A stretch of DNA of 64,000 nt from Chloroflexota bacterium (GTDB taxonomy: Bacteria > Chloroflexota > UBA11872): the NCBI GenBank assembly GCA_022826485.1, contig JAJDUU010000016.1, forward strand, positions 62,001 through 126,000. Reading direction: 5' to 3'. The notes beneath the pieces are model-generated. The model saw only the letters and a list, made by a program, of their open reading frames with translations. It ran no database searches and had not been told where the DNA came from. This document shows, in pieces, positions 1-64,000 of the stretch. The translations under genes and the position numbers were made by a program. The first letter of the stretch is position 1. Each line of letters opens with the position of its first letter.

Positions 1-1452
1 GGCGGGCACCCGGCTGTTGAGCTCCGGCGCTGAGGTGTAGGGAATGATCGTGTCGATCAGGCCCTCGGCCACCCAGGCTTGCAGGTCCAGGGCGCGGTGC
101 AGGTTCTCGGCTTCGTCCTTCATCACGATCGCGGAGACGTTGATCGGCTTGTCGCGCCCGGTGGCCGCGGCGACCTCCGCCAGCCCGGCGCGCAACTCAC
201 GCATGAAGTCGGTCATCACGCGCGCCCTGAATCGCAGCCAGTCCGGGTCGTGCTCGTCGAGCTCGCGAGGGTCGTGGCCGGAGGCGGCCTTGAACGCCTC
301 GACGATATGCGGCTCATATTCCGTGAACGGCGGGCGGCGGTTGTAGAGCAGGCACACGCCGTCGACCGGCTTCTCGGCCATCTCGCGCAGCAGGGAGATG
401 GCAAAGGCGCGGAAGCCCGGATAGGCGTAGGAGAGCCGCGGCGTGATCCGCCCGTCTCGATCCACGCTGCGCCACTCGGGATGCGCCTCGAACACCCCGG
501 CGCCGGAGTTGAAGTGGTCGTTGGGCGGCGGGTAGTGGAAGCCCGTCACGCGCCACGAGGCGTGGATCTCCATGCCCATGTCGTGGGCGTGCTCGATGGC
601 GACGTCGTAGGGATCGACGCCCTGGTCCCGAAAGATCCGCCAGGCCTCCGACTGCTTCCGGTAGCCGACGTGTGAGAAGTCCTCGTGAGCGTCGAGCGTG
701 TGATCGCGGGCGATCTTGGTGAAGTAGTTCAGGAGGTCGCCGCCGCCGGTTTCCAGGTAAATCCGCTCGAAGTCGGTGTTGCGGTACGGCTCGAGGTGAC
801 CCTGAACGTCCTCCGGCGTGTGCGCGCGGATATGGCCCATCCAGCCGTGGTTGTCGTCGTGGGCGTAGAGGCGCTTGGTGTCCGTGCGGGCGCGATCGGC
901 CTTGAGCGCCGCCACCTCGCCGTCGGTGAGCGGCACCAGCTTGACGTAGGCGGGGCGGGCCGGCAGGCAATCGCAGATGCCATCCGGCTGATTGACGTCG
1001 GCCGAAACTGCGATTTGCTTGAACTTCAAGTCCTGACCGGTGAGGTCGGCGATCTTGAAGAAGGTCTCCGTCAGCAGCACGCCGCCGCCGGGCTGCGGGT
1101 TGATGCGCGACGGCAGATGCAACTGGGAGAAGCCGCGCTCGCCGCTGAGCTTCGCCAGCAGGTCGCCGCTCCACTCGTACAGCTCGTGGTCGTGCACCAT
1201 CTGGCCGATCGAGATTGCGTGCCAGCCGCTCACGCCGAGCGGCAGCGTCACCTCCGGCGCCGCCGTGTTGTCGCCGGCGTAGAGCAACGTGCCGCTCATA
1301 TCGGCCGTGGAATAGGCGAACGCTCGCCAGCGGCCCGTTTTCGGTTCGCTGGACAAGGCCTCCGCCGGCTGGCACCGGTCGAGATTGGTGAGATAGATCG
1401 GCGGCTGGGAGAGACCGAGATCGCCGATGTGTGCGATGCCTGATGCGGACAT
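1..1452 (-). CDS. Glycoside-hydrolase-like protein (GHL6/GHL10-type), 3' end cut by window edge
   Basis: The frame is open from an ATG at 1452 to the left edge, giving 484 codons with no stop seen. The N-terminal 150 or so residues look like a beta-rich domain. After that comes a TIM-barrel-like part with a YLETGGGD stretch near residue 225, a run reading AIEHAHDMGMEIHASWRV near residues 280-295, and a later FAISLLREMAEKPVDGVCL stretch. This layout (a long-lived guess of a catalytic barrel following a beta domain) is typical of hypothetical GHL6/GHL10-like hydrolases of environmental bacteria. Catalytic residues cannot be assigned. The gene is divergent from the aldolase gene, with roughly 100 bases between their likely starts. 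No signal peptide is visible, so a cytoplasmic location is likely. The family call is inference from fold-like patterns; the coding call itself is firm. Confidence 0.7.
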   Translation of the reverse strand, partial: MSASGIAHIGDLGLSQPPIYLTNLDRCQPAEALSSEPKTGRWRAFAYSTADMSGTLLYAGDNTAAPEVTLPLGVSGWHAISIGQMVHDHELYEWSGDLLAKLSGERGFSQLHLPSRINPQPGGGVLLTETFFKIADLTGQDLKFKQIAVSADVNQPDGICDCLPARPAYVKLVPLTDGEVAALKADRARTDTKRLYAHDDNHGWMGHIRAHTPEDVQGHLEPYRNTDFERIYLETGGGDLLNYFTKIARDHTLDAHEDFSHVGYRKQSEAWRIFRDQGVDPYDVAIEHAHDMGMEIHASWRVTGFHYPPPNDHFNSGAGVFEAHPEWRSVDRDGRITPRLSYAYPGFRAFAISLLREMAEKPVDGVCLLYNRRPPFTEYEPHIVEAFKAASGHDPRELDEHDPDWLRFRARVMTDFMRELRAGLAEVAAATGRDKPINVSAIVMKDEAENLHRALDLQAWVAEGLIDTIIPYTSAPELNSRVPA

Positions 1453-1559
1453 TCGGAACCACCTTTGCGGCAAACGCGCGGGGCCTTCGGCCGCGAGAGG
1501 CGGCCGCCACGGTGCCGCAGTATGCTCCGGTCGGCACGGCTCCGCCAAAAGCGAACGCG

Positions 1560-2315
1560 GTGATCTTCCCCAATCCGGTCAAAGAGAAGCTCGCGCGGGA
1601 CGAGGTGTCGATCGGCTCCTGGCTGAACCTCGCGTCGCCGCTGGCGGCGGAGGTGCTGGCGGAGGCCGGCTACGAATGGCTGGCCATCGACACCGAGCAC
1701 ACGGCCTGGGACCTGGCCGAGATCACGCACGCCGTGCGGGCCATCGAGGCGCGGGGCGCGGTGCCGATGGCTCGCGCCTGGTCGCACGAGCCCGAAGGAC
1801 TCGGACGCATCCTGGACACCGGGGTGATGGGCCTGATCGTCCCGCACGTGAGCACGGTGGAGCAGGCCGAGGCGATTGCCGACGCCGTGCGCTACGCGCC
1901 GCGCGGGCATCGGTCGGGCGGCAACTCGCGCGCCGCAATCTCCGCCGATTACGTGTCACACGTCGACGACAACCTGCTGGTGTGCCCGCAGATCGAGGAC
2001 CGCGAGGGCGTCGACAACATCGCCGAGATCATGGCCGTCGACGGCATGGACGTCGCATTCATCGGTCCCAACGATCTCGTCGTCGAGATGGGCTACACGC
2101 GCGCCGACGCCTATCGCGTGCCGGAGCACCTGGAAGCCATGGCCCAGATCCTCGCCGGCGCGCAGGCCAACGGCAAGCCCGCGGGGACGCCCGCCCCGAC
2201 GGTCGCGCTCGCGCGGCAATTCATCGCCCAGGGATTCACGTTCATCGATGTCTCCAGCGATCTGCGCATGCTGGCCCAGGTCGCGTCGCAGGAACTCCAG
2301 GCGGTCCGCGCCTGA
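1560..2315 (+). CDS. HpcH/HpaI-family aldolase (class II, metal-dependent)
   Basis: This 251-residue protein matches 2,4-dihydroxyhept-2-ene-1,7-dioate / 4-hydroxy-2-oxo-acid aldolases, which cleave 2-keto-4-hydroxy acids to pyruvate (or a relative) plus an aldehyde. Numbered from the GTG at 1560, the catalytic-type DTEH motif puts its His at 47. The metal ligands expected for the family are Glu146 (CPQIEDREG) and Asp172 (IGPNDL). An ATG at 1431 in the same frame would add 43 residues of unlike composition and would overlap the divergent gene, so I prefer the GTG, although no clear ribosome site precedes it. The gene is followed after 16 bases by the sialidase-like gene and then by an epimerase, so the three are probably co-transcribed. 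The exact substrate is unknown. Confidence 0.85.
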   Translation: MIFPNPVKEKLARDEVSIGSWLNLASPLAAEVLAEAGYEWLAIDTEHTAWDLAEITHAVRAIEARGAVPMARAWSHEPEGLGRILDTGVMGLIVPHVSTVEQAEAIADAVRYAPRGHRSGGNSRAAISADYVSHVDDNLLVCPQIEDREGVDNIAEIMAVDGMDVAFIGPNDLVVEMGYTRADAYRVPEHLEAMAQILAGAQANGKPAGTPAPTVALARQFIAQGFTFIDVSSDLRMLAQVASQELQAVRA

Positions 2316-2331
2316 GCTGAAAGGACGCCCC

Positions 2332-3669
2332 ATGGCTCCCGCATCGACCGCCGCCGATCGTTGGGCCGACGCCCACGTGAGCGACCCGGACTTCGTGGTC
2401 TACATCCCGCAAGACGGCGACACGCCGGCGCACCGGGTGGCATCCGAGAACGGGCCTTGGGACGCGGGCAACGTGCACTTCGTGGTCACGGCCACGACGA
2501 CCGGCGCGCTGCTGGGCACCTGGACCCAGGCCGACGCCAACAGCTTTCACGGCCCGAACGCGCGCGTGGTCGTGGCGCGCAGTGAGGATCGCGGGCGCAC
2601 CTGGAGCCGGCCGACGGTGCTCGACGGCCCGCCGGAAGGCACGGAGCAGACGGCGGTGTGGTCGGTGCCGGTGGTCGTGCCGCACTCGGGCCGTGTGTGG
2701 ATCTTCTATCACCGCAACACCGGCCCAGTGGACTTCGACCGCGGCATGACGGGCGTGCTGTCGTGGCGCGTGTCGGACGACGACGGGCACACGTGGGGCG
2801 AGCGGAACGACACGCCGATCGGCCGCGGAGCCATCGACGATCCCGATCCGGCCATGCTCAGCAGCTGGGTCACCTCTGGCTGGCAGGCGCCGATCGTCAC
2901 GCGGCGCGGCAGCGTGCTGTGCCCGATCACGCGGTGGGCGGGCAATGCCTTCCAGGGCCAATTCGAGACCGTCACGCCCGACATCGGATTCAACGAGCGG
3001 CACCACGAGGCCTGGTTCCTGCGCTTCGACAACGTGATGACGGTGGACGACCCGGCGGACTTGACGGTGACCACCTGGCCGGATGCCGACCACGGCATCC
3101 GCGTGCCGCAGCTGCGCGATCCGCGCATGAGCACCGCGATGGAACCGAGCATCCAGCCCCTGAGCGACGGGCGCATCGTCTGCGTGCTGCGGACCATGAC
3201 CGGCTACATCTGGTATTCGGTGTCGAGCGACGACGGGCAGTCGTGGTCCGAGGCCGAGATGCTGCGCTTCCAGCCGGGCGGCCCGCCAATTCCCCACCCG
3301 TCGGCGCCGTGTCCCCTCTACAAGCTGCGTGACGGCCGCTACCTGCTCTTCTTCCACAACAACGACGGCACCGCCAACGGCGGCACCGGACCCGGCAGCG
3401 GCGAGTCCCGGCGGCCGATATTCGTCAGCGTCGGGCGCGAGATCGACAATCCCGGCGGCCAGCCGCTGGTCTTTGGGCGGCCGCATCTCATCGTCGACAA
3501 CGACTGGGCAACTTCGGTGACTCGCGGGCGTCCGGGCGGCATCGCCGCCTACGGTAGCCTGACCGACTTCGCCGACGAGGTCGTCCTCTGGTACGGCGAC
3601 CGCATGCAGTATCTGCTCGGTCGGCGGCTGACGGACGTGATGCTCGACGACACCTGGCTCCCGCGGTGA
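2332..3669 (+). CDS. BNR/sialidase-like beta-propeller protein, paralog 1
   Basis: This 445-residue protein has no signal peptide. It carries Asp-box (S-x-D-x-G-x-T-W) repeats at about residues 84-91 (SEDRGRTW), 148-155 (SDDDGHTW) and 298-305 (SSDDGQSW), the hallmark of six-bladed exo-alpha-sialidase-like propellers. AAAGGA lies about 8 bases before the ATG. The last third is clearly related to the protein at 10403-11698: both have an IWY-VS-DDG-SW segment, then EMLRF, then PLY-L-DGRY. True sialidases also need an arginine triad, Tyr/Glu and Asp; I cannot place all of these, so sialic-acid cleavage is not claimed. Its stop overlaps the next start (GTGA), which ties it to the downstream epimerase. 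Confidence 0.8.
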   Translation: MAPASTAADRWADAHVSDPDFVVYIPQDGDTPAHRVASENGPWDAGNVHFVVTATTTGALLGTWTQADANSFHGPNARVVVARSEDRGRTWSRPTVLDGPPEGTEQTAVWSVPVVVPHSGRVWIFYHRNTGPVDFDRGMTGVLSWRVSDDDGHTWGERNDTPIGRGAIDDPDPAMLSSWVTSGWQAPIVTRRGSVLCPITRWAGNAFQGQFETVTPDIGFNERHHEAWFLRFDNVMTVDDPADLTVTTWPDADHGIRVPQLRDPRMSTAMEPSIQPLSDGRIVCVLRTMTGYIWYSVSSDDGQSWSEAEMLRFQPGGPPIPHPSAPCPLYKLRDGRYLLFFHNNDGTANGGTGPGSGESRRPIFVSVGREIDNPGGQPLVFGRPHLIVDNDWATSVTRGRPGGIAAYGSLTDFADEVVLWYGDRMQYLLGRRLTDVMLDDTWLPR

Positions 3670-4649
3670 GCAACCGCGCGTGGCGGCCGCGATTCTCCGA
3701 CGGCCTCTACCGCCACTTCGAAACGCGCCACGTCGACGGGCCGTCGAACGCGGAGATCGACGCGGCCTTTCGGCATATGGACGGGGTTCCGGACGTCGAG
3801 GGGGTGGAGTGCTTCAGCCGCACGACCGTCACGCTGGAGAACGCGGCGCACGTCAAGCGGCGTCTCGACGAGCGCGGGCTGGTGTGCGCCATGGTGTCGC
3901 ACGGCGAGACGGTCGCGCGCGGGTTTCCGAAGGCGCTCTGGACGTCGCCCGAAGCGGCCGACCGGCGCGAAGCCATCGACATGGCGTTGTACTCGATCGA
4001 GGTGGCGCGGGCGCTCGATGCGCGGGGCATCTACCTGTTCACCGCCCTGGATGGACCCGACTATCCCTTCCAGCAGGACTTTCGCCGCGCGCGTCGGTTC
4101 ACCGTGGAGGCGCTGCGGGAGATATGCGACGCCGCCGACGACCTGCTCGTGGCGCTGGAGTACCGCATCCATACGCCGAAGGGCTGGTCCAACATCGGCT
4201 CGATGGCCGCCACGCTGGACCTGGCCCACGAGGTCGGGCGGCCGAACCTCGGCGCGCAGCTCGAGGTGGCGCACACCCTGCTCAGCCACGAGAACCTCGG
4301 TCAGGCCGCCTGGGACGCCGCGCGCCTGGGGCGGCTGCACCATCTGCACCTGAACGACACGCAGCTGCCGATCGACATTGGCACGATATTCGCCAGCCAC
4401 CACTTTTGGGAGTGCCTGGAGCTGCTCCACTGGCTGCGCGAGGCCGACTACGCCGGCTTCCTGGGCATCGACTGCTTCTGGTGGCAGGTCGACTCGGCGC
4501 TGAACGCGGCCCAGCAGGTCCACAACATCCACTTCATGCTGCGGGTGCTGGACGCCCTGGACGACTCGTCATTCCGTGAGGCGATGGGCGACCAGGACAT
4601 CCTCGCGACGCAACGCATGCTCTGGGAGGCGCTGCGCCGGGCGAGATAG
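3666..4649 (+). CDS. Sugar phosphate isomerase/epimerase (xylose-isomerase-like TIM barrel)
   Basis: This 327-residue protein starts at a GTG that overlaps the preceding stop by 4 bases, so translation is probably coupled. The pattern matches the AP_endonuc_2 / xylose-isomerase-like superfamily: candidate metal ligands are Glu165 (VALEYR), Glu200/His203 (LEVAHT), and His228 with Asp231 (HLHLND), placed at the usual strand ends. Such enzymes isomerise or epimerise sugars, inositol or hydroxypyruvate-type substrates using a divalent metal. Its operon partners, the HpcH/HpaI aldolase and the sialidase-like protein, suggest one catabolic route in which a ketose-like intermediate is made and then split. 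That link is inferred from gene order only. Confidence 0.85.
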   Translation: MSNRAWRPRFSDGLYRHFETRHVDGPSNAEIDAAFRHMDGVPDVEGVECFSRTTVTLENAAHVKRRLDERGLVCAMVSHGETVARGFPKALWTSPEAADRREAIDMALYSIEVARALDARGIYLFTALDGPDYPFQQDFRRARRFTVEALREICDAADDLLVALEYRIHTPKGWSNIGSMAATLDLAHEVGRPNLGAQLEVAHTLLSHENLGQAAWDAARLGRLHHLHLNDTQLPIDIGTIFASHHFWECLELLHWLREADYAGFLGIDCFWWQVDSALNAAQQVHNIHFMLRVLDALDDSSFREAMGDQDILATQRMLWEALRRAR

Positions 4650-4685
4650 CGGCGGCTCTACCCGTTTACCCGAAACCTGGTGAGT

Positions 4686-4722
4686 ACCCGTTCGTGGTGA
4701 GCTTGTCGAACCATGAACGGGT
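4686..4722. repeat. Dispersed palindromic repeat, family R2
   Basis: An imperfect palindrome with arms CCCGTTC / GAACGGG encloses GTGGTGAGCTTGTCGAACCA. The same core occurs inverted at 52903-52929 in this window. It lies in the 180-base gap between the convergent epimerase and VOC genes, where nothing else is visible. It may form a hairpin in RNA from either strand. Confidence 0.7.
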
Positions 4723-4829
4723 CGCGTGACTCAGCCCGAGCGGGGGCGGTCCCACGCTGCGCGCAGCGTGGGCCACCGGACACGGAGTTGGGTGCTTTTG
4801 GGGCAGCCCTGGCGGCTGCCCGGATCCAC

Positions 4830-5297
4830 CTAGCTGTCGCCGGGGTGCCGAACGTCGGGTAGCCGCTCGTTGAACTCCACCACGTTGCCCTCCGGGTCTT
4901 TGGCGTAGAGCACGCGGCGCCAGAGGCGGGGCCAGTCCACCGGCCCGCCCCACACGTCGAGCCCCTCCTCGCGCAGCGACTCGACGATCGGGTCCAACTC
5001 GTCCACCACGAACTGCACGTGATTCGGGCCGCTGCCGGATGGGCCGCGGGCGGGACTCGAGTCGGGGTGGTGGTGGTACTTGAGGAGCTCCAGGGCTTCG
5101 GGGCGATCCGCGGTGCCCAGGAACACGGCTTCGAGCTTGACGTCAACCAACCCGGTCAGCTCGTCGATGTGTTGCCCCTCGATCATCGCGGTGCGGGTCT
5201 GACGCAATCCGACCACGCGCGCGTAGAAGTCGCGCATGCGGTCCATGTCTTGAACCACAAGGCCAACGTGGCCGACGGTGGGAGCGCGGCGGGACAT
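4830..5297 (-). CDS. VOC (glyoxalase/bleomycin-resistance/dioxygenase) family protein
   Basis: A 155-residue single-gene VOC protein with two beta-alpha-beta-beta-beta modules. The first begins GHVGLVVQDMDRMRDFYARV (about residues 9-28) and the second NHVQFVVDELDPIVESLREEG. The C-terminal KDPEGNVVEFNE is the classic end of a VOC module and supplies the usual metal-ligand Glu; the first His (GHVGL) is another expected ligand. I chose the second Met (5297) because the 12 residues before it look like read-through of the upstream region. Function could be a lyase, isomerase or dioxygenase step; no substrate can be deduced. It is convergent with the epimerase and divergent from the membrane gene at 5399. 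Confidence 0.88.
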   Translation of the reverse strand: MSRRAPTVGHVGLVVQDMDRMRDFYARVVGLRQTRTAMIEGQHIDELTGLVDVKLEAVFLGTADRPEALELLKYHHHPDSSPARGPSGSGPNHVQFVVDELDPIVESLREEGLDVWGGPVDWPRLWRRVLYAKDPEGNVVEFNERLPDVRHPGDS

Positions 5298-5398
5298 TGG
5301 CGGCCTCGAGCAATCGGGGCGGCATTCTTGCATGCGGGGGCGTCCGGATTGCGAGACTTGGGTACGCTGACGATGACGAAGCGCGACGAGCGTCGGTC

Positions 5399-6637
5399 AT
5401 GGGCTACGACTTAGCCGAGAACTACGACCTCACCGACCGCCTGAGAGGCTGGCCGGGATTCCGAATCGGCGCGGCTGCCGGGATCGTGATCGCCTTCGCT
5501 TGGATCCATCAGGTCGACCTGGTGGCGGCCGTGCTGGCGGGTGACACCTTTGCATTGGGCATCGGCCTGCAGACCATTGTCTTTGGACTGCTGTTCGCGG
5601 GCTGGATCTGGGGGCTGCTCTTCCGTCTTCGCGCCGGCTTTTCCTGGGCGGCCGGGCTGGCGGTGACGATCGGCTTCGTGACCGGGCTCGTGGCGTGGCT
5701 CGATACCTTCGTCGGCTGGGGTGTCGATTGGCAGATCGGGGAGCGTGCCCTGCTCGTGCCCGCAGAGGCTCGTCCGCAGGGATTTGGACTGGCCATCCTC
5801 GCCGGCACGCTGTGGGCTTTCGCCAGCGCCGCGTTCGTGTTTGTCTTCGCGATGGCCGCGGCTCTTATCGGCGCGACCACGCTGCGGCGCGTGACCGAGC
5901 CCTGGGCCGGGCGTGTGTTCCCGCGGCTCGTGGATGGGCTGCCTCAGTTCTGGCACGACTACCTCAACCCTCGGCGACGCTCCGAGCCGCTTCGGCGAGA
6001 CGTCGCGTCGGCGCGCGCCCAGCGTCGCCTTCCCGAGGCGGCGCGGGCCTGGCAGACGGTCTATGGACGCGCGGTGCTGATCCTGGCGTACGGCACGGCG
6101 GTTCTGACGCAACTGTGGATCGAGCCCGCCGAGCGAGCCGACGCCGCGTTCATGTTCGGCATGTTCGCGCTGGCCGACGGCGCGCTGCTGCTGGTGCTCG
6201 CCGACAAGAGCCGCGCCTTCGCGCCCGCGCGTCGCCAGCTGCGCCTCGAAGCGGCTGCATCAATCGTGATCGGGCTCATCGCCGCCGGCATCGCGTTCGG
6301 CCTGGGCCGCCCCATGCCGCTCGAGCTGTTTTACGGGCTGGTTGCCGTCTGGGCGCTGCTCACGGCCGGGGCGCAGTTTGCGGTGGCCTTCACAATGCGG
6401 CACGGCGATTCGGCGCACCTCGTGATTCTCTACACGATCCTCATCGCCGTGACGCGGCTCGTCTACGGCGTCGAAGCCGCCGCCGCCCCCGAAATCGTTC
6501 GGTTGGCCAATACGCAGAGCGTGATTCTCATGGCGGTCGTGGTGCTGACGGCCATGCTCTACGTGCTGTTGGGGAACGTGTTGCGCGAGTGGCCGAGATC
6601 CGAGTTCGAAGCGGCGGGGCGCTCCGCGCGCACCTGA
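5399..6637 (+). CDS. Polytopic membrane protein, C-terminal half related to the 9545-10291 protein
   Basis: This is a 412-residue protein with about 9-10 hydrophobic segments and no soluble catalytic domain. A charged cytoplasmic-type linker (around residues 190-240) separates an N-terminal group of about four segments from a C-terminal group of about six. The C-terminal half shares the pattern FGMFALADGALLLVLADKSR, followed by an R-x-FAPAR turn, with the smaller membrane protein at 9545-10291 (FGVFALADGALALLVALSVR), including the order of its helices. Both halves faintly resemble HdeD/DUF308-type stress membrane proteins, but that is a weak guess. I start it at the ATG at 5399 (MGYDLAENYDL), because the reading upstream overlaps the divergent VOC gene's leader. 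Function unknown. Confidence 0.85.
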   Translation: MGYDLAENYDLTDRLRGWPGFRIGAAAGIVIAFAWIHQVDLVAAVLAGDTFALGIGLQTIVFGLLFAGWIWGLLFRLRAGFSWAAGLAVTIGFVTGLVAWLDTFVGWGVDWQIGERALLVPAEARPQGFGLAILAGTLWAFASAAFVFVFAMAAALIGATTLRRVTEPWAGRVFPRLVDGLPQFWHDYLNPRRRSEPLRRDVASARAQRRLPEAARAWQTVYGRAVLILAYGTAVLTQLWIEPAERADAAFMFGMFALADGALLLVLADKSRAFAPARRQLRLEAAASIVIGLIAAGIAFGLGRPMPLELFYGLVAVWALLTAGAQFAVAFTMRHGDSAHLVILYTILIAVTRLVYGVEAAAAPEIVRLANTQSVILMAVVVLTAMLYVLLGNVLREWPRSEFEAAGRSART

Positions 6638-6710
6638 GGCCATTGGTCGGGGCGGCATGCCGGTGTCACACTGCGCGCCGGATGTCGCGTGAAGGTATTC
6701 GGGGGCAGGC

Positions 6711-7622
6711 ATGAGTCGCGGACAAGAAGTGCTCGCGCGGATGAAGGGCCCGGTCGTTCCAATCAACTTGTGCTTCAACTTCGACGGCACCCCGGACTAT
6801 CCGTCGATTGCGCGGTACGTGGATTGGCTGGCCGACGAGGGCACGCCGATTCTCATGCTCACGGCCGGAAGCAGCGAGTTCGCCAGCCTGAGCGACGACG
6901 AGATCTGGCGACTCACCGCGGTCGTGGCGGAAGCCAACAACGGGCGGGCGGTGTTCATCGCCTCGTCGGGACTGTGGAAGCCGTCCGTCACGCGCGAGTT
7001 CCTGGTCCACGCCGACCGGGTCGGCGCCGACGCCGTCAAGCTGCAGTTCAGCAGCTGGCTCACGCTGAGCCGCGAGGTGGTGGTGCGCTATTTCGACCTG
7101 GTGCAGGACGCCGCGGACGTGCCGCTGCTGCTGCTGTCGGGTCCCAACTTCCCGCTGGACGCGGCCATCGAGCTGGCCTCGCGGCCCAACATGATCGGCA
7201 TCAAGAACGACGGGCATCCGTTCTACGACTACTACGAGCTGATGCGCGGCACCGCGGATGAGGACTTTGGCGTCATCAGCGGCGGGCAGATGCGCAACTT
7301 CATGTTCGGCTACCCGCTGGGCTCGCCGGCCTATCTATGCCCCATCGCGCCGCTTCGGCCCCGCCTGGCCAACGAGTTCTACGACCACGTGGCGGCCGAC
7401 CGCACCGGCGAGGCCTGGGAGTTCATCTTCAAGTACGAAGATCCGTGGCTCCACTGGGCCGCAAGCCAGAACTGGCTGGCGTCGATCAAGGCGGCGATTC
7501 ACCTGCAAGGGCTCTACCCCAACAACCTGCTGGGACACGCCTACCCGCACCCGGAACCCGACGTCGTCGACAAGGTCCGGGACAAGCTGATCGAGGTGTT
7601 TGGGAGCGCGACGGTCGAGTAG
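6711..7622 (+). CDS. DapA-family (dihydrodipicolinate synthase / N-acetylneuraminate lyase superfamily) protein
   Basis: A 303-residue TIM barrel of the class I aldolase superfamily. The Schiff-base lysine is Lys165 in MIGIKND, at the end of strand 6 as in family members. Two family signatures are altered: the G-T-T-G-E pyruvate-carboxylate loop reads TAGSSEF (about 51-57), and the Tyr of the usual Y-N-x-P motif is replaced in LLLSGPNFP (about 140-148). This means the catalytic tyrosine of DapA/NanA is absent, so the enzyme probably does not use the standard pyruvate aldol chemistry, or has another substrate. It sits alone between a membrane protein and a nuclease-like gene. The ATG at 6711 is followed by a normal N-terminus. 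Confidence 0.82.
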   Translation: MSRGQEVLARMKGPVVPINLCFNFDGTPDYPSIARYVDWLADEGTPILMLTAGSSEFASLSDDEIWRLTAVVAEANNGRAVFIASSGLWKPSVTREFLVHADRVGADAVKLQFSSWLTLSREVVVRYFDLVQDAADVPLLLLSGPNFPLDAAIELASRPNMIGIKNDGHPFYDYYELMRGTADEDFGVISGGQMRNFMFGYPLGSPAYLCPIAPLRPRLANEFYDHVAADRTGEAWEFIFKYEDPWLHWAASQNWLASIKAAIHLQGLYPNNLLGHAYPHPEPDVVDKVRDKLIEVFGSATVE

Positions 7623-7654
7623 GACGAATCTGAGCCAATGAGAGGGCGCTAGTC

Positions 7655-8716
7655 ATGGCTGCTGATCCGACATTGCTCGCGTACCTTGTTCCGCGGGTTA
7701 CACACAGCACCGAAAACACCGCGATCGAAGCCCTCGGATACATCCTGTCCCAGTCGGCGGCATGCAGAGGCGCCCTGCTAGATGTGCTCCGGTCCGGCGG
7801 CTCCGATATCGGTCCGATCGCGCAGGTGGCGACCGAGGTCAGCGGCGAAGAGGGCGGTCGTCCAGACCTCGCCGGCTTTGATGAGCACGGAAAGGAGCGC
7901 CTGCTCATCGAGGTGAAGTTCTGGGCTGGACTCCAGCCCGGGCAGCCGAATGCGTACCTCAAGCGATTGATCCAGAGCAATGCGACCGGCCCCTCGGCAC
8001 TGCTGTTCGTCGCCCCCGGGGCTCGGCTCGAGACGTTGTGGGCCGAGGTGCGGCGGCGGGCGCGGGACAAGTTCGACTTGTCGGAATCGCCGGATCGGCA
8101 AAGCGCCGTCGTCGGCGGCAGTGAATGCCGACTGATGCTCACCAGTTGGGCGGCGCTGCTCGGCCGCATGGCCGCCCGGGCGGCCGAAGCCGGCGAGTCG
8201 GCCGTGGAATCGGACATTCGCCAGCTGCGTGGGCTCGCCAACCGGATGGACGAAGACGCGTTCCTGCCGCTGCAATCCGAAGAATTCGCGCCCGAATTCC
8301 CACGCCGGATGCGCGGCTTACGGCGTCTGATTCGCGACGCGACTGCCGGCGCCAAGGCGGCCGGGTGCGTGAGCCGCTCGGGCAATTACAGGGCGTATCT
8401 GGGCGGTTTCGGGCGGCGAATCCTGCTGTGCGGCGCCAGCGTGTGGTTTGGAGTCGACTTCAATCGCTGGGCCAAGCGCGGCGATACACCTCTGTGGATT
8501 TACTTCAGCAAAGGCATGGTGGGGGCCACGATCAGCCACAGCCAGTTCTGCCGCGCGCTGGGGCTGTCGAGCGACGAGGACTCCGTTCCGATTCACTTGC
8601 CCGTGGGCGTCGAGTACGACGCGGTGGTTGCCGATGTGGTCGACCGCCTGGTGGAAGTCGGACGGAAGATCGAGACATCGCAAGCCGCCCGACGGCCCAG
8701 GCCAGGAGCAGCCTGA
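7655..8716 (+). CDS. PD-(D/E)XK nuclease-like protein (stand-alone)
   Basis: A 353-residue soluble protein. The core motif is visible: Pro70-Asp71 (GGRPDLAGF), then Glu86-Val-Lys88 (LLIEVKFW) 15 residues later, then a Gln-rich QPGQPNAYLKRL. This is the order D...ExK...Q of the PD-(D/E)XK restriction-endonuclease fold. The C-terminal half (about 220-340) holds GRRILLCGASVWFGVDFNRW and may be a substrate-recognition or effector domain; I do not recognise it. No methyltransferase or helicase is adjacent, so this is not an evident restriction-modification gene. It is distantly comparable in motif, but not in sequence, to the two nuclease-like genes at 39.4 and 41.1 kb. Confidence 0.72.
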   Translation: MAADPTLLAYLVPRVTHSTENTAIEALGYILSQSAACRGALLDVLRSGGSDIGPIAQVATEVSGEEGGRPDLAGFDEHGKERLLIEVKFWAGLQPGQPNAYLKRLIQSNATGPSALLFVAPGARLETLWAEVRRRARDKFDLSESPDRQSAVVGGSECRLMLTSWAALLGRMAARAAEAGESAVESDIRQLRGLANRMDEDAFLPLQSEEFAPEFPRRMRGLRRLIRDATAGAKAAGCVSRSGNYRAYLGGFGRRILLCGASVWFGVDFNRWAKRGDTPLWIYFSKGMVGATISHSQFCRALGLSSDEDSVPIHLPVGVEYDAVVADVVDRLVEVGRKIETSQAARRPRPGAA

Positions 8717-8729
8717 GACAGGCTGACCG

Positions 8730-9506
8730 CTACACGAACGCCAAATTCCGCTTCTGGCCGCGCAGAATCAGGCCGTTGACTCCCCGGTTGTGCCCTTCGA
8801 TCTGCACGTTTTGCGGGTCGCGGTAGCCGGTGCGAACTAGGCGCCGCCACTGATTGGTGCGGTTCGGATCCGAGCCGTGAATCGTCAGGTAGCTCATGAA
8901 GACCACGTCGCCGGCGTTGGCCGGCACCGGCACCGCGTCCGCCAGCCGGTATTCGTCCACCGGCAGGTGGGGGCGGGTGTCCTTCGAGTCGACGCGCCCG
9001 ATGTGCGGCAGCGGACCGAGCTTGTGGCTGCCCGGGATGAACTTCAAGCAGCCGTTGGCCTCGGTGGCGTCGTCGATATGCAGCAGCGCGTCGATGTAGG
9101 CGGGCCCCTCGTGCGCGTAGAACGGGTAGTCCTGGTGCATGGGAAACGGCGTGCCCATCTCCGGCCCCTTGGCGTGCAGCATGGTGTGGTGATACTCGAC
9201 GCTGGTGCCGAGCAGGTCCGCCACCGCGCCCACGAGTTTGTCATCGGTGATGGCGCGGAAGAACTCCTCGGAATACCCGGGGAGGTCGGAAAGAATGTCT
9301 AATCTCGCACGTTGGTCTTCTTCGGCCGTCATATAAGCTTGACGCCATGGCCCTTTCCACCCCGGACCTTGCGTGGCCCACTCTTGCATGAGCCGCTCCA
9401 GCTCTTCCGACTGACGGGCGACGGTATCGGCGTCGAAGACATTTTCCAGCCGCAAGTAGCCGTGCTCGTTGTAGGCGTCGACCTGATCCTGCGTCAGCGT
9501 TTCCAT
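8730..9506 (-). CDS. Phytanoyl-CoA dioxygenase (PhyH) family Fe(II)/2-oxoglutarate oxygenase
   Basis: A 258-residue protein. The iron facial triad is visible as His124-x-Asp126 (PMHQDYPF) and the distal His210 (LTIHGSD). An Arg following it (RRLVRTGYRD) is in place to bind the 2-oxoglutarate carboxylate. The family hydroxylates a lipid, amino-acid-like or small-molecule substrate with release of CO2 and succinate. The start at 9506 (METLTQDQV) is preferred because upstream frame residues are Arg/Pro/Ala-rich read-through. It lies between the nuclease-like gene (convergent) and a divergent membrane protein. Specific substrate unknown; PhyH paralogs are numerous in sponge symbionts and SAR202-type Chloroflexota. 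Confidence 0.9.
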   Translation of the reverse strand: METLTQDQVDAYNEHGYLRLENVFDADTVARQSEELERLMQEWATQGPGWKGPWRQAYMTAEEDQRARLDILSDLPGYSEEFFRAITDDKLVGAVADLLGTSVEYHHTMLHAKGPEMGTPFPMHQDYPFYAHEGPAYIDALLHIDDATEANGCLKFIPGSHKLGPLPHIGRVDSKDTRPHLPVDEYRLADAVPVPANAGDVVFMSYLTIHGSDPNRTNQWRRLVRTGYRDPQNVQIEGHNRGVNGLILRGQKRNLAFV

Positions 9507-9544
9507 GCGCGCACCTCTGGCAGCGACCCTGAAGTCTACCGCCC

Positions 9545-10291
9545 ATGGAATCGCCGGCAGTCCCGATGACGGCGCAAGCGGTCGCCACCCAGGTGCGGGC
9601 GGTCGCCGTGCCACGATCCCGGTGGTGGATCCTCCTGGTGCGCGCCGTGGTGCCGCTGCTCTACGCCAACGTGCAGATCGGACTGCTGTGGCCCGAGGAC
9701 CTGAAGGCGCCGCCGGCCATTGTGTTCGGCGTCTTTGCGCTGGCGGACGGCGCACTGGCGCTGCTCGTGGCGCTGAGCGTGCGTGAGTTTCGTCCGGCGC
9801 GTGGCCTGGTCCTGGCGGACGCCGCGCTGGGAGCCGCCGCGGGCATTGCCGGATTCCTGCTGTGGCTGGTGGTGTGGTCCGAATCAGTGGTCCCAGCCGC
9901 GGCTTACGTCGGGCTCGCGGGAACCTGGGCCTTCCTGAGCGGCCTGCTGCACGCCGCCATCGCCATTCCGCTGCGCCGCATCGAAGGTGCGCAGATGCCG
10001 CTGCTGTTCATCATCGTGAGCGGCCTGGTGCGAATTGCCTACGGCGTACCCACGGGCCTGTCCGCCCTCGTCGTGCTCAATTTCACCGGCTTTCGCCGAT
10101 TCCTCTCGGTGCAGCAGTGGTTTGTGCTGCTCCACGGGATCACCTACCTGTTGTTCTACGGCGGGCTCGCCGAAGTGTGGCGGGAGCGGCGGCAGGCCGA
10201 GGTGGCGACGCAGGAACGGATCGCGCGCAAGGACTTGCAGGTGCGGCAGGCGCGCGAGCGGCGCGCCGCGCGTGAGCTCGGCACGGCGTAG
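9545..10291 (+). CDS. Small polytopic membrane protein, paralog of the C-terminal half of 5399-6637
   Basis: A 248-residue protein with about six hydrophobic segments and a basic tail (about 215-245, rich in Arg and Glu). The motif FGVFALADGALALLVALSVREFRPAR is almost shared with the C-terminal half of the larger membrane protein upstream. That suggests gene duplication or partial duplication inside a 4-kb region. The N-terminal ten residues before the first helix are short. It is divergent from the PhyH gene, with 38 bases between the two starts, so a shared regulatory stretch is possible. No enzyme motif is seen and the function is unknown. Confidence 0.8.
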   Translation: MESPAVPMTAQAVATQVRAVAVPRSRWWILLVRAVVPLLYANVQIGLLWPEDLKAPPAIVFGVFALADGALALLVALSVREFRPARGLVLADAALGAAAGIAGFLLWLVVWSESVVPAAAYVGLAGTWAFLSGLLHAAIAIPLRRIEGAQMPLLFIIVSGLVRIAYGVPTGLSALVVLNFTGFRRFLSVQQWFVLLHGITYLLFYGGLAEVWRERRQAEVATQERIARKDLQVRQARERRAARELGTA

Positions 10292-10402
10292 CGACGGGAC
10301 GGCCGCCGCCTCTTCGCGCGTGGGCTATGATCCCGCACTCGCCGCTGGACCGGAGCGCTACCTCAGACGTCGGGGACGGCGCCCGGACAAAGGAGGCGCG
10401 CG

Positions 10403-11698
10403 GTGATGATTGACGAGAGCCAGCACCAGACCTATTCGGACGATTGGCGGCGCACCAACCCCGATCTGGTGTTTTTCCTGCCGCCGGCGCCGCCGGAGTG
10501 GCAGGAGTCGGTGGATCACGTGCTGGTCAGCCTCACGCGCGAGGGCGCGCTGCTGGCCATCTGGACCTACTGCACCCAGGAGCACGCCGCCGACGAGTCG
10601 ATCATGGTGCGTCGCAGTGAGGACGGCGGCCGCACCTGGACCGGCCCCGACGTGCTGGCGGGACCCGGGCGCTACCCCGGCCAGGTCGCGTCGTTCGGAT
10701 TTCCGGTCATGAGCCAGAACGGGCGCATCTATTGCTTCTACAACCGCAGCACCGGCCTGGGCGACGCCTACACCAACGCGTTCCTGGAATGCAAGGTCTC
10801 CGACGACGATGGCCGCACCTGGGTGGACGGCGGCGTGCAGATTCCCTTCCGGCACACCCGCTTCGACCTGCCCGATCCCAAGGCCGGCCCTTCGTGCATC
10901 GTCTGGCAGAAGCCGATTCGCGATCGCAACAACAAGCACATTGTCGGCATTACCCGCTGGACCTCGGAGCGCGTGCGACGCCGCACGCCGGCCTCCGCCA
11001 ACGCGCCGCGCGGCGTCGGCGACTGCCACGTCGAGTTCTTGCGCTTCGAGAACATCGACGACGAGCCGGACCCGCGCGATCTGGAGCTGACCTGGCTGCC
11101 CGACAGCGACGATCTGGTTTCGTCACCGGTCATGTTCGATACCGAGTACACCGCCGGCTACTCCTTTTGCCAGGAGCCGGGCTTGGTGCTGCTGCCCGAC
11201 GGCCGCCTGTTCGCCAGCATGCGCACGCCCAACGGGCAGATCTGGTACACGGTGTCCGCCGACGACGGGCACTCGTGGCGGCCGAGCGAGATGCTGCGGT
11301 TTCGCGACGGCGGCGCGCCGATGGAGAACCCGGTCTCGCCCACGCCGCTCTATCGGCTGCACGATGGGCGTTACATCCAGCTGCTCCAGAACCATGACGG
11401 CTGGGGCTACAACGGCTTCGGACCGCTGAACAGCGACAGCCGGCGGCCGCAGTTCCTCGCGGTCGGCGAGTTCCGCCCGAACGCCCACCAGCCCCTCTGG
11501 TTCAGCGAGCCGCTGCTGCTGTTCGACACCGACGGCGTGGGAATCGCGCCGCACTACCGACCGTGGCTGTCGATGTATTCGAGCCTGACGGAGCGCGAAG
11601 GCGAGCGCATCCTCTGGTACTCCGACCGCAAGCTGTTCGGCCTCGGGCGCTACATCACCGACGAGATGCTCGCGCCGCTGACCGTGCCCGAGGACTAG
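10403..11698 (+). CDS. BNR/sialidase-like beta-propeller protein, paralog 2
   Basis: A 431-residue unsecreted protein with a strong Shine-Dalgarno (AGGAGG, about 6 bases before the GTG at 10403; an ATG three bases later is the alternative start). Asp-boxes are seen at about 70-80 (SEDGGRTW), 133-140 (SDDDGRTW) and 290-298 (SADDGHSW). It parallels the protein at 2332-3669 over most of its length: IWYTVSADDGHSW, EMLRF and PLYRLHDGRY all line up, so the two are duplicated paralogs about 8 kb apart. As with the first, complete sialidase catalytic residues cannot be confirmed. It may be a carbohydrate-binding or hydrolytic enzyme of unknown specificity. It stands alone on its strand, followed by a small antitoxin gene. 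Confidence 0.8.
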   Translation: MMIDESQHQTYSDDWRRTNPDLVFFLPPAPPEWQESVDHVLVSLTREGALLAIWTYCTQEHAADESIMVRRSEDGGRTWTGPDVLAGPGRYPGQVASFGFPVMSQNGRIYCFYNRSTGLGDAYTNAFLECKVSDDDGRTWVDGGVQIPFRHTRFDLPDPKAGPSCIVWQKPIRDRNNKHIVGITRWTSERVRRRTPASANAPRGVGDCHVEFLRFENIDDEPDPRDLELTWLPDSDDLVSSPVMFDTEYTAGYSFCQEPGLVLLPDGRLFASMRTPNGQIWYTVSADDGHSWRPSEMLRFRDGGAPMENPVSPTPLYRLHDGRYIQLLQNHDGWGYNGFGPLNSDSRRPQFLAVGEFRPNAHQPLWFSEPLLLFDTDGVGIAPHYRPWLSMYSSLTEREGERILWYSDRKLFGLGRYITDEMLAPLTVPED

Positions 11699-11800
11699 AC
11701 GGGCGGCGCTGCGGACGTTTTCGAGTTCATCGAGTGCCGATGACGTAGATTCGGGTGAATTGGCGGTACTGTTGATGCGCCGAGATTCGAAGAGACAGAC

Positions 11801-12022
11801 ATGACCCAAATCACCCTACGCGTGCCGGACGAATTGGTGGAATCGCTCGACGCGGCTGCCGCTGCCCTGAAGCGCAGCCGCGCCGCGGTCGTCCGTCAGG
11901 CGCTGGAGCAATACCTGGAAGACTTCGACGACCTGTCCGTCGGGATGGACCGGTTGCGTGATTCCGCGGACCCCGTACTCGACTGGGACGAGGTCAGGCG
12001 TGAGCTGCTCGGTGCGAATTAG
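11801..12022 (+). CDS. Ribbon-helix-helix (CopG/ParD-type) antitoxin-like protein, no toxin partner seen
   Basis: A 73-residue protein starting MTQITLRVPDELVESLDAAA, a typical ribbon (about residues 3-8, TQITLRV) followed by two helices, with an acidic C-terminus that would embrace a toxin. This is the MetJ/Arc/CopG fold used for DNA binding and autoregulation of type II toxin-antitoxin operons. No RelE/ParE or PIN toxin follows: the next 150 bases hold no convincing frame, only a short open stretch starting near the stop. It is either a solitary regulator, or the antitoxin left after toxin loss. DNA-binding function is confident; the partner is not. Confidence 0.78.
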   Translation: MTQITLRVPDELVESLDAAAAALKRSRAAVVRQALEQYLEDFDDLSVGMDRLRDSADPVLDWDEVRRELLGAN

Positions 12023-12171
12023 CGCAGCGCATCACGCGAAATCGCACGAGTGATCCGATTGGCAAGGACGCCCATGGTTCACGCCATCGCGGCCCCTGGT
12101 GCTTGACCAGGGTGCGCGGTCATAGACTGTCGTCCGTGCACGCCGCGTGCGCTGAGTGAAGGGATAGCTTC

Positions 12172-13185
12172 GTGGCCACCGTTGCGTACATCACCGAGTC
12201 CGAAGCCAAGCATCGAATGCCCTATGCCGAGGCTATCCGGGACGTGGCGCGGATCGAGGCCGCCCACGTGGTCGACGACGGCGACGACGGGCTGCTGGGC
12301 GTCGTCGGCTCGAAGCTGGTGGGTCGTCACGAAACCGTCGACGGATTGCTCGCGGCAGTGCGCCCGGACATGGCGATCGTGTCGCTGGTGGCGTCCAATT
12401 CGCCGCCGGTGATCGAGGCCCTGCTGAACGCCGGCGTGCCGATCATGGCGGAGAAGCCGGCCTGCGTGGACCCCGAAGACTTTGCGCCGTTGGCGCGGCT
12501 GGCCGACGAGAAGGGCGTGCCGCTGATGCTGGCGCTGGCGAACCGGATGCGCCCCGACATGGGCGACGTCCGGCGCATCATCGCCGAGGGCGGCATCGGC
12601 GAGCTGTACGCCGTCCGGGCCGTGCAGGTGGCGGATCAGACCCGCATCCAGGAGCTCACCGAGCCCGATTGGACGTTCGAGCGCGACCGGGGTGGCGGCG
12701 GCCACCTCGTCTGGTTGGGAATTCACTTCGTCGACGTGATCCGCTACGTCACCGGCTGTGATATCGAGCAGGTGCAGGCGCTCACGGGCGTCGTGGGCGG
12801 CGCGCCGATCGACGTCGAGGACCTGGCGCTCGTCAACATGCGGTTGTCCGGCGGTGCGATGGTGTCGCTGTTCTCCGGCTACCTCATGGAGGAGAAGGGG
12901 CACCAGGGCTTGACGATCTACGGCTCGCGGGGCTGGCTCCAAACCGATGCCGCCGCGTCGCCTCGCCTCGTCTGGTGCTCGGGCCGCGGCGACGACGCCA
13001 AGGTGCGGCGCACGCTTTACGAGGACCGCGGCGCGCCCTATACCGGCTGGGTGGCCGAGACGCTGCGCGCCTGCCTGGGCGAGATCGAGCCGCCGCTGAC
13101 GGCCGCCGACGGCCTGGCGGCGCTGCGCGCGGTGCACGCGGCGTATGCTTCAGCCGCCAACGGCCGGCCGGAGACGTTGGCGTAG
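12172..13185 (+). CDS. Gfo/Idh/MocA family oxidoreductase
   Basis: A 337-residue NAD(P)-dependent sugar/polyol dehydrogenase-like protein starting at GTG 12172. The cofactor/catalytic EKP motif is Glu94-Lys95-Pro96 (IMAEKPACVD), and the C-terminal domain shows GGGGHLVWLGIHFVD with His185 and Asp188 in the usual catalytic D/H position. The N-terminus begins VAYITESEAKHR, so the glycine-rich GxGxxG loop of the first Rossmann strand is not visible. The family oxidises inositols, glucose/fructose derivatives and N-acetyl sugars. It is about 100 bases from the dimethylformamidase-like gene on the same strand. Which substrate it takes is not inferable. Confidence 0.85.
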   Translation: MATVAYITESEAKHRMPYAEAIRDVARIEAAHVVDDGDDGLLGVVGSKLVGRHETVDGLLAAVRPDMAIVSLVASNSPPVIEALLNAGVPIMAEKPACVDPEDFAPLARLADEKGVPLMLALANRMRPDMGDVRRIIAEGGIGELYAVRAVQVADQTRIQELTEPDWTFERDRGGGGHLVWLGIHFVDVIRYVTGCDIEQVQALTGVVGGAPIDVEDLALVNMRLSGGAMVSLFSGYLMEEKGHQGLTIYGSRGWLQTDAAASPRLVWCSGRGDDAKVRRTLYEDRGAPYTGWVAETLRACLGEIEPPLTAADGLAALRAVHAAYASAANGRPETLA

Positions 13186-13293
13186 CCCGTCCGTACCGCC
13201 GCCCATGAACGCGCGTTCGGGCGTTCTGCGGCATGCTTGGCGTCGCGGTCGGCGGAAAACCTGGTGCACCTTGCGGCAAAGGACCGGTAAGCC

Positions 13294-15618
13294 ATGAAGA
13301 TCGTCGGTTATTGCGATCCCCTGCATGTCGCCCCCGGCGACACGGTGCGCTTCATGGTCAGCAGCGCCCACCCGAGCTACCGCGCCGATCTCGTCCGGGT
13401 GGTGCACTGCGACAACAATCCTCGCGGGCCCGGATTCAAGGCGCCGATGGTCGAATCCGGCATCAGCGGCGACTACGCCGGCCGTGAGCAGGCAATCCGG
13501 ACCGGCTCAAGCGTGCAGATTCCGTATGCCGACGAACTGGGCCGGCTCGACAGCTTCACGGTGACGGCCTGGATCATGCCCACAACGCCGGACAAGGGCA
13601 TGCAAGGAATCGTCACGCACGGCCTCGAAGCACCTGAATGCGCCGGATACGGACTGTTCGTTGGAGTCAACGGCCAACTCGTCGGGCAGATTGGCGACGG
13701 CGCGGGCGGCATGACGGTTGCAGGTCCCGCAGCGTCGCTGGTCGAGCATCAATGGACCCTCGCGGCGATGACCTACGACGCGGACTCGCGGCGGCTGGCG
13801 GTTTATCAGCTTCCCAAGCACCCGTGGCCGGTCGAGCGCGGACGCGGCGTCGCGGAGACTACGGCGCCAGGCTCCCAACCTTCGGTGGGCGCGCCGCTGG
13901 TGATGGCCGCCGCGGTCGAGTCCCGCGACGGCGACACGGTGCTCACGCACTCCCACTTCAACGGCAAGATCGACGCGCCGCGGGTATTCGACCGCGCGCT
14001 TTCAAGCGACGAGATCGAGGCCCTGGCGCGCGGCGGAGACTCGCTGGCGGTCGAGGGGCTGGTTGCCGCCTGGGACTTCAGTAAGAACATCGGCACCGAC
14101 CACGTGACCGACGTCGGACCGCACGGCCTCCACGGTCGCGTCGTGCAGATGCCCACCCGCGGCGTCACCGGCCACAACTACACCGGGCGCGAGACGAGCT
14201 TCCGGCTGGCGCAAGACGAATACGGCGCCATCCATTTCCACGACGACGATCTCGAGGACGCCGGCTGGGAAATGGACTTCGAGCTGACCGTGCCGGACGA
14301 CCTGCGCAGCGGCGTCTACGCCGCCTGGGTGCGCTCGGGCGACGACGAGGACTACATCACGTTCTTCGTGCGGCCCGCCGACGATGCCGAGACGGCGCCG
14401 ATCGGCGTGCTGATGTCCACGGTGTCCTACGTTACCTACGCCAACTTCCGCGACGTGGACGGCGGATTCTGGAGTCCCGAGCGGGTACCCAACGCGGATC
14501 CCAGCCTGAATCCGGCGGCGCACGAGTTCCTGCGGGCGAACCCGCTGCCGGGGCTCTACGACTTCCACTCCGACGGGACGGGTGCGGCTCTTTGCTCGTG
14601 GAAGCGGCCGATCCTGAACATGCGCGCGACCTACCGCTACCGCGTCTGGTCGGCGCCGTCGCGCTTCCCGGCGGATCCCTACGTGATCGACTGGCTCGAA
14701 GCCCGTGGCCTGGAGTACGACGTCATCACCGACCACGACGTTCACCACCAGGGCGTCGATTTGCTCAAGCGACACCGCGTCATCATCTCGGCCTCGCATC
14801 CGGAGTACTGGACCTCGCCGATGATCGAGGGGCTGGAGACCTACCTGAACGACGGCGGGCGAATGATGTACCTGGGCGGCAACGGCTTCTTCGGCGTCGC
14901 CGCCGTCGATCCGAACCGGCCGCACGTGGTCGAGGTGCGGCGCTGGGGCACGAGCTGGCCCTTCGAGCACCCGCCGGCCGAACGGGTGCTGGCCACCACC
15001 GGCGAGCCGGGCGGCGCCTGGCGCAATCGCGGCCGTCCGCCGCAGGCCCTGGTGGGCGTCGGCTGCGGCTCGGCGGGCTTCGACAAGGGGTCGCCCTACT
15101 TCCGGCAGCCCGACAGCCACGATCCACGCGCGGCCTTCATCTTCGAGGGCATCGGCGACGACGAGCCCATTGGCGACATTCCCTCGCTGGTGGTCAATCA
15201 CGGCGCCGCGGGCTACGAGATGGACCGGCTCGACTTTAGCCTCGGCACGCCGCCACACACGCTGCTGCTGGCCTCGTCGATGGGGCACTCGGACAAATAC
15301 GTCGGGCTGGCGGACGAGGCGCTCTGGTACACGCGCGGCATCGACGGCGTGTCGGTGGGGGATCCGACGACGCCCGGCGAATACCACCCCTTCATTCGAG
15401 CCGACATGACCTATTTCGAGACGCCGAACGGCGGCGGCGTGTTCTCGGTGGGCTCGATCGCCTGGCGCTCGTGCCTGTCCTACAACGACTACGACAACAC
15501 GGTTTCACGCGTGACCGAGAACGTCGTGCGGCGGTTCGCGTCGCCGGAGCCCCTGGCCGATCCGTCGGCCAATCCGGGAGTCATCGCGATGGCGGGCGAG
15601 TCTCGCCGGAAGGAGTAG
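13294..15618 (+). CDS. N,N-dimethylformamidase large-subunit-like protein with LamG-like domain
   Basis: A 774-residue protein. The N-terminal 80 residues form a beta domain (VAPGDTVRFMVSSAHPSY). Residues about 85-250 form a LamG/concanavalin-like jelly roll (FTVTAWIMP, then a WTLAAMTYD turn). The C-terminal 350-700 part resembles the dimethylformamidase (DMFase) beta subunit, with YVIDWLEARGLEYDVITDHD, then ISASHPEYWTSPMIEGLE and an EYWT/GGR-MMYLGGNGFF block. The known enzyme hydrolyses N,N-dimethylformamide to dimethylamine and formate through a mononuclear iron centre and needs a small subunit; I see no small-subunit gene beside this one. The sequence supports a member of the family, not DMF hydrolysis itself. 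It is followed after 4 bases by the decarboxylase gene (GTG at 15623) and so is probably co-transcribed. Confidence 0.82.
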   Translation: MKIVGYCDPLHVAPGDTVRFMVSSAHPSYRADLVRVVHCDNNPRGPGFKAPMVESGISGDYAGREQAIRTGSSVQIPYADELGRLDSFTVTAWIMPTTPDKGMQGIVTHGLEAPECAGYGLFVGVNGQLVGQIGDGAGGMTVAGPAASLVEHQWTLAAMTYDADSRRLAVYQLPKHPWPVERGRGVAETTAPGSQPSVGAPLVMAAAVESRDGDTVLTHSHFNGKIDAPRVFDRALSSDEIEALARGGDSLAVEGLVAAWDFSKNIGTDHVTDVGPHGLHGRVVQMPTRGVTGHNYTGRETSFRLAQDEYGAIHFHDDDLEDAGWEMDFELTVPDDLRSGVYAAWVRSGDDEDYITFFVRPADDAETAPIGVLMSTVSYVTYANFRDVDGGFWSPERVPNADPSLNPAAHEFLRANPLPGLYDFHSDGTGAALCSWKRPILNMRATYRYRVWSAPSRFPADPYVIDWLEARGLEYDVITDHDVHHQGVDLLKRHRVIISASHPEYWTSPMIEGLETYLNDGGRMMYLGGNGFFGVAAVDPNRPHVVEVRRWGTSWPFEHPPAERVLATTGEPGGAWRNRGRPPQALVGVGCGSAGFDKGSPYFRQPDSHDPRAAFIFEGIGDDEPIGDIPSLVVNHGAAGYEMDRLDFSLGTPPHTLLLASSMGHSDKYVGLADEALWYTRGIDGVSVGDPTTPGEYHPFIRADMTYFETPNGGGVFSVGSIAWRSCLSYNDYDNTVSRVTENVVRRFASPEPLADPSANPGVIAMAGESRRKE

Positions 15619-15622
15619 GCCC

Positions 15623-16843
15623 GTGGCCCAGGAGTTCGAGCGACACACGCCCCGAGACCCGCTGCCCATGCCGCCGCCGATGGACTTTCCGGAGGAGGGC
15701 GCGGACGAATCCGAGGTCTTGAGCGACGTGCACGCGCGGATCGCGGAGGACCCGTTCTCCGTGGAGCGCAACTTCGGGATCACCTACGTCGGGCCGCCGC
15801 ACCCCATGGCGGAGCGCGTGGCGACGCTGACGCGGGGCACCTATTTCGTGGAGTGGGCGCGGCAGATGAACCCCGGCGCCTACGCCTTCGAGAAGGAAGC
15901 CATCCGCATGATGGCCAGCCTGCTCGGGCGGCCCGAGGCCACCGGCTTTATCACCAGCGGCGGCACCGAGTCGAACATGTCGGCCATGCGGCTGGCGCGG
16001 AATCTCGGGGGCAAATCGAACCCGGAAATCGTGATGCCCACCTCGGCGCACTACAGCTTCCGGTTGGGCGCCGAGCTGTTGGGAATCGATCTGATCGAGA
16101 CTCCCGTCGACGAGCAGATGGCTCCCGACGTGGACGCGGTCAGGCGCGCCATCACGCCCAACACCGTCGGGCTGATCTGCTCCGCGCCCGAGGGCAATTT
16201 CGGTCAGCTGGATCCCATTCCCGAGTTCGCCAAGCTGGCGCTGGAGCACGACCTGTATCTGCACGTCGACGGCGCGTTCGGCGGCTTCATCCTGCCGTTC
16301 ATGCGCGAGCTGGGCCATGACCTGTGCGACTTCGATCTCAGCGTGCCGGGGGTCAGCTCGTTCATGACCGACGGACACAAGCTGGGCCAGCTGCCGGTGG
16401 CGACGGGGTTTTTCCTGATCCGCGACGCGAGCCTGCTGGAGGCGGTGCCGCTGGATTGGACGTTCATCCACACGCTCACCGCCACCAAGCCCGGCGACCA
16501 CGCCGCAACCGCCTGGGCCGTCATGCGGCACCTAGGACGCGCCGGCTACCGCGCCTCCACCGCGCGGCTGCTGGAGTCGGTGCGCATCGTGGTCGAGGGC
16601 ATCGAATCCATCGACGAGCTGCGGCTGATGGTGAAACCGTTGATCAGTGTCATCAACTTCACCTCGGACACGGTGGACATGGAGCAGGTGTTCAACGAGC
16701 TGTCAGGACGCGGCTGGGGCAGCACCTTCGGCCACATGAACGGCCACGCCCGCATCCGCCTCTCACTCCACCCCTACCGCGACGCCGACCACGCCCACGG
16801 GTTCGTGGAGGCGTTGAGGGAGTCAGTCCAAGCCGCGAGGTAG
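15623..16843 (+). CDS. PLP-dependent decarboxylase-like protein (group II / GadB-like)
   Basis: A 406-residue fold-type I PLP enzyme. Visible motifs: the His stacking on the ring, His143 (TSAHYS); the aspartate pairing with the pyridine nitrogen, Asp216 (HVDGAFGG); and the Schiff-base lysine Lys253 (DGHKLGQLP). This is the pattern of aromatic-L-amino-acid / glutamate / tyrosine decarboxylases and related enzymes, here about 50-80 residues shorter than GadB at the N-terminus. An SD-like GGAAGGAG precedes the GTG start, 4 bases after the previous stop. In this cluster it could decarboxylate an amino acid or act on an amine precursor. The specific substrate is unresolved. Confidence 0.86.
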   Translation: MAQEFERHTPRDPLPMPPPMDFPEEGADESEVLSDVHARIAEDPFSVERNFGITYVGPPHPMAERVATLTRGTYFVEWARQMNPGAYAFEKEAIRMMASLLGRPEATGFITSGGTESNMSAMRLARNLGGKSNPEIVMPTSAHYSFRLGAELLGIDLIETPVDEQMAPDVDAVRRAITPNTVGLICSAPEGNFGQLDPIPEFAKLALEHDLYLHVDGAFGGFILPFMRELGHDLCDFDLSVPGVSSFMTDGHKLGQLPVATGFFLIRDASLLEAVPLDWTFIHTLTATKPGDHAATAWAVMRHLGRAGYRASTARLLESVRIVVEGIESIDELRLMVKPLISVINFTSDTVDMEQVFNELSGRGWGSTFGHMNGHARIRLSLHPYRDADHAHGFVEALRESVQAAR

Positions 16844-16866
16844 CGGCTGTCCTGGTCGGGATTCGT

Positions 16867-16891
16867 CATTCCGGCGAAGGCCGGAATCCAG
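16867..16891. repeat. Dispersed palindromic repeat, family R1
   Basis: The core CATTCCGGCGAAGGCCGG, ending in AATCCAG, forms a hairpin of two CCGG-rich arms. Six copies (some inverted, with few changes) lie in intergenic DNA of this window at 16867, 20268, 20385, 39064, 47332 and 53011. It fills much of the 165-base gap between the decarboxylase and the convergent EEP gene. Confidence 0.75.
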
Positions 16892-17008
16892 TCCGGTCGA
16901 ATCTGGGCGCACGGAGCGCTCGGAGTAGGGTCGGGTCTCAGGCCCGCCCGTTCAGGGTTACGCAAGGGTCTCCGGAGGCGGGAATCCAGGCGGCATTCAG
17001 AAGTAGCG

Positions 17009-17833
17009 CTACGAAACCTCGATGAGCAGGCGGCAGTGGTCGCTCGGACCCCATTGGTCCGGGTCGTTCAGAGCGCGCACGCGCACCGACCCAGCCAAGC
17101 CGCGGGACGCGAAGACAAAGTCCAGCTGACGTCGGGCGGCAGCGGGTCCCTGCTTCGCCGTGTGGTAGGTGGGCACGTTCCTGCTCTCCCTGGGCAGCTC
17201 ATCCGGCCACGGGTCGGCCTGCCGGCCATGCGGGGCCTGGGGTCCGACGAAGGGCAGCCCCAAGGCTTCCATTCGCGTAAACACCGTTTGATAGCGGGCC
17301 GCCCAGTGAGCGTTGCCGTGTTCTCCATGGCCGTGAAGGATGTTGAGATCACCCGCGGCGATGACGCGGTGGTCGCGATCGCTCGCCAAAAGGGCGGACA
17401 AGTCTGAAACAACCCGGTGGGCCGAGGCATCCGCGTAGATCCAGTCAGCGTCGCGAGGTCTCTCCCATTGGGCGTACATCGAGACCACCACAAAGGGCTC
17501 ACCGCGCGGCGGCGTCACGGTCGCGGCGGCAAGGGTGCCGAGCTGACTGACCGGGAGTTCTCCGGATCGCGCCTGGTCGATCGCCTTGATCTCGATCCAA
17601 TCCACGTGGACTCTGTCCGAGAGCTCGACCACCGCCGTTCGCCATGGCAGCTGAAAACGAGCCGTGCGCCAAGGCGCTGGGTCAAACTCAATCCGCGCCG
17701 CGACGTCCGGCGGCGGCTTGCCGGCCTCCTGCAAGAGCGCAACGTCGGCATCCATGTTGAGCAGACAGCGCCAAGGTTCGTGGCGGTGGGCAATGTTCCA
17801 CGAGACGATCTTGATGCTATTCGGTCCGTTCAT
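17009..17833 (-). CDS. Endonuclease/exonuclease/phosphatase (EEP) family protein
   Basis: A 274-residue protein of the EEP (DNase I-like) superfamily. Motifs seen: SWNIAH with Asn13, LLQEAG with Glu36 (a metal-ligand Glu), AGDLNILHG (about 165-173, Asp and Asn of the active site) and C-terminal SDHC (about 263-266) with the catalytic His. The family covers Mg2+-dependent nucleases, sphingomyelinases and phosphatases; a missing signal peptide favours an intracellular role. It is divergent from nothing nearby and is convergent with the decarboxylase. Substrate unknown, fold and metal chemistry confident. Confidence 0.86.
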   Translation of the reverse strand: MNGPNSIKIVSWNIAHRHEPWRCLLNMDADVALLQEAGKPPPDVAARIEFDPAPWRTARFQLPWRTAVVELSDRVHVDWIEIKAIDQARSGELPVSQLGTLAAATVTPPRGEPFVVVSMYAQWERPRDADWIYADASAHRVVSDLSALLASDRDHRVIAAGDLNILHGHGEHGNAHWAARYQTVFTRMEALGLPFVGPQAPHGRQADPWPDELPRESRNVPTYHTAKQGPAAARRQLDFVFASRGLAGSVRVRALNDPDQWGPSDHCRLLIEVS

Positions 17834-17912
17834 CGGCCAACGAGACGCATGTGTGTTGTCGGTGCGCGGCGGGAATCTTTACCGGCTGACTTCACTCCGG
17901 CATCCCTTGTCA

Positions 17913-19154
17913 TTAGTCACAGATCTCGACTGGCGAGAAGGCGTAGATCTCGGCTACCGAGTAGTCATCGATCTCGACTAGCGAGTAGTCACAGATATCG
18001 CCTGACGAGATCTTGCTTTTCAACCAATTGATTCCCCGCTGGAGCACGGAGCCGGCGCCTACCGTTATGCCGCCGGCGCCAGTCTTTGTACGGTCCCAGG
18101 CTTCTTGGGCGGTCTCCTTTGTTTCCACCCACGCTTGCTCTGCGGCGTCCTGGAACTTCTCGAAGAGCGCCGCCGATCTCTCCCAGCCCTCCCTGGTGAT
18201 CGCCTTAGACGTGTCCCAGGCTCCCAGCAGCGGATCAAAGCCGGCTTCCTTCCAGCTCTTGGTTGCAGCGTAGAATTGGTATCCCACGAAGGCAAAGCTG
18301 ACAAAAGCCAATGGCAATGCAATGGCGCTCAGCACCGCCATCAGCGGAGGGAAGAGTATTGCCAATCCGGCAATGATTCCTGCAATACAGACTCCGACTG
18401 CTGTTTGCACGCTCACTTGTTTCCAAACCAGATCAAAGAGCTGCGCCCGGGTAATCTCCCCCTCGTGGTAATGCAAGCCGTACTCCATGACGGCGAACAC
18501 CCCAGAGACCACGGCCCCAACAAGCGCCGCAGACACCATGACCGTAGCAGTCATCCTGACTGAACGTACCAGTGCATCCGTACGGAGTGCATTTCGCGCC
18601 GATATAATCTCGTCAAGAGTCATTTGCTTCCCGCCTCTGATTTGATTCAGCAGCGAGTCCTCGAAGATGCCATAACTGGCGCTGTTGCCGCCGCCTTGGC
18701 TGCGCGGAAAAAAGTGGCTCCAGTCCCGTGTACTGTGGAAATCTCGCAACGCTTGCGGCCCAGCCATGCGAGTTGCACGTGGAATCGTCTCCCAAATCGA
18801 ACGCGCGCCCGCCAGGTCACGGTATACACCTCCTCCCGCCGTGCGGTAATACCTGACCAATTCTGGTGGCAGGGACGTGAAGGCAAGGTTCGTACGCCAA
18901 ACGTTCATAAACCTTCCCGCGACCCAGAGTGGCGAAGCGCCAGTACGGATGTATTGCTGCACGTCTGGATCGTTGGCGGCCTCGGTCAGGCCGTCGATGA
19001 TGATCAGTTCCGGCACTTCGCCGGCGGGATCGGGGTTTTGGGCGAGAGCAGGCTGCCCAAGGGCTACATGCAGCCCGCCAGCCGCGAGGCTTGTAACTGA
19101 GAGTTGCAAGAACCGTCGGCGGTCTAGTTCTACGCGCTCGACTGCCTTAGCCAC
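17913..19154 (-). CDS. Tat-exported, multi-helix membrane protein with a C-terminal 8-residue tandem repeat
   Basis: A 413-residue protein starting at GTG 19154, eight bases after the ADH stop. Residues 1-40 carry a twin-arginine signal (DRRRFLQLSVTSLAAGGLHV, then a PALAQ cleavage-like site). After an exported region of about 160 residues come three hydrophobic segments (VRMTATVMVSAALVGAV, then VGVCIAGIIAGLAILFP, then MAVLSAIALPLAFVSFAFVG). The tail about 300-413 is helical and acidic/aromatic (ERSAALFEKFQDAAEQAW, ETAQEAWDR). It ends in three copies of an 8-residue motif [D/A][Y/F]S[L/V/P][V/A]EI[D/Y/C]. I do not recognise the family. The upstream zinc ADH is on the same strand and only 7 bases away, so the two may be co-transcribed. 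Confidence 0.72.
   Translation of the reverse strand: MAKAVERVELDRRRFLQLSVTSLAAGGLHVALGQPALAQNPDPAGEVPELIIIDGLTEAANDPDVQQYIRTGASPLWVAGRFMNVWRTNLAFTSLPPELVRYYRTAGGGVYRDLAGARSIWETIPRATRMAGPQALRDFHSTRDWSHFFPRSQGGGNSASYGIFEDSLLNQIRGGKQMTLDEIISARNALRTDALVRSVRMTATVMVSAALVGAVVSGVFAVMEYGLHYHEGEITRAQLFDLVWKQVSVQTAVGVCIAGIIAGLAILFPPLMAVLSAIALPLAFVSFAFVGYQFYAATKSWKEAGFDPLLGAWDTSKAITREGWERSAALFEKFQDAAEQAWVETKETAQEAWDRTKTGAGGITVGAGSVLQRGINWLKSKISSGDICDYSLVEIDDYSVAEIYAFSPVEICD
17919..18013. repeat. 24-base tandem repeat, about four units, inside the end of the 17913-19154 gene
   Basis: Units of 24 bases (17919-17942, 17943-17966, 17967-17990 and a partial 17991-18013) share AGATCTCG-CT-GCGAG-AGTC-like cores with few changes. 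Each core holds a short inverted repeat CTCGACTAGCGAG. In frame, each unit encodes one 8-residue repeat, so copy number can change without a frameshift. Confidence 0.85.
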
Positions 19155-19161
19155 TACTCGC

Positions 19162-20253
19162 TCAGGTCCACGGATCGAGGGCGACTTTGACCACGCCGTC
19201 GGATGCACCGGCCGTGCGGACGAGCTCGATGCCCTCGGCGGCTTGGGCCAGGGGCAGGCGGTGGGTGAGCATGCGGTCGAGCGGATAGCGTCCGGTTTCG
19301 GCCAGTTGGACGGCGGCCCGGACGGCCTGCGTCTCGTGGCTGTTGACGCCAAGCACGCGGACCTCGCGGGCCACTAACTGGTCCCAGGGCAGCTCGACCG
19401 GCGCGCCGCCTTTCGACCCGGCCATGACGAACGTGCCGAGCGGCCGCACGACGGAGGCCGCCTGGCCGGCCGCCCCGGGGCTGGCCGTCACGTCGATGGC
19501 GACGTCGGCCATGCGGCCTTGCGTGAGGTCGGCGATGTCGGCCACGGTTGAGTCCGAGGCGATCAGCGTCTCGGTGGCGCCGAAATCGTGGGCAAGACTT
19601 AAGCGGGCGCGATCGCGGGCCAGGCCCACCACGATGATCCGGCTCGCGCCGGCGGCGTGCGCCGCGATGGTGCAGGCCAGTCCCTGCGGTCCTGGTCCGA
19701 AGACGACGACCGTGTCGCCGATGGCGGCGTTGCCCAGCGTTCGCACCCAGCGAATGCCGTTGGCCAGCACCGCGCCGATCACGACGCCGACCGCGGGCGT
19801 GATCCGCTCGGACACGCGGTGCACGCGGGCGCGCGGCGGCAGGTAGAGGAATTGGCCGTAGGCGCCCCAGAGGTGTGGCGGGTCGGCGGCGGAGAGGCGC
19901 CCGCCGTAGCCCTGCTCGTCCGCGCACATCTGGTATGCGCCGCGGCGGCACCACTCGCAGCGGCCGCAACCAAAGCTGGCCTCGACGACGACGCGGTCGC
20001 CGACGGCTGCCTGCCAGCGTTTGGCGGACGCCGCACCCACTCGCTCGATGCGGCCGACGATCTCGTGGCCCAGGAGCGCGGGCACATTGCGGATGACGGC
20101 CGAGTGGCCGTCCCAGTGGTGGATGTCGCTGCCGCAGATGCCGGCGAGTTCGACGCGCAGCAGGCCGTCGTCGTCGCCGATGTCGGGGAGCGGGAAGTCG
20201 CGTGGCTCGATGCGGTGGTGCGCCACGAGCACGGCGCCTCGGCTTGAGGTCAC
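19162..20253 (-). CDS. Zinc-dependent alcohol/polyol dehydrogenase (MDR superfamily)
   Basis: A 363-residue MDR enzyme, taking GTG 20253 as start (frame upstream is made of dispersed repeat DNA). Catalytic zinc ligands are visible: Cys40 (LAGICGSD) and His63-Glu64 (LGHEIVG). The structural zinc lobe has four cysteines at about 96, 99, 102 and 110 (CGRCEWC, then MC). The NAD(P) site reads GPGPQG (about 186-191). The sequence lies in the sorbitol/threonine dehydrogenase-like branch; a secondary alcohol or polyol substrate is likely but not proved. It is followed on the same strand by the Tat-exported protein after 7 bases. Confidence 0.87.
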   Translation of the reverse strand: MTSSRGAVLVAHHRIEPRDFPLPDIGDDDGLLRVELAGICGSDIHHWDGHSAVIRNVPALLGHEIVGRIERVGAASAKRWQAAVGDRVVVEASFGCGRCEWCRRGAYQMCADEQGYGGRLSAADPPHLWGAYGQFLYLPPRARVHRVSERITPAVGVVIGAVLANGIRWVRTLGNAAIGDTVVVFGPGPQGLACTIAAHAAGASRIIVVGLARDRARLSLAHDFGATETLIASDSTVADIADLTQGRMADVAIDVTASPGAAGQAASVVRPLGTFVMAGSKGGAPVELPWDQLVAREVRVLGVNSHETQAVRAAVQLAETGRYPLDRMLTHRLPLAQAAEGIELVRTAGASDGVVKVALDPWT

Positions 20254-20267
20254 TGAGGGAGCACCGG

Positions 20268-20300
20268 ACTGGATTCCGGCTTCCGCCGGGATGACGGACG
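20268..20300. repeat. Dispersed palindromic repeat, family R1 (inverted copy)
   Basis: The sequence reads GGATTCCGGCTTCCGCCGGG, then ATGACGGA. It is the reverse of the 16867 copy, lying between the ADH start and the terpene-cyclase-like gene. Confidence 0.7.
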
Positions 20301-20384
20301 AGGCGTCGGTTGCGTTTCTCTGTTCGGGCGGGTCCGAAAACCGCCCCAACCGAAGTGTCCAGCGCGCCCGTGGTATTGACCGGA

Positions 20385-20413
20385 CTGGATTCCGGCCTTC
20401 GCCGGAATGACGG
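20385..20413. repeat. Dispersed palindromic repeat, family R1 (second copy in the same gap)
   Basis: CTGGATTCCGGCCTTCGCCG, then GAATGACGG, lies about 115 bases from the previous copy. The gap 20254-20608 (355 bases) thus holds three repeat units and no gene I can support. Confidence 0.75.
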
Positions 20414-20539
20414 ATGGGATGGCGAAGGGGATTGTGGTCAGGTGGGTCGTCCGGACCGGTTTCCGGAACTCGCCGAAATGGCAGGTATGCGATGGCCCTG
20501 AGGAGTTGACAGGCGTTGTGCTCGTTCCCCGGCTCTTTA

Positions 20540-20564
20540 GATTCCTCGCTCCGCTCGGAATGAC
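20540..20564. repeat. Dispersed palindromic repeat, family R3
   Basis: The sequence GATTCCTCGCTCCGCTCGGA, then ATGAC, has arms ATTCC-CGAG / CTCGGAAT with a short loop. Repeats of this type are a common class in many bacterial genomes. Only one copy is seen here. Confidence 0.6.
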
Positions 20565-20608
20565 AGATCGGGTGAGACTGACGGATTGGGCGGCCTCGCC
20601 ATTGGTGG

Positions 20609-21628
20609 TCATGCGCGGCTTGCCAGGCAGCCGATGATGGTGTCCACGTGTGCCACGAACTCGGCGGTGAGCTCGATGGACTCGCCGAGCGTGGCCTGCG
20701 GGTCCCACGACCAGGAGCCATCCGCCTGCTGCGTGTCGGCGAACCAGTCGCCCACCCTCACCGTCCAATCGTGGTAGGCGGCTTCGCCGGTCAACTGATA
20801 GAGCAGCGCCGAGCCCCAGCCGCTCTTGCAGACCTGGGCGTAGTCGAATTGCCGCGGCGTGCATTGCATCGAGAACGCCATGTAGTCGCGCGCGAGCGCC
20901 AGATAGTCGGGTTGTGGGTCGACCAGGTGCAGCCGGCAGAGAAACGCCGCGGCGATGCCGCCCACCGTCCAGCGCTGCTTGCGGGCGACTTGGGCCTCGA
21001 CCGTGAACCAGGACTCCTGGCCGGCCGCGGCAGTGACGAGCGCCTGCCGCTCACGCGACCAGGCGTAGTGCAGGCGTTCGGGCAGCTCCCGCTGCGCTCG
21101 CCAGATCCGTTCCAGGAAGGTATGCACGGCCCGTGCTTCCTCCATGCGACCAAGCGCAATGCAGGCCAGGCCGCAGCCGCAGGCGTAGGGAACGTCCATC
21201 ACGTCGCCGGGCGTGCCGTCGGCGTTCAGGTCGTTCGTGAATCCGCCGGACTTCGGGTCCTGCATCGTGAGAACGAACTCAATCCCTCGGCTGCTCAAGT
21301 CGAACTGCCGCGCCATATGCGCGCCGTAGACGAGGGTGGCGTTGCGATAGGCGTAAGCATCGGTCAGCACCCGTCGCCCGCCATCGAAATCGCCCTCGGG
21401 GGTGAACATGTGCTCGCGGACCCAGCCGCAGATCGCCGTGGCCGCCGCGGTCTCGCCGGCGACGGTGAACGTCCACGGCACGCGGTAGAACCTGAATCCG
21501 TGCGCCGGATCGCCGATGGAACCGTCGGCGTGCGTGTGGCGCAGCAGCCACTCGACGCCGCGTCGCTTGGTGGCGGTGTATGACTCCAGGTGAGAGCGCA
21601 TATCGGTCGAAATGGTGCTGGTGGTCAC
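20609..21628 (-). CDS. Alpha/alpha-barrel protein, prenyltransferase/terpene-cyclase-like repeats
   Basis: A 339-residue cytoplasmic protein built of helices with repeats such as GVEWLLRHTHADGSIGD (about residue 24), GIEFVLTMQDPKSGGFTND (about 115) and VGDWFADTQQADGSWSWD (about 290). These hold the QxxxGsW/F-like helical hairpins of the alpha/alpha toroid (squalene-hopene cyclase, prenyltransferase and polysaccharide-lyase-like folds). The DxDD motif of squalene-hopene cyclase is not seen, so cyclase activity is not supported. It is preceded by a divergent start region shared with the luciferase-like gene at 21746. Function unknown. Confidence 0.72.
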   Translation of the reverse strand: MTTSTISTDMRSHLESYTATKRRGVEWLLRHTHADGSIGDPAHGFRFYRVPWTFTVAGETAAATAICGWVREHMFTPEGDFDGGRRVLTDAYAYRNATLVYGAHMARQFDLSSRGIEFVLTMQDPKSGGFTNDLNADGTPGDVMDVPYACGCGLACIALGRMEEARAVHTFLERIWRAQRELPERLHYAWSRERQALVTAAAGQESWFTVEAQVARKQRWTVGGIAAAFLCRLHLVDPQPDYLALARDYMAFSMQCTPRQFDYAQVCKSGWGSALLYQLTGEAAYHDWTVRVGDWFADTQQADGSWSWDPQATLGESIELTAEFVAHVDTIIGCLASRA

Positions 21629-21745
21629 AGGCGGCCAGCTTAGCCTCAGGCTCGATGCGTCGACAGCGGCCGGCCGGTCGCGCTACGGTCGGAAGGCTCC
21701 CACTACCCGAAGCGGAATGTGCTGCCGAATGCAAAGGCCACCCGC

Positions 21746-22930
21746 ATGACGCTGGCCATCGACGCCTTTTACGGCGGCCACGTGGAGATGCCGAATCCCG
21801 GATTTCGGGGGCCGCCGGCCCACCGGCGGCGGCAGAGCGACGCGCACTTGGCGACGGTCTACGACGAGGCCCTGCGCTTCGCTGAGCTGATGGAGCGGAC
21901 GGGCTACGACACTCTTTGGCTGGCCGAACACCACTTCCAGCGCGAGGGCTACGGCTGCATCGGCAACGTGCCGTTGCTGAGCTTGCACCTGGCGCATTAC
22001 ACCCAGCGGCTCAAGTTCGGCGCGTTCTTCAACACGGTCACCGCCTGGCATCCGCTGCGGCTGGCCGAGGACTACGCGACGGTGGACGTGCTCACCGGCG
22101 GGCGGCTGCGCTTCGGCATCGGGCGCGGCTACGTGGCCCGCGAGGTGGAGACCCTGGGCGGCCCGCTGCTGGACGACGCCGCCAACCGTGACCTGTTCGA
22201 GGAGCAGGTGGAGATCATGCTGCGGGCCTGGCACGAGCCGGAGTTCTCACACGCGGGCGCGGCCTATCGGGTGCCCGCCGACGTGTCGCATATGTTCGAC
22301 GACCTTGTTGACATAACACTCGTTCCCCGGCCGGCGCATCTGCCGGTTGAGATCTGGCAACCCATCACGAGCACCAAACGACGCGGCCTGGACTTCATGG
22401 CGCGACACGGCATCAAGGGCGTGATCGCGGGAGGCACGGCGCCCGGCGGTCGCGCGGAGCAGGCGGCGGCGGTCTATCGCGACGCGCTTGCGCGGGCCGG
22501 CCAGGAGACGCAGCTCGGCGAGGGCCTGGCGGTCGGATTCCAGATTCATATCGCCGACAGCCGCGAGGCCGCGCTGCGCGAGGCGACGCCGTGGTGCGAG
22601 GAGCATCTGAAGGGACTGGCGCCGCTGGGCCGCTATCCGCAGCTCAGCGACGCCCAGATTCGGGCCACAGCCCAGGGCGAGGCGGCCTATGACGCGGACC
22701 TGCCCACCATTCACGACCTGGACGCCGAGGGAACCTGGGTGTGCGGGACTCCGGAACACGTGCGCGACCACTTGCGCGGCCTGATCGAACGGCTGCCCGG
22801 CCTGCGCCGGGTGTTCATCCAGACCGGATCGTTGGGCGTGCCGCCGTCGGCCATGCGGGCCGATATCGAGTGGTTTGCGCAGGACGTGATGCCCGAGTTC
22901 GTCGCCGCGCCGGAGGCAGCCGCCCGCTAG
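21746..22930 (+). CDS. Luciferase-like (LLM) flavin-dependent monooxygenase
   Basis: A 394-residue bacterial-luciferase-like TIM-barrel protein that uses reduced FMN and O2. Seen features: DTLWLAEHHF (about 53-62) with the conserved EHH; GNVPLLSLHLAHYTQRLKFG; the GRLRFGIGRGYVAREVE signature (about 115-135); and a late AEGTWVCGTPEHVRDHL segment typical of LLM enzymes. An ATG at 21746 with AAAGG about 9 bases before it is the start; a GTG at 21719 is less likely. Possible roles are desulfonation, alkane oxidation or other oxygenation; substrate unknown. SAR202-type genomes are known for many FMNO genes. Confidence 0.88.
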   Translation: MTLAIDAFYGGHVEMPNPGFRGPPAHRRRQSDAHLATVYDEALRFAELMERTGYDTLWLAEHHFQREGYGCIGNVPLLSLHLAHYTQRLKFGAFFNTVTAWHPLRLAEDYATVDVLTGGRLRFGIGRGYVAREVETLGGPLLDDAANRDLFEEQVEIMLRAWHEPEFSHAGAAYRVPADVSHMFDDLVDITLVPRPAHLPVEIWQPITSTKRRGLDFMARHGIKGVIAGGTAPGGRAEQAAAVYRDALARAGQETQLGEGLAVGFQIHIADSREAALREATPWCEEHLKGLAPLGRYPQLSDAQIRATAQGEAAYDADLPTIHDLDAEGTWVCGTPEHVRDHLRGLIERLPGLRRVFIQTGSLGVPPSAMRADIEWFAQDVMPEFVAAPEAAAR

Positions 22931-22961
22931 CTGTAGTGACTACCGCGCCGTCAGCCGGCGC

Positions 22962-24065
22962 TCACGCCACGCGCAGTCGATACCACCGGATGTTGTAGAC
23001 CTCGTCCTCTTCGCACCAGAACGCCACGTAGACATCCCCGTCGGGCAGCAGCGCGAGACTCGGAAAACCGAACGGAAGATCGACGAGCTCCTGCCCGCTG
23101 CTCTCGGTCGTGCCGGTCATGCTGGACGATGCGCCCTCCCAGAGCGGCGCCTCGGCCAGGTTGACCCAGTCGTCGCCGTCCAGCTGCGACAGGTTGGCCC
23201 AGAGGCCCGGCAATCGGTCGTGGCGGTAGACGAACAGGATGCGGTCGTCCGGGAGCGCCAGCAGCTTGCCCGTCTGGCCGTGGATGCCGGTGGATCGCGG
23301 TGCGGAAAACGTGCGGCCGTCGGTCGAAATGGCATAGGGATTGGGCTCGGTGCCGCCGGTGGCGGAGTCGAAGGCCCAGGCGGTTGCCAGGAGCCGCCCG
23401 TCGCTCAGCTGCCGCAGCGAGACCTCCCACGAGAAGACGCCGCGCTGGGTTTCGTCGATCAGCACCAGGTGCTCGGGCCAGGTGCGGCCGCGGTCGTGCG
23501 ACACGAAGGCCAGGGCCATGACGCCGATCGGTTCCTCGCCGTCCCAGCCGCGCCAGGGGGCCATGGGCGCCAGCCAGCGACCGTCGGCCAGCTCCACGAT
23601 GTGGTGGCACACCTCCCAAGCGGGACTGTGCACCGGCGGATTGAGCACTTCAGGCTCGGTCCAGGTGTAACCGCGGTCGGCGCTGCGCACCGTGACGAGG
23701 TCCATGGGCGCGTGGCCGAGGTTTTCGCGGTTGACCAGTTGTCCGCCGTGGACGTCGCGATAGGTGCGGCCCCCGATGCCGACCAGCGTGCCGTCGCGCA
23801 GCAGGCTCACGCGTGTGCCGCCGGTTGTCGGTCTCGGTGTGGGGTGGTCGATCAGCAGCTCCGGCGCGGTCCAGGTCACGCCGCCGTCGGACGAGCGGGC
23901 CTTGTAGGTTTGGTAGTCGAGCGCTTCCACGCCGGAGGCGAGATCGAAGCTGGCGAACATCTCGCCGTCGTCGAGCACGATGATCGAGGGGTGCCAGGCG
24001 TGGATGGCGCGGCGCTCCGGCTCGGGATTGCGATAGACCAAGCCGGTGGCCAGCACGTCAATCAT
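22962..24065 (-). CDS. BNR/sialidase-like beta-propeller protein, paralog 3 (distant)
   Basis: A 367-residue unsecreted protein starting at ATG 24065 (MIDVLATG). Asp-boxes are seen at about 58-65 (SSDGGVTW), 125-132 (SADRGYTW) and 185-192 (SHDRGRTW), with a partial fourth. The blade signatures ELADGRWLAPM and LALLPDGDVYVAF are standard for exo-alpha-sialidase-like and glycosidase-like propellers. Sequence is clearly distinct from the 2332/10403 pair. It is divergent from the aminotransferase gene downstream of its start. The catalytic role is unverified. Confidence 0.8.
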   Translation of the reverse strand: MIDVLATGLVYRNPEPERRAIHAWHPSIIVLDDGEMFASFDLASGVEALDYQTYKARSSDGGVTWTAPELLIDHPTPRPTTGGTRVSLLRDGTLVGIGGRTYRDVHGGQLVNRENLGHAPMDLVTVRSADRGYTWTEPEVLNPPVHSPAWEVCHHIVELADGRWLAPMAPWRGWDGEEPIGVMALAFVSHDRGRTWPEHLVLIDETQRGVFSWEVSLRQLSDGRLLATAWAFDSATGGTEPNPYAISTDGRTFSAPRSTGIHGQTGKLLALPDDRILFVYRHDRLPGLWANLSQLDGDDWVNLAEAPLWEGASSSMTGTTESSGQELVDLPFGFPSLALLPDGDVYVAFWCEEDEVYNIRWYRLRVA

Positions 24066-24159
24066 GGGCGGCCTCCGGCTGCCATAATCCGGGCTGATTC
24101 GCGGTCGGATCACCTGCCGCCGAACTCGATACCGCCCGACGATGCGTAGGGAGCATGCG

Positions 24160-25515
24160 ATGCCTCCGGTCGAAGCCCTAGTGAATGCCCGCCGCAGCAT
24201 AGAAGCCCGGTATCGGGCGCGCACGCCCGAATCGCGGGCGCTGCATGAACGGGCGTCGCAGACGCTGCCGGGGGGCGAGTCGCGCACGGCGACCTGGTTT
24301 GCGCCCTATCCCACCTACATCGCCACCGGTCTGGGCTCGACCCTGACCGATGTGGACGGCAATGCACTGGTGGATTTCACCTTCAACTCCACGTCCGTCA
24401 TCCATGGGCATGCGCACCCCGACATCGTGGCGGCCGTGCAGCGCCGCGTGGCCGAGGGCACGGCCTGGAACGCGCCCAACGCGGGACAGGTGGAGCTGGC
24501 CGAGATTCTCTGCGGGCGGGTGCCGTCACTCGACCAGGTGCGCTTCTGCGCCTCCGGCACCGAGGCCAACATGCAGGTGATCAAGGCCGCGCGCGCGTTC
24601 ACCAACCGCGATCTGATCATCAAGATGGACCTGGCCTACCACGGCACCTATGAGGGCGTGGAGATTCACCAGGGGGCCGACGGTTGGGGCGGTCCGGGAG
24701 CGCCGGTGTCGCGGGGCGTGCCCAGCAACGCCGTCGACAACGTGCTGATTGCCCCCTTCGACGACGCGGAGATCGTGGACTGGCTGCTCGAAACCCATCC
24801 CGGGCAGGTGGCCGCCATCGTGGTCAATCCGGCGCAGACGCAGGGCGGCCTGCGTGCGCCGTCGCCCGGCTACCTGCGCGCCCTGCGCGACGCCGCGGAT
24901 GCGCACGGCACCCTGCTGGTGTTCGACGAAGTCATCACGCTGCGGCTGGCGCGCGGCGGCGGCCAGGAGCTCTTCGGCGTGCTGCCGGACCTGACGGCCA
25001 TGGGCAAGATCATCGGCGGAGGGTTGCCCGTTGGCGGCTTCGGCGGCCCGGCGGAGGTGATGGAGATCTTTGCCGACCGGCAGCCGCCGGTCCTGCCGCA
25101 CGCGGGCACCTTCAACGGCAACCCAGCCACCATGGCCGCGGGCATCGCCGCCATGCAGCTGCTCGACGCGCCGGCCTTCGAGCGTCTGGCGGAGCTCGGC
25201 GAGGCGCTTGGCGAGGGCCTGCGGGCGGCCTCGCGGCGGGCCGGCGTCGCGCTTCACGTGACCCAGGTCGCGTCGGTGGTCGGCGTCGAGGTCCCGCGGG
25301 GCGGCGCGTTCGCGGCGGAGATTCTGGACCTGATCGTCCTCGAACTGCTGAACCGCGGGTTCAAGGCCGCTTCCATGATGACCGTGTCCACGGCAACCAC
25401 CACGGATGAAATCCGGGCGCTCGAAGACGCCTTGACGGACGTGCTGTGCGAGTTGCGTCCGGTTATTGCCCAGGTCGCGCCCGCGGTCACCGAACCGGCG
25501 GCGTCCGTCGGCTAA
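24160..25515 (+). CDS. Class III aminotransferase (glutamate-1-semialdehyde aminomutase-like)
   Basis: A 451-residue fold-type I PLP enzyme. AGGGAG lies about 6 bases before the ATG at 24160 (an ATG at 24142 is possible but lacks a site). The cofactor lysine is about Lys283 (MGKIIGGGLP), and FDEVITLRL about 255-263 supplies the Asp for the pyridine nitrogen. The early SRTATWFAPYP and the CASGTEANMQVIKAAR motif match the GSA-AM / beta-amino acid aminotransferase group. It is probably not the tetrapyrrole enzyme HemL, as no heme gene is nearby and the C-terminal half is divergent. Substrate unknown. Confidence 0.85.
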   Translation: MPPVEALVNARRSIEARYRARTPESRALHERASQTLPGGESRTATWFAPYPTYIATGLGSTLTDVDGNALVDFTFNSTSVIHGHAHPDIVAAVQRRVAEGTAWNAPNAGQVELAEILCGRVPSLDQVRFCASGTEANMQVIKAARAFTNRDLIIKMDLAYHGTYEGVEIHQGADGWGGPGAPVSRGVPSNAVDNVLIAPFDDAEIVDWLLETHPGQVAAIVVNPAQTQGGLRAPSPGYLRALRDAADAHGTLLVFDEVITLRLARGGGQELFGVLPDLTAMGKIIGGGLPVGGFGGPAEVMEIFADRQPPVLPHAGTFNGNPATMAAGIAAMQLLDAPAFERLAELGEALGEGLRAASRRAGVALHVTQVASVVGVEVPRGGAFAAEILDLIVLELLNRGFKAASMMTVSTATTTDEIRALEDALTDVLCELRPVIAQVAPAVTEPAASVG

Positions 25516-25663
25516 TCGGATGTCGGCAACCTTGCGGTGGTCAGGCGTTTCACTTGACCGGCATGGCGGCGGCCGTCACGATAGAATGCCGATTAGGTCG
25601 GTCTGCAGCATGCGCGCGTCCGACCTCGCGAGCCGCCATATCAAGGGATAGGAGCCGCACACC

Positions 25664-26926
25664 GTGGCTGCCAGAGCAACCAACGTTCGCCGCTTGCCGG
25701 GTCCGATTCTGGCCCTGATCGCGTCCCTCATTTTCGTTGCCATGACGCTGCTGATCCTTCGGGTCGCGCTCAACCCGACCGAAGAGGCGATGCGGGCCAG
25801 CGCCGAGGCGGCGCGACCGCAGCGCGAGGCGGTTCAGGTCCGCACGCGCGCGGCGACAACGACCACGGAGACGGGGGCCGGGTCGGCCGCAAGCGAGGCT
25901 GAGACGAGCGGCCTGCCAGGCGTCGGCGATAGCCTGATATCGATGGACGACCTGACGGTCACGCTACTGGCGGTTGAGGATCTTTCGGAGTTGGCGCAAC
26001 TCGTGGGCGATCCGGTCGACCCCCGCAAGGACTATTTCCGGATCATCACCATCGAGTTCGAAAACAACGGCTCCGACCCGGCCACCGTGCAGAACACCAA
26101 CATCTGGTTGGTGAAGGCGGACGGCTCCCGCATCGTCGTGGATGCGAACTCACTTGACGCGCTTATCAGCGCACCCCCGCTCGCCTTCGAGAGCCGGCCG
26201 CTGTTCCTGGCGGAATCGGTGGCGGTGGACAAGTCGATCGTGGTGTCGGTGACGTTCGACGTCAGGGAAACCGACGAGGTCACGATGATCGACGTCGAGG
26301 GCCTGGAATTCGCCATGCCTGCGGTCAATATCGATGCCGGCGCCGTAGCGGAGGCCGAGGCCACGGCTGAGGCCGCGGCCACTGCCGAGGCCGCACCGGA
26401 AGGCGACGTTCGCGACACCCGTGCCGGGGCCTCGCTGGACACCGCCGTGAACCGTGGCCGGGCGCGCATCGAAGCCGTGGAGCAAATTGCCGAATCGCGC
26501 ACCGGACTTCCCACGGTGGGCGACACGCAGCTTGGCGAGGACGGCCTCGAAGTGACGCTGGAATCGGTGCAGCGGTTCGACCAGCTGACGCAGGTTCACG
26601 GCTCGCCGTTCAGGCCCAAGAACGGCCAGTTCCAGATCGTGACCATCACGTTCAACAACACCAACGACAGCGGAAACATTGTCGTCTCCAAGGCGAACAT
26701 CGTGATGATCGAGCCGGACGGCAATGAAATCGCCGTGGACTCGCCGGGCGTCAACGCGCTTATCGGCATGGCGACGACGGCAACGGAAGGCCGACCGCTG
26801 TTCCTGGTCGAGAGCGTGCCAAATGGCAAGACGGCCACGGTCGCCGTGGTGTTCGACGTCGATCCGGCCTTGCTCGACTTGCTCATCGACATCGAGGGCT
26901 TCCAGTTCGAGGTCCCCAACCCCTAG
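25664..26926 (+). CDS. Membrane-anchored protein with two DUF4352-like beta domains
   Basis: A 420-residue protein beginning with GTG 25664; a TAGGAG lies 8 bases before it. One hydrophobic segment (LALIASLIFVAMTLLILRVA, about 15-34) anchors it, with the rest outside. Two related beta domains follow: GDSLISMDDLTVTLLAVEDL (about 87) to FAMP, and GDTQLGEDGLEVTLESVQRF (about 285) to the end. Each carries DYFRIITIEFENNGS- or GQFQIVTITFNNTNDS-like immunoglobulin strands and a RPLFLxESVxxxKxxxVxVxFDV block. The linker (about 215-260) is Ala/Glu-rich and probably extended. It resembles telomere-binding-like DUF4352 lipoprotein domains. Function unknown. Confidence 0.8.
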   Translation: MAARATNVRRLPGPILALIASLIFVAMTLLILRVALNPTEEAMRASAEAARPQREAVQVRTRAATTTTETGAGSAASEAETSGLPGVGDSLISMDDLTVTLLAVEDLSELAQLVGDPVDPRKDYFRIITIEFENNGSDPATVQNTNIWLVKADGSRIVVDANSLDALISAPPLAFESRPLFLAESVAVDKSIVVSVTFDVRETDEVTMIDVEGLEFAMPAVNIDAGAVAEAEATAEAAATAEAAPEGDVRDTRAGASLDTAVNRGRARIEAVEQIAESRTGLPTVGDTQLGEDGLEVTLESVQRFDQLTQVHGSPFRPKNGQFQIVTITFNNTNDSGNIVVSKANIVMIEPDGNEIAVDSPGVNALIGMATTATEGRPLFLVESVPNGKTATVAVVFDVDPALLDLLIDIEGFQFEVPNP

Positions 26927-26950
26927 GCGCCTCGGCGCGGTCGCCGGCGA

Positions 26951-27528
26951 GTGGGCGGGGTGACGAGGCCGTCGGGCGGGCGTGAGTTTCCGCGCGTGAT
27001 CCGCACGCAGCGGCTCGCGCTGCGGCCGTTCACGCTGGCGGACGTGGACGCCGTGCTGGGGTATGAGTCAGACGCGGCCTACGGGAAGTTCCTCGGCGTG
27101 CCGCGGCCATACCGGCGACGGGATGCCGAGCGCAGCGTTGCGTCGCGGATGCTCTGCGACTGGTCGCGGTCGGCCATGTGGGCCGTGGACCCGAGGGCGA
27201 CGCCATCGGGCACGTGGGCATGACCCTGTACGCCGGTCACGGGCGCGTCGATCTCTACTACGGCCTCGCGCCGGCGCGCTGGGGCATGGGCTACATGACG
27301 GAGGCCGTGCGAGCCGCCATCGATGCCGCCTTCACGGCGCACCGGGGCGTCAACCGCGTGCAGGCCGACGCCAATCCCGAGAATCCGGCCTCGCTGCGGG
27401 TGATGCAGAAGGCCGGAATGACCGCCGAGGGGCTGCTGCGCCAATACGTCGTCATGCACGGCGCGGCCACCGACCAGGTCATGTGCAGCATCCTGCGCCG
27501 CGAGTGGGAGGCTGCGCGCGAGCGCTAG
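26951..27528 (+). pseudogene. GNAT-family N-acetyltransferase, apparently frameshifted
   Basis: The first frame (from a GTG near 26951) reads RTQRLALRPFTLADVDAVLG and continues SRSAMWAVDP, a standard GNAT N-terminus, but runs into a stop at 27223. The second frame, offset by two bases (equivalently minus one), continues correctly from about 27185: GPEGDAIGHVGMTLYAGHG, GLAPARWGMGYMTEAV and NPENPASLRVMQKAGM. These are the beta-4/P-loop and C-terminal signatures. The join is at about 27180-27190. One missing base would restore a GNAT of about 190 residues. It could be an assembly error, a true pseudogene or a recoded gene. No slippery heptamer is seen. Confidence 0.75.
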
Positions 27529-27579
27529 CGCCGCGCCATGCCGGTGCCGGCCCGATTGGACTCACCGCCGGTTTCGCGT

Positions 27580-27993
27580 CTATCGCGGCGAGACCCGACC
27601 GCCGATTTGCTCCAGCACGCGAAGGGTATCGGCCACCGCCCAGGTTTCGACGATGCGACCGTCCACGACGCGTCGGATGGCGATGACCTCGCCGCAGACC
27701 GTTTGCCCCGTGGCCGGTATGCCCTGGTAGGCGCCCCGGTGGGTGCCGCGCCAGGTGGCGTGCGTGGTGACGAACTCGCCATCCTCGAGATGCCGCTCGA
27801 TGGTCCAGCGAAGATCGGGAAACGCCTCCAAGCGATCGCGATGAACGGCCTTGATCGCGGCCGGCGTCACGCTCGCACCGGCGCGGTGGACGAGGCCGTC
27901 CGGATCGTGCAGCTCGTCGAAGACTCCCCAGTTGCGCCCATTGAACGCCTCATCGGCCAGGCGCTGCACGATGGCCGCGTTGCGGCCGGTCAC
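27580..27993 (-). CDS. SnoaL-like (NTF2-fold) protein
   Basis: A 137-residue protein with the pattern NAAIVQRLADEAFNGRNW, then HRDRLEAFPDLRWTIERHL and a C-terminal VVDGRIVETWAVAD. This is an ester-cyclase / SnoaL-like NTF2 fold, with an enclosed cavity that may bind or cyclise a small molecule, or act as a steroid-isomerase-like domain. It is last in a minus-strand group: its ATG is 3 bases after the SDR stop. A role in the same pathway as the SDR is likely by context only. Confidence 0.85.
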   Translation of the reverse strand: MTGRNAAIVQRLADEAFNGRNWGVFDELHDPDGLVHRAGASVTPAAIKAVHRDRLEAFPDLRWTIERHLEDGEFVTTHATWRGTHRGAYQGIPATGQTVCGEVIAIRRVVDGRIVETWAVADTLRVLEQIGGRVSPR

Positions 27994-27996
27994 GGG

Positions 27997-28767
27997 CTAG
28001 TCATCCTCGGGCATGAAGCCGGCGTTGATGAATCCACCGTCGATGGTGATGGCGGTGCCGCTGATGTAGGTCGATCCGTCGCCGCAGAGAAACACCGTGA
28101 GGTCCGCGATCTCCTCCGGCACGGCCTCACGCTTCATGGGGAAGCGTCGAATGCGCTGATCGCGCAGCTCCGGGCGGCGCCGGTAGATCTCCTGCACCAT
28201 CGGCGTTTGCGTCACGCCGGGACAGATGGCGTTGACATTGATGTCGTAGGGCGCCCATTCGATGGAGAGCATCTGCGCCAGGGCGATCAACCCCGCCTTG
28301 GCGGGACTGTAGGCCCCGCGGTCGGGCACCGGAACCATGGCTCCGACCGACGAGATCAGCACCACGCGGCCGCCCTCGCCCTGGCGCACCAGCTGCCGGC
28401 CAATGGCCTGGCAGAGCAGGAATCCGCCGGTGAGATGGGTGTCGAGGACCGAGCGCCAGTCCTCCTCCGCCAGCTCGAGCAGCGGGGCGATGGCGGTGTT
28501 GCCCGCGCCGTGGACGAGAAAGTCGCAGCGGCCGAAGTGGTCGACGACCTCGTCGACGGCCTGCTGAACCGAGGCGCCCGAGGCGGAATCGAGGTCCACC
28601 GGCAGGGCCCGACCGCCGCTCTCCTCGATCTCGTTCGTGAGCGCCTCGCTCCGGCCGCGGTCGATGTCGGCGATCGCGACGGCGGCGCCCTCGCGAACGA
28701 AGCGACGGCAGATCGCAGCGCCCAAGCCGCCCGCGCCGCCGCTCACAAATGCCACCTTGCCCGTCAT
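27997..28767 (-). CDS. Short-chain dehydrogenase/reductase (SDR)
   Basis: A 256-residue classical SDR. The dinucleotide loop GGAGGLG is at about 10-16. The catalytic Ser140 (ISSVGAM) and YxxxK Tyr153/Lys157 (YSPAKAG) are in place, and an Asp in ADIDRGRS near residue 35 hints at NAD+ preference. A clear GAAGGGG Shine-Dalgarno precedes the ATG. It oxidises or reduces a ketone/secondary alcohol; the late ITIDGGFINAG is a common SDR tail. It is followed by a SnoaL-like gene. Confidence 0.9.
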   Translation of the reverse strand: MTGKVAFVSGGAGGLGAAICRRFVREGAAVAIADIDRGRSEALTNEIEESGGRALPVDLDSASGASVQQAVDEVVDHFGRCDFLVHGAGNTAIAPLLELAEEDWRSVLDTHLTGGFLLCQAIGRQLVRQGEGGRVVLISSVGAMVPVPDRGAYSPAKAGLIALAQMLSIEWAPYDINVNAICPGVTQTPMVQEIYRRRPELRDQRIRRFPMKREAVPEEIADLTVFLCGDGSTYISGTAITIDGGFINAGFMPEDD

Positions 28768-28896
28768 CGTGGTGCCCCTTCTCGTATTGGCCGCTCGAGG
28801 CGCGGCCGGTCAGCCGGAGCGCCAGGGACCAACATTGCGCCGCAGCCTATCGCTAAGCGGTGCGCCGGTGCGAAACCTCGGACATCGGCGACCGGA

Positions 28897-29679
28897 TCAC
28901 GAGCGCTGCATGAAGTCGGCGATCATCTGCGCGACCTCGCGCGGGCACTCCAGCGGCAGCGAGTGCGAGGCGCCCGCCAGCCACCGAAGCTCGATGTTGT
29001 CGCGCCGCGGGATGTGCAGCTGCTCGTGCGTCGCCGGCTGGCGTCCGCGGTCGCCATAGAGCTCGAGGATCGGCAGGTCGGTGTGCTGCAGGACGTCGAA
29101 CCCGTCCCAGGTTCTCCAGATCGCGGCGAATTCGTGCCGTTGCCGGTCGGTCCAGCGGTGCAAGACCTCCTGGCGCAGTGCCTCGCGCTCCGCCACTTGG
29201 ACATCCGACAGCGTGCTCATGGTGTCGTCATTGAAGGCATCGTGCTGCGCATGGTGGTTGGTCCAACCCTCGATCGAAATCACGCCGTGCAGGGCCTCGG
29301 GGCGCACGCGCGCGATTTCCAGCGCGATCATGCCGCCGATGCTGTGACCGCCGACGAAGCACGGGCGCAGCTTCAGGCAGTCCAGGACGTGCAGCACGTC
29401 CTCGGCGAACGACTCGATCGATCCGTCGACCGGCGGCGGCCAGCTGCCACCGTGTCCCCGGAGATCGACGACGACCACGTGCAGCGCCGGGTCCAGGTGC
29501 TCGACGATGCCCTTGAGCGCACCGGCGGCGTTGAAGCTGCCGGGAATCAGGGCCAGCGGCGGCGACCGGCCGTCGCGAACGTGGTACGCGATGGTGGCGC
29601 CGGGAACGTCGATCACGTGCTCGGCAAACCTGGATCCCAGGCCCGCTCCCAAACCGGGCGCGGCCGAGTCTGGCTTCAC
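28897..29679 (-). CDS. Alpha/beta hydrolase
   Basis: A 260-residue alpha/beta-hydrolase. The nucleophile elbow GHSIGG puts Ser at 113; the acid is in the ELYGDRG stretch (about 208) and the His in GASHSLPL (about 237), completing a Ser-Asp-His triad. The oxyanion-side GSFNAAG follows the first strand. Its ATG overlaps the upstream sialidase-like gene's stop by 4 bases (ATGA), so the two are translationally coupled. Substrate may be an ester or thioester; there is no lid domain of note. Confidence 0.9.
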   Translation of the reverse strand: MKPDSAAPGLGAGLGSRFAEHVIDVPGATIAYHVRDGRSPPLALIPGSFNAAGALKGIVEHLDPALHVVVVDLRGHGGSWPPPVDGSIESFAEDVLHVLDCLKLRPCFVGGHSIGGMIALEIARVRPEALHGVISIEGWTNHHAQHDAFNDDTMSTLSDVQVAEREALRQEVLHRWTDRQRHEFAAIWRTWDGFDVLQHTDLPILELYGDRGRQPATHEQLHIPRRDNIELRWLAGASHSLPLECPREVAQMIADFMQRS

Positions 29680-30824
29680 GAAGCCGATGCCTGCCGCGGA
29701 TGGCGCAGGCCGTCGAGATCGGCCAGCCGCACCCGCAGCACCTCCACCGTCTGCTTGCCGCCGGCGAAGGCAATGAACAGATGCCCGTCGTGCTCGATGA
29801 CGTGGGGGTAGTCCACCCAGCGCCCGCCCACCAGATAGGCCATCGTGTGGAAGACCAGGCCGTCATCGCTGATCGAAATCGCCAGCGGGTCGCGCTTCGC
29901 GGGATTGGGGTTCGAAACCAGCACGTAGCGACCGTCGGCCAGCCGCAGGCCGCTGAACTTGGACGTGGCGTCAGGGAAGTTCGTCCGCACCGGGCGGCTC
30001 CAGGTGCGACCGCTGTCCGTTGATACCGAGCGATAGAGGAAACCACTGCGGCGACCGTCCCGAAACAGCGCCGCCAACCGCCCGTCGGGCAGCGCCCACC
30101 AATGCGGCTCCTCCGCCGAGAGCTCGGTGCTGGAACCCAGCACTGGAACCGACGTCCACCGATCGATCGCCTCCACGCCGCCGACCAGGAAGTCGACACC
30201 GATGTCGCGATAGTTGTGGCGACGCCGGGACATCAGCCATTTACCGTTGGGGAGTTTCTCCGGTGGGAAGTTGTTGATGGCGTCGCGGCAGACGACGCCC
30301 AGGGGCGCCCACGAGTCATCGGTCGGGTCCAGCCGGAACGCGTGCAGCGCCAGGCTCGGACCGAAGAATCCGGCGGCCTCGTCAAGCGACGCCAGGGCCA
30401 ACAGCTCGCCGTCGCGGCGCCAGAATCCGCGTGAGATATAGCGCAAGCCTCGATCGCTGCGCTGGCCATAGAGCGGGGATGTCGGTCCTGACCCGGGAGG
30501 CTCGGGCGTGAGGAATCGGGGCGTCGACCAGCGGAGCCCGTCGCGACTTGTGGCGAACTTCACCCGCTGCCCTACGCGGTCTTCGATGCCGGGCCCGTCG
30601 CTCCACATGACCCAGAACTTCCCGTCGTGACGCGCCAGGTAGTTGTGCTGGTTGACGCCGCCGCGGTCGCGGTCGAGGTCGCTGCCGTGGCGCGCCTCGG
30701 CGCGCACGTCGCTGACGACGACATGCTCCGACGGCACCCGCGGCAGCGCGGCGAAGTCGATCCGGTGCGGATCGTCCGGCACCCACGGGCCCGCGAGCAT
30801 GCGCGCCGGATCGATTTGCGTCAT
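29676..30824 (-). CDS. BNR/sialidase-like beta-propeller protein, paralog 4 (distant)
   Basis: A 382-residue unsecreted protein with a good Asp-box STDSGRTW at about 275-282, other blades being weaker (ATSRDGLRW, ISDDGLVF). GFWRRDGELLALASLDEAAG and ALPDGRLAALFRDGRRSG are standard glycosidase-propeller blades. It has start/stop overlaps of 4 bases on both sides (with the FAD protein upstream and the hydrolase downstream), so three genes form a tight operon. Distinct from the other three paralogs of this window. Function unknown. Confidence 0.78.
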   Translation of the reverse strand: MTQIDPARMLAGPWVPDDPHRIDFAALPRVPSEHVVVSDVRAEARHGSDLDRDRGGVNQHNYLARHDGKFWVMWSDGPGIEDRVGQRVKFATSRDGLRWSTPRFLTPEPPGSGPTSPLYGQRSDRGLRYISRGFWRRDGELLALASLDEAAGFFGPSLALHAFRLDPTDDSWAPLGVVCRDAINNFPPEKLPNGKWLMSRRRHNYRDIGVDFLVGGVEAIDRWTSVPVLGSSTELSAEEPHWWALPDGRLAALFRDGRRSGFLYRSVSTDSGRTWSRPVRTNFPDATSKFSGLRLADGRYVLVSNPNPAKRDPLAISISDDGLVFHTMAYLVGGRWVDYPHVIEHDGHLFIAFAGGKQTVEVLRVRLADLDGLRHPRQASAS

Positions 30825-32425
30825 GTGCTCAGTGATCGTGGGCGCGTCACAACCTGACCCTCGGCGGACAGGAGGCGTTGCAGCTCACCCACCGGGACGC
30901 GCCGCGGCGTGACGCCGCGGCGCAGGGCGAGGTGCGCCGCCGTGCCGGCCGCCTGACCCAGCGCCATCCAGGTGGGCTCCATGCGGATCGATGAGTAGGC
31001 CACGTGGGTGGTGGACGCCGCCACTGGGACGATGAGGTTCTCGATTTCCACCGGAATCATGATGCGAAACGGTATCTCGTAAGGCCGCGTGAGCGCGTCC
31101 AGCATGCCCAGATAGCCCTCCAGCACCTGCGTGTCCGTCGGCTGGCGTTTGCGGCACGGAAAGCTGTCGATGGGGAATTCGCCCACCGCGATGGCGTCGT
31201 CGTGCCGTCGCGAGCCGGTGGTCATGTCGTGCTCGGTCAGGGTGTACTCGCCGACGAGACGGCGGCCCTCGCGCACGTAGAGCTGGAAGGGAAAGTGCCC
31301 GTTGTCGGCGAACTCGTCGAGCGGCAGGTGATAGCCGTTGGCGATTCGCCGGTGCTCCGGCGGAATCTGCTCGTCGTTCTGGAGAAACCACAGCAGGCCC
31401 AATGTCAGGTTGCGATGTCGCCGGCGGATGCGCTGCCGGGTCGCATCGTCGCCCTCGACATAGCCGCGGTTCTCCTCCGGAAATGGGAACCCGAGCGGAC
31501 GCGGGTTGACGTTGACGTCGGTCTTTTGGTTGGGGATGTCGGTCACGGAGAGCGCGCGCACGAGCGTGTCGAAGTGGGCGGGGTGGTAGCCGCGCCCGGG
31601 CTTCAGCGTCTTGGGCCCGCTGAGCCGTCCGGCGGCGAGATCGTTGAAATAGCCGGCGTACTCCATGCGGTCGTAGCCGGCGGGCGGCTCGGTGAGTCGG
31701 TGGGCGTTGGCCGGATTCGTCGTTAGGCACAGCCGGTAGGTGTAGGCCGGCAGCCGGTAGTCGGCGGCGCCCGTCGTGCCCGGCAGAAAGACGCCCTCCT
31801 GGTAGTCGAAGTAGACGACGCCGGCGTGCGGTTCTTGGAAGGCGTCGCGCGACTCGCGTCCGAGCCGGTAGTCGGCGCCCGCCGCCGCGTACAGGTCGCC
31901 TTCGTAGGTGGCGTCGACGAATACGCGTCCGTGGATGGTGGACGGGTGTCCGCTGGCTCGATCGACGACGGTAATCGCGGTCACGGCCGGGCCCGAGCGC
32001 TCCACGGACGCCAGCCGCACGCCCCAGAGCACGCTGATCGTCGGCTGTTCGCCGACCATGGCCTCGAAGACTGCTTCGGCCACCGACGGCTCGTAGTAGT
32101 AGCCGGCGTCGCAGAGGCGCACGTGATCCGAGTTCGCACCGTGGCGGGCCACGTAGGCCGCCAGCACTCGCTCCGTGAACTCTCGAAACAGGCCGCCGAT
32201 GAGATCGCGATGCTCGATGTCGCTCTTGCCCAGACCGCTGGCCGCCATGCCGCCGATGTGCCGGTGATACTCGATCAGCAGGACCGACCGTCCCAGGCGC
32301 GCGGCGGCGACGGCCGCGGCAGTGCCGCCTGGCGTCGCCCCGAGCACGACGACGTCGGCTTGCTGCGCGGCGTAGGCGGGCGCCTGGCCGGCGCCGGTTG
32401 GATCGCGATCATGGCGTGGGGGCAT
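30821..32425 (-). CDS. FAD-dependent oxidoreductase (FAD_oxidored family)
   Basis: A 534-residue flavoprotein. The ADP-binding loop is GATPGG (about 29-34, VVVLGATPGGTAAAVAAARL), and a second signature (VFVDATYEGDLYAAAGADY, about 168-186) is the typical DA(T)YEGDL signature of the family. The C-terminal FRIMIPVEIENLIVPVAASTTHVAYSS is the substrate-end of the fold. Members are often associated with sugar or glycoside catabolism. It begins an operon with the sialidase-like and hydrolase genes. The metal ABC permease gene stops 51 bases upstream on the same strand, without a clear terminator between. Confidence 0.87.
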   Translation of the reverse strand: MPPRHDRDPTGAGQAPAYAAQQADVVVLGATPGGTAAAVAAARLGRSVLLIEYHRHIGGMAASGLGKSDIEHRDLIGGLFREFTERVLAAYVARHGANSDHVRLCDAGYYYEPSVAEAVFEAMVGEQPTISVLWGVRLASVERSGPAVTAITVVDRASGHPSTIHGRVFVDATYEGDLYAAAGADYRLGRESRDAFQEPHAGVVYFDYQEGVFLPGTTGAADYRLPAYTYRLCLTTNPANAHRLTEPPAGYDRMEYAGYFNDLAAGRLSGPKTLKPGRGYHPAHFDTLVRALSVTDIPNQKTDVNVNPRPLGFPFPEENRGYVEGDDATRQRIRRRHRNLTLGLLWFLQNDEQIPPEHRRIANGYHLPLDEFADNGHFPFQLYVREGRRLVGEYTLTEHDMTTGSRRHDDAIAVGEFPIDSFPCRKRQPTDTQVLEGYLGMLDALTRPYEIPFRIMIPVEIENLIVPVAASTTHVAYSSIRMEPTWMALGQAAGTAAHLALRRGVTPRRVPVGELQRLLSAEGQVVTRPRSLST

Positions 32426-32476
32426 GGCTGAATGGCGGCGCGGCGTGCTGCTCGTCGGCTAAGGGAAGGGTACGCG

Positions 32477-33586
32477 CTACGCGACGGACGCAAGGCGCGC
32501 GGCGTTGCGCCCGGATTCGGTCAGATACAGGCGATCCGCATCGTGCGTGACCAGCCCGCGCTCCGCGGCCGACTGCACCACGCGTTGGGCGAATTCGGGC
32601 TGCCAGCGCATGTGCCGCTGCATGTGGTCGATGCGGCTCTCGGCGGCGGCTGCCGGCGTGCCCTCATGGGTCGCCAGGTGAATCAACAGCATCTGCCGGG
32701 CAAACGCCCAGCGCTGGCGTCGACGGCGACGACCCGTCACCAGCAGGCCGCGCTCGGGCGCCAGCAGCAACGCGGCCGCGAACGCCACGCCGACGACGGT
32801 GGCCATGGCGCCGGCGATGTTGGCGTCGAGCGCACGCGCGAGCCAGTAGCCGCCGATGGCGCAGGCGGCCCCAATGACCACGCTGAGCCCCAGCATGCGC
32901 GGCAGTCGATCGGTCAGCAGGTGCGCGGCCGCGGGTGGTCCGATCATCAGCGCCACCACCAGGATGCTGCCCACCGCGTCGAACGCGCCCACCGCGGTCA
33001 CCGACACCATGCCCATCAATCCGTAGTGGATCAACGCCGGCGAGAATCCGAGGGCCGTCGCCAGCCCGGCGTCGAAAGTGGCGAGCTTGAGCTCCTTGTA
33101 GAACACGCCGCCGACGATCACGTTGATGAGCAGGATGCCGCCCATGACCCAGAGCGCCACGGGTCCGAGATCGACGCCAAACGGGGCGAAGCGGTTGAAC
33201 GGGGCAAACGCAAGCTCTCCCAGCAGCACGGCGTCGCTGTCCAGATGGACGTCACCCGCGGCAGCCGAGATCAGAATCACCGCAATGGAAAAGAGGGCCG
33301 GAAACACCAGCCCAATCGCCGTGTCCTCGCGAACCAGCCCCGTCCGGTTGACCATCTCCACCAGGACGACCGTCGCCAACCCGACAACGGCGGCGCCGCC
33401 GATCAGCAGCGGCGACCGCAGATCCGCGACGACGAAGAACGCCAGCACGATGCCCAGCAGGACCGGGTGGCTGATGGCGTCGCTCATCATGGACATGCGC
33501 CGCAGCATCAGGAAGGCGCCGGGAATCGCGCACGCCGCGGCCACGACGACGGCGACGATCTGGACCTCGAGCTGCGCGGGAGTCAC
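32477..33586 (-). CDS. Metal ABC transporter permease 2 with C-terminal winged-helix-like tail
   Basis: A 369-residue ABC-3-family permease from a GTG that overlaps the upstream permease stop (GTGA). Eight or nine hydrophobic segments occupy residues 5-280, with the family's MMSDAISHPVLLGIVLAF and FGPPA/IGPPAAAHLL stretches. After an Arg-rich linker (RRRRR) the last about 75 residues form a soluble domain (WAFARQMLLIHLATHEGTPA, RVVQSAAERGLVTHD, LYLTESGRNAARL) that matches a winged-helix/DtxR-like DNA-binding pattern (helix-turn-helix then LTESG wing). The first permease has a similar tail. Together they import a transition metal, likely Zn2+ or Mn2+. The tail could regulate the operon. Confidence 0.87.
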   Translation of the reverse strand: MTPAQLEVQIVAVVVAAACAIPGAFLMLRRMSMMSDAISHPVLLGIVLAFFVVADLRSPLLIGGAAVVGLATVVLVEMVNRTGLVREDTAIGLVFPALFSIAVILISAAAGDVHLDSDAVLLGELAFAPFNRFAPFGVDLGPVALWVMGGILLINVIVGGVFYKELKLATFDAGLATALGFSPALIHYGLMGMVSVTAVGAFDAVGSILVVALMIGPPAAAHLLTDRLPRMLGLSVVIGAACAIGGYWLARALDANIAGAMATVVGVAFAAALLLAPERGLLVTGRRRRRQRWAFARQMLLIHLATHEGTPAAAAESRIDHMQRHMRWQPEFAQRVVQSAAERGLVTHDADRLYLTESGRNAARLASVA

Positions 33587-34716
33587 GGCGCGCCTTCGTC
33601 GGCTTCGCGCAGGCGCGCCGCTCGGGAGGCCCGGTCGTGGCCGCGCTCGGTCAGCGTCCAGGTGTCGCCCGCCCCGCGGCGCGCGAGGCCCTGCGCGGCA
33701 AGCGCCGCCAGGGCGCGGTCGACGATCGATCGGCCTCGCACCGCGTAGAGCGCGGCCACGTGGTGCGCACGGTCGGGCTCGCGCGCGTGCTGCGCCGAGA
33801 GCGCCGCCAGATCCGCCAACACGGTCTCCAGGGCCAGCAGGCGTCGGCGGCGCCAGGCGCGAAGGCGCGCCCACGCGAGTCCGCGACGCGGGGCGAACAG
33901 CAGCGAAACCGCGACGATGCCGGTCGCGACCAGCACGATCGTCGGCCCGGTGGCGGTATGCGCGGTGGTGCTGATGACCGACCCGGCCACACCGGCGAAC
34001 GCGCCAAGCGCGGCCGAGAGAATCACCATGACGCCGAGCCGGTCGGTCCACTGGCGCGCGGCGGCGCCGGGGGCCACCACCATGGCGCTCATCAGCACCA
34101 CGCCGACGGTCTTGAGCCCCACCACGATGGCGATGACCAGCAGACTCGTCAGCAGCACGTCCAACCGTCGCACGGGGAATCCGAGCGAGGCGGCGAAGTC
34201 GGGGTTGAAGCTCAACAGCTTGAACTCCTTCCACAGCACCAGCAGGGCCAGCACCGCAATGGCGCCGACGGCGGCCATGGTGATCACGTCGACTTCGAGC
34301 AGGGCCGCCGCCTGGCCGAAGAGGTATCGATCCAGCCCGGCTTTGCCGGCCGCCGGCTGACGTTGAATGAAGGTGAGGACCACGAGTCCGGCACCGAAGA
34401 ACACGCTGAGAATCAGCGCCATGGCGGCGTCGGCCTTTACCCGCGATGCGCGAATGATGCCGAGAATGGCCAGCGCGGCCACCCATCCGGCCAACGCCGC
34501 GCCGATCATGAGCACCAGCGGCGTGCGGCTGCCGGTGATCAGAAAGGCGAGCGCAACGCCCGGCAGCGCAGCGTGCGACATGGCGTCACCCAGCAGCGCC
34601 TGCCGCCGCAGCACGGCGAAGGCGCCCACCGCGCCGCTGACGATGCCGAGCACCGCCGAGCCGAGCGCCACGGTGCGCAGCGTGTAATCGAAGAGCAGGT
34701 CGCCGAGAACGTCCAC
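33583..34716 (-). CDS. Metal ABC transporter permease 1 with C-terminal winged-helix-like tail
   Basis: A 377-residue ABC-3 permease. Signature features: AVLRRQALLGDAMSHAALPG (about 35-54; the ABC-3 MSHA(A/S)LPG) and LLSFNPDFAASLGFPVRRL (about 165). Hydrophobic helices end near residue 290 and are followed by an Arg-rich linker and about 80 soluble residues: LALETVLADLAALSAQHARE, SIVDRALAALAAQGLARRG, WTLTERGHDRASRAA. This fits a winged-helix (LTERG wing) like the tail of permease 2 and like the permease-repressor fusion YtgCR known in Chlamydia. No catalytic cleavage site can be called. It is 34 bases downstream of the ATPase gene. Confidence 0.87.
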   Translation of the reverse strand: MDVLGDLLFDYTLRTVALGSAVLGIVSGAVGAFAVLRRQALLGDAMSHAALPGVALAFLITGSRTPLVLMIGAALAGWVAALAILGIIRASRVKADAAMALILSVFFGAGLVVLTFIQRQPAAGKAGLDRYLFGQAAALLEVDVITMAAVGAIAVLALLVLWKEFKLLSFNPDFAASLGFPVRRLDVLLTSLLVIAIVVGLKTVGVVLMSAMVVAPGAAARQWTDRLGVMVILSAALGAFAGVAGSVISTTAHTATGPTIVLVATGIVAVSLLFAPRRGLAWARLRAWRRRRLLALETVLADLAALSAQHAREPDRAHHVAALYAVRGRSIVDRALAALAAQGLARRGAGDTWTLTERGHDRASRAARLREADEGAP

Positions 34717-34750
34717 GGCAGCGCCCGTCAGCCCGGCCGGTGCGGCTCGT

Positions 34751-35566
34751 TCACGAGGCCGATCCCGCGCTCACGCCGTTGGCGTGGCCTCCGGCGATGC
34801 CGGAGATTCGCCCGCCGTAGGTCTGCCGCAGGTTCTCCTCGGTGAACACGTCCGCGACGGGCCCGGCCGCTATGCGGCGGACGTTGAGCAGCGTCACCCA
34901 GTCGAAGTACTCCGTTACGGTTTGCAGGTCGTGATGCACTGCCACCACCGTCTTGCCCTCGGCCCGCAGGGTTCGCAGCAGGCTCACGATCGCCCGCTCG
35001 GTGGTGGCGTCCACGCCCTGGAAGGGCTCGTCCATCAGGTACACCTCGGCGTCCTGCACCAGCGCGCGCGCCAGGAAGACGCGCTGCTGCTGACCGCCGG
35101 AGAGCTGGCTGATCTGCCGGTCGGCGTAGGCCTCCATGCCCACCTGCCGCAGGGCGGCCTGCGATCGTTCGCGCTGGGCGGCGCCCGGGCGGCGGACCCA
35201 GCCCAGGCGCCCGTAGGTGCCCATGGTGACGATGTCGAGCGCCGTGGTGGGGAAGTCCCAGTCCACGCTGCTGCGCTGCGGCACATAGGCCACCAACCGG
35301 CGTTGCTCGCGATAGGGGCGTCCCAGGATGCGCACGCGCCCGGCGGCCGGCCGGAGCAGCCCGAGGATGGTTCGCAACAGGGTGGTCTTGCCGGCGCCGT
35401 TGGGTCCCACGATGGCCATCAGCACGCCGCGCGGCACCTCGAGATCCACGTCCCAGAGGGCGGGGCGTTGCTGATAGGCCAGCGTGACGTCGGTGGCCTC
35501 GACGGCGAGCGGCGCCTCGGCCTCGCGGTGACCGGTGACGGGCGTGTCCGCCGCGGCGAGCGTCAT
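34751..35566 (-). CDS. Metal ABC transporter ATP-binding protein
   Basis: A 271-residue ATPase. Walker A GPNGAGKT is at about 54-61, the ABC signature LSGGQQQR at about 155-162, Walker B VYLMDEP at about 175-181, and the H-loop His in VAVHHDL (about 210). It starts with an ATG that overlaps the stop of the substrate-binding protein by 4 bases. Sequence matches the SitB/MntB/ZnuC group. It powers the import of a transition metal together with the two permeases. Confidence 0.93.
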
Positions 35567-36561
35567 TCGCCGGTCAGCCCGCTGACGATGGTGTCGATGT
35601 TGTGGCGAATCATGCCCAGGTAGGCGCCTTCCGGCGTGCCCTCCGCGCCCATGGCGTCGGAGTAGATTTCGCCGCCGACGACCACGGTGTGTCCGCGCGC
35701 GCCCGCGGCCTCGATGACCGCTTGGACGCCCTGGTCGGGCACCGAGGACTCGATGAAGACGGCGCGAATGCCACGGTCGCTGATGAAACGCGCCAGGTCT
35801 TGCACGTCGGCGGTGCTTGCTTCGCTCTCGGTGCTGATGCCCTGCAAGCCCCGCACCTCGAACCCATATCGCTGGGCGAAGTAGTTGAACGCGTCGTGGG
35901 CGGTGACCAGGGCGCGAATGCCCGCATCCAACGTGTCGGCCTGCGTCTTGACATAAACGTCAAGCGCTTCGATTTCCGCGATGTACGCCTCGGCGTTGGC
36001 GCGGTAGGTCGCCGCTCGATCGGGGTCCATCTCGACCAACGCGTCGCGGATGCTTGCGACCACGACGGTCCAGAGGTCGAGATCGAACCACACGTGCGGG
36101 TCGTAGGCGCCCTCGAACTCGGGCGGCGCGAGCAGCTGGGCACGGTCGATGCCGTCGGTCACGCGCAAGGAGCGCACCCCGAGGTCCTGCATGCGCTCCA
36201 GGACGCCGGTCATGCCCGCCTCGAGGTGCAGGCCGTTCCAGAACACGACGTCGGCCGATTCGAGCCGCGTGATGTCGCTCTCGCTGGCCCGGTAGAGATG
36301 GGGATCGACGCCCGGCCCCATGAGGGCGTGCACCTGCACGCCATCGCCGCCGACCCGGCGCACGGCGTCGGCGATCTGCCCGATCGTGGCCACGATGTGG
36401 AGAGGACGCTCTTCAGCATCATGCGACACGGCGGCGCCGCCGTTGCAGGCGGCCAGCAGCAGGACGGCTGCCGTGAGGCCGGCCAACCGGGCACGGGCCG
36501 TCAATGCGTGAACAGCTCTGGACAGCAGGGGCGATATCCCCGCGGGTGGCGGCGCGGCCAA
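35563..36561 (-). CDS. Metal-binding lipoprotein (cluster A-I substrate-binding protein, TroA/ZnuA type)
   Basis: A 332-residue lipoprotein with a lipobox LLAAC (Cys39) after a hydrophobic signal ([14 protein letters not shown]). Metal ligands expected from the TroA fold are visible: His88 (GVDPHLY), His156 (DPHVWFD), His222 (TAHDAFNYF) and Asp302 (IYSDAMG). The third position is His, not the Glu of PsaA/MntC-type manganese proteins, so the set H-H-H-D is TroA/ZnuA-like, suggesting zinc or Zn/Mn. The His-rich loop of ZnuA is absent. The start is TTG 36561 (no ATG is available; a TTG nearer the signal peptide is possible). The operon order SBP-ATPase-permease-permease is usual. Confidence 0.9.
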
Positions 36562-36591
36562 TGATTACATGGGCTAAGTCAGTGAATCAAC

Positions 36592-36607
36592 CTTCGCAAT
36601 AGCAAAG
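36592..36607 (-). promoter_or_regulatory. Candidate metalloregulator operator upstream of the metal ABC operon
   Basis: CTTCGCAATAGCAAAG is a near-palindrome (arms CTTCGC/GCAAAG, one mismatch) with an AT-rich centre. Flanking bases extend it (AACTTTGC-TATT-GCGAAGGT on the other strand, 6 of 8 arm bases). It sits 30-46 bases before the lipoprotein start, where an operator would act, and resembles MntR/DtxR-type TTTGC...GCAAA sites. Evidence is by eye only. Confidence 0.4.
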
Positions 36608-36669
36608 TTGTGTTAATCAACAATTGTGGGCTTGGCGCGCCCCACGGAGGTTGCCGGCAGGCGCCGCTC

Positions 36670-38211
36670 CTACACCCCGCACGGGGGGTAGTCCGCCTTT
36701 TCCGGAGTGTTGCTGGGAGAGTGCGGCGAGCCGATGGAAATACGTGCGAAGAAGGCCGCGTCCGCCGCCGTGACGTTGCACCAATAGAAGCCCAATGCCT
36801 GGAGGGTGGCGACGTCCGGCACGTGGCGCCACTGTCCAAGTCCCGCGTCGAAGCTGAAGATGCGGTCGTCGCCGCCGTCGAAGCGGCGCACGAGCTGGCT
36901 GTGGACGGCCCATTGGTCATCCAGCGGAATGGAACCCACCACCTCCACCGGCACGTTGAACCAGGCAAGGACGAGCGTCCAATCAATCTGGGAGACGAAC
37001 GGGCTGTCGGGAGCCACCCAGCGGCGCACGATGTGGCCGTCCGTCCGCCGCACGACCAGATAGGTCTGCCCCAGGGTTTGGTCGCGGATGACGCCGCGGC
37101 GAATGACCCCATCGGGACCGGCGATGTCCAGTCCGCCGTAGGCGCCGACGCGGCCAATGCCCATCACGAAGGAGGTCTCCGGCTGGTCGAGGCGTTGAAT
37201 CAGCACCCGGTCGCCGGCCAGCGCGATGGCCTGGGCCACCGCCGTGCTGCCGATGGCTTGCCCTTCGGCCGGAATCGGGAGCGGATCGGGCGCCGGCGGC
37301 TGTGATGGTTGCGGGGCGGGTTCGGGTGTCGACGTGGGAGTTGAAGACCCACTTGGACCAGCAGGACCCGGCGGCCCCGGCGGCCCCGGCGGACCGGGCG
37401 GCCCCGGCGGACCGGGCGGGCCGGGAGGAGGAGTCGGAGGAGGCGGAGGAGGCGGCGGCGGAGGAGGTGGTGGCGCGGGACGCACCGTGACCGAAACCTC
37501 CCTGGTGCCACGGACTTCGGACCCGCGCTTTAGCGTAAACGTGAAGGTCGTCGATTCCGAGGGGGTTACCACAGCACGTCCGAACCTGTTGAGACCCGAA
37601 TCGACGGTGATCACGGTGCCGTCGCCCCACTTGATCTCGAGTGTGAGATCGGCGCAGGGTTCGCCGCCACAGCTGGCGCTCCAGAACAGCTTGACCGATT
37701 CACCGCTATCGATGGTGAGGGACGGGGAAATGGATGGGGCATTGGCGGTCGCCGGCTGGATGGAGAAACGGTGGATCTTGGCCCGGCTCAGGACGGTGAT
37801 CGAGACGTAGGCGTAGATGTGGATCCCAGTCCGCTTCCGCAGGGCAAGCCTGTAGCGAAATTGGCCCCAATTCGGTGGTGTGGTGGTGACGACGCTGCCG
37901 ATGAGGTGGTCGTCCTCTTCGGTGCTGGACACCGAAACGCTCGGATCGTCGATCAACACCGTGATACCGGTGCAGTCGTCGTCGCAGTCAATGTCCCAGT
38001 GCAGCTTGAGCGACTCGCCGCGCCAGATGGTGATCGAAGTGGCTGAGCCTGGGTCGCTGGCATCCGGCGCAGTGACGGTAAAGTACTTGACAAAGGGGTT
38101 AACGTTCGGGGGGTCGCCGCTCTGGGCCGCAGCCGGCTGTGGCGTGGCCGGAATCCACAAGACGGCGACGAGGACCGCGAGCGCCGCCAGCACCCTCGAG
38201 CTGCTGACCAT
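36670..38211 (-). CDS. Secreted protein with two Ig-like domains, Pro-rich stalk and collagen-like GPP repeats
   Basis: A 513-residue exported protein. I start it at ATG 38211 (MVSSSRVLAALAVLVAVLWI, then AAAQ), a typical signal peptide; GGGGA lies just before. Two similar beta domains follow (about 35-135 and about 140-235), each with a Cys pair (DCDDDC; SCGGEPC) and the block ESxKLxW. Then a run of 14 prolines and a collagen-like stalk of eight G-P-P/G-P-A/G-P-S triplets (about 255-290), a TSTPEPAPQP linker, and a C-terminal domain of about 185 residues ending in a YWCNVTAAD segment and a terminal Cys pair. A trimeric surface stalk is the simplest reading. The C-terminal family is not recognised. 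Confidence 0.82.
   Translation of the reverse strand: MVSSSRVLAALAVLVAVLWIPATPQPAAAQSGDPPNVNPFVKYFTVTAPDASDPGSATSITIWRGESLKLHWDIDCDDDCTGITVLIDDPSVSVSSTEEDDHLIGSVVTTTPPNWGQFRYRLALRKRTGIHIYAYVSITVLSRAKIHRFSIQPATANAPSISPSLTIDSGESVKLFWSASCGGEPCADLTLEIKWGDGTVITVDSGLNRFGRAVVTPSESTTFTFTLKRGSEVRGTREVSVTVRPAPPPPPPPPPPPPPTPPPGPPGPPGPPGPPGPPGPPGPAGPSGSSTPTSTPEPAPQPSQPPAPDPLPIPAEGQAIGSTAVAQAIALAGDRVLIQRLDQPETSFVMGIGRVGAYGGLDIAGPDGVIRRGVIRDQTLGQTYLVVRRTDGHIVRRWVAPDSPFVSQIDWTLVLAWFNVPVEVVGSIPLDDQWAVHSQLVRRFDGGDDRIFSFDAGLGQWRHVPDVATLQALGFYWCNVTAADAAFFARISIGSPHSPSNTPEKADYPPCGV
37357..37475. repeat. Tandem GGC-CCC-rich repeat coding for the GPP stalk and poly-Pro
   Basis: Short repeats of the type GGCGGCCCCGGCGGACCGGG (37366-37430) encode the collagen-like triplets on the minus strand. 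They are followed by GGAGGCGGA-like units (37431-37475) that encode a proline run. Both tracts lie in frame and could vary in length. Confidence 0.85.
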
Positions 38212-38325
38212 CACGTCCCCATGGTCCTCTTCCACGCGTAACGAGGGCTGATTATGCCGCGTCAAACAAGGCGCCCACGCTCGATGGCGTTCGCACGACA
38301 GGCTAGCGCAGGAATTCTCGACATC

Positions 38326-38358
38326 TTGACATCAAATAGATCAGACATCATGATGTCT
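38326..38358 (+). promoter_or_regulatory. vapB promoter with overlapping palindromic operator; transcript probably leaderless
   Basis: TTGACA (38326-38331) is spaced 17 bases from CATGAT (38349-38354). The 16-base perfect palindrome AGACATCATGATGTCT (38343-38358) covers that -10 and ends two bases before the ATG at 38361, so +1 would fall at the start codon. GACATC appears again at 38319-38324. No Shine-Dalgarno is visible. Confidence 0.6.
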
Positions 38359-38360
38359 CA

Positions 38361-38618
38361 ATGCGAACCACGCTGACGCTTGACGAAGACGTGGCCGACT
38401 TCCTACGCGAGCAGGCCCGCCTGCAAGACCGGCCATTCAAGCAGGTCGTGAACGACACGCTGCGCCGGGGGATGTCGCCGGCGGTCCGCGAGGAGGGGCC
38501 CGCGTATCGGGTCAGGCCGCTCCGCGGCGGGTTCCGACCGGGCGTGGATCCGCTCAAGCTCAATCAGCTCAACGATGAGCTGGAAACGCAGGAGTTCGTG
38601 GGCCGGGACGCCGAGTGA
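38361..38618 (+). CDS. vapB: VapB-type antitoxin
   Basis: An 85-residue antitoxin. Residues 1-45 (MRTTLTLDEDVADFLREQAR, then PFKQVVNDTLRRGM) form a ribbon-helix-helix DNA-binding domain. The second half is a toxin-binding tail (LRGGFRPGVDPLKLNQLND, ELETQEF). Its last codons overlap the vapC start by 4 bases (GTGA). It would neutralise the PIN nuclease and autorepress the operon by binding the palindrome just upstream. Confidence 0.88.
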   Translation: MRTTLTLDEDVADFLREQARLQDRPFKQVVNDTLRRGMSPAVREEGPAYRVRPLRGGFRPGVDPLKLNQLNDELETQEFVGRDAE

Positions 38619-39040
38619 TCGTCCCCGACCTGAACCTGCTGCTCTACGCCCACAACGACGGCGCGCACTTCCACGATGCGGCCCGGCGCTGGTGGGAAGC
38701 GTCGGTGAATGGGACGGAGCGCGTTGGCGTGCCCTGGGCCGTGGCCACCGGATTCGTGCGGCTGATGACGCATCCGCTGGTGCTCGTGGATCCCGCAACG
38801 CCGGCGACGGCCGCGGGCTACGTCGACGAGTGGTTCCGCCTGCCCAACGTCATCCCCCTGAATCCCGGTCGGGATCATCTCGCGCTGTTTCGACAATGCC
38901 TCGCCGCCGCCGGCGTGGGCGCCAACCTGGTGACCGACGCGCACCTGGCGGCCCTGGCGATGGAATACCAAGCCGAATTGCACTCCACCGACACCGACTT
39001 CAGCCGTTTTCCCGGCCTCCGCTGGCGCAATCCACTCTGA
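38615..39040 (+). CDS. vapC: VapC-type PIN-domain toxin (ribonuclease)
   Basis: A 141-residue PIN-domain protein starting at GTG 38615. The first acidic residue is Asp5 (VPDLNLLLYAHN), and others are Asp109-like (LVTDAHLAALA) and STDTDFSRF at the C-terminal end; these make the Mg2+ site. Such toxins cleave tRNA or rRNA when not bound by VapB. The overlapping start fixes it as the toxin of the module, with the antitoxin placed first, as usual. Confidence 0.9.
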   Translation: MIVPDLNLLLYAHNDGAHFHDAARRWWEASVNGTERVGVPWAVATGFVRLMTHPLVLVDPATPATAAGYVDEWFRLPNVIPLNPGRDHLALFRQCLAAAGVGANLVTDAHLAALAMEYQAELHSTDTDFSRFPGLRWRNPL

Positions 39041-39063
39041 CGAACAGCTCGCTTGACCTTTTC

Positions 39064-39090
39064 GTCATTCCGGCGGAGGCCGAAATCCAG
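39064..39090. repeat. Dispersed palindromic repeat, family R1 (diverged copy)
   Basis: GTCATTCCGGCGGAGGCCGA, then AATCCAG, sits between the two vap genes. One arm carries a base change (CGGCGGAGGCCGA). Confidence 0.65.
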
Positions 39091-39121
39091 GGCCCGTCGC
39101 GCCTTCGTGTACCGTCGCTGC

Positions 39122-39322
39122 ATGTCACGAACCACCGTCGACATCGACGACCGCGCCTGCGCCGAGGTGATGCGGCGCTATCGACTCGCGACTAAAGGCG
39201 AGGCGATCAACTACGCCCTGCGAACGCTGGCGGCCGACCCGCTGTCGCTTGACGAAGCGCGCACGCTTAGAGGCAGCGGTTGGAATGGTGACCTTGACAG
39301 GATGCGCTCCAGCCGCGCGTGA
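39122..39322 (+). CDS. vapB: VapB-type antitoxin, second copy, toxin partner lost
   Basis: A 66-residue antitoxin starting at ATG 39122 (MSRTTVDIDDRACAEVMRRY). The C-terminal LRGSGWNGDLDRMRSSRA is the signature end of a DUF2191-like VapB (GxGWxGDLxxMR). Its stop overlaps GTG 39319 by 4 bases, exactly as in the neighbour pair, but that frame runs only 16 codons. It may be an orphan antitoxin that still represses its own or another operon. It lies 81 bases after vapC. Confidence 0.82.
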   Translation: MSRTTVDIDDRACAEVMRRYRLATKGEAINYALRTLAADPLSLDEARTLRGSGWNGDLDRMRSSRA

Positions 39323-39369
39323 AGGCCCTGCTCCGACACCTCGGGCTAGGGTTGCTGTCGCCGGACTAG
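39319..39369 (+). pseudogene. Possible vapC remnant (16 codons)
   Basis: From the GTG that overlaps the second vapB stop, the frame reads VKALLRHLGLGLLSPD and ends in TAG at 39369. The overlap and the LGL-LL ending resemble the start and the last strand of a PIN toxin with the centre deleted. It is too short to prove. Confidence 0.35.
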
Positions 39370-39376
39370 GGAGTGA

Positions 39377-40828
39377 TCAGCCGGATTCCGAGGCTTTCTG
39401 ATCGGCCTCGTACTCGCGGAGGCAATCCACGATCACCTTGTTCATTTCGCAGAATCTCGTGTCCGCGAAGTCCGCCACCCACGCTTCCAGCTTGGCACGC
39501 GTGGCGCATTCGTCCCACCCAACCCCAAAGTCAGATTCATCTAACATATAGTCCTTATCTTCGTGCAAAACGGTCCAATCATCCTTCAACGAGGTGTGCT
39601 TGAGTCTGAAAAGCTTCGGATTCGTCTTGATACTCTCAAAGATCTTAGCCCTCAGCCGGTCGTTAGTCTCGTCGCCACGACCAAGCGTGAGTTTGAGCCA
39701 AGGTCGTCCGCTAGTTGCGAACGAGAATTCGAAGAGCAACAAGGCATTGGATTCTGGGGCCCAACTAGTCCCTGTCTGCGTCGCCTCATGCTTTTCCCAA
39801 TCGGCCGAGCGGAATCGAACCAACGTGTTACTTTCCATATCTAATATCCACCCAGATTGACGTTCAATGACTTCCTTGAGTAGAGGCTTCGTTTCGTCTG
39901 TCCTGGATGGTCGATGGGCAATTATTAGCTCGATCGCTACCCGGTGCTCCTGATAGATTCTTCGAGCCAGTTCCGGAATGCTCGTATCCGACATGAGATT
40001 TCTCCTTAGCGTGGTTGCGTATTGACGCAAGAATGCGCGGACATCCGCATTAGTCGAGCTTTTGTCGTTCTCGGCAATCTGTTGAACGGTATCGTAGACG
40101 ACGGCGTACGTGAGAGGCTTCCAGTGTTTTCTTTCTTTCTCGCGAAACGGGTGGGTTCCCCAAGGTGTCAAGAACACGTAGGACTTGGTAAACGTCGAAT
40201 AGGAGACCTCAAGCGCCTGCCGGTAACGGGTCAGCTGCTCATCGTGTTCTTCGGAAAATGTCTTATTCTCGATCGCGCAGAGGACTTGCTCCGATTCGTT
40301 AACGATCAAGAGGTCCAAGAATCCCCCCTGCCCATCGACCTCGTGTGGCCATTCCCGGATTACGTCGGTCGCCGACCAATCAAAGGCTTCGGCTGCCTGT
40401 GGCACTCCGGCGCGGCGAAGAAAGCGTTTGAGGAAACAGTCGCCAAAGCCGTGACGCTCGCTTGGGTCGAGAAGCCAGGCGAGCGCATTTGAGTGAAATT
40501 CCTCGAAGCCCCAGAGATATCCGCCTGATCCGAACCGGAACTGGCCGATTACGTCGAGTGCATCGAACTCGGATCGTTGCTCCGCGGCAAGCGTCGCCAG
40601 CCGCTTCAGACGCTCATCCGCTTCGAGCGTCTTGAGGAGCGTCTCCTGCCGGGAACGGTCCTCGGCAAGCGCGAGTTCCAGGTGCTTCAACTCGGACAGG
40701 ACGTTGAGTAGTGCCGACCTCTGCACGGCTTGTCGATCCGCAATGAGGCGTTCGAGTTGCGCCAGCGCAGGGATGGCGCTTTCCAGCACCGACGCCTGGT
40801 TCGTTGTCATCGTCATCTCGCTACGCAT
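39377..40828 (-). CDS. PD-(D/E)XK nuclease-like protein (PDDEXK_4-like), tandem copy 1
   Basis: A 483-residue protein. After an N-terminal helical stretch (about 15-85, probable coiled coil), a core follows with FHSNALAWLLDP (about 111-122), then Asp172 (GGFLDLLIV), Glu187-Asn-Lys189 (CAIENKTFS) and Gln198-x3-Tyr202 (QLTRYRQAL), the order D-ExK-Q of the fold. The C-terminal half is shared with the next gene (RRIYQEHR-, PKLFRLKHT, ARAKLEAWV-like). Local base composition is more A+T-rich than the neighbours, hinting at acquisition. No methyltransferase is near. The 1.5-kb gene may belong to a defence or repair system, but this is guesswork. Confidence 0.75.
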   Translation of the reverse strand: MRSEMTMTTNQASVLESAIPALAQLERLIADRQAVQRSALLNVLSELKHLELALAEDRSRQETLLKTLEADERLKRLATLAAEQRSEFDALDVIGQFRFGSGGYLWGFEEFHSNALAWLLDPSERHGFGDCFLKRFLRRAGVPQAAEAFDWSATDVIREWPHEVDGQGGFLDLLIVNESEQVLCAIENKTFSEEHDEQLTRYRQALEVSYSTFTKSYVFLTPWGTHPFREKERKHWKPLTYAVVYDTVQQIAENDKSSTNADVRAFLRQYATTLRRNLMSDTSIPELARRIYQEHRVAIELIIAHRPSRTDETKPLLKEVIERQSGWILDMESNTLVRFRSADWEKHEATQTGTSWAPESNALLLFEFSFATSGRPWLKLTLGRGDETNDRLRAKIFESIKTNPKLFRLKHTSLKDDWTVLHEDKDYMLDESDFGVGWDECATRAKLEAWVADFADTRFCEMNKVIVDCLREYEADQKASESG

Positions 40829-40877
40829 TCGCCGTTCAGCCGGCTACCACCGAAGCCCAGACCCGACTCCTGACCAC

Positions 40878-40883
40878 TATAGC
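40878..40883 (-). promoter_or_regulatory. Conserved -10-like element upstream of nuclease-like copy 1
   Basis: ACTATA on the plus strand is TATAGT on the coding strand, about 50 bases before the ATG. The same element sits at 42381-42386 before copy 2 in homologous surroundings. The 278-base gap 40829-41106 holds this leader and no gene I can support. Confidence 0.45.
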
Positions 40884-41106
40884 CATCGTCGCGCCCGCAC
40901 CGCGCGCGGCGTTGGATGCTGCATTCGTATTGCCGAGAATGTCATTGCCAGGCCAATCGAACCTTGATGCGCGCTGGATGGTCGACGTACGGGCCGATCG
41001 CAGACCGCCCATTCGCGGTAATCCCAAAGTCTTCGACCCGCGAGTCTCACTTCATCTAGCTCGCGTCGCCTGTCTGACGTTGCCAATGAGGGGATGACCA
41101 TATGAC

Positions 41107-42333
41107 TTATGCGTCTTGCTCCTCGGCCTCATATTTTCGGAAACAGTTCACGATGACCTCGTTCATGGCGGGAAATATCTTGTCAAAAAAGTCCTCCAAC
41201 CACGCCTCGATCTTGGCGCGAGTGGTACCGTCGTCCCAGGCTACTCCCAAGTCATCGTCGCCCAGAATCTTCTCTTCATGCAGAGACATCCAACTCTCAG
41301 TGAGCGCGGTGGCCTTGAGCCTGAATAGATTCGGGCGTTCCCGAACAGACTCGAATAGAGTCGTTCTCACGCGGTCGTTTTCTTCACTGCGCGCCCCAAT
41401 CCGGAGTTGGAAATATAGACGCCCGCTAGCGGGGATAACAAACCTAAGAAACACCAAACGACGCCAATCGGTAGGGAACACTCGCAGTCTATCCGAAGAT
41501 TCCCGTCCGAATTCCCATCCTGGTTGTTGGTCTATTGCATCCTTGAGTAGCGGCTTTATCTCCTTCGGCCAGTTTGGGCGGTTGGCGATCAATAACTCCA
41601 CCGACTCTCGGTTCTCCAGATAGATCCTCCGGGCCTGTTGGGCAATGCTGGTGTCGGGCACGAGATTCCTCCTCAGTGTGGTTGCGTATTGACGCAGGAA
41701 TATACGGATGTCGTCAGCTATACAGTATTCGCGGTCTTCGTCGAGACGTTGAATGATCTCATATATGTCAGTGTACGTAACACACGACCAGTGTTCTTGC
41801 TCTTCCCTACGGAACGGCTTGGTTCCCCGAGGAGTCAAGAACACATAGGTTTTCTCATAGTCCGGATACGCAGTCTCCAATGCTTGCCGATAACGCGTGA
41901 GCTGTTGACTGTGTTCATGGGAAAACGTCTTGTTCTCGATGGCGCATAGCATCCGGGCCGGTTCGTTGACAATCAGAATGTCCAAATATCCCCATCGTTC
42001 ATCGACTTGGTTCTCCCACTCGCGGATTGATTCCGTGGCTGTCAAATCGGCGGTGGCAATTGCTGGCGGCGCTCCGGCGCTGCCAAGAAACGGTATGAGG
42101 AAATGCGTGCCAAGGCCGTGGCTTTGTTTTGGATCGAGCAACCACGCCAGGAGATTCGAGTGCAGGTCCTCCGGGCCCCAGACGCGCTTGCCTGACCCCC
42201 ACCGCATTTGCCCCACAAAATCGAGCGCATCGAATTCGAGTCGTTGCTCGTGCGCTAGTTGCTTCAGCGGCTCGAGAGCCTGTATAGCGCGTTCGAGCGC
42301 CTGTGCTTGATCCGTCGTCATCTCGCTACGCAC
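41107..42333 (-). CDS. PD-(D/E)XK nuclease-like protein (PDDEXK_4-like), tandem copy 2
   Basis: A 408-residue paralog of the neighbour, lacking about 60 residues of the N-terminal coiled region. Motifs: DLHSNLLAWLLDP (about 56-68), Asp118 (WGYLDILIV), Glu133-Asn-Lys135 (CAIENKTFS), Gln144 (QLTRYRQAL). Both copies share MRSEMT at the start, IFLRQYATTLRRNL, PNLFRLKATAL and LEAWLEDFFD-type segments. The pair is a tandem duplication, since their leaders align too. The active-site residues are intact in both, so both could be functional. Confidence 0.76.
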   Translation of the reverse strand: MRSEMTTDQAQALERAIQALEPLKQLAHEQRLEFDALDFVGQMRWGSGKRVWGPEDLHSNLLAWLLDPKQSHGLGTHFLIPFLGSAGAPPAIATADLTATESIREWENQVDERWGYLDILIVNEPARMLCAIENKTFSHEHSQQLTRYRQALETAYPDYEKTYVFLTPRGTKPFRREEQEHWSCVTYTDIYEIIQRLDEDREYCIADDIRIFLRQYATTLRRNLVPDTSIAQQARRIYLENRESVELLIANRPNWPKEIKPLLKDAIDQQPGWEFGRESSDRLRVFPTDWRRLVFLRFVIPASGRLYFQLRIGARSEENDRVRTTLFESVRERPNLFRLKATALTESWMSLHEEKILGDDDLGVAWDDGTTRAKIEAWLEDFFDKIFPAMNEVIVNCFRKYEAEEQDA

Positions 42334-42380
42334 TCACCGTCTAGCCGCCCGCCGCAAACGCCGAAACCAGTCTCCCGACC

Positions 42381-42386
42381 ACTATA
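42381..42386 (-). promoter_or_regulatory. Conserved -10-like element upstream of nuclease-like copy 2
   Basis: ACTATA (TATAGT on the coding strand) is 48 bases before the ATG. The preceding CGCACACCGCGCGGCG tract and the following CCGACCACTATAGGC tract are close to those at copy 1. Promoter strength cannot be judged. Confidence 0.45.
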
Positions 42387-42443
42387 GGCGTGGCGGCGCT
42401 CGCACACCGCGCGGCGTGGGGTGACTCGGGTTCTCCGCAGCGC

Positions 42444-42917
42444 CTACTCGTCACCGTCCGACGAATCCTCCGGCTCCAAGCCCGCACTCTCCGCAAAAAC
42501 CTTGAACGCATGCATGATCTTGAGCGACTGGCGTTTGAACAGCGGCCGCATGAACCACGACGCGATGCGCATGAAGCCGCCGAACTCGAAGACGTTGTGG
42601 GCCACCCACCGGGTGGCGTTGGGGCCCTCTTCGACGAACCAATTCTCGATGACGTTCTGCACGCCCTCGGTCTCGTAGGTCCCGCTGATCTCGTCCGGCA
42701 GGTTGTAGCGCGTGAGCGTTTCGATCATGTCGAAGGTCTCGCCGTTGTCGCGCTCGAACACCAGGCGTGACTGCGCGCCGGGCTGACCCTCGACGCCGCT
42801 GACGTGCTCGAAGCGCTGTAGGCCGTCCATCCACTTGACCATGTTCTCGGGGTCGTCGAACAGCTTGACCATCCGCTCGCGCGGCAGATTGATCACGAGC
42901 TCGCAGGTGTACTTCAC
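42444..42917 (-). CDS. SRPBCC (START/Bet v 1-like) family protein
   Basis: A 157-residue protein with the hot-dog/helix-grip pattern: LVINLPRERMVKLFDDPENM, KWMDGLQRFEHVSG and a long C-terminal helix (QSLKIMHAFKVFAESAG). It fits polyketide-cyclase/dehydrase-type ligand-binding proteins. Start MKYTCEL at 42917. The neighbours are a nuclease-like gene (same strand) and, divergently, a FAD oxidoreductase at 43057. Ligand unknown. Confidence 0.82.
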   Translation of the reverse strand: MKYTCELVINLPRERMVKLFDDPENMVKWMDGLQRFEHVSGVEGQPGAQSRLVFERDNGETFDMIETLTRYNLPDEISGTYETEGVQNVIENWFVEEGPNATRWVAHNVFEFGGFMRIASWFMRPLFKRQSLKIMHAFKVFAESAGLEPEDSSDGDE

Positions 42918-43056
42918 ATAACGTTCCCGAGTGGGTGGCCGACCATGCTATCGCGAGTGGCAACCGTTGCGGCCGAGCGCGAATGTGGGACCGTGATCGC
43001 GAAGGCGAGTCGGCGCCGGGTCGCACCACTTATCCTTGGTGACGCAGTGAAAGGGG

Positions 43057-44610
43057 ATGGCCATGGCTGAGAGCACGCGGGTCGTCATCATCGGCGCGGG
43101 CCACAACGGCCTCGTTGCCGCGGGGTATCTCGGGCGGGCCGGGCTGAACGTCCAGGTGCTGGAGCGCCGAGACGTGGTCGGCGGCGCGGCGGTGACCGAG
43201 GAGTGGTTTCCCGGCTTCCACATCTCCACTTGCTCCTATGTCTGCCACATCTTGCAGCAGAAGGTGATCGACGAGCTCGAGCTGCGCAGCCACGGTTTCC
43301 ATGTCCATCCCATCGACCCATCGCGCGTCCATCCTTTCCCCAACGGCAAGGTGGTGACGTTCTGGCACGACGACGAGAAGACCGTCGACGATCTGCGCAA
43401 GGTCTCGCCGGAGGATGCCGACGCCTGGATGGACTGGGCCGATATGTGGCACCGCGCCGTCGGCATCCTCAGCGACTACTACCTCCGCCGGCCTCCCGCG
43501 CTGGCCGAGTTGACCGAAAGATTCCGCGCGGAGGGCGAAGAAGAGCTGCTGGAGACGCTGCTGACCGTCCCGTTCAAGGACCTGATCGAGCAGTTCTTCG
43601 TCTCGGACGAGGTCAGGGCGGCGGTGAGCACCAGCACATGGGACATGGGGGATATCGGCGCACCGGGCAGCGCCTACATCACGGCGCTCTACCGGTTCAG
43701 CGCCTTTCGGGAGGACACCGAGAACTACGGCATCGTCCGCGGCGGCATGGGCGGCATCACCCAGTCGCTGGCGCGCTCCGCCGAGGCGGCCGGCGTGTCG
43801 ATCAGGACCGGCGCCGAAGTGGACCGCATCCTGGTGGATCGCGGGCAAGCGGTCGGCGTCCGGCTTGCCGATGGCGAGGTCATCGAGGCCGACATCGTGC
43901 TGTCGAACGCGGACCCCAAGCGGACCTTCCTCAAGCTGCTCGACGAGGCCGACCTTGGCGGTGAGTTCACCGCGGCGGTGAGAGCGCTGAAGACGAACTC
44001 GGCCTCGGCCAAGTTCCTCTGTGCCGTGCGGGAGTTGCCCGACTTCTCCGGACACCTGGGTGACGGATTCAACCCGGAGCACCTGGCGATGATGAGCCTC
44101 TGCCCCTCGGTCGAGAACGCGCAGCGGAGTTGGAGAGACGCCCAGCAAGGCCGCGTGCCCGACCATCCAATCATCCAGGTCCAGATCCCGACCGTGTACG
44201 ACCCCACCGTTGCCCCGGAAGGCGGCCACGTCCTGTCGATGTGGATCTTCTTCGTGCCGCCGCACATCCGGGACGGCTCGTGGTCGGAGATGCGCCGGCC
44301 CTTCGGCGAGTGGCTGATCGACGTGTTGACCGCCTACGCGCCGAACTTCAGGGACTCGATCATCGATTGGACGCTGCTGACGCCGGAGGACATCGAGGAG
44401 CGCATCGGCCTCACCGACGGCAACATCCGGCACATCGACCTCATTCCGCAGCAGATGATGTCGCGCCGGCCGCTGCCGGGCTGGTCGGACTACCGCACGC
44501 CGATCGAGGGCCTCTACCTCTGCGGGGCCGGCACGCATCCGGGCGGCGAGGTGACCGGCGCGCCCGGCCACAACGCGGCGCACGTGGTATTGGAACGTTT
44601 GGGTCACTAA
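43057..44610 (+). CDS. Phytoene-dehydrogenase-like FAD oxidoreductase (PYROXD2-like)
   Basis: A 517-residue flavoprotein. The dinucleotide-binding loop GAGHNG is at about 13-18 (VVIIGAGHNGLVAAGYLGRA), and ERRDVVGGAAVTEEW (about 37-51) closes the first half. The C-terminal GLYLCGAGTHPGGEVTGAPG (about 485-504) is the standard end of the CrtI/PYROXD family. An AAAGGGG site precedes the start. It may dehydrogenate a carotenoid-like or other lipid substrate, but no other carotenoid gene is seen here, so that role is not claimed. A strong hairpin terminator begins 7 bases after its stop. Confidence 0.9.
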   Translation: MAMAESTRVVIIGAGHNGLVAAGYLGRAGLNVQVLERRDVVGGAAVTEEWFPGFHISTCSYVCHILQQKVIDELELRSHGFHVHPIDPSRVHPFPNGKVVTFWHDDEKTVDDLRKVSPEDADAWMDWADMWHRAVGILSDYYLRRPPALAELTERFRAEGEEELLETLLTVPFKDLIEQFFVSDEVRAAVSTSTWDMGDIGAPGSAYITALYRFSAFREDTENYGIVRGGMGGITQSLARSAEAAGVSIRTGAEVDRILVDRGQAVGVRLADGEVIEADIVLSNADPKRTFLKLLDEADLGGEFTAAVRALKTNSASAKFLCAVRELPDFSGHLGDGFNPEHLAMMSLCPSVENAQRSWRDAQQGRVPDHPIIQVQIPTVYDPTVAPEGGHVLSMWIFFVPPHIRDGSWSEMRRPFGEWLIDVLTAYAPNFRDSIIDWTLLTPEDIEERIGLTDGNIRHIDLIPQQMMSRRPLPGWSDYRTPIEGLYLCGAGTHPGGEVTGAPGHNAAHVVLERLGH

Positions 44611-44616
44611 GCGCGG

Positions 44617-44652
44617 GGAGCGCCGCGACCTCGTTTTGGGTCGCGGCGCTCC
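44617..44652. terminator. Rho-independent-like bidirectional hairpin
   Basis: A 14-base perfect stem (GGAGCGCCGCGACC / GGTCGCGGCGCTCC) encloses an 8-base loop TCGTTTTG and is followed by GTTTCGTC. It lies between the convergent FAD gene and the deleted secreted-protein gene. A related hairpin is at 45249-45277. Confidence 0.75.
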
Positions 44653-44700
44653 GTTTCGTCGGCGGTCAGCGCGTGGCTAACAGTTGGGGAGGAGAGGCTC

Positions 44701-44877
44701 TCACCCGCTGGCCGCCGTCAGGGCCGCGTGCGACAGTCCGGCGCCGTTGCCGGCGCAGTCGGTGTGCTGCACCTGATTCGTGATTGACAGGGGGGCGGCT
44801 GCCGTCGCGCATCGCATCACCGTACCGCACAGTTGACGTCGAATCTTGTGCAGTGCCTCGCGCAATCGCTCGTTCAT
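44701..44877 (-). pseudogene. Internally deleted copy of the secreted repeat protein (signal peptide joined to C-terminal tail)
   Basis: A 58-codon frame reads MNERLREALHKIRRQLCGTV at the start (compare MNERMRQHARKFRHRLCGLS at the full-length gene start) and CAGNGAGLSHAALTAASG at the end (compare SAGNAAGLSHAAVAADD). Nearly all of the roughly 500-residue exported middle is missing, with a novel junction in between (APLSITNQVQHTD). Promoter palindrome, start region and terminator hairpin all match the intact copy. A residue-4 ATG (44877) is chosen to match its counterpart; an ATG 9 bases earlier is available. It could still produce a tiny peptide. Confidence 0.75.
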
Positions 44878-44979
44878 CGCCCGCACCTTTGTGGATGAAT
44901 CACATGAAGTACGATAGCTTGTTGCTTATATGTAAAATGTGATTTCTCCAACAATGATTCATTAACTCAACTTAATCTT

Positions 44980-44999
44980 CTTGTACACATATGCACAAT
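44980..44999 (-). promoter_or_regulatory. Candidate operator, copy upstream of the deleted gene
   Basis: CTTGTACACATATGCACAAT forms a near-perfect palindrome (TTGT-CA-AT-TG-ACAA) starting 103 bases before the ATG at 44877. The intact gene has its counterpart 104 bases before its ATG. A neighbouring ATTAA/TTAAT pair occurs in both copies. Confidence 0.5.
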
Positions 45000-45248
45000 G
45001 ACCGTCGGTATTCTTAGTCTGCCAATGATCGGCCAAGGCGCAGGCGGCTTCGGCATGAGCAATAGGCAAGGCTTGACTGGCGCGGTTGTAACGCGCCCGC
45101 TGCCAATCGCGGTCGCTGAGGGCTGTGCAGTCGTGCGATTGAAGGGCCGGAGCTGGCGGAGCGGATCTCCGTCCCGCCCCAAGCAAGTGCCCGTGTAACG
45201 CGCTTGGGCCAATGCTCGCGGCGCCGGCTCGTCACGCCCAAAGCGAGA

Positions 45249-45277
45249 GCGCCGCGACCTTGTGTGGGTCGCGGCGC
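45249..45277 (-). terminator. Hairpin terminator, copy downstream of the secreted repeat protein
   Basis: GCGCCGCGACC (45249-45259) and GGTCGCGGCGC (45267-45277) form an 11-base stem with a TTGTGT loop, about 28 bases beyond the stop at 45305. It is homologous to 44617-44652. Confidence 0.65.
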
Positions 45278-45304
45278 CCCGTTACGCCGGCAGACAGCGG
45301 GTGT

Positions 45305-46963
45305 TTAACCCTGGGGAGGAGAGGTATCCACCCGCTGTGCGTCGTCAGCCGCCACGGCGGCGTGCGACAGTCCGGCGGCGTTGCCGGCGCTGTCGTGGAA
45401 GCCGCCGCCATTGAGCCGCAGGCTGTTGGCGCCGATGCCAATGCCGTCGCTGTCCGCATCGCCTGGCGCCACGGTGTAGCGAAAGACCACGGTTTCGCTC
45501 GACGCTTGGCTGGATGCCAACGACGCCTGCCGAGCCTCGCCGCCGACGTCCAGCTCGACCTGCGGCGCGCCATCGATCCGCACGGCCTCGCTGAACGTCA
45601 CGGCAACTTCGATGACTTCGCCCGCCCGGTACGCCGTCCCATCCCTGGGGCGCGACTGAATGCCGACCGAGGTGATGGACGGAACGGTCGTATCGATCCG
45701 CTGATCGGCCAGGGGGCCGGTGCCCACGTAGTAGGGCATGGCCTCCACGTCTGTTCCTCGAGCCGTGATCGTTCCGCTGCCGCCAAACGCGTGCTCAGGA
45801 ACTCCGAGGGCGATGCTGACCCCGTCGATGTCCGTGTCGCCAGGGAGCACCGTGTACTCGAACACCAGCGTGTCGGTGCCCGAGCCGCGGACGTAGGTGG
45901 CGTCGCGCCATCCGTCCGTGCCGTTGCCGACATAAAAGCCCATCGTGATCTCGCCGTTCACTTCGACGTCGATGTCAAAATCCATCGAGAACTCGATGAT
46001 CTGGTTGGCGCGATAGGCGCTCCACCCGTCGGGCGGCGTCGAGGTCACCCGCACGCGCTTCGCGTAGGGCCGACCGTCGACCTTGTGGTCCGGCGATGAA
46101 GCCAATCCGTCGTGGATCAGGTGCGCCGGAGCATCGGTTCCCTTGGCTCGGATCGTGCCGCTGAAACCGTGGGTGGGCTCGCGATTGTCGTCCACGTCCG
46201 CCGACCCCACGCTGACCCCATCAGTGTCCCGGTCGGAGGGCCGCACCTGATATCGGAACGTGAGGTGATCGGTTCCCGAGCCGCTGTGGTAACGCGCGCC
46301 GCGCCAGTTGTTGTCGCCGTCGCCCAGGAACAGGCTGATCACGGGGCTGCCGTCCACCTCGACCGGACCGTCGAAGGTGACCGTCACGTCGATGCTTTCG
46401 CTGGCGCGGTAGGTGTCCCAGTCGTTCGGCTTGTTGGTCCAGCCGTTAGGCAGCCGGTCGCCCTCGATCGGCTTCGAGGAGATCTCGACGTCGGTGATTT
46501 CGGGGGAATCGTCGTCGATGATCGTGATCACGCAGCCGTGCCAGATGCCGCCATCCCAATAGCCGATCGAAAAGGTCTCGTCGCGTTCGGGTTTGGAGTC
46601 TTCCTTCGTGGTTATGGGGACCCACAGGGAGTCGCTGTCGTCGTCGCCGATCATCCATACGCCGTCGAACCAGGCATAGTCGTCGCGGTCCGCGGTGTAG
46701 GACCCGGAGTAGGTGAAAATCGTGGCGCAGATCGAATGGTGCCGCCTCCAGCGAACCTGCATCTGCCCCGAATTCCCCTCCAGGATCGGATCCGGGCACA
46801 CCACGTACATCCCCGTATGGTCGGCGTGGGCTGGACGAACCGTCGGCCACGGAGTCACCGTCGCCACCAGAGCGAGAAGGGCGGCCACCGTCATGCAGCG
46901 CACGGACAGACCACACAGCCGATGCCGGAACTTGCGCGCGTGTTGGCGCATTCGCTCGTTCAT
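45305..46963 (-). CDS. Secreted protein with Calx-beta-like and three bacterial Ig-like (SwmB-type) repeats
   Basis: A 552-residue exported protein. The signal peptide is about 1-47 (VAALLALVATVTPWPTVRPA, then HADH). A Calx-beta-like domain follows (about 49-150, ending TIIDDDSPEITDVEI). Three related repeats then start DTYRASESIDVTVTFDGPVE, AYRANQIIEFSMDFDIDV and AYRAGEVIEVAVTFSEAV, each running through a GTDxLxFxYxVxPxDxDxDG turn. The end AGNAAGLSHAAVAADDAQR, then VDTSPPQG, reads as though another repeat should follow, so the C-terminus may be truncated. No cell-wall or membrane anchor is visible. It is the intact twin of the 44701-44877 remnant. Confidence 0.85.
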   Translation of the reverse strand: MNERMRQHARKFRHRLCGLSVRCMTVAALLALVATVTPWPTVRPAHADHTGMYVVCPDPILEGNSGQMQVRWRRHHSICATIFTYSGSYTADRDDYAWFDGVWMIGDDDSDSLWVPITTKEDSKPERDETFSIGYWDGGIWHGCVITIIDDDSPEITDVEISSKPIEGDRLPNGWTNKPNDWDTYRASESIDVTVTFDGPVEVDGSPVISLFLGDGDNNWRGARYHSGSGTDHLTFRYQVRPSDRDTDGVSVGSADVDDNREPTHGFSGTIRAKGTDAPAHLIHDGLASSPDHKVDGRPYAKRVRVTSTPPDGWSAYRANQIIEFSMDFDIDVEVNGEITMGFYVGNGTDGWRDATYVRGSGTDTLVFEYTVLPGDTDIDGVSIALGVPEHAFGGSGTITARGTDVEAMPYYVGTGPLADQRIDTTVPSITSVGIQSRPRDGTAYRAGEVIEVAVTFSEAVRIDGAPQVELDVGGEARQASLASSQASSETVVFRYTVAPGDADSDGIGIGANSLRLNGGGFHDSAGNAAGLSHAAVAADDAQRVDTSPPQG

Positions 46964-47066
46964 CGTCCACCACCATTGGGGATGACTTATATCTAATGTC
47001 TACGTTAGTTGCACTCATAGAAATTGTGAGTTTTCGTGCGGCAATTCATTAACATAAGTTAATAGC

Positions 47067-47086
47067 CTTGTGAGCACGTTCACAAG
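47067..47086 (-). promoter_or_regulatory. Candidate operator, copy upstream of the intact secreted gene
   Basis: CTTGTGAGCACGTTCACAAG has perfect 7-base arms (CTTGTGA / TCACAAG) around GCACGT. It lies 104 bases before ATG 46963 and is preceded by TTAACATAAGTTAA, itself an inverted repeat. Confidence 0.55.
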
Positions 47087-47331
47087 CTCTAGGCCTATTC
47101 CGATCCGAAACTGGTCGAGCAGATTGCGAACGGCGTCCAGCCTAGCCAGTAGCTGGTCGACTATTGACTACGTCCCTGCACACCCGCGGCCGGTTGCGGA
47201 TGTGGTGGGACTGTGCCGTTGGTCGATCGCGACGACCGGGCCTTCGACGCCGACTGCCACCGGGAAGTTGCTTGCCCCATGCGGCCACCTACGTGCGCGG
47301 CATGTCCCTTGCGCATTCAGTTCGAGGGGGT

Positions 47332-47360
47332 CTGGATTCCGGCTTCCGCCGGAATGACGA
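47332..47360. repeat. Dispersed palindromic repeat, family R1 (inverted copy)
   Basis: CTGGATTCCGGCTTCCGCCG, then GAATGACGA, lies between the secreted gene's leader and the tRNA gene. Confidence 0.7.
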
Positions 47361-47427
47361 GGGGTTTCGCCACGCCCGAGTTACGGTGCCAGTCGGACAG
47401 GCCGCCGGCGTGCATTCGGAAAGCAAG

Positions 47428-47446
47428 CGGGCCGCTTTGCGGCCCG
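47428..47446 (-). terminator. Hairpin downstream of tRNA-Pro
   Basis: CGGGCCGC - TTT - GCGGCCCG gives an 8-base stem just past the 3' end of the tRNA on its own strand, followed by a CTTGCTTTCC stretch. Confidence 0.6.
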
Positions 47447-47449
47447 GGA

Positions 47450-47525
<76 letters not shown>

Positions 47526-47562
47526 ATGGCTACCAGTATAGGCGAGCGCCGGCCAAGGGCGG

Positions 47563-48414
47563 CTAGACGAGCCGCCCTTCGGGGTCCAGGGCGTCAAGAA
47601 GCGGCTGCCAGGCGTCGGATCGTGGGGGCGACTCGGCCGGTGGCCGATCGATTTCTGCCCAGCCGCCACGACTCCGTATGGCGGCCACCACGGCTTCCGC
47701 CGCGATTCGGTCTGGGCAGCCGACGAGGGCGCGGTGGCCGTCGCCGCTGACGACTCGCGGCAGCCCGGCCGCGACTGTTTCCCAGTCAGGATCGCGCCAT
47801 CCGGCGGCCAATTCGTCCGCGCGCACCTCGTGCGGCGACGCTAGCACGTGGGCCAGTTGAGGTCGTGCGTCGGCGCAGGCCGCGTCGGCCGCGACGGCAT
47901 GGCGCAGGCGCAGCGTCACCGCGGCCAGGGCGCCGAGCTGCCCGCCGGACCCCCACGTGGCATGCGTGAGGCCGTATCCGGCCGAAAACTTGACCGTGGC
48001 TCCGCCGACCTGAATGGCCTCGCCGGAGGCCAACACGACCGTGGCGCCGAGAATCCAACGGCGCGCCGGAGCATCGGCCGCGCGCACCGCCGAGCCGCGT
48101 CCGGAGGCGATCAGCCCGCCCACGGTGCCGCCGGGCTCGAGCCGCTCCACCGGCCACGCCAGACCGTGCGCAGCGAGGCGCTCTCGCAGCTCGGCCAGCC
48201 TCACGCCGGCCTCGACGCGCGCGATCAGGTCGAGCGGCTCGATCTGGCATTCGGTGAGCGCGGCGGTCGAAATCACCAGCGCGTTGGGCGGCGGGGGCGG
48301 CGTGCGTAACGCCAGGCTCTGCGTGCCCACGATGCGAGCTTGGCGGGCCTCGGCCAGCGCGGCGCCCAGCGCGGCTATGGTGGGCGGCGTCAGGTCGGCG
48401 GGCGGATGGCGCAT
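47563..48414 (-). CDS. FAD-binding PCMH-type oxidase subunit (GlcE-like), stand-alone
   Basis: A 283-residue protein with the PCMH FAD fold: TDSLAL-like strand VGTQSLALRTPPP, the EAGVRLAELRERLAAHGLAW block, the PP-loop LEPGGTVGGLIASGRGS (about 90-106), and the VGGATVKFSAGYGLTHATWG (about 137-156) flavin cleft with the GYGL-L motif. It matches the GlcE subunit of glycolate oxidase, which hands electrons from glycolate onward. No glcD or glcF gene is near. It may be an isolated oxidase domain. Starts with ATG 48414; an R/P-rich region upstream is excluded. Confidence 0.8.
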   Translation of the reverse strand: MRHPPADLTPPTIAALGAALAEARQARIVGTQSLALRTPPPPPNALVISTAALTECQIEPLDLIARVEAGVRLAELRERLAAHGLAWPVERLEPGGTVGGLIASGRGSAVRAADAPARRWILGATVVLASGEAIQVGGATVKFSAGYGLTHATWGSGGQLGALAAVTLRLRHAVAADAACADARPQLAHVLASPHEVRADELAAGWRDPDWETVAAGLPRVVSGDGHRALVGCPDRIAAEAVVAAIRSRGGWAEIDRPPAESPPRSDAWQPLLDALDPEGRLV

Positions 48415-48504
48415 GCGGGCAAAGGGTAGCGCGAGGGCCGTGCACAGCCCAGAATCGGGAGTGATGAGTTCGCGAAACTGGCGGCGGCGCCTGGCAGGGT
48501 CGGC

Positions 48505-49899
48505 GTGAGGCGACGGCTGCAACGCGCGGCGGCCACCGCCGCCGGACGCGCCGCCGCGGCGGTGTCGCGCTGGACGCGCCGCGGCGGGGGCACCGCCATC
48601 AGCGGACTCGCGGCCCAGGCCATCGCGCCGCAGTACGTGCCCGACGCCCTCAATCGCCTGTCGAGCCTGGTGCTCGTCAGCGGCACCAACGGCAAGACCA
48701 CGACCACCGCGCTGATTGTGGCGGCGCTGCGTGCCGCGGGCCACGAGGTCTGGACCAATCCCACGGGGTCGAACCTCGAGCGCGGCATCGCGGCGGCCCT
48801 GGTGCGACGCGCCGCGTGGCACGGCGGACAGCGCCGCGAACGGTCGGCGGTCGGCGTGTTCGAAATGGACGAATGGGCGCTGGCGTCGCTGCTGCCGCGT
48901 GTGACGCCGACCCTCGTGGTGCTGTTGAATCTGTTTCGCGATCAGCTCGATCGCTACGGTGAAATCGACACGACGGCTCGGGCCTGGCGCAAGGTCATGG
49001 CCGGGCTGCCAGACTCCGCGACCGTCCTCGCCAACGCCGACGATCCGCTGGTGACGTCCGTGGCGCAGGTACATTCCGGCCGCGTCGATTGGTTCGGCAG
49101 CGACGGTCTTGGCGAGGCGGCGGTGCTCGATCCCTGGGCTGACGTGCGCGGCTGTCCCGGTTGCGGCGAACCGTTGATCTACGACGCCGTCACCTTCGCG
49201 CACCTCGGGCGCTGGCGCTGTCCGACGGGAGATCTGGTGCGTTCCCAACCCGACGTGGCCATCACGGCGGCGCAACCCCGCGGGATCGACGGATTGGAGC
49301 TTACGTTGGCGACCGATGGTCGACATTCCCGGGTGGAGGCGCCGCTGCCGGGGGTCTACAGCGCCTACAACGTCGCCGCCGCCGTTGCCGCGGCGCGGGT
49401 CCTGGGCATCGGCTCGGACGCGGCGCTGGACGCGGTCGTGGCAACCGGCCCGGCGTTCGGCCGGGCCGAGGTGATCAGCAGCCCGCAGGCTGAGGTGGTG
49501 ATTCTCCTGACCAAAAATCCCACCAGCGCGAATCAGGTCCTGGACCTGCTGGCCGGCGAGCCGGAGCCGCTCGATACGCTGGTGCTGCTGAACGACGGCG
49601 TCGCCGACGGCGAGGACGTCTCGTGGATCTGGGACGTGGAGTTTGAGCGGCTGCGACCGCGGCGGCTCACGCTGGGCGGTCGACGGGCCCTTGATCTCGA
49701 GGTGCGGGTGAAGTACGCGGGCGTCCGACCCTCGGAAGGGGACGTGGACGTCGCGCCGGGCATCGCCGATCCCCTCGATCGGGCGTTGAGCCGCGCCGAC
49801 GGCCGGCTGGCGGTCATCGCCACCTACACCGCGATGCTGGCCGTGCGCGACGTGTGCGTCGCGCGGGGCTGGACGACGCCCTACTGGAGCAACGCGTGA
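48505..49899 (+). CDS. murT: Lipid II isoglutaminyl synthase subunit MurT (Mur-ligase-like)
   Basis: A 464-residue Mur-ligase. The P-loop is GTNGKTTTT (about 60-68). A zinc-ribbon insert follows (Cys217-x2-Cys220 in CPGCGEP; Cys239 in RWRCPTGD) and the DUF1727 C-terminal domain has DVSWIWD with Asp371, equivalent to the conserved DISWIWD active-site aspartate. MurT and GatD together amidate the D-glutamate of peptidoglycan precursors, using glutamine and ATP. The fourth zinc-ribbon cysteine is replaced by Gly242 (TGT-CCG-ACG-GGA at 49229-49240). Its stop overlaps the gatD start by 4 bases. Confidence 0.92.
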   Translation: MRRRLQRAAATAAGRAAAAVSRWTRRGGGTAISGLAAQAIAPQYVPDALNRLSSLVLVSGTNGKTTTTALIVAALRAAGHEVWTNPTGSNLERGIAAALVRRAAWHGGQRRERSAVGVFEMDEWALASLLPRVTPTLVVLLNLFRDQLDRYGEIDTTARAWRKVMAGLPDSATVLANADDPLVTSVAQVHSGRVDWFGSDGLGEAAVLDPWADVRGCPGCGEPLIYDAVTFAHLGRWRCPTGDLVRSQPDVAITAAQPRGIDGLELTLATDGRHSRVEAPLPGVYSAYNVAAAVAAARVLGIGSDAALDAVVATGPAFGRAEVISSPQAEVVILLTKNPTSANQVLDLLAGEPEPLDTLVLLNDGVADGEDVSWIWDVEFERLRPRRLTLGGRRALDLEVRVKYAGVRPSEGDVDVAPGIADPLDRALSRADGRLAVIATYTAMLAVRDVCVARGWTTPYWSNA

Positions 49900-50636
49900 C
49901 CACCGGCGGGCCGTTGCTGCGTCTGGCCTACCTCTACCCGGACCTGATGAACCTCTACGCCGACCGAGGCAACGTGACCTGCCTGGAGCGGCGCTGCGCC
50001 TGGCGCGGGATCGAGCTGCGGGTTAGCACCGTGGCGTGGGGCGATTCGATCGATGAGCCGCACGACATCTACGTCATCGGCGGCGGGCAGGACCGCCAGC
50101 AGCGAGCCGCCAGCGACGGCCTCACTCGGCGGCATGCCGACCGCATCGGTCGCGATGTGGCCGACGGCGCCGCCATGCTAGCCGTGTGCGGCGGCTATCA
50201 GCTCATGGGGCGGTCCTACCGGGATGCGGACGGCACGGTGATGCACGGGCTCGGCATCTTCGACATGGAGACCGTGCACCCAGGGGCCGAGGTGGCGCGC
50301 TGCATCGGCAACATCGCCTGCCGCTGGCGGGACGCGCATCTGATCGGCTTCGAGAATCACGGCGGCCGCACGTACCTGGGCGCCGGCGCGCGTCCGCTGG
50401 CCGAGGTCGTGAAGGGGTTCGGCAACAACGGCACAGACGGCGGCGAAGGCGCGGTGGCGGGAACGGCCATTGGCACGTATATGCATGGATCGCTGCTACC
50501 CAAGAACCCGCACCTGGCCGACCACCTGCTGGCCACGGCGCTGCGGCGCGTGGCCCCGGAGTACTCGCTGTCGCCGCTCGACGACGATGTGGAGTGGCGG
50601 GCCCATCGCGCTGCGTTGGGGATCGTCGGGGTGTAG
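49896..50636 (+). CDS. gatD: Lipid II isoglutaminyl synthase glutamine amidotransferase subunit GatD
   Basis: A 246-residue class I glutamine amidotransferase starting at GTG 49896. The nucleophile is Cys98 (LAVCGGYQLMG), the His is His197 (TYMHGSLLPKNP), and the front FENHGGRTYLG segment matches the CobB/CobQ-like GatD family. It makes ammonia for MurT to amidate the D-iGlu position of lipid II. The 4-base overlap with murT supports equimolar synthesis. The partner being present makes the assignment secure. Confidence 0.93.
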   Translation: MTTGGPLLRLAYLYPDLMNLYADRGNVTCLERRCAWRGIELRVSTVAWGDSIDEPHDIYVIGGGQDRQQRAASDGLTRRHADRIGRDVADGAAMLAVCGGYQLMGRSYRDADGTVMHGLGIFDMETVHPGAEVARCIGNIACRWRDAHLIGFENHGGRTYLGAGARPLAEVVKGFGNNGTDGGEGAVAGTAIGTYMHGSLLPKNPHLADHLLATALRRVAPEYSLSPLDDDVEWRAHRAALGIVGV

Positions 50637-50667
50637 TAAGGGCGACGCATGCGTCGCCCCTACGTCT

Positions 50668-51618
50668 TCATGCGGACGACTTCTCGGTGTGCGACCTCGC
50701 TTCAACCTCGCCGATTGCGGACTGAATCGTTCGCGCCACGATTTCAGGTTCGTCGAGCTGGACGGAATGGCCCGCGCCGGCGATCACTCGTAGGCGCCCG
50801 TTGGGCACGCGGTCCGCTACCTCGCGGCTCAGCTCGACGGACAGCGTGTGATCGCCGGCGCCCCAAAGGACCACCACGGGCGCGCGCACACCCGCGAGAT
50901 GTCCGCGCAGGTCGTCGACCGGCGGCTGGATGTAGCCGTCGTGGATCCCTTGCAGAAAGCCGGGCGTCTGGGTCTGGCGGAAGAGGTCGTCGATGCGGCC
51001 GCGCGGCAAGCGATGGGCGCGGGTCATCTGCTGCCGCTGTCGCCATGCGAGCCACCGCCGGCTGAACATGCTGCGCTCGAAGAGCCACACCACCAGGGGC
51101 CAGGTCCACGCGTCGCGCGCGGGGTATGGGTCCGGCTCGCGAGCGAACGGCGCGACCAGGACCAGATTCTTGACGCGTGCCGGATAGCGGTTGGCGAAGG
51201 CCAGGGCCGTCTGCCCGCCCATGGAGGCGCCGACCAGCGTCACGGCGTCGAGTCCCGCGGTGTCGAGCAGGGCGCGCAGCCACTCCGCGCGCCCCCAGAC
51301 GCCGGCGGGTACGGACGCGCCCTTGGCCGAGCGACCGAACCCCGGCAGGTCCACGGCCACGCAGCGGAAGCCCGGCCCGAGTCGGTCGATCACCGGATCC
51401 CATACGCCGGCCGTGCTGAGAAACCCATGCAAGAACACAATCGGCGGGCCGTCGCCCGCGATTCGCGCGTGAAACGACGCGCCATCGACCTCGATGAATC
51501 CGGCCCCGTCGGCCGCGGGACCGGCCGGCGTGGGTTCGTTGGGCGGACGCAGGCGTCGCCAGGCGGCGATCAACGCGGCGGCTGCCGCCAGCATCGCAGC
51601 AAGCACCACCTGGCGCAT
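50668..51618 (-). CDS. Alpha/beta hydrolase with N-terminal membrane segment
   Basis: A 316-residue hydrolase whose N-terminus (VVLAAMLAAAAALIAAW, about 4-20) is a membrane anchor or uncleaved signal. The nucleophile elbow GASMGG has Ser132; the acid is in LWGAGDHT and the His in GAGHSVQL. HGFLSTAG is the oxyanion segment. Start chosen at ATG 51618 over the ATG 13 codons upstream, for the signal-like N-terminus. It is convergent with gatD and may act at the membrane on a lipid or ester. Substrate unknown. Confidence 0.87.
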   Translation of the reverse strand: MRQVVLAAMLAAAAALIAAWRRLRPPNEPTPAGPAADGAGFIEVDGASFHARIAGDGPPIVFLHGFLSTAGVWDPVIDRLGPGFRCVAVDLPGFGRSAKGASVPAGVWGRAEWLRALLDTAGLDAVTLVGASMGGQTALAFANRYPARVKNLVLVAPFAREPDPYPARDAWTWPLVVWLFERSMFSRRWLAWRQRQQMTRAHRLPRGRIDDLFRQTQTPGFLQGIHDGYIQPPVDDLRGHLAGVRAPVVVLWGAGDHTLSVELSREVADRVPNGRLRVIAGAGHSVQLDEPEIVARTIQSAIGEVEARSHTEKSSA

Positions 51619-51726
51619 GAGATGTCCGCGGGCAACCTCGCCCCGGCACGCTAGCACCTCCCGGCGGCCGCGGGGCGTGCCGCCTGCCCCGGGCCAACGC
51701 CTACACTTGCGCCGCGATGATCGGCC

Positions 51727-52284
51727 GTGACCGCCGCGGACGCACGGCCCCGAGGGTCATGCGTGAACCCGCCCCCAGGTGATGATCCGGCTGCCGTGCG
51801 TGACGCACCCGAGGAGCGTCGCTCGCGCCGGTGGTGGTTGCGGCGGAGCCTTGTGCCGCCGCTGGTCGCGGCGTTGGGCGCCATCGGCATCGGCGCCGCC
51901 TGGCGTCTGGCGTGGACGCCGGCCGCGAGGCGCTTCGGCGGCACCATTCGCGCCGGCCGACCCGACGACTACCAGGTCGGCGAGGCGCGCCATTGGCCCG
52001 AGGGCCAGTTCCACCTGGTGCGGGTGCCCGATGGCTTCCTGGCGCTCTACGAGCGCTGTCCGCACCTGGGCTGTCCGATTCCGCCGCCGCGCGACGGCGT
52101 GTTCGAGTGTCGCTGCCACTTTTCGCGCTTCGCCCTCACCGGTGAGCGCCTGACGGGACCCGCCGAGCGCCCGATGGACCTCTTTCCGGTGGGCCGCAGC
52201 GGCGAGGCGTTGGTGGTGCGCACCGGCCTGGCGGCCATCCGGCAACGGGAGGCCTACGACCCCAGCCAGGCGCTCGAACCCTAG
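51727..52284 (+). CDS. Rieske [2Fe-2S] protein with N-terminal membrane segment
   Basis: A 185-residue protein starting at GTG 51727. It has an N-terminal Arg-rich stretch and one hydrophobic segment (LVPPLVAALGAIGIGAAWR, about 42-60). The cluster ligands are C111-x-H113 (CPHLGC) and C128-x2-H131 (CRCHFS), with Cys116 and Cys130 placed to form the stabilising disulfide. Such proteins belong to cytochrome bc-type complexes or to oxygenases. No cytochrome b lies beside it, so it may join a complex encoded elsewhere. Confidence 0.87.
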   Translation: MTAADARPRGSCVNPPPGDDPAAVRDAPEERRSRRWWLRRSLVPPLVAALGAIGIGAAWRLAWTPAARRFGGTIRAGRPDDYQVGEARHWPEGQFHLVRVPDGFLALYERCPHLGCPIPPPRDGVFECRCHFSRFALTGERLTGPAERPMDLFPVGRSGEALVVRTGLAAIRQREAYDPSQALEP

Positions 52285-52343
52285 CGCCGTGGCATGATGC
52301 GGCGCGTGACGACCGGACCATCGTGCGAGGAGCGCCGGCGCTC

Positions 52344-52826
52344 ATGAGACATCCCACCTACGACCCGGCCTGCGACGTGTGCCATGCCAACGCCGGCGAG
52401 GCGCCGAGCCCGGGCGGCGTCATCTTTGCCAACGATTTGTGGTTCGTGCGCCACACGCCCCCGCCGGCGCCGCTGGCCGGCTGGATGATGCTGCATCCCC
52501 AGCGGCACGTGCAGGGACCGGCGCACTTCACCGACGAGGAGACCGAAAACTTCGGCCCGGTGCTGCGGCATCTCACGCGCACGCTCGAGCAGGTGACGGG
52601 TGCGCTGCGGATCTACGTCGTCGCGTTCGGCGAAAGCGTGCCCCACATGCACGCCCACCTGGCGCCCCGCTATGCCCAGATGCCGAACGACGCGGTGGCG
52701 TGGAGCCTCAGCGACACGTTTCGCCAGGTCGCCGGCGGCGAGTTGCCGGGCGCCGATCAGGCCGACGTGGACCGGATCATCACGGACTACCGCGCCGCGC
52801 TCGAGGCCAATCCGCCGCCGCGGTAG
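52344..52826 (+). CDS. HIT-domain protein (Zn-containing), first of two
   Basis: A 160-residue HIT-family hydrolase. The catalytic His triad is H101-x-H103-x-H105 (VPHMHAHLAPR). An N-terminal CDVC (about 10-13) recalls the zinc-binding type. HIT proteins hydrolyse adenosine phosphoramidates or dinucleotides. ATG 52344 is chosen with GAGGAG about 12 bases upstream. It is followed by an R2/R1 repeat stretch. Confidence 0.87.
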   Translation: MRHPTYDPACDVCHANAGEAPSPGGVIFANDLWFVRHTPPPAPLAGWMMLHPQRHVQGPAHFTDEETENFGPVLRHLTRTLEQVTGALRIYVVAFGESVPHMHAHLAPRYAQMPNDAVAWSLSDTFRQVAGGELPGADQADVDRIITDYRAALEANPPPR

Positions 52827-52902
52827 GCGTCGATTCGGCTGGCGCTGCCGCCCGTTCGCCCCCGTATCGGGTAGGGGGCAAGCGCTGAGCCAGTCGAAGG
52901 GC

Positions 52903-52929
52903 GTGGTTCGACAGGCTCACCACGAACGG
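52903..52929. repeat. Dispersed palindromic repeat, family R2 (inverted copy)
   Basis: GTGGTTCGACAGGCTCACCA, then CGAACGG, is the complement of the core at 4686-4722. It sits between the first HIT gene and the convergent DUF402 gene. Confidence 0.7.
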
Positions 52930-53010
52930 AGCTAGTAAGCCGCTGATTGCAAGAGAGCGGTGCCACGACCCGCGTCGAGCGAACACATAGGCGCCGCAGC
53001 CTCCAATCCC

Positions 53011-53037
53011 GTCATTCCGGCGAAGGCCGGAATCCAG
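53011..53037. repeat. Dispersed palindromic repeat, family R1
   Basis: GTCATTCCGGCGAAGGCCGG, then AATCCAG, is a close copy of 16867-16891 in the same orientation. The gap 52827-53094 holds only this and the R2 copy. Confidence 0.75.
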
Positions 53038-53094
53038 GACGGTTGGCAAGTGGCAGTCTGAGCCGCGCTGACCGCAGCGACGGATCGGCACGTC

Positions 53095-54204
53095 CTAGAA
53101 CCAGGACGCGGCCACGAACCGCGTGGCGGTGACGACGCCTCGCGGGGCGATGCCCGACCGCCGAAGGACCTCGTCCAGGCGCATGGTCGGCGTCTGGTCG
53201 GACCCATCCAGCGCCGCGTGGAACTCGGCCAGCGGGTCCGCCTCGTGTTCGAGCGCCAACGCGAGGGTGACCGGCGTCCGTCCGCCGTAGATTCCCAGCG
53301 CGGCGCGGGCGTGCGGCGCCAGGCAGTCCAGCTCGCCGGTCGCTCCGGCGATGAGCACTCCGTCCCGCGGCGGCGCGCTCTCCGGTAACACCATCAGCGG
53401 GTTCGCGGACGCCGCGTGCACCGAGACCGGGTTCAGGCGATCCAGCATGCGCTCGACCGACGCACGCCCCGCGCCGGCGACGTGGCCGATCACCGCCAGG
53501 CCGTCGCCTGCGCCCGGGATCAGCCAGAAGCGCGATTCCTCCGAGCCATAACGCGCTGCTGAAGCGGACCGGTGAAACGGCGGGCGCGCGGCCTTCACGT
53601 CGTCCACGATCGCATCGACCTCCCGTCGTATGCGCTCGACGTCCGCCGCCGGCAACGCCGAGCGAGCGGTCACCAGCTCCGGAATGTCGGCGATGTGATA
53701 GCCGCCGTCGGGGTAGGCCTCGACGTCCAAGATCAGGTCGCGCCAGGTGACGACGTCGCCGCTCACCTCCACCGGCCGGATGACGTTGACGTACCAGTGC
53801 AGGCCCGGCGTCGGAAGCTCCATCACCTGCCGCCACGCGCCGTGCCGGTAGCGGTCCAGGCTGTCATCTTGACCCGTCCATGAGGACCCGTCCGCCATCC
53901 GAAATTCAGTGCCAGCGGCAATCGAGAGCGTAAATCCGTTGGTCGTCACCCCATGCACGGGCGCCCGGCACTCCCACTTGGGCGTGTCGGCGTTCCACGG
54001 CAGCTTGCGGACGGTGACGAGCCGGCCCGGCCGAAGCGCGGTCCGGGATTCCGATTCCGGGATGGCGAACTCCTGCTGCGACCGGTCAGCGGCATGTTCG
54101 AGGGGCAGTCTAGGCGTCTCCCTCGCGGCGGCCCATCCGCGCGCGGTCGGAACGACCGGCTCGGTCGAAGCGTCGAGCGGCACTTGCGTAAATGTCCCCG
54201 CGCT
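53095..54204 (-). CDS. DUF402-domain protein
   Basis: A protein of 369 residues if it starts at ATG 54204, or somewhat shorter. The DUF402 core, a nucleotide-phosphatase-like beta domain, runs about 50-160 (GRLVTVRKLPWNADTP, then MELPTPGLHWYVNVIRPVEV, then LILDVEAYPDGGYHI). A C-terminal domain of about 200 residues follows (PFHRSASAARYGSEESRF, then GLAVIGHVAGAGRASVERML), which I do not recognise. The start is uncertain: ATG 54204 overlaps the RelE-type gene by 95 bases, but no better codon lies closer to the domain. It could be an RNA-binding or phosphate-hydrolysing protein. It lies directly after a toxin-antitoxin pair. Confidence 0.7.
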   Translation of the reverse strand, partial: SAGTFTQVPLDASTEPVVPTARGWAAARETPRLPLEHAADRSQQEFAIPESESRTALRPGRLVTVRKLPWNADTPKWECRAPVHGVTTNGFTLSIAAGTEFRMADGSSWTGQDDSLDRYRHGAWRQVMELPTPGLHWYVNVIRPVEVSGDVVTWRDLILDVEAYPDGGYHIADIPELVTARSALPAADVERIRREVDAIVDDVKAARPPFHRSASAARYGSEESRFWLIPGAGDGLAVIGHVAGAGRASVERMLDRLNPVSVHAASANPLMVLPESAPPRDGVLIAGATGELDCLAPHARAALGIYGGRTPVTLALALEHEADPLAEFHAALDGSDQTPTMRLDEVLRRSGIAPRGVVTATRFVAASWF

Positions 54205-54466
54205 CATGGGCGCGACGGCGGCCGATGGCGATAACCGTGACGGCCCGGCGCTCGTCGTCCACCGCGAAGATGATCCGCAGTTGGCCGGCGCGGACGCTGC
54301 GCAGACCGGCCAGGGCGCCGCGCAGCGTCGGGTGCCGCTTGGGCTGAACCGACAGGGTTGCCATCTTGGCGCGGGCGCGAGCCCTGTCCGGAGCATCGAG
54401 CGCCGGGAGATCCCGGCGCTGCACGTTCTCCGTGACGTAGACCGTGTACCCGCCGCTCGAGCTCAC
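54110..54466 (-). CDS. RelE/YoeB-type toxin
   Basis: A 118-residue protein. The RelE core runs from the start to about 85: TVYVTENVQRRDLPALDA, then TLRGALAGLRSVRAGQLRIIF with the conserved Arg (LRSVRAGQLRII), then AVTVIAIGRRRAHE. It would be a ribosome-dependent mRNA interferase. Its start overlaps the antitoxin stop by 4 bases (ATGA). The C-terminal 25 residues are unusual for RelE, and may be read-through into the DUF402 gene's leader. Confidence 0.85.
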   Translation of the reverse strand: MSSSGGYTVYVTENVQRRDLPALDAPDRARARAKMATLSVQPKRHPTLRGALAGLRSVRAGQLRIIFAVDDERRAVTVIAIGRRRAHERGDIYASAARRFDRAGRSDRARMGRREGDA

Positions 54467-54789
54467 TCCTCGTCGCTGAGGTCATCGAGCGCCACGACGC
54501 GGCCGTCGCGCATCGCACCAAGGCCCTCTTGGACGGACTCGAGCAGCCGGGGGTCGCTCAGGATCTCGAGCGTTTCGATCTCGCTGGACAGATCGGCGAT
54601 CCGGTCGCGAAGCGTCTCGGTCTCGTGGGCCATGGCGGCAAGGTCCGCCCGCTTCACGATGACCAGGTCGGCCTGGTCGCCCTGCATGATCGTGACCGGG
54701 ATGCCATTGCGAACGCGGGTCAGCATCGCCGGAAGGTCCTTGCGGAGGTTGGTGACGCTGACAATGTCGTCGGAGAACGAGTGGTGCAC
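54463..54789 (-). CDS. Phd/YefM-type antitoxin
   Basis: A 108-residue antitoxin starting at GTG 54789. The Phd/YefM DNA-binding fold is clear: DDIVSVTNLRKDLPAMLTRV, then NGIPVTIMQGDQADLVIVKR. The C-terminal helical tail (ETLRDRIADLSSEIETLEIL) would cover the toxin. A TATAAC -10-like element lies about 25 bases before the start (plus-strand GTTATA at 54811-54816) and could serve the operon. Operon order antitoxin first, toxin second is standard. Confidence 0.87.
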   Translation of the reverse strand: MHHSFSDDIVSVTNLRKDLPAMLTRVRNGIPVTIMQGDQADLVIVKRADLAAMAHETETLRDRIADLSSEIETLEILSDPRLLESVQEGLGAMRDGRVVALDDLSDEE

Positions 54790-54956
54790 GGCGCTGCTCG
54801 TCTTCGCGTAGTTATACTGGAATACGCTAATTGTAGCATGCGTGATTCAGTATGTGATTACGTATCGCTCGTTGCACACAGGCCGTTCGGTGACCCATCA
54901 ATTGGCGATGTGTCGCTACAGCTCGATGCCGTGTGGCGTCATGGCGATACTGGAGC

Positions 54957-55442
54957 ATGAGCACTGACTTGACCTACGCGCCCGCAGACTACGACTGCCC
55001 GTTCTGCCGCATCGCGCGCGGGACGTTTGGCGGTGCGGTGCTCGGCGGCGCCGAGGCCGACGTGCTGCGCACGCCTGACGTGACGGCGTTTGTCGGCTCC
55101 CACTGGTGGCCGAGGAACGAGGGATCGGTGATCGTGATCCCCAACGTCCACTACGAGTCAATCTTCGACCTGCCGGCCGAGGCTGCCGCGCAGATCCACG
55201 CGGTGGCGCAGCGTGTCGCTGTGGCCATGACCAGCGTCTATCGCTGCGAGGGCGTCTCCACGCGTCAGCACAACGGCCCTGCGGGCGGCCAGGACGTCTG
55301 GCACTACCACCTCCACGTGTTGCCGCGTTGGCGCAACGACCGCCTGTACGAGCGCACGGCCGAACGCTTTCGCGCGCCGCCGGACGAACGGGCGCGGCGG
55401 GCAGCCATGCTGAGGGCAGAGCTTGCAGCCGACCTTGGCTGA
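54957..55442 (+). CDS. HIT-domain protein, second of two
   Basis: A 161-residue HIT-family protein. The triad is H116-x-H118-x-H120 (VWHYHLHVLPRW). A CPFC (about 14-17) near the N-terminus matches the zinc-bearing HIT subclass, as in the first copy. The two HIT genes are 2.1 kb apart and share only the family features. Start at ATG 54957 (MSTDLTYAP). Divergent from the antitoxin gene; its promoter probably lies in the shared 167-base gap. Confidence 0.88.
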   Translation: MSTDLTYAPADYDCPFCRIARGTFGGAVLGGAEADVLRTPDVTAFVGSHWWPRNEGSVIVIPNVHYESIFDLPAEAAAQIHAVAQRVAVAMTSVYRCEGVSTRQHNGPAGGQDVWHYHLHVLPRWRNDRLYERTAERFRAPPDERARRAAMLRAELAADLG

Positions 55443-55554
55443 GCGCGACGCCTTCGTGGGGCGTTTCCGGCTTCCGTCACCGGAGGCAACGCGAATCCCC
55501 GAACGGTGCCTGCTGTGCGCCACAATGGCGGGCAACGGCACCCGAGAGGCACCC

Positions 55555-55995
55555 ATGCAAGAGATCGCCCGCATCCACATCGACGCCTCGCCCGACGACG
55601 TGTTTGCGCTGCTGGCGGACACCGACCGCCGCGGTGAGTGGCAGGAGGGCGTCGAGACGTTCGACTACGCGTTCGATTTCGACCCGAACGACGCCGTGGG
55701 CGCCACCTTCACCCAGCGCATCCGCGAAGGCTGGCGGGTCACCGAGTACCAGGGCGAGATCACGACCTTCGATCCCGGTGCGTGCTGGGGCTCGCGCACG
55801 GTCGGCGGCTCCTACGCCATGGTGGTCGAGTACCGGCTCACGCCGGTCGACGGCGGCACCACGGTGATCACGGTGGTGGACGTTGGTTCGAACTCGTGGT
55901 TCGTGCGACTCATGGGATTGCTGTTCGGCTGGCTCACGCGCTCGCTGGGCCGCAAGCACCTGCGCGCGCTCAAGGAGCTGGTCGAAGCGTCCTGA
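55555..55995 (+). CDS. SRPBCC (START/Bet v 1-like) family protein
   Basis: A 146-residue helix-grip protein starting at ATG 55555 (GAGAGG about 7 bases before it). Pattern: QEIARIHIDASPDDVFALLA, DRRGEWQEGVETFDYAF, then a C-terminal LTRSLGRKHLRALKELVEA helix. The same superfamily as the 42444-42917 gene, but a separate subgroup. It probably binds a hydrophobic ligand or acts as a cyclase. Ligand unknown. Confidence 0.87.
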   Translation: MQEIARIHIDASPDDVFALLADTDRRGEWQEGVETFDYAFDFDPNDAVGATFTQRIREGWRVTEYQGEITTFDPGACWGSRTVGGSYAMVVEYRLTPVDGGTTVITVVDVGSNSWFVRLMGLLFGWLTRSLGRKHLRALKELVEAS

Positions 55996-56005
55996 TTCGC
56001 CCGCG

Positions 56006-56785
56006 ATGCCGCGCATTCGCCTGATTCATTGGAACGCCGCTGAGGCCGCCGAGCGAGCGGCGCGATTGGGGCAGGGCGCCTTGGAGGTCGAACACGCGCC
56101 ACTGGATCCGGCCGGGCTGCGGGCGCTGCGGGCCGATCCGCCGGCTGCCGTCGTCATCGATTTGAGCCGGCTGCCGTCGCACGGGCGGGATCTGGGCGCG
56201 GCGCTGCGGCAGGCCAAGACCACGCGGGGAATTCTGCTGGTGTTCGTGGGCGGTGAACCAGAAAAGGTCACCCGCGTGCGCGAGCTGTTGCCGGACGCCG
56301 TCTACACCGAGTGGGCGGGGATTCATGAAGCGTTGCGACGGGCGATGGCCCATCCGCCGACGGAGCCGGTGGCGCCGGAATCGACCCTGGCCGGCTACTC
56401 GGGCACGCCGCTGCCGCGCAAGCTCGGCATCAAGTCCGGCTACGCGGTGGCGCTGGTGGGCGCGCCGGAAGACTTCGAGCACACCCTGGGCGAGCTGCCG
56501 CCCGAGGTGACCTTGCGCCGCCGCGCGCAGGGTCGCTGCGACCTGATCGTGTGGTTCGTCGGCTCGCGCCGCGACCTGGAGCGGCGCGTCGCGCGCTATG
56601 GCGCCAAGGCGGGCGCGGGCGGGCTCTGGATCTGTTGGCCGAAGAAGGCCTCCGGCGTGGTGTCCGACCTTTCCGAGCGTGTGGTGCGGGAAACTGGGTT
56701 GGCGACGGGCCTGGTGGACTACAAGATCGCGTCCATCGACCGGACCTGGTCGGGCCTGCGGTTCACGCGCCGCAAGCCCCGCTGA
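56006..56785 (+). CDS. DUF3052-domain protein with receiver-like N-terminal domain
   Basis: A 259-residue protein. The last 140 residues are DUF3052 (GYSGTPLPRKLGIKSGYAVA, then LPPEVTLRRRAQGRCDLIVWF and LRFTRRKP). The first about 120 residues look like a receiver/pseudo-receiver: AAVVIDLSRLPSHGRDLGAA with Asp in the phospho-acceptor-like position, then TTRGILLVFVGGEPEKVTRV (strand 4 style) and AGIHEALRRAMAHPP. A true receiver would need the acidic pair and a lysine; not all are certain. The start ATG 56006 is used rather than upstream read-through. DUF3052 proteins are usually short, so this fused form is notable. Confidence 0.78.
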   Translation: MPRIRLIHWNAAEAAERAARLGQGALEVEHAPLDPAGLRALRADPPAAVVIDLSRLPSHGRDLGAALRQAKTTRGILLVFVGGEPEKVTRVRELLPDAVYTEWAGIHEALRRAMAHPPTEPVAPESTLAGYSGTPLPRKLGIKSGYAVALVGAPEDFEHTLGELPPEVTLRRRAQGRCDLIVWFVGSRRDLERRVARYGAKAGAGGLWICWPKKASGVVSDLSERVVRETGLATGLVDYKIASIDRTWSGLRFTRRKPR

Positions 56786-56796
56786 CGTTGCCGCGG

Positions 56797-57987
56797 CTAT
56801 TCGGGTCGCGGCCAGGGATGCTCGGCGATCGCCGCTTCGTTGAGGTCCGTGCCCCAGCCCGGCGCCGTGGGGATGCGCATGTGGCCGTCGGCGATCTTGG
56901 GCAGCTCGGTCACGATCTCGTCGCGCCAGGGCGCTGAGTCCACGTCGACCTCCATCATCGCCAGGTTGGACACGCAGGCGCTCCACTGCGCGGCGATGAA
57001 GGTCGCGAGGTGGCTGTAGTAGTTGTGGGGCGCCACGTTGGTCTCGTACGTCGCGGCGAGCGCGGCGATCTCCACCGACTGCGCCAGGCCGTTCCACGGC
57101 ACGTCGATCACGGCCACGTCCACGGCGTGCCCCTCCAGGAACGGCAGGAAGTCGCGCATGGTGTTGAGGCTCTCGAGTGAGGCCAGCGGCATGGGCGCGG
57201 CGTCGCGGATGTCGCGCAGCGCGGCGGGGTCGTACATGTCGATCTCGATCCAGCGCAGGTCGAACGGCTCGAGCGCCCGCACGAGCTTGATGCAGGCCTC
57301 GGGGCGAAAGCGGAAGTTCAGATCGAGGCAGATGTCGACGAGGGGCCCGACCGCCTCGCGCAGCGTGCCGATCAGCCGCACCGCGGTGTCGAGCGTCTCG
57401 CGGTCGAGGTTGGCGTCCCCCCGCGTCCAGAAGTTCGCCGGCTCACCCGGCGTAAAGATGTTGGTCTTGAGCGCGGTGTAGCCGCGGCGCACCGCCTCGC
57501 GTCCCAGCGCCGCGACGTCGTCCCAGGTCCGCAGCGGCGGGGTGCCCAGAATCTCCGGGCTGCGGGCGCGGTAGCTGCCGAAGTGCGACCAATAGAGCCG
57601 CACCCGGTCGCGGGTGGGACCGCCGAACAGCCGGTGCACCGGCACGCCCAGCGCCTTGCCCTGGATGTCCCACAGCGCCAGCTCGATGCCGGCGATGCTC
57701 TTGGTCAGCAGCCCGCCCAGGTTTTGCTGCGTGTGGCGGCTGAGGTCGCGCACGATGGCGCGGATGGCGCCCGGATCGCGCCCGACGACCAGCGGGGCCA
57801 GGTCGCGAACGCCGCCGGCCAGCGCGTGCGCCCCGCGCCAGTCGGTGCACTCGCCGTAGCCGGTGATGCCGGCGTCGGTGGTGACCTTCACGAACGTCCA
57901 GGCCGTCCAGCCGGCGTCGCATTGCAGCGGCTCGACTGATGTGACCCTCACCGGAGCGCCAGCCCCCAGCAGCCGCGACACATGCAC
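56797..57987 (-). CDS. Enolase-superfamily (mandelate racemase/muconate lactonizing enzyme-like) protein
   Basis: A 396-residue enzyme with the capping domain at the N-terminus and a TIM barrel. Candidate residues: Lys174 (YTALKTN), metal ligands Asp222 (ICLDLNF), Glu248 (WIEIDM) and Glu272 (LASLES), and a catalytic His321 (VAPHNYYS). This is the galactonate-dehydratase-like/MR subgroup pattern, in which a sugar acid is dehydrated or epimerised. It ends an operon that follows the shikimate genes; no sugar-acid gene is near. SAR202-type genomes are known for many paralogs of this superfamily. Confidence 0.87.
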   Translation of the reverse strand: MHVSRLLGAGAPVRVTSVEPLQCDAGWTAWTFVKVTTDAGITGYGECTDWRGAHALAGGVRDLAPLVVGRDPGAIRAIVRDLSRHTQQNLGGLLTKSIAGIELALWDIQGKALGVPVHRLFGGPTRDRVRLYWSHFGSYRARSPEILGTPPLRTWDDVAALGREAVRRGYTALKTNIFTPGEPANFWTRGDANLDRETLDTAVRLIGTLREAVGPLVDICLDLNFRFRPEACIKLVRALEPFDLRWIEIDMYDPAALRDIRDAAPMPLASLESLNTMRDFLPFLEGHAVDVAVIDVPWNGLAQSVEIAALAATYETNVAPHNYYSHLATFIAAQWSACVSNLAMMEVDVDSAPWRDEIVTELPKIADGHMRIPTAPGWGTDLNEAAIAEHPWPRPE

Positions 57988-57997
57988 CGGACCACCG

Positions 57998-58723
57998 CTA
58001 CCACTCCATCCCGTGCTCGCGCAGGCTCACGTAGTTGGAGGACGGGCCGCGGGCGATCACCAGGTGATCCAGTACCTCGACGCCGAGGATCTTGCCGGCC
58101 TCGGCGGCCGTGCGCGTGAGCTTGGCGTCATCGTCGGACGGCGAGGGATCGCCCGAGGGATGGTTATGGGCCAGGATCACCGCGGGGCAGTCCTGGCGCA
58201 CGGCGTCGCGAAAGACGTCGGCCATGCGCGCGCCCACGCTGTTGACCCGGCCTTCGGCGATGCGGGTCACGTCGACCACCCGGTGCCGTCCGTCGAGCAG
58301 GATGACCTGGAGGGTCTCGCGCGGGAGCGTAGCCATGCGCGGCGCGAGGATGCGCGCGGCGTCCGCGGGACTGCGAATCTCGGGGCGCGCATCCACCGGC
58401 TCGCGCTGCAAGCGGCGCCCGAGCTCCAGCGCCGCCTTGATCTGCACCGCCTTGGCGCGGCCGATGCCGTGGTGCGTGCAAAGCTCGGCCACGCTGGCGT
58501 TTTCGAGCGCCGCCAGGTCGCCCATGGCGGCGAGAAGCGACTGGGCCAGCTCGACGGCGCTGCCGCGGTCGGACCCGACGCGCAGGATGATGGCCAGCAG
58601 CTCGGCCTCGCTCAGCGCCCCGGGGCCGTCTTGGGCCAGCCGCTCGCGCGGGCGGCTCGAAGCCGCCATGTCGCGAATGCGAACGCTGTATCCGGGCCGC
58701 GGGTCGTCGGGCCGGGCGTCCAT
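57998..58723 (-). CDS. radC: RadC family (JAMM/MPN+) protein
   Basis: A 241-residue protein. The N-terminal HhH-like segment is AELCTHHGIGRAKAVQIKAA (about 79-98). The C-terminal JAMM metal site reads HNHPSGDPSPSDDD (about 186-199), His-x-His...Asp. RadC was once linked to DNA repair, but the function is still unclear. The ATG at 58723 is 8 bases from the carbonic-anhydrase-like stop, so these are one transcript. Confidence 0.9.
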   Translation of the reverse strand: MDARPDDPRPGYSVRIRDMAASSRPRERLAQDGPGALSEAELLAIILRVGSDRGSAVELAQSLLAAMGDLAALENASVAELCTHHGIGRAKAVQIKAALELGRRLQREPVDARPEIRSPADAARILAPRMATLPRETLQVILLDGRHRVVDVTRIAEGRVNSVGARMADVFRDAVRQDCPAVILAHNHPSGDPSPSDDDAKLTRTAAEAGKILGVEVLDHLVIARGPSSNYVSLREHGMEW

Positions 58724-58731
58724 CCGGCGGA

Positions 58732-59556
58732 TCAGCCCGCCGCGGTGTCGTGGCCGGCGTCGCGCTCGTCGGCCGCCAGCGCGCGGTATTCGGCCGCCCG
58801 CTCGATGATCAGGTGCTGGACTTCCTGCTCGCTGACCTCGCGCATCGGCCGCGCCGGCACGCCGACCAACAGGGATCGCTCGGGGAATTCCTTGTTCTCC
58901 GGCACCAGCGCGGCGGCGCCGACGACCGAGTGGCGGCGCAGGTGCGCCCCGCTGAGCACCGTGGATTGAATGCCGATGAGGCATTCATCCTCAATGAGAC
59001 AGGCGTGCAGCACGGCCATGTGTCCCACGGTGACGTTGGCGCCGATGCGCAAGGGCACGCCCGGGTCGACGTGCAGCACGCAGCCGTCCTGGATATTGGT
59101 TCCCGCGCCGATGAAGACCGGCGCAATGTCGGCGCGGATCACCGTGTTGAACCACACGCTGGCGCCGTCCCCGAGGCGCACGTCACCGATGAGCTTGGCC
59201 CCGGGCGCGACGAAGGCCCCGCGGCCGATGGTGGGGGACCGCCCGTTGATCGCCAGCAGACTCGGGGCGGTCGCCGCCGACGGCGCTGGGGCCATATCCC
59301 GCAGCAGCACCTCTTCTTGCAGCGCGCGCAGATAGGCGTCGTCGAGGGTCTCGCGGGGACGCAGGATCAGATAGAGCACGGCGCCGAACGGCCCGAGGAG
59401 CAGCACCATGAGGGTGGCGAACATCCGCACGTAGAGGTCCTGGGTGCGCCGGCCGATGTCGTAGTGCGCCCAGATGGCGCCGGCCACCCAGGCCGCTGCG
59501 GCGAAGGCGGCGGCCAGCGCCAGCGCCACGGTAATCCCGCGGCCGAGCGGCTCCAC
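58732..59556 (-). CDS. Gamma-carbonic-anhydrase-like protein with N-terminal membrane domain
   Basis: A 274-residue fusion. Residues 1-75 have two hydrophobic segments (VALALAAAFAAAAWVAGAIW; VRMFATLMVLLLGPFGAVLY). Residues about 100-250 form a left-handed beta-helix with GASVWFNTVIRADIAPVFIG and GVPLRIGANVTVGHMAVLHA. Zinc ligands expected of gamma-CA are seen: His in CVLHVD and the pair in VGHMAVLH. It may hydrate CO2 at the membrane, or be an acetyltransferase-like scaffold. The membrane fusion is unusual, since typical gamma-CA proteins are soluble. It lies 51 bases after aroB and 8 bases before radC. Confidence 0.82.
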   Translation of the reverse strand: MEPLGRGITVALALAAAFAAAAWVAGAIWAHYDIGRRTQDLYVRMFATLMVLLLGPFGAVLYLILRPRETLDDAYLRALQEEVLLRDMAPAPSAATAPSLLAINGRSPTIGRGAFVAPGAKLIGDVRLGDGASVWFNTVIRADIAPVFIGAGTNIQDGCVLHVDPGVPLRIGANVTVGHMAVLHACLIEDECLIGIQSTVLSGAHLRRHSVVGAAALVPENKEFPERSLLVGVPARPMREVSEQEVQHLIIERAAEYRALAADERDAGHDTAAG

Positions 59557-59607
59557 GCTAGGTTGTCCTGGACCGGCGAGGCATACCCGATTGTAGAGGC
59601 GGCCGGC

Positions 59608-60672
59608 TCATGCGGCCGGCGCGCGAATCTCGTGCAGCACCTCACGCACGATCGTGGGGTCCACGTGGTGTCCCGGACTGGCCGCGCCGATGCGCTCGGC
59701 CAGCACCCATTGGATGCGCCCACCGCGCACTTTCTTGTCGCGCTGCATCGCCTGCACCACGTCGTCGGGCGCGGCATTTGCGTACGTTTGCGGCAGGCCG
59801 ACGCGCCGGAGCAGCGCGTGCTGCCGGTCGGCGTCGCCCGGCGCCAACGTGCCGGCGCGGACCCCAATGGCCGCCGCGCCGCGCATGCCGATGGCCACCG
59901 CCTCGCCGTGCCGGTAGGCGCCGTAGCCGCAGACGGCCTCGAGGGCGTGGGCGATGGTGTGCCCGTAGTTGAGCACGGCGCGCGCGCCGCGGTCGTGGGG
60001 GTCCTCGTCCACGACCCGCGCCTTCCAGCGCACGCAGCGCGTGATCAGGTCTTCGAGCAGCGCGGGGTCGTCGAGCGCGTCGGCGTTCGCTTCGATCCGC
60101 TCGAACATGTCGGCGTCGAAGATCACGGCCGTCTTGATGACTTCGGCGTAATCGGCCACCAGCTGCGCCCGCGGCAGGGTGGCTAGCAGGTTCGGATCGA
60201 TCACGCTCCGCCGCGCCGGGTAGAACGCGCCCACGAGGTTCTTGCCGGCTGCCAGGTCCACGCCCACCTTGCCGCCGACGCTGCTGTCGATCTGGGCCAG
60301 CAGCGTCGTCGGCACCTGGATCAACGGGACCCCCCGCAGATAGGTGGCGGCCACGAATCCGGCGATGTCCCCCACCACGCCGCCGCCGAGGGCGATGATC
60401 GGGTCGCGGCGCTCGGCACCCTGTGCCGCCAGCCAGACCCACAGCTCGGCGGCCACGGCGACCGATTTGCTGGGCTCGCCAGGTGGAACGGCTCGCCTCC
60501 TGACGGACACGCCGTCCCGCGCCAGGCCCGCCACGATGCGTTCGCCGTGCAGCCGCATCACGGTGGCGTCGGCGATCACCCAGGCCCGCGGCGGCAAGCC
60601 TTCCCGGTCGAGCACCCGCGCCAGCCGGCCGCTGGCGCCGCGCTCGATCTGGATGTGCGCCATGGTGTCCAT
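59608..60672 (-). CDS. aroB: 3-dehydroquinate synthase
   Basis: A 354-residue shikimate-pathway enzyme converting DAHP to 3-dehydroquinate with NAD+ as recycled cofactor. Signatures: IALGGGVVGDIAGFVAATYL (about 93-112), VPTTLLAQIDSSVGGKVGVD (about 120-139), LNYGHTIAHALE (about 235, metal ligands), and YAEVIKTAVIFD. The start overlaps the aroK stop by one base (TGATG); an ATG three codons later also exists. It is fifth in the aro operon. Confidence 0.96.
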   Translation of the reverse strand: MDTMAHIQIERGASGRLARVLDREGLPPRAWVIADATVMRLHGERIVAGLARDGVSVRRRAVPPGEPSKSVAVAAELWVWLAAQGAERRDPIIALGGGVVGDIAGFVAATYLRGVPLIQVPTTLLAQIDSSVGGKVGVDLAAGKNLVGAFYPARRSVIDPNLLATLPRAQLVADYAEVIKTAVIFDADMFERIEANADALDDPALLEDLITRCVRWKARVVDEDPHDRGARAVLNYGHTIAHALEAVCGYGAYRHGEAVAIGMRGAAAIGVRAGTLAPGDADRQHALLRRVGLPQTYANAAPDDVVQAMQRDKKVRGGRIQWVLAERIGAASPGHHVDPTIVREVLHEIRAPAA

Positions 60673-61220
60673 CAGGCCGGGCTCGAGGTTTTCGCCGCGC
60701 GCACCTCGGCGGCCAGCGCGTCGGCGACGTCGGCCACCGAGCGCCGGTCGGTGTCGAGGTGCACGTGGGCCTGCCGGTAGGCGGCCGCGCGCGCCGCGAT
60801 CAGGTCGGCGAGGCGGCGCCGCGGATCGTCGCCGAGCATGGGCCGCGGCTCATCCGCCAGCCCGGCCTGCAGACGGTCCAATGCAACGTCCGGGCTGACT
60901 TTTAGCCAGGCAACGAGCCCGCGCGCGAGCAGCCGCTTGCGGGTCGCCGCGTCGGCCATGGCCCCGCCGCCAAGCGCCCCGACGGCGCAGGACTGTTGGC
61001 TCAAGGCATCCACCACGTCCCGCTCCAGGGCGCGAAACGCCGGCTCGCCCTCCTGGGCGAAGATTTGCGGGATCGACCGGCCGTCGCGCGCCGTGATCTC
61101 GCTGTCGCTGTCCCAGGCCGTCCAGCCGAGTCGAGCCGCCGCGGCCGCGGCGACCGACGATTTGCCGGCGCCGCTCATGCCCACGAGGAACAGACGGTCG
61201 ACGGGCCGGCGACCGCTCAC
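60672..61220 (-). CDS. aroK: Shikimate kinase
   Basis: A 182-residue kinase converting shikimate to shikimate-3-phosphate. Walker A GMSGAGKS is at about 14-21, and the substrate/Mg2+ site is DSDSEI (about 37-42). GALGGGAM is the shikimate-side Gly loop, and RPMLGDD is the lid region. It overlaps aroC's stop by 4 bases and aroB's start by one. Confidence 0.94.
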   Translation of the reverse strand: MSGRRPVDRLFLVGMSGAGKSSVAAAAAARLGWTAWDSDSEITARDGRSIPQIFAQEGEPAFRALERDVVDALSQQSCAVGALGGGAMADAATRKRLLARGLVAWLKVSPDVALDRLQAGLADEPRPMLGDDPRRRLADLIAARAAAYRQAHVHLDTDRRSVADVADALAAEVRAAKTSSPA

Positions 61221-62401
61221 GTGGCGGCAGGGGCTGCCCGAGAGGCCGCCCGCTGCGCGCGCACCGCGGCCGCGATGTCGGGCATGTTGTCGCCGCCAAA
61301 CTTCTCCAGCAGGGCGTCGGCCAGCACCAGCGCCACCATGGCCTCGCCGATCACGCCGGCCGCCGGCACGACGCAGACGTCCGAGCGTTCGAAATGGGCC
61401 TGAGTGCGCTCCAGGGTCTTGACGTCGACGGTTTGCAGCGGCGTGCGCATGGTCGAGATGGGCTTTAGGGCGCCGCGCACGATCAGCGGCTGTCCGTTGG
61501 TCATGCCGCCCTCGGTGCCCCCGGCGCGATTGCTCAGGCGCGTCCAGCCGCGCGCCTGCGTGCGATCGATCTCGTCGTGGACGTCGTGGCCGCGGCGGGC
61601 GGTGTTGTCGAAGGCGCTGCCGATCTCCACGCCCTTCACGGCATTGATGCTCAGGATCGCCTGCGCCAGGCGCCCGTCGAGCTTGCGGTCCCAGTGCACA
61701 TGGCTGCCAAGGCCGATGGGCAGGCCCCAGGCCACGACCTCGAAGACGCCGCCGAGCGTCGAGCCGGCCTCCCGCGCCGCGTCGATGGCCTCGATCATGG
61801 CGTCGGCGCGCGCGGGGGTGACGGCGCGAACCGGTGAGTCCTCGACCTCGTCCCAGGGCCAGGTGTCCGGCTGCAGCGGGTCGAGATCGGGCGTGTCGTC
61901 CACGGGACCGACGCGCGCCGCGCGGCTGCGGATCTCGATGCCGGCGGCGGCCAGCAGCCGCCGCGCCACCGCGCCGGCGGCGACCCGCGAGGTCGTCTCG
62001 CGCGCGCTGGAGCGCTCCAGGATGTTGCGCAGGTCGTCGGTGCCGTACTTGACCATGCCTGCCAGGTCCGCGTGGCCCGGCCGGGGCTTGGTGACGGGCG
62101 GGATCACGCCGTCGATCGGCTCCACCGACATCTTCTCGCGCCAGTTGGCCCAGTCGCGGTTCTCGATGAGCAGGGCCACCGGACTGCCGAGGGTGCGGCC
62201 GTGACGCACGCCGCTGCGGATGGTGACCTGGTCGCGCTCGATCTGCATGCGCCCGCCGCGACCGTAGCCGCCCTGCCGGCGCGCCAGATCGGGATTGATG
62301 TCGTCCGCCGAGAGGGCCAGGCCGAACGGCAGCCCCTCGACGATGACCGTCAGTCCGGGGCCGTGCGACTCGCCGGCGGTGAGAAAACGAAGGCGTCCCA
62401 T
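61217..62401 (-). CDS. aroC: Chorismate synthase
   Basis: A 394-residue enzyme converting EPSP to chorismate with reduced FMN. Signatures: GESHGPGLTVIVEGLPFGL (about 10-28), RRQGGYGRGGRMQIERDQV (about 41-59), RPGHADLAGMVKYG (about 106-119), SSARETTSRVAAGAVAR (about 131-147) and GTEGGMTNGQPL. It overlaps aroK by 4 bases and starts 4 bases downstream of the aroE stop. The enzyme completes the pathway to chorismate. Confidence 0.97.
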   Translation of the reverse strand: MGRLRFLTAGESHGPGLTVIVEGLPFGLALSADDINPDLARRQGGYGRGGRMQIERDQVTIRSGVRHGRTLGSPVALLIENRDWANWREKMSVEPIDGVIPPVTKPRPGHADLAGMVKYGTDDLRNILERSSARETTSRVAAGAVARRLLAAAGIEIRSRAARVGPVDDTPDLDPLQPDTWPWDEVEDSPVRAVTPARADAMIEAIDAAREAGSTLGGVFEVVAWGLPIGLGSHVHWDRKLDGRLAQAILSINAVKGVEIGSAFDNTARRGHDVHDEIDRTQARGWTRLSNRAGGTEGGMTNGQPLIVRGALKPISTMRTPLQTVDVKTLERTQAHFERSDVCVVPAAGVIGEAMVALVLADALLEKFGGDNMPDIAAAVRAQRAASRAAPAAT

Positions 62402-62405
62402 GATG

Positions 62406-63269
62406 CTAGGCCCCTGGCGCGGCCAGCGCGTGGCGGGCGGCTTCCATCATAGTGCCCACGGGCGCGGGCCGACCCAGCCACCGCTCGAGGCTGGCGGCGC
62501 CCTGCAGGACCAACATCTCGAGTCCGCCGAGCACGCGGCAGCCGGTGGACCGCGCCTGCGCCAGCAGGGGTGTTTCCGCGGGGCGGTAGACGATGTCGCA
62601 GACGAATAGCCCATCGTGCAGCCACGCGGGCGGCAGCGGCGAGGCCTGTGGGTCGGGTCCGCCGGCCATGCCGAGGCTGGTGGCGTTGACGAGCAGGGCG
62701 GCGCGGCGCAGCTCCTGCCGCAGCGCGGGATCGTCGAGGCCGCGGCTGGCAATTCCGAGGGACTGCCCGTCCAGGGCGTCCGCCAACGCGTCGGCGCGGT
62801 CGCGGCGCCGGTTGGCCAGCGTGAGATGCGCCACCCCAAGGTCGGCCAGCGCCCAGGCCACGGCCCTTCCGGCGCCGCCGGCGCCCAGCAGCACGGCGCG
62901 TGCGCCGGCCGGGTCGAATCCGCCGTGCTCGGTGAGCGCGCGCGCAAATCCCTCCACGTCGGTGTTGTCGCCAATGAGCCGGCCGTCGCGCGCGTCGACC
63001 GTGTTCACGGCCCCCAGACGCTCGGCGGCCGGCGTGCGTTGATCGACCAGCTCCGCCACGCGCAGCTTGTGTGGGATGGTGATGTTGAGACCGCGCCATT
63101 CGCCCCGACGGGCGGCGCGCAGTCGATCGTCGAGGTCCTCCGGCGGCGTCGGGAGGGCGTCATAGACCGCCGCAACGCCCAGGTCGTCCAGCGCCGCCTG
63201 CTGAAACACGGGTGAGAGGGTGTGCCCCAGGGGCCAGCCGATCACGCCGAAGCGGAGGGGCCGGCTCAT
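62406..63269 (-). CDS. aroE: Shikimate dehydrogenase
   Basis: A 287-residue NADPH-dependent shikimate dehydrogenase. Seen: FGVIGWPLGHTLSPVFQQAA (about 7-26, SxS-like substrate site), NITIPHKLRVAE (about 62-73 with the catalytic Lys), GDNTDVEGFA (about 99-108), and the Rossmann loop GAGGAGRA (about 129-136) followed by ANRRRDRADA (an NADPH-type basic loop). It overlaps aroA's stop by 4 bases. Confidence 0.95.
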   Translation of the reverse strand: MSRPLRFGVIGWPLGHTLSPVFQQAALDDLGVAAVYDALPTPPEDLDDRLRAARRGEWRGLNITIPHKLRVAELVDQRTPAAERLGAVNTVDARDGRLIGDNTDVEGFARALTEHGGFDPAGARAVLLGAGGAGRAVAWALADLGVAHLTLANRRRDRADALADALDGQSLGIASRGLDDPALRQELRRAALLVNATSLGMAGGPDPQASPLPPAWLHDGLFVCDIVYRPAETPLLAQARSTGCRVLGGLEMLVLQGAASLERWLGRPAPVGTMMEAARHALAAPGA

Positions 63270-64000
63270 TTGCTGAGAGCCGCCAGATCGTCCCAGAAGC
63301 CGGGATAGGACACGGCGGCGCTGTCGGCGTCATCAATGGTCACGGGTCCGCCGCCCGTCAGGGCGGCGGCGGCCGCCAACATGGCGATGCGGTGGTCGCC
63401 GGCCGCGTCGACGCGGCCGGCGCCGACGCGCTGCCCGCCGGCGGTCACGAAGCCGTCGGGCTGCTCGTCGACCTCGACTCCGAGCGCGGCGAGGGCGGCG
63501 GCGGTGGTGCGCAGCCGGTTCGATTCCTTGGCAGCCAGCTCGGCGGCGTCGCCGAGCCGGGACTCGCCGTCGGCGTGCGCCGCCAGCAGCGCCACGAGCG
63601 GCGCCTCGTCGATGAGCCGCGGGATGAGGTCGCCGCCCGCGTCGGCGGCGCGCAGGGACGACGAGCGGGCCACCACGGTTCCCACCGGCTCGGGCTCGGG
63701 GCGCTCGACCTCAACCGTGACGTCGGCCCGCATGGCGTGCAGGACGTCCAGCAGGCCGGTTCGCAGGGGGTTGAGGCCCACGTCCCGGATCGTGATGGCG
63801 GCGTCGGGATGCACCACGGCCGCCGCGATCCAGAACGCCGCCGACGAAAAATCACCGGGGATGTCGAAATCCAGCGGCGCGAGAGCCTCGTTAGGTTCAC
63901 AGGTGACCGTGGCGCCGTCGGTGGCGACGGCCGCGCCTTGCCCGCGCAGCAGGCGCTCCGTGTGGTCGCGCGACGGCGCCGGCTGCTCGAGCGACGTCGG
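63266..64000 (-). CDS. aroA: EPSP synthase (3-phosphoshikimate 1-carboxyvinyltransferase), 5' end beyond window
   Basis: The C-terminal 244 residues of AroA are present; the frame is open to the right edge. Seen: PGDFSSAAFWIAAA, with RDVGLNPLRTGLLDVLHAM, RLIDEAPLVALLAAHADG, then KESNRLRTTAAALAALGVEV, DHRIAMLAAAAA. These match the family's D-E-x-P, KES-R and DHR-AM signatures. It adds enolpyruvate to shikimate-3-phosphate. It is the most upstream member of the aro operon visible here. Confidence 0.95.
   Translation of the reverse strand, partial: PTSLEQPAPSRDHTERLLRGQGAAVATDGATVTCEPNEALAPLDFDIPGDFSSAAFWIAAAVVHPDAAITIRDVGLNPLRTGLLDVLHAMRADVTVEVERPEPEPVGTVVARSSSLRAADAGGDLIPRLIDEAPLVALLAAHADGESRLGDAAELAAKESNRLRTTAAALAALGVEVDEQPDGFVTAGGQRVGAGRVDAAGDHRIAMLAAAAALTGGGPVTIDDADSAAVSYPGFWDDLAALSK

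Follow-up and report, generated by a model that had tools for sequence, protein, structure and literature searches.

Predicted winged-helix tails related to DtxR regulators on both permeases of a Chloroflexota metal importer, and a possible role in transport feedback

Why should both permeases of a bacterial metal importer end in a domain that resembles a DNA-binding regulator? The 64-kb stretch of Chloroflexota DNA analysed here (the window) encodes a four-gene divalent-metal importer on its minus strand. A sequence-only reading of the window had noted winged-helix-like tails on its two adjacent permeases and, by likeness to chlamydial YtgCR, had proposed that they form a self-contained metal sensor acting on the operon's own promoter. 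YtgCR is cleaved to yield an iron-dependent repressor, and permease-repressor fusions have been reported in 11 phyla (PMC5599777, PMC7755916). Because of YtgCR, such fusions are discussed as gene switches. We asked whether the tails in the window fit that role, and the features on which the answer rests are collected in Table 1.

Table 1. Features of the importer operon and its promoter region, in window coordinates
Feature	Position	Strand	Remarks
Metal-binding (solute-binding) lipoprotein, first gene of the operon	35563..36561	-	TTG start uncertain; orthologs head the operons of relatives
Importer ATPase	34751..35566	-	Orthologs in relatives
Permease 1 (P0001), 377 aa, ABC-3 family	33583..34716	-	PF00950, E 1.7e-67; PsaC-like (7kyo/7kyp)
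Permease 2 (P0002), 369 aa, ABC-3 family	32477..33586	-	PF00950, E 1.7e-40
Permease 1 tail, residues 279-377	33586..33882	-	Predicted winged helix-turn-helix domain, its first helix continuous with the membrane part; AlphaFold2 pLDDT 89.4; alignment A1
Permease 2 tail, residues 278-369	32480..32755	-	Predicted winged helix-turn-helix domain; AlphaFold2 pLDDT 92.4; alignment A2
23-bp operator-like dyad CAACCTTCGCAATAGCAAAGTTG	36588..36610	.	7-bp arms with one mismatch; 0.01 expected by chance; contains the palindrome 36592-36607
Overlapping dyad GTTGATTAACACAACTT (GTTG-N7-CAAC)	36605..36621	-	At the operon promoter in 6/6 genomes of the genus

Both permeases belong to the ABC-3 family (TroCD/MntCD/ZnuB type), as judged from PF00950 and from an operon that also encodes a solute-binding protein and an ATPase. 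The operon is an ABC-3 importer for divalent metal, similar to TroABCD and MntABCD, and we infer that the imported metal is probably manganese. The presumed start of the solute-binding protein reads ATG AAA in most congeners, whereas the window has ATG TAA TCA TTG there (36561-36570), which leaves the TTG (36561) or a later codon as the start. A single congener, L109, likewise has a stop at this place, with ATG CAA TCA TAG. The gene upstream of the operon (36670-38265, minus strand) encodes a product with poly-Pro and collagen-like GPP repeat stretches. A further ABC-3 permease in this genome (G000:C29:50677-51471) matches permease 1 within residues 6-288 and not beyond.

In a Pfam search the ABC-3 match extends to about residue 274 of both permeases, and the solved relatives PsaC and ZnuB align with them only to about residue 280, that is, up to the tail. 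The membrane domain ends near residue 278 in both proteins alike, and the soluble stretches that follow, 99 residues in permease 1 and 92 in permease 2, contain the wing motifs LTERG and LTESG, in agreement with the two tails and the LT(E)xG wing first noticed. Relatives' tails were gathered from 48 public loci and from genome searches, and AlphaFold2 was run on the isolated tails with alignments of 32 (permease 1) and 39 (permease 2) relatives. The models confidently predict a winged helix-turn-helix in each tail, so the claim of a winged-helix-like domain withstood a structure prediction on which it could have failed. In Foldseek searches of the PDB, the top match of tail 2 was MntR (4hv6) and the top matches of tail 1 were MarR-type regulators. 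Neither tail reached an E value below 0.001 in these searches, which is not surprising for a winged helix of 90 residues, and we base the fold assignment on pLDDT together with the many winged helix-turn-helix matches. Searches of the isolated tails against Pfam and NCBIfam gave either no meaningful result or weak, sub-threshold matches to winged helices (HemN_C, E 3.5e-4). Since no model of either collection scores above cut-off over the tail domain, annotation pipelines may overlook it. The tails are kept across phyla and are therefore not a product of chance.

The models also bear on how the domain is attached. The tails do open with Arg-rich stretches (RLRAWRRRR and GRRRRRQR), but these had been taken for a linker, whereas in the predictions a single unbroken helix (tail residues 2-30) runs from the end of the last membrane segment into helix 1 of the domain. 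In the models the Arg-rich segment thus has the appearance of a stiff stalk at the surface of the membrane and not of a loose link, and this predicted continuity does not favour release of a repressor by cleavage.

Profile comparisons indicate that both tails are domains related to DtxR/MntR-type regulators, with DtxR as the best family match. Comparison of their profiles shows that the tails are also homologous to one another (hhalign 96%, E 4e-9). Against PDB sequences the tail 2 profile ranked MntR first (E 0.01), while that of tail 1 placed ScaR high (E 0.002), below several eS10 ribosomal winged helices; the comparison with DtxR and MntR that had been suggested for the tails thus came out in favour of kinship. 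Among regulator families, hhalign gave 91% and 94% (tails 1 and 2) for DtxR, 83% and 93% for MarR, and 17% and 29% for ArsR. For tail 2 DtxR is only narrowly ahead of MarR, and the stronger argument for DtxR as the parent comes from context. At the same place in relatives from Balneolia and Planctomycetota, long tails run on into the Fe_dep_repr_C domain (PF02742, E 1e-25 to 3e-16). We therefore rejected MarR as the parent, which is nearly equal for tail 2 but poorer for tail 1. A local resemblance of a tail 2 motif to the EHHLSW ligand motif of MntR was judged to be chance, since the motif lies in helix 2 of the model. PF01325, the other domain of the family, was not found above its curated cut-off in either permease.

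The tails differ from DtxR repressors most clearly in what follows the winged helix. In DtxR and MntR, PF02742 holds most of the metal ligands and the dimer interface, and the MntR ligands H77, E99, E102 and H103 lie within it. PF02742 was not found in either permease, and the tails in the window end before it; they therefore have no counterpart of these four ligands. Within this genome PF02742 occurs only in two stand-alone DtxR proteins. The likeness to YtgCR holds for the DtxR-type winged-helix fold and for kinship with permease-repressor fusions, but it does not extend to this domain.

The short tails, which consist of the winged helix only, instead conserve polar residues of their own. 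In the non-redundant set of permease 2 short tails, H303 (95%), H307 (89%), E316 (91%) and W328 (98%) are conserved, the position of E308 is acidic in 82% of sequences where aligned, and H325 is present in 70% and otherwise mostly replaced by Glu. In the corresponding set for permease 1, H310 (94%), H318 (85%) and W353 (97%) stand out. The polar residues of this set (H303, H307 and E316; H310 and H318) are absent from the conserved positions of full tails. The top polar residues are typical metal ligands, forming HxxxHE, E and H in permease 2 and H and H/HxH in permease 1, and this conservation suggests a candidate metal site in the short tails. Where helix 3 would face DNA, the short tails vary in sequence and carry residues of mixed charge, and the median charge of the domain is -2 in permease 2 and 0 in permease 1, compared with +2 in DtxR winged helices. 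The variability of helix 3 could also reflect DNA binding at different operators.

From this well-supported anatomy we infer, tentatively, that the tails are a DtxR-derived domain repurposed as a membrane-tethered module for cytosolic metal feedback. The domain would stay on the transporter, joined to the last membrane segment by the predicted continuous helix. When cytosolic metal is high, the tail would bind it through the conserved His and Glu residues, and the metal-bound tail would then restrain the permease/ATPase cycle, a form of trans-inhibition. Control of operon transcription would fall to a separate protein, a stand-alone repressor of the DtxR family working through the operator at 36588-36621, and the candidate for it is the DtxR protein encoded on contig C2 (L001). 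We place the action on the transporter because the fold is kept, the metal and dimer domain is absent, His and Glu residues are conserved, the attachment is predicted to be rigid and a separate repressor exists. Fused regulatory domains and trans-inhibition are known from the ABC importers MetNI and ModABC (PMC10710835). In these importers, however, the regulatory domain is carried by the ATPase and not by the permease, and the analogy in this respect argues against feedback. The conserved His and Glu residues of the tails could instead serve contacts with the ATPase.

Alternatively, the tails may have a purely structural role, stabilising the permease dimer or docking the ATPase, with the His, Glu and Trp residues acting in an interface or core and not in metal sensing. 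Core and polar residues are highly conserved from phylum to phylum, and in the models the membrane segment extends directly as a helix into the tail; both observations are consistent with such a role, as is the distribution of the tails. The permease 2 tail is almost always retained, being present in 100 of 107 sampled permeases and missing in 7, a sign of a kept function that speaks for the feedback module as well. The permease 1 tail is often lost: in the tree of this permease the state without a tail changes about 10 times, and these tails are dispensable in many lineages, which counts against the feedback module. Nevertheless, the polar residues conserved best are of the kinds that usually bind metal, and solved relatives that match only up to the tail indicate that related importers work without one. 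We regard a structural role as rather unlikely.

Across bacteria, operons fall into six tail classes, given here for permease 1/permease 2: full/full, full/short, short/short, none/short, short/none and full/none. The full/full class comprises about 21 operons of Planctomycetota. The short/short class includes the window, Chloroflexota, Tissierella and others, and the none/short class many Chloroflexota and Clostridium. Such tails also occur in the cultured relatives Tissierella praeacuta DSM 18095 and Clostridium algidicarnis DSM 15099. Among 301 Chloroflexota genomes, about 50 have the tailed permease 2 clade, and nearly all of its high-scoring members cover the tail. In trees built from the membrane domain alone, one change suffices in each permease tree for the label full; these are quick trees with several long branches, and their change counts carry no direction. 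The direction that we suppose for the series, from full to short, would make the Planctomycetota proteins the older form. In this phylum (L082, L084, L217-L239 and L247-L264) both adjacent metal permeases have complete DtxR-like tails, with winged helix and PF02742, and it is conceivable that such a double fusion forms a membrane-held heterodimer of two repressor domains. At some loci of the Planctomycetota set (L235-L238 and L261-L264) the tails are weakly DtxR-like and a stand-alone DtxR gene lies right after permease 2, in convergent orientation.

The promoter region shows which part of the regulatory proposal stands. The palindrome that had been marked just upstream of the operon (36592-36607) is real and makes up the inner portion of the dyad at 36588-36610; this dyad is conserved in part within the genus, and the palindrome forms the core of a larger element, 36588-36621. 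We take this element, predicted from sequence, to be a real and conserved operator. The GTTG-N7-CAAC dyad is the sole such site in four of the six genomes of the genus, the other two (G001 and G005) having one extra site elsewhere. At the same promoter the sister genus has a conserved dyad, CTAAAAACATTNNTTTAG, which is unrelated to that of the window, and there a stand-alone DtxR gene adjoins permease 2 convergently. The ortholog of this gene in the present genome is L001 (61-64% identity). Between the two genera the operator appears to co-vary with the recognition helix of DtxR, but since the tail helices have changed as well, this is no more than suggestive.

It had also been supposed that no separate regulator gene exists. 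This is true of the operon itself; the genome, however, has two stand-alone DtxR genes, on contigs C2 and C39, the only places where PF01325 scores above cut-off. The second of these (L002, G000:C39:39300-39470) lies directly downstream of the ABC ATPase gene of another importer (L002 238-1347). Many other loci likewise have a stand-alone DtxR gene beside the tailed operon (for example L041, L050, L053, L062 and L078), and the canonical operator TTAGG-N3..5-CCTAA was found at 9 of 99 tailed-operon promoters, where 0.045 are expected from shuffling. These promoters belong to the short/short, none/short and full/full classes. An ordinary DtxR layer therefore exists whatever the tail. The idea that full fusions replace stand-alone DtxR was rejected, as genomes with double full fusions also have stand-alone DtxR-family genes.

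These data weigh directly on the original proposal, in which the tails would be metal-dependent, DNA-binding repressors of the YtgR kind that act on 36588-36621, either cleaved off or from the membrane, so that the importer senses its own metal. The winged-helix fold with DtxR as best family, an operator that the genus conserves and that is nearly absent away from this promoter, the published fusions and the lack of a DtxR gene in the operon all speak for it. Yet PF02742 is missing from both tails, the models show a continuous helix and no flexible linker, helix 3 is unconserved and the permease 2 domain is slightly acidic on average. Additionally, a DtxR gene with an ortholog in this genome adjoins the sister-genus operon, the permease 1 tail has been lost repeatedly, and canonical DtxR operators occur across several tail classes. 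Together, the results make a self-contained repressor and sensor improbable. More improbable still is that the tails deliver metal, accepting or chaperoning it on the cytosolic side of the permease exit with no feedback: conserved His and Glu residues, held by the tail at the cytosolic end of the permease, would suit this role, but we know of no precedent in the ABC-3 family.

Returning to the feedback module, its history may be extended in a way that we consider somewhat unlikely as a whole. A captured regulator domain would have lost DNA reading and the dimer and metal domain and gained a metal site, thereby becoming an allosteric brake on both permease halves; the Planctomycetota double fusions would be a surviving earlier stage, possibly a membrane-held repressor heterodimer. 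Whatever its history, the short-tailed class is large and spans several phyla, and in it the fused domain has kept its fold, is without the known metal and dimer domain and conserves another polar set. If the tail senses metal, this would provide a route for direct feedback on Mn, Zn and Fe ABC importers, for which no trans-inhibition domain is described in the literature searched. The feedback idea is directly testable using short protein fragments.

Permease-DtxR fusions are already known, and the class with the winged helix only is a new variant. The literature that we searched, which was limited in coverage, contained no description of such tails, whether on one permease or on both, with a conserved residue set of their own; the original fusion survey (PNAS 2012) may include some short-tailed proteins among its members. 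Like the window proteins, YtgCR is an ABC-3 permease for metal that is encoded in an uptake operon and extended at its C terminus by a winged helix of the DtxR type. In the window, by contrast, both permeases are tailed, PF02742 is missing from the tails and a different set of His and Glu residues is conserved, and the genome also encodes stand-alone DtxR proteins. DtxR, MntR and ScaR (PF01325 and PF02742) share the winged-helix fold and the best profile similarity, whereas the tails lack both PF02742 and a PF01325 match above cut-off, are fused to permeases and have an unconserved helix-3 surface. In the Planctomycetota double fusions, likewise, both permeases of the operon are tailed in the same position by DtxR-related domains, but these retain PF02742. 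PsaBC, MntBC and ZnuBC have the homologous permease domain and no C-terminal domain. Finally, MetNI and ModABC (PMC10710835) would share with the window importer the proposed principle, a cytosolic domain that halts the transporter on sensing its imported substrate, although their domain has another fold and sits on the ATPase, and the extra domain of the window importer is on its permeases.

Follow-up and report, generated by a model that had tools for sequence, protein, structure and literature searches.

A short gene-like unit beside an intact Ig-like repeat gene in a Chloroflexota genome is probably an eroded tandem duplicate

The window, a stretch of 64,000 nucleotides from the genome of a Chloroflexota bacterium, carries two tandem units on its minus strand, between an amine-oxidase family gene on the plus strand and a tRNA gene on the minus strand (Table 1). 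The full unit runs from an operator-like palindrome through an AT-rich leader and a 552-codon ORF to a GC hairpin, and the short unit is made of the outer parts of the full unit enclosing a 58-codon ORF; an earlier note on this DNA had described both units and both ORF sizes, and all of these are present. The short unit adjoins the amine-oxidase gene and the intact copy adjoins the tRNA gene, which in congeners is tRNA-Pro(CGG) (ARAGORN; L045, L046, L048–L050). Elsewhere on the minus strand, at 39377–40828 and 41107–42333, two neighbouring PDDEXK_4 nuclease-family proteins both start with MRSEMT, and this pair looks like another nearby tandem duplication.

Table 1. Coordinates of the two units and of the genes that border them in the window.
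Feature	Position	Strand	Remark
FAD amine-oxidase family gene, one slot border	43057..44610	+	
GC-rich hairpin, 14 perfect pairs, 3′ of the short ORF	44617..44652	-	
Short 58-codon ORF: the gene's first 28 codons, ~30 junction bases, AGNGAGLSHAA stretch, frame-shifted end	44701..44877	-	
Operator-like site of the short unit, TTGTGCATATGTGTACAAG, weaker palindrome	44980..44998	-	
GC-rich hairpin 3′ of the intact gene	45247..45280	-	
Intact 552-codon gene: predicted signal peptide, N-terminal domain, three Ig-like modules	45305..46963	-	
Operator-like palindromic site of the intact gene, TTGTGAACGTGCTCACAAG	47067..47085	-	Also in G003 and G005, same position
tRNA gene, other slot border	47452..47525	-	Rfam match in window

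Leader, first codons, tail and hairpin of the two units align far above shuffled sequences. In local alignments with 500 shuffles each, the leaders scored 32 against a shuffle maximum of 18, the first codons of the short and full ORFs 35 against 18, and the tails 87 against 28, while blastn gave 79.5% identity over 151 bp for the tails (E 5e-31) and 72% over 108 bp for the heads (E 1e-7). Homologous at both ends and with its middle missing, the short unit has the pattern of an internal-deletion pseudogene. In the window's genome (3,165,920 bases in 52 contigs), a search with the DNA of the short unit gave no third copy above noise, the full protein matched only itself and the exact core hairpin arms occur twice, both times at these units.

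The three Ig-like modules of the intact gene align with one another (scores 230, 155 and 132; shuffle maxima 51–58), and the third resembles Pfam Big_12 (PF19078; score 22.7, E 0.00012), to which two weaker matches were also found. The likeness to the secreted bacterial Ig-like repeat proteins of this family lies in that resemblance and in the repetition of three modules; unlike them, the intact protein stays below the curated cut-off (22.7 versus 27 bits; 17 bits for the orthologue in the congener G003) and matches no NCBIfam model. A PDB sequence search with the intact protein gave no match, and an AlphaFold model built from two sequences has a mean pLDDT of 45.1. The N-terminal domain we take, by eye, to be Calx-beta-like. 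Given the predicted signal peptide and the repeats, the product is probably secreted and surface-exposed. It is 85% identical to the G003 orthologue over its full length, with a dN/dS of 0.21 over 551 codons (0.115 for the neighbouring amine oxidase), and on sequence grounds this intact copy, next to the tRNA gene, evolves under purifying selection. For coral-reef sponges, one study reports cadherin and fibronectin III genes as enriched in sponge-associated MAGs (PMC8163846); the present genome may likewise be sponge-derived.

Beyond the 28 codons that it shares with the full gene, the short ORF continues through junction bases of uncertain origin and then matches the gene again from codon 523 on. 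The hydrophobic core of the full protein, VAALLALVATV, occupies codons 26–36, and the break cuts into it; the AHA end of the full signal peptide lies past the break and is absent, and the best 11-residue Kyte–Doolittle mean is 1.29 in the short ORF versus 2.77 in the full gene. Thus, what the earlier note had called a signal peptide is a leader-peptide stub, and on hydropathy the short ORF lacks the functional N-terminal signal peptide that marks a small secreted peptide. A deletion of 7 bases lies directly behind AGNGAGLSHAA and moves the reading into another frame with a new stop, and the ancestral C-terminal residues and stop codon are gone; the description of both ends as kept in frame therefore holds for AGNGAGLSHAA itself and fails behind it. 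This tail simply makes up the end of the third Ig-like repeat, and so AGNxAGLSHAA is not a separate sorting element. From its ATG, the 58-codon frame runs uninterrupted to its stop; the middle and the hydrophobic core are lost and the end is frame-shifted, which amounts to the disruption of frame or essential domains by which pseudogenes are recognized. For the short head dN/dS is 0.68 and 0.95, near neutral over only 28 codons, whereas the full head has 0.30 and the intact gene as a whole 0.21. A retained fragment of the middle at the junction was considered because 12 bases there match G003 exactly around codon 239; with P 0.18 against the window's own gene (not significant) and a nominal P of 0.016 against G003, it was not relied on.

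The slot between the amine oxidase and the tRNA gene was compared in six genomes of the genus, the window's own and G001–G005. It holds the short and full units in the window, one full unit in G003 and one broken unit in G005; in G001 it is empty, and in G002 and G004 a restriction-endonuclease gene occupies it, so that the interval up to tRNA-Pro looks like a variable site. The G002 gene (L048:4507–5538) matches Pfam Mrr_cat and HARE-HTH, and that of G004 (L049, ~4180–5220) was called a restriction endonuclease by eye from similar sequence. The earlier note had proposed to look for the short form in related genomes, and a pair of short and full units occupies the slot in none of the five congeners. 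In the G005 copy (L046, ~9055–9518), head codons 1 to about 83–91 are joined directly to sequence from around codon 500, and a gain of 4 bases leaves the tail in another frame. Its head is 80% identical to the full head versus 60% to the short head, and its upstream spacer also groups with the full copies, so this deletion is separate from that in the window.

Farther afield, among 19 genomes of the family the head of the full unit was clearly found in 3, and G001 gave one match of 26 bases. A protein search of 41 genomes, including the window's own, gave matches at E ≤ 0.001 in 10, mostly only to the later Ig-like modules, and a genome-contig scan queried with the intact protein turned up no relative. 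Another 12 MAG loci that carry the neighbour gene (L061–L072, some incomplete) showed neither a unit nor a tRNA. The short unit has weak DNA matches in G001, inside a transporter-like ORF, and in G002, and a 30-base match on contig C7 of G005.

A recent duplication is not the simplest reading, since the short head lies at much the same distance from each of the other three (61.0% identity to the full head, 60.9% to that of G003 and 60.2% to that of G005), and since the sequence upstream of the short operator has no similarity to the corresponding sequence of the full unit (score 17; ten shuffles 13–17). The other three heads are 75–84% identical mutually, and decay is thus not clearly recent: of the earlier alternatives, recent decay or a small secreted peptide, decay is supported and its recency is not. 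The tails of all copies are 79–84% identical, and the short tail is slightly nearer to that of G003 (137/163) than to its neighbour's (129/162), a pattern that retention of the original amine-oxidase border would predict. Fast, relaxed evolution of a younger remnant could mimic such age. The simplest history would have the gene duplicated before these species split or at about that time, after which two working copies would have diverged and one would have lost its body; the other lineages would then also need to have lost one copy.

The operator-to-ATG distance, counted from the mapped sites, is 103 in the full unit and 102 in the short one, so the spacing is kept within one base; the earlier note had given 103 versus 104. 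Of the two palindromes, the short unit's is the weaker. A hairpin of 14 pairs closes each unit; it had been called a terminator, but its strong stem lacks a following T-run and a scan of the minus strand for intrinsic terminators has no entry for it. All four units have a second near-palindrome immediately inward of the operator, at 47048–47063 in the window and at the matching position in L045 and L046; in G003 it reads ATTAACTTAAGTTAAT. We take the full operator to fit a CRP-type TGTGA-N6-TCACA site. HTH_Crp_2 has four matches in the window's genome, three of them above the cut-off; CRP-type regulators lie at C46:67349 and C17:32264. With one mismatch allowed, the operator pattern gave eight rows at six distinct genome places, two of which are these units; a regulon with a common operator was considered and rejected, and the one place inspected among the other four, a palindrome (C43), precedes what by eye is an unrelated methyltransferase-like ORF.

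To follow what was retained in the promoter region and start, we counted columns invariant in the three other heads and then asked whether each was kept in the short unit. Kept columns number 11/13 in the operator, 12/14 in the ATTAAC palindrome and 17/18 in the start block, compared with 35/65 in the rest of the leader and 32/46 in the rest of the shared codons. Operator and palindrome together (23/27) differ from the other leader columns at a Fisher p of 0.005, and all blocks combined give p 0.0005, in both cases from columns that are not independent; the operator had been named beforehand by the earlier note, and the palindrome and start block were picked after the alignment was seen. This preferential retention leans against plain decay, although it may only reflect that the copy long worked as a full gene, with no function at present.

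Taken as a whole, the short unit is most probably an old tandem duplicate of a probable surface-protein gene, eroded by internal deletion in a variable slot and surviving as a pseudogene remnant. The copy beside the amine-oxidase gene would have lost nearly its whole coding body by internal deletion and would also have taken the small frameshifting deletion, which would leave a promoter region, a start, a piece of leader peptide, a tail stretch and a hairpin; we infer that this remnant has no function. Deletional bias in bacteria is well described, and the internal-deletion pseudogenes described for it (PMC2916853) are similar in the loss of the body, the frameshift, the intact neighbours and the scattered occurrence among relatives; here, unlike there, an intact paralogue adjoins the remnant and the promoter-side columns are fairly well kept. 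A literature search found no paper on this locus.

It is quite unlikely that the short unit has been kept for its control region or tiny ORF, as a hollowed-out duplicate sharing the intact gene's regulator. As a working small gene, it would make a regulated, cytosolic or weakly exported 58-residue peptide from the older gene's promoter and ends; the open frame, the kept operator, palindrome and start-block columns and the preserved operator-to-start distance speak for such a peptide, and we consider it very unlikely, given the missing hydrophobic core, the shifted C-terminus, the near-neutral head and the lack of such a pair in the five other genomes of the genus. The small secreted decoy or regulated peptide of the earlier note is unsupported on the same points, beginning with the want of a usable signal peptide, though the retained operator-like columns leave it some slight probability. 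A role for the DNA or RNA alone, as a spare operator that titrates a regulator or as a short transcript with its end at the hairpin, would fit the preferential retention of operator and palindrome, the CRP-type regulators in the genome and the hairpin arms found only at the two units. We hold this to be highly improbable, since the short palindrome is the weaker one, a copy that had stayed a full gene until lately would also show such retention, and none of the relatives compared keeps the short unit. A transcript alone would be no proof of function, because pseudogenes can remain transcribed (PMC7067036). An assembly or binning error deserves almost no credence: the relatives in public collections are MAGs, as is this genome, but the units are just 60–80% identical, the contig is 309 kb long and both outer flanks are collinear with congeners.

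Our verdict on the locus is ordinary duplication and erosion. Its import beyond the genus would be small: a probable surface-protein gene has apparently undergone duplication, erosion, loss or replacement in a variable slot next to a tRNA gene among Chloroflexota MAGs. Should the retained control region prove functional after all, the locus would illustrate how a hollowed-out duplicate can be put to regulatory use.
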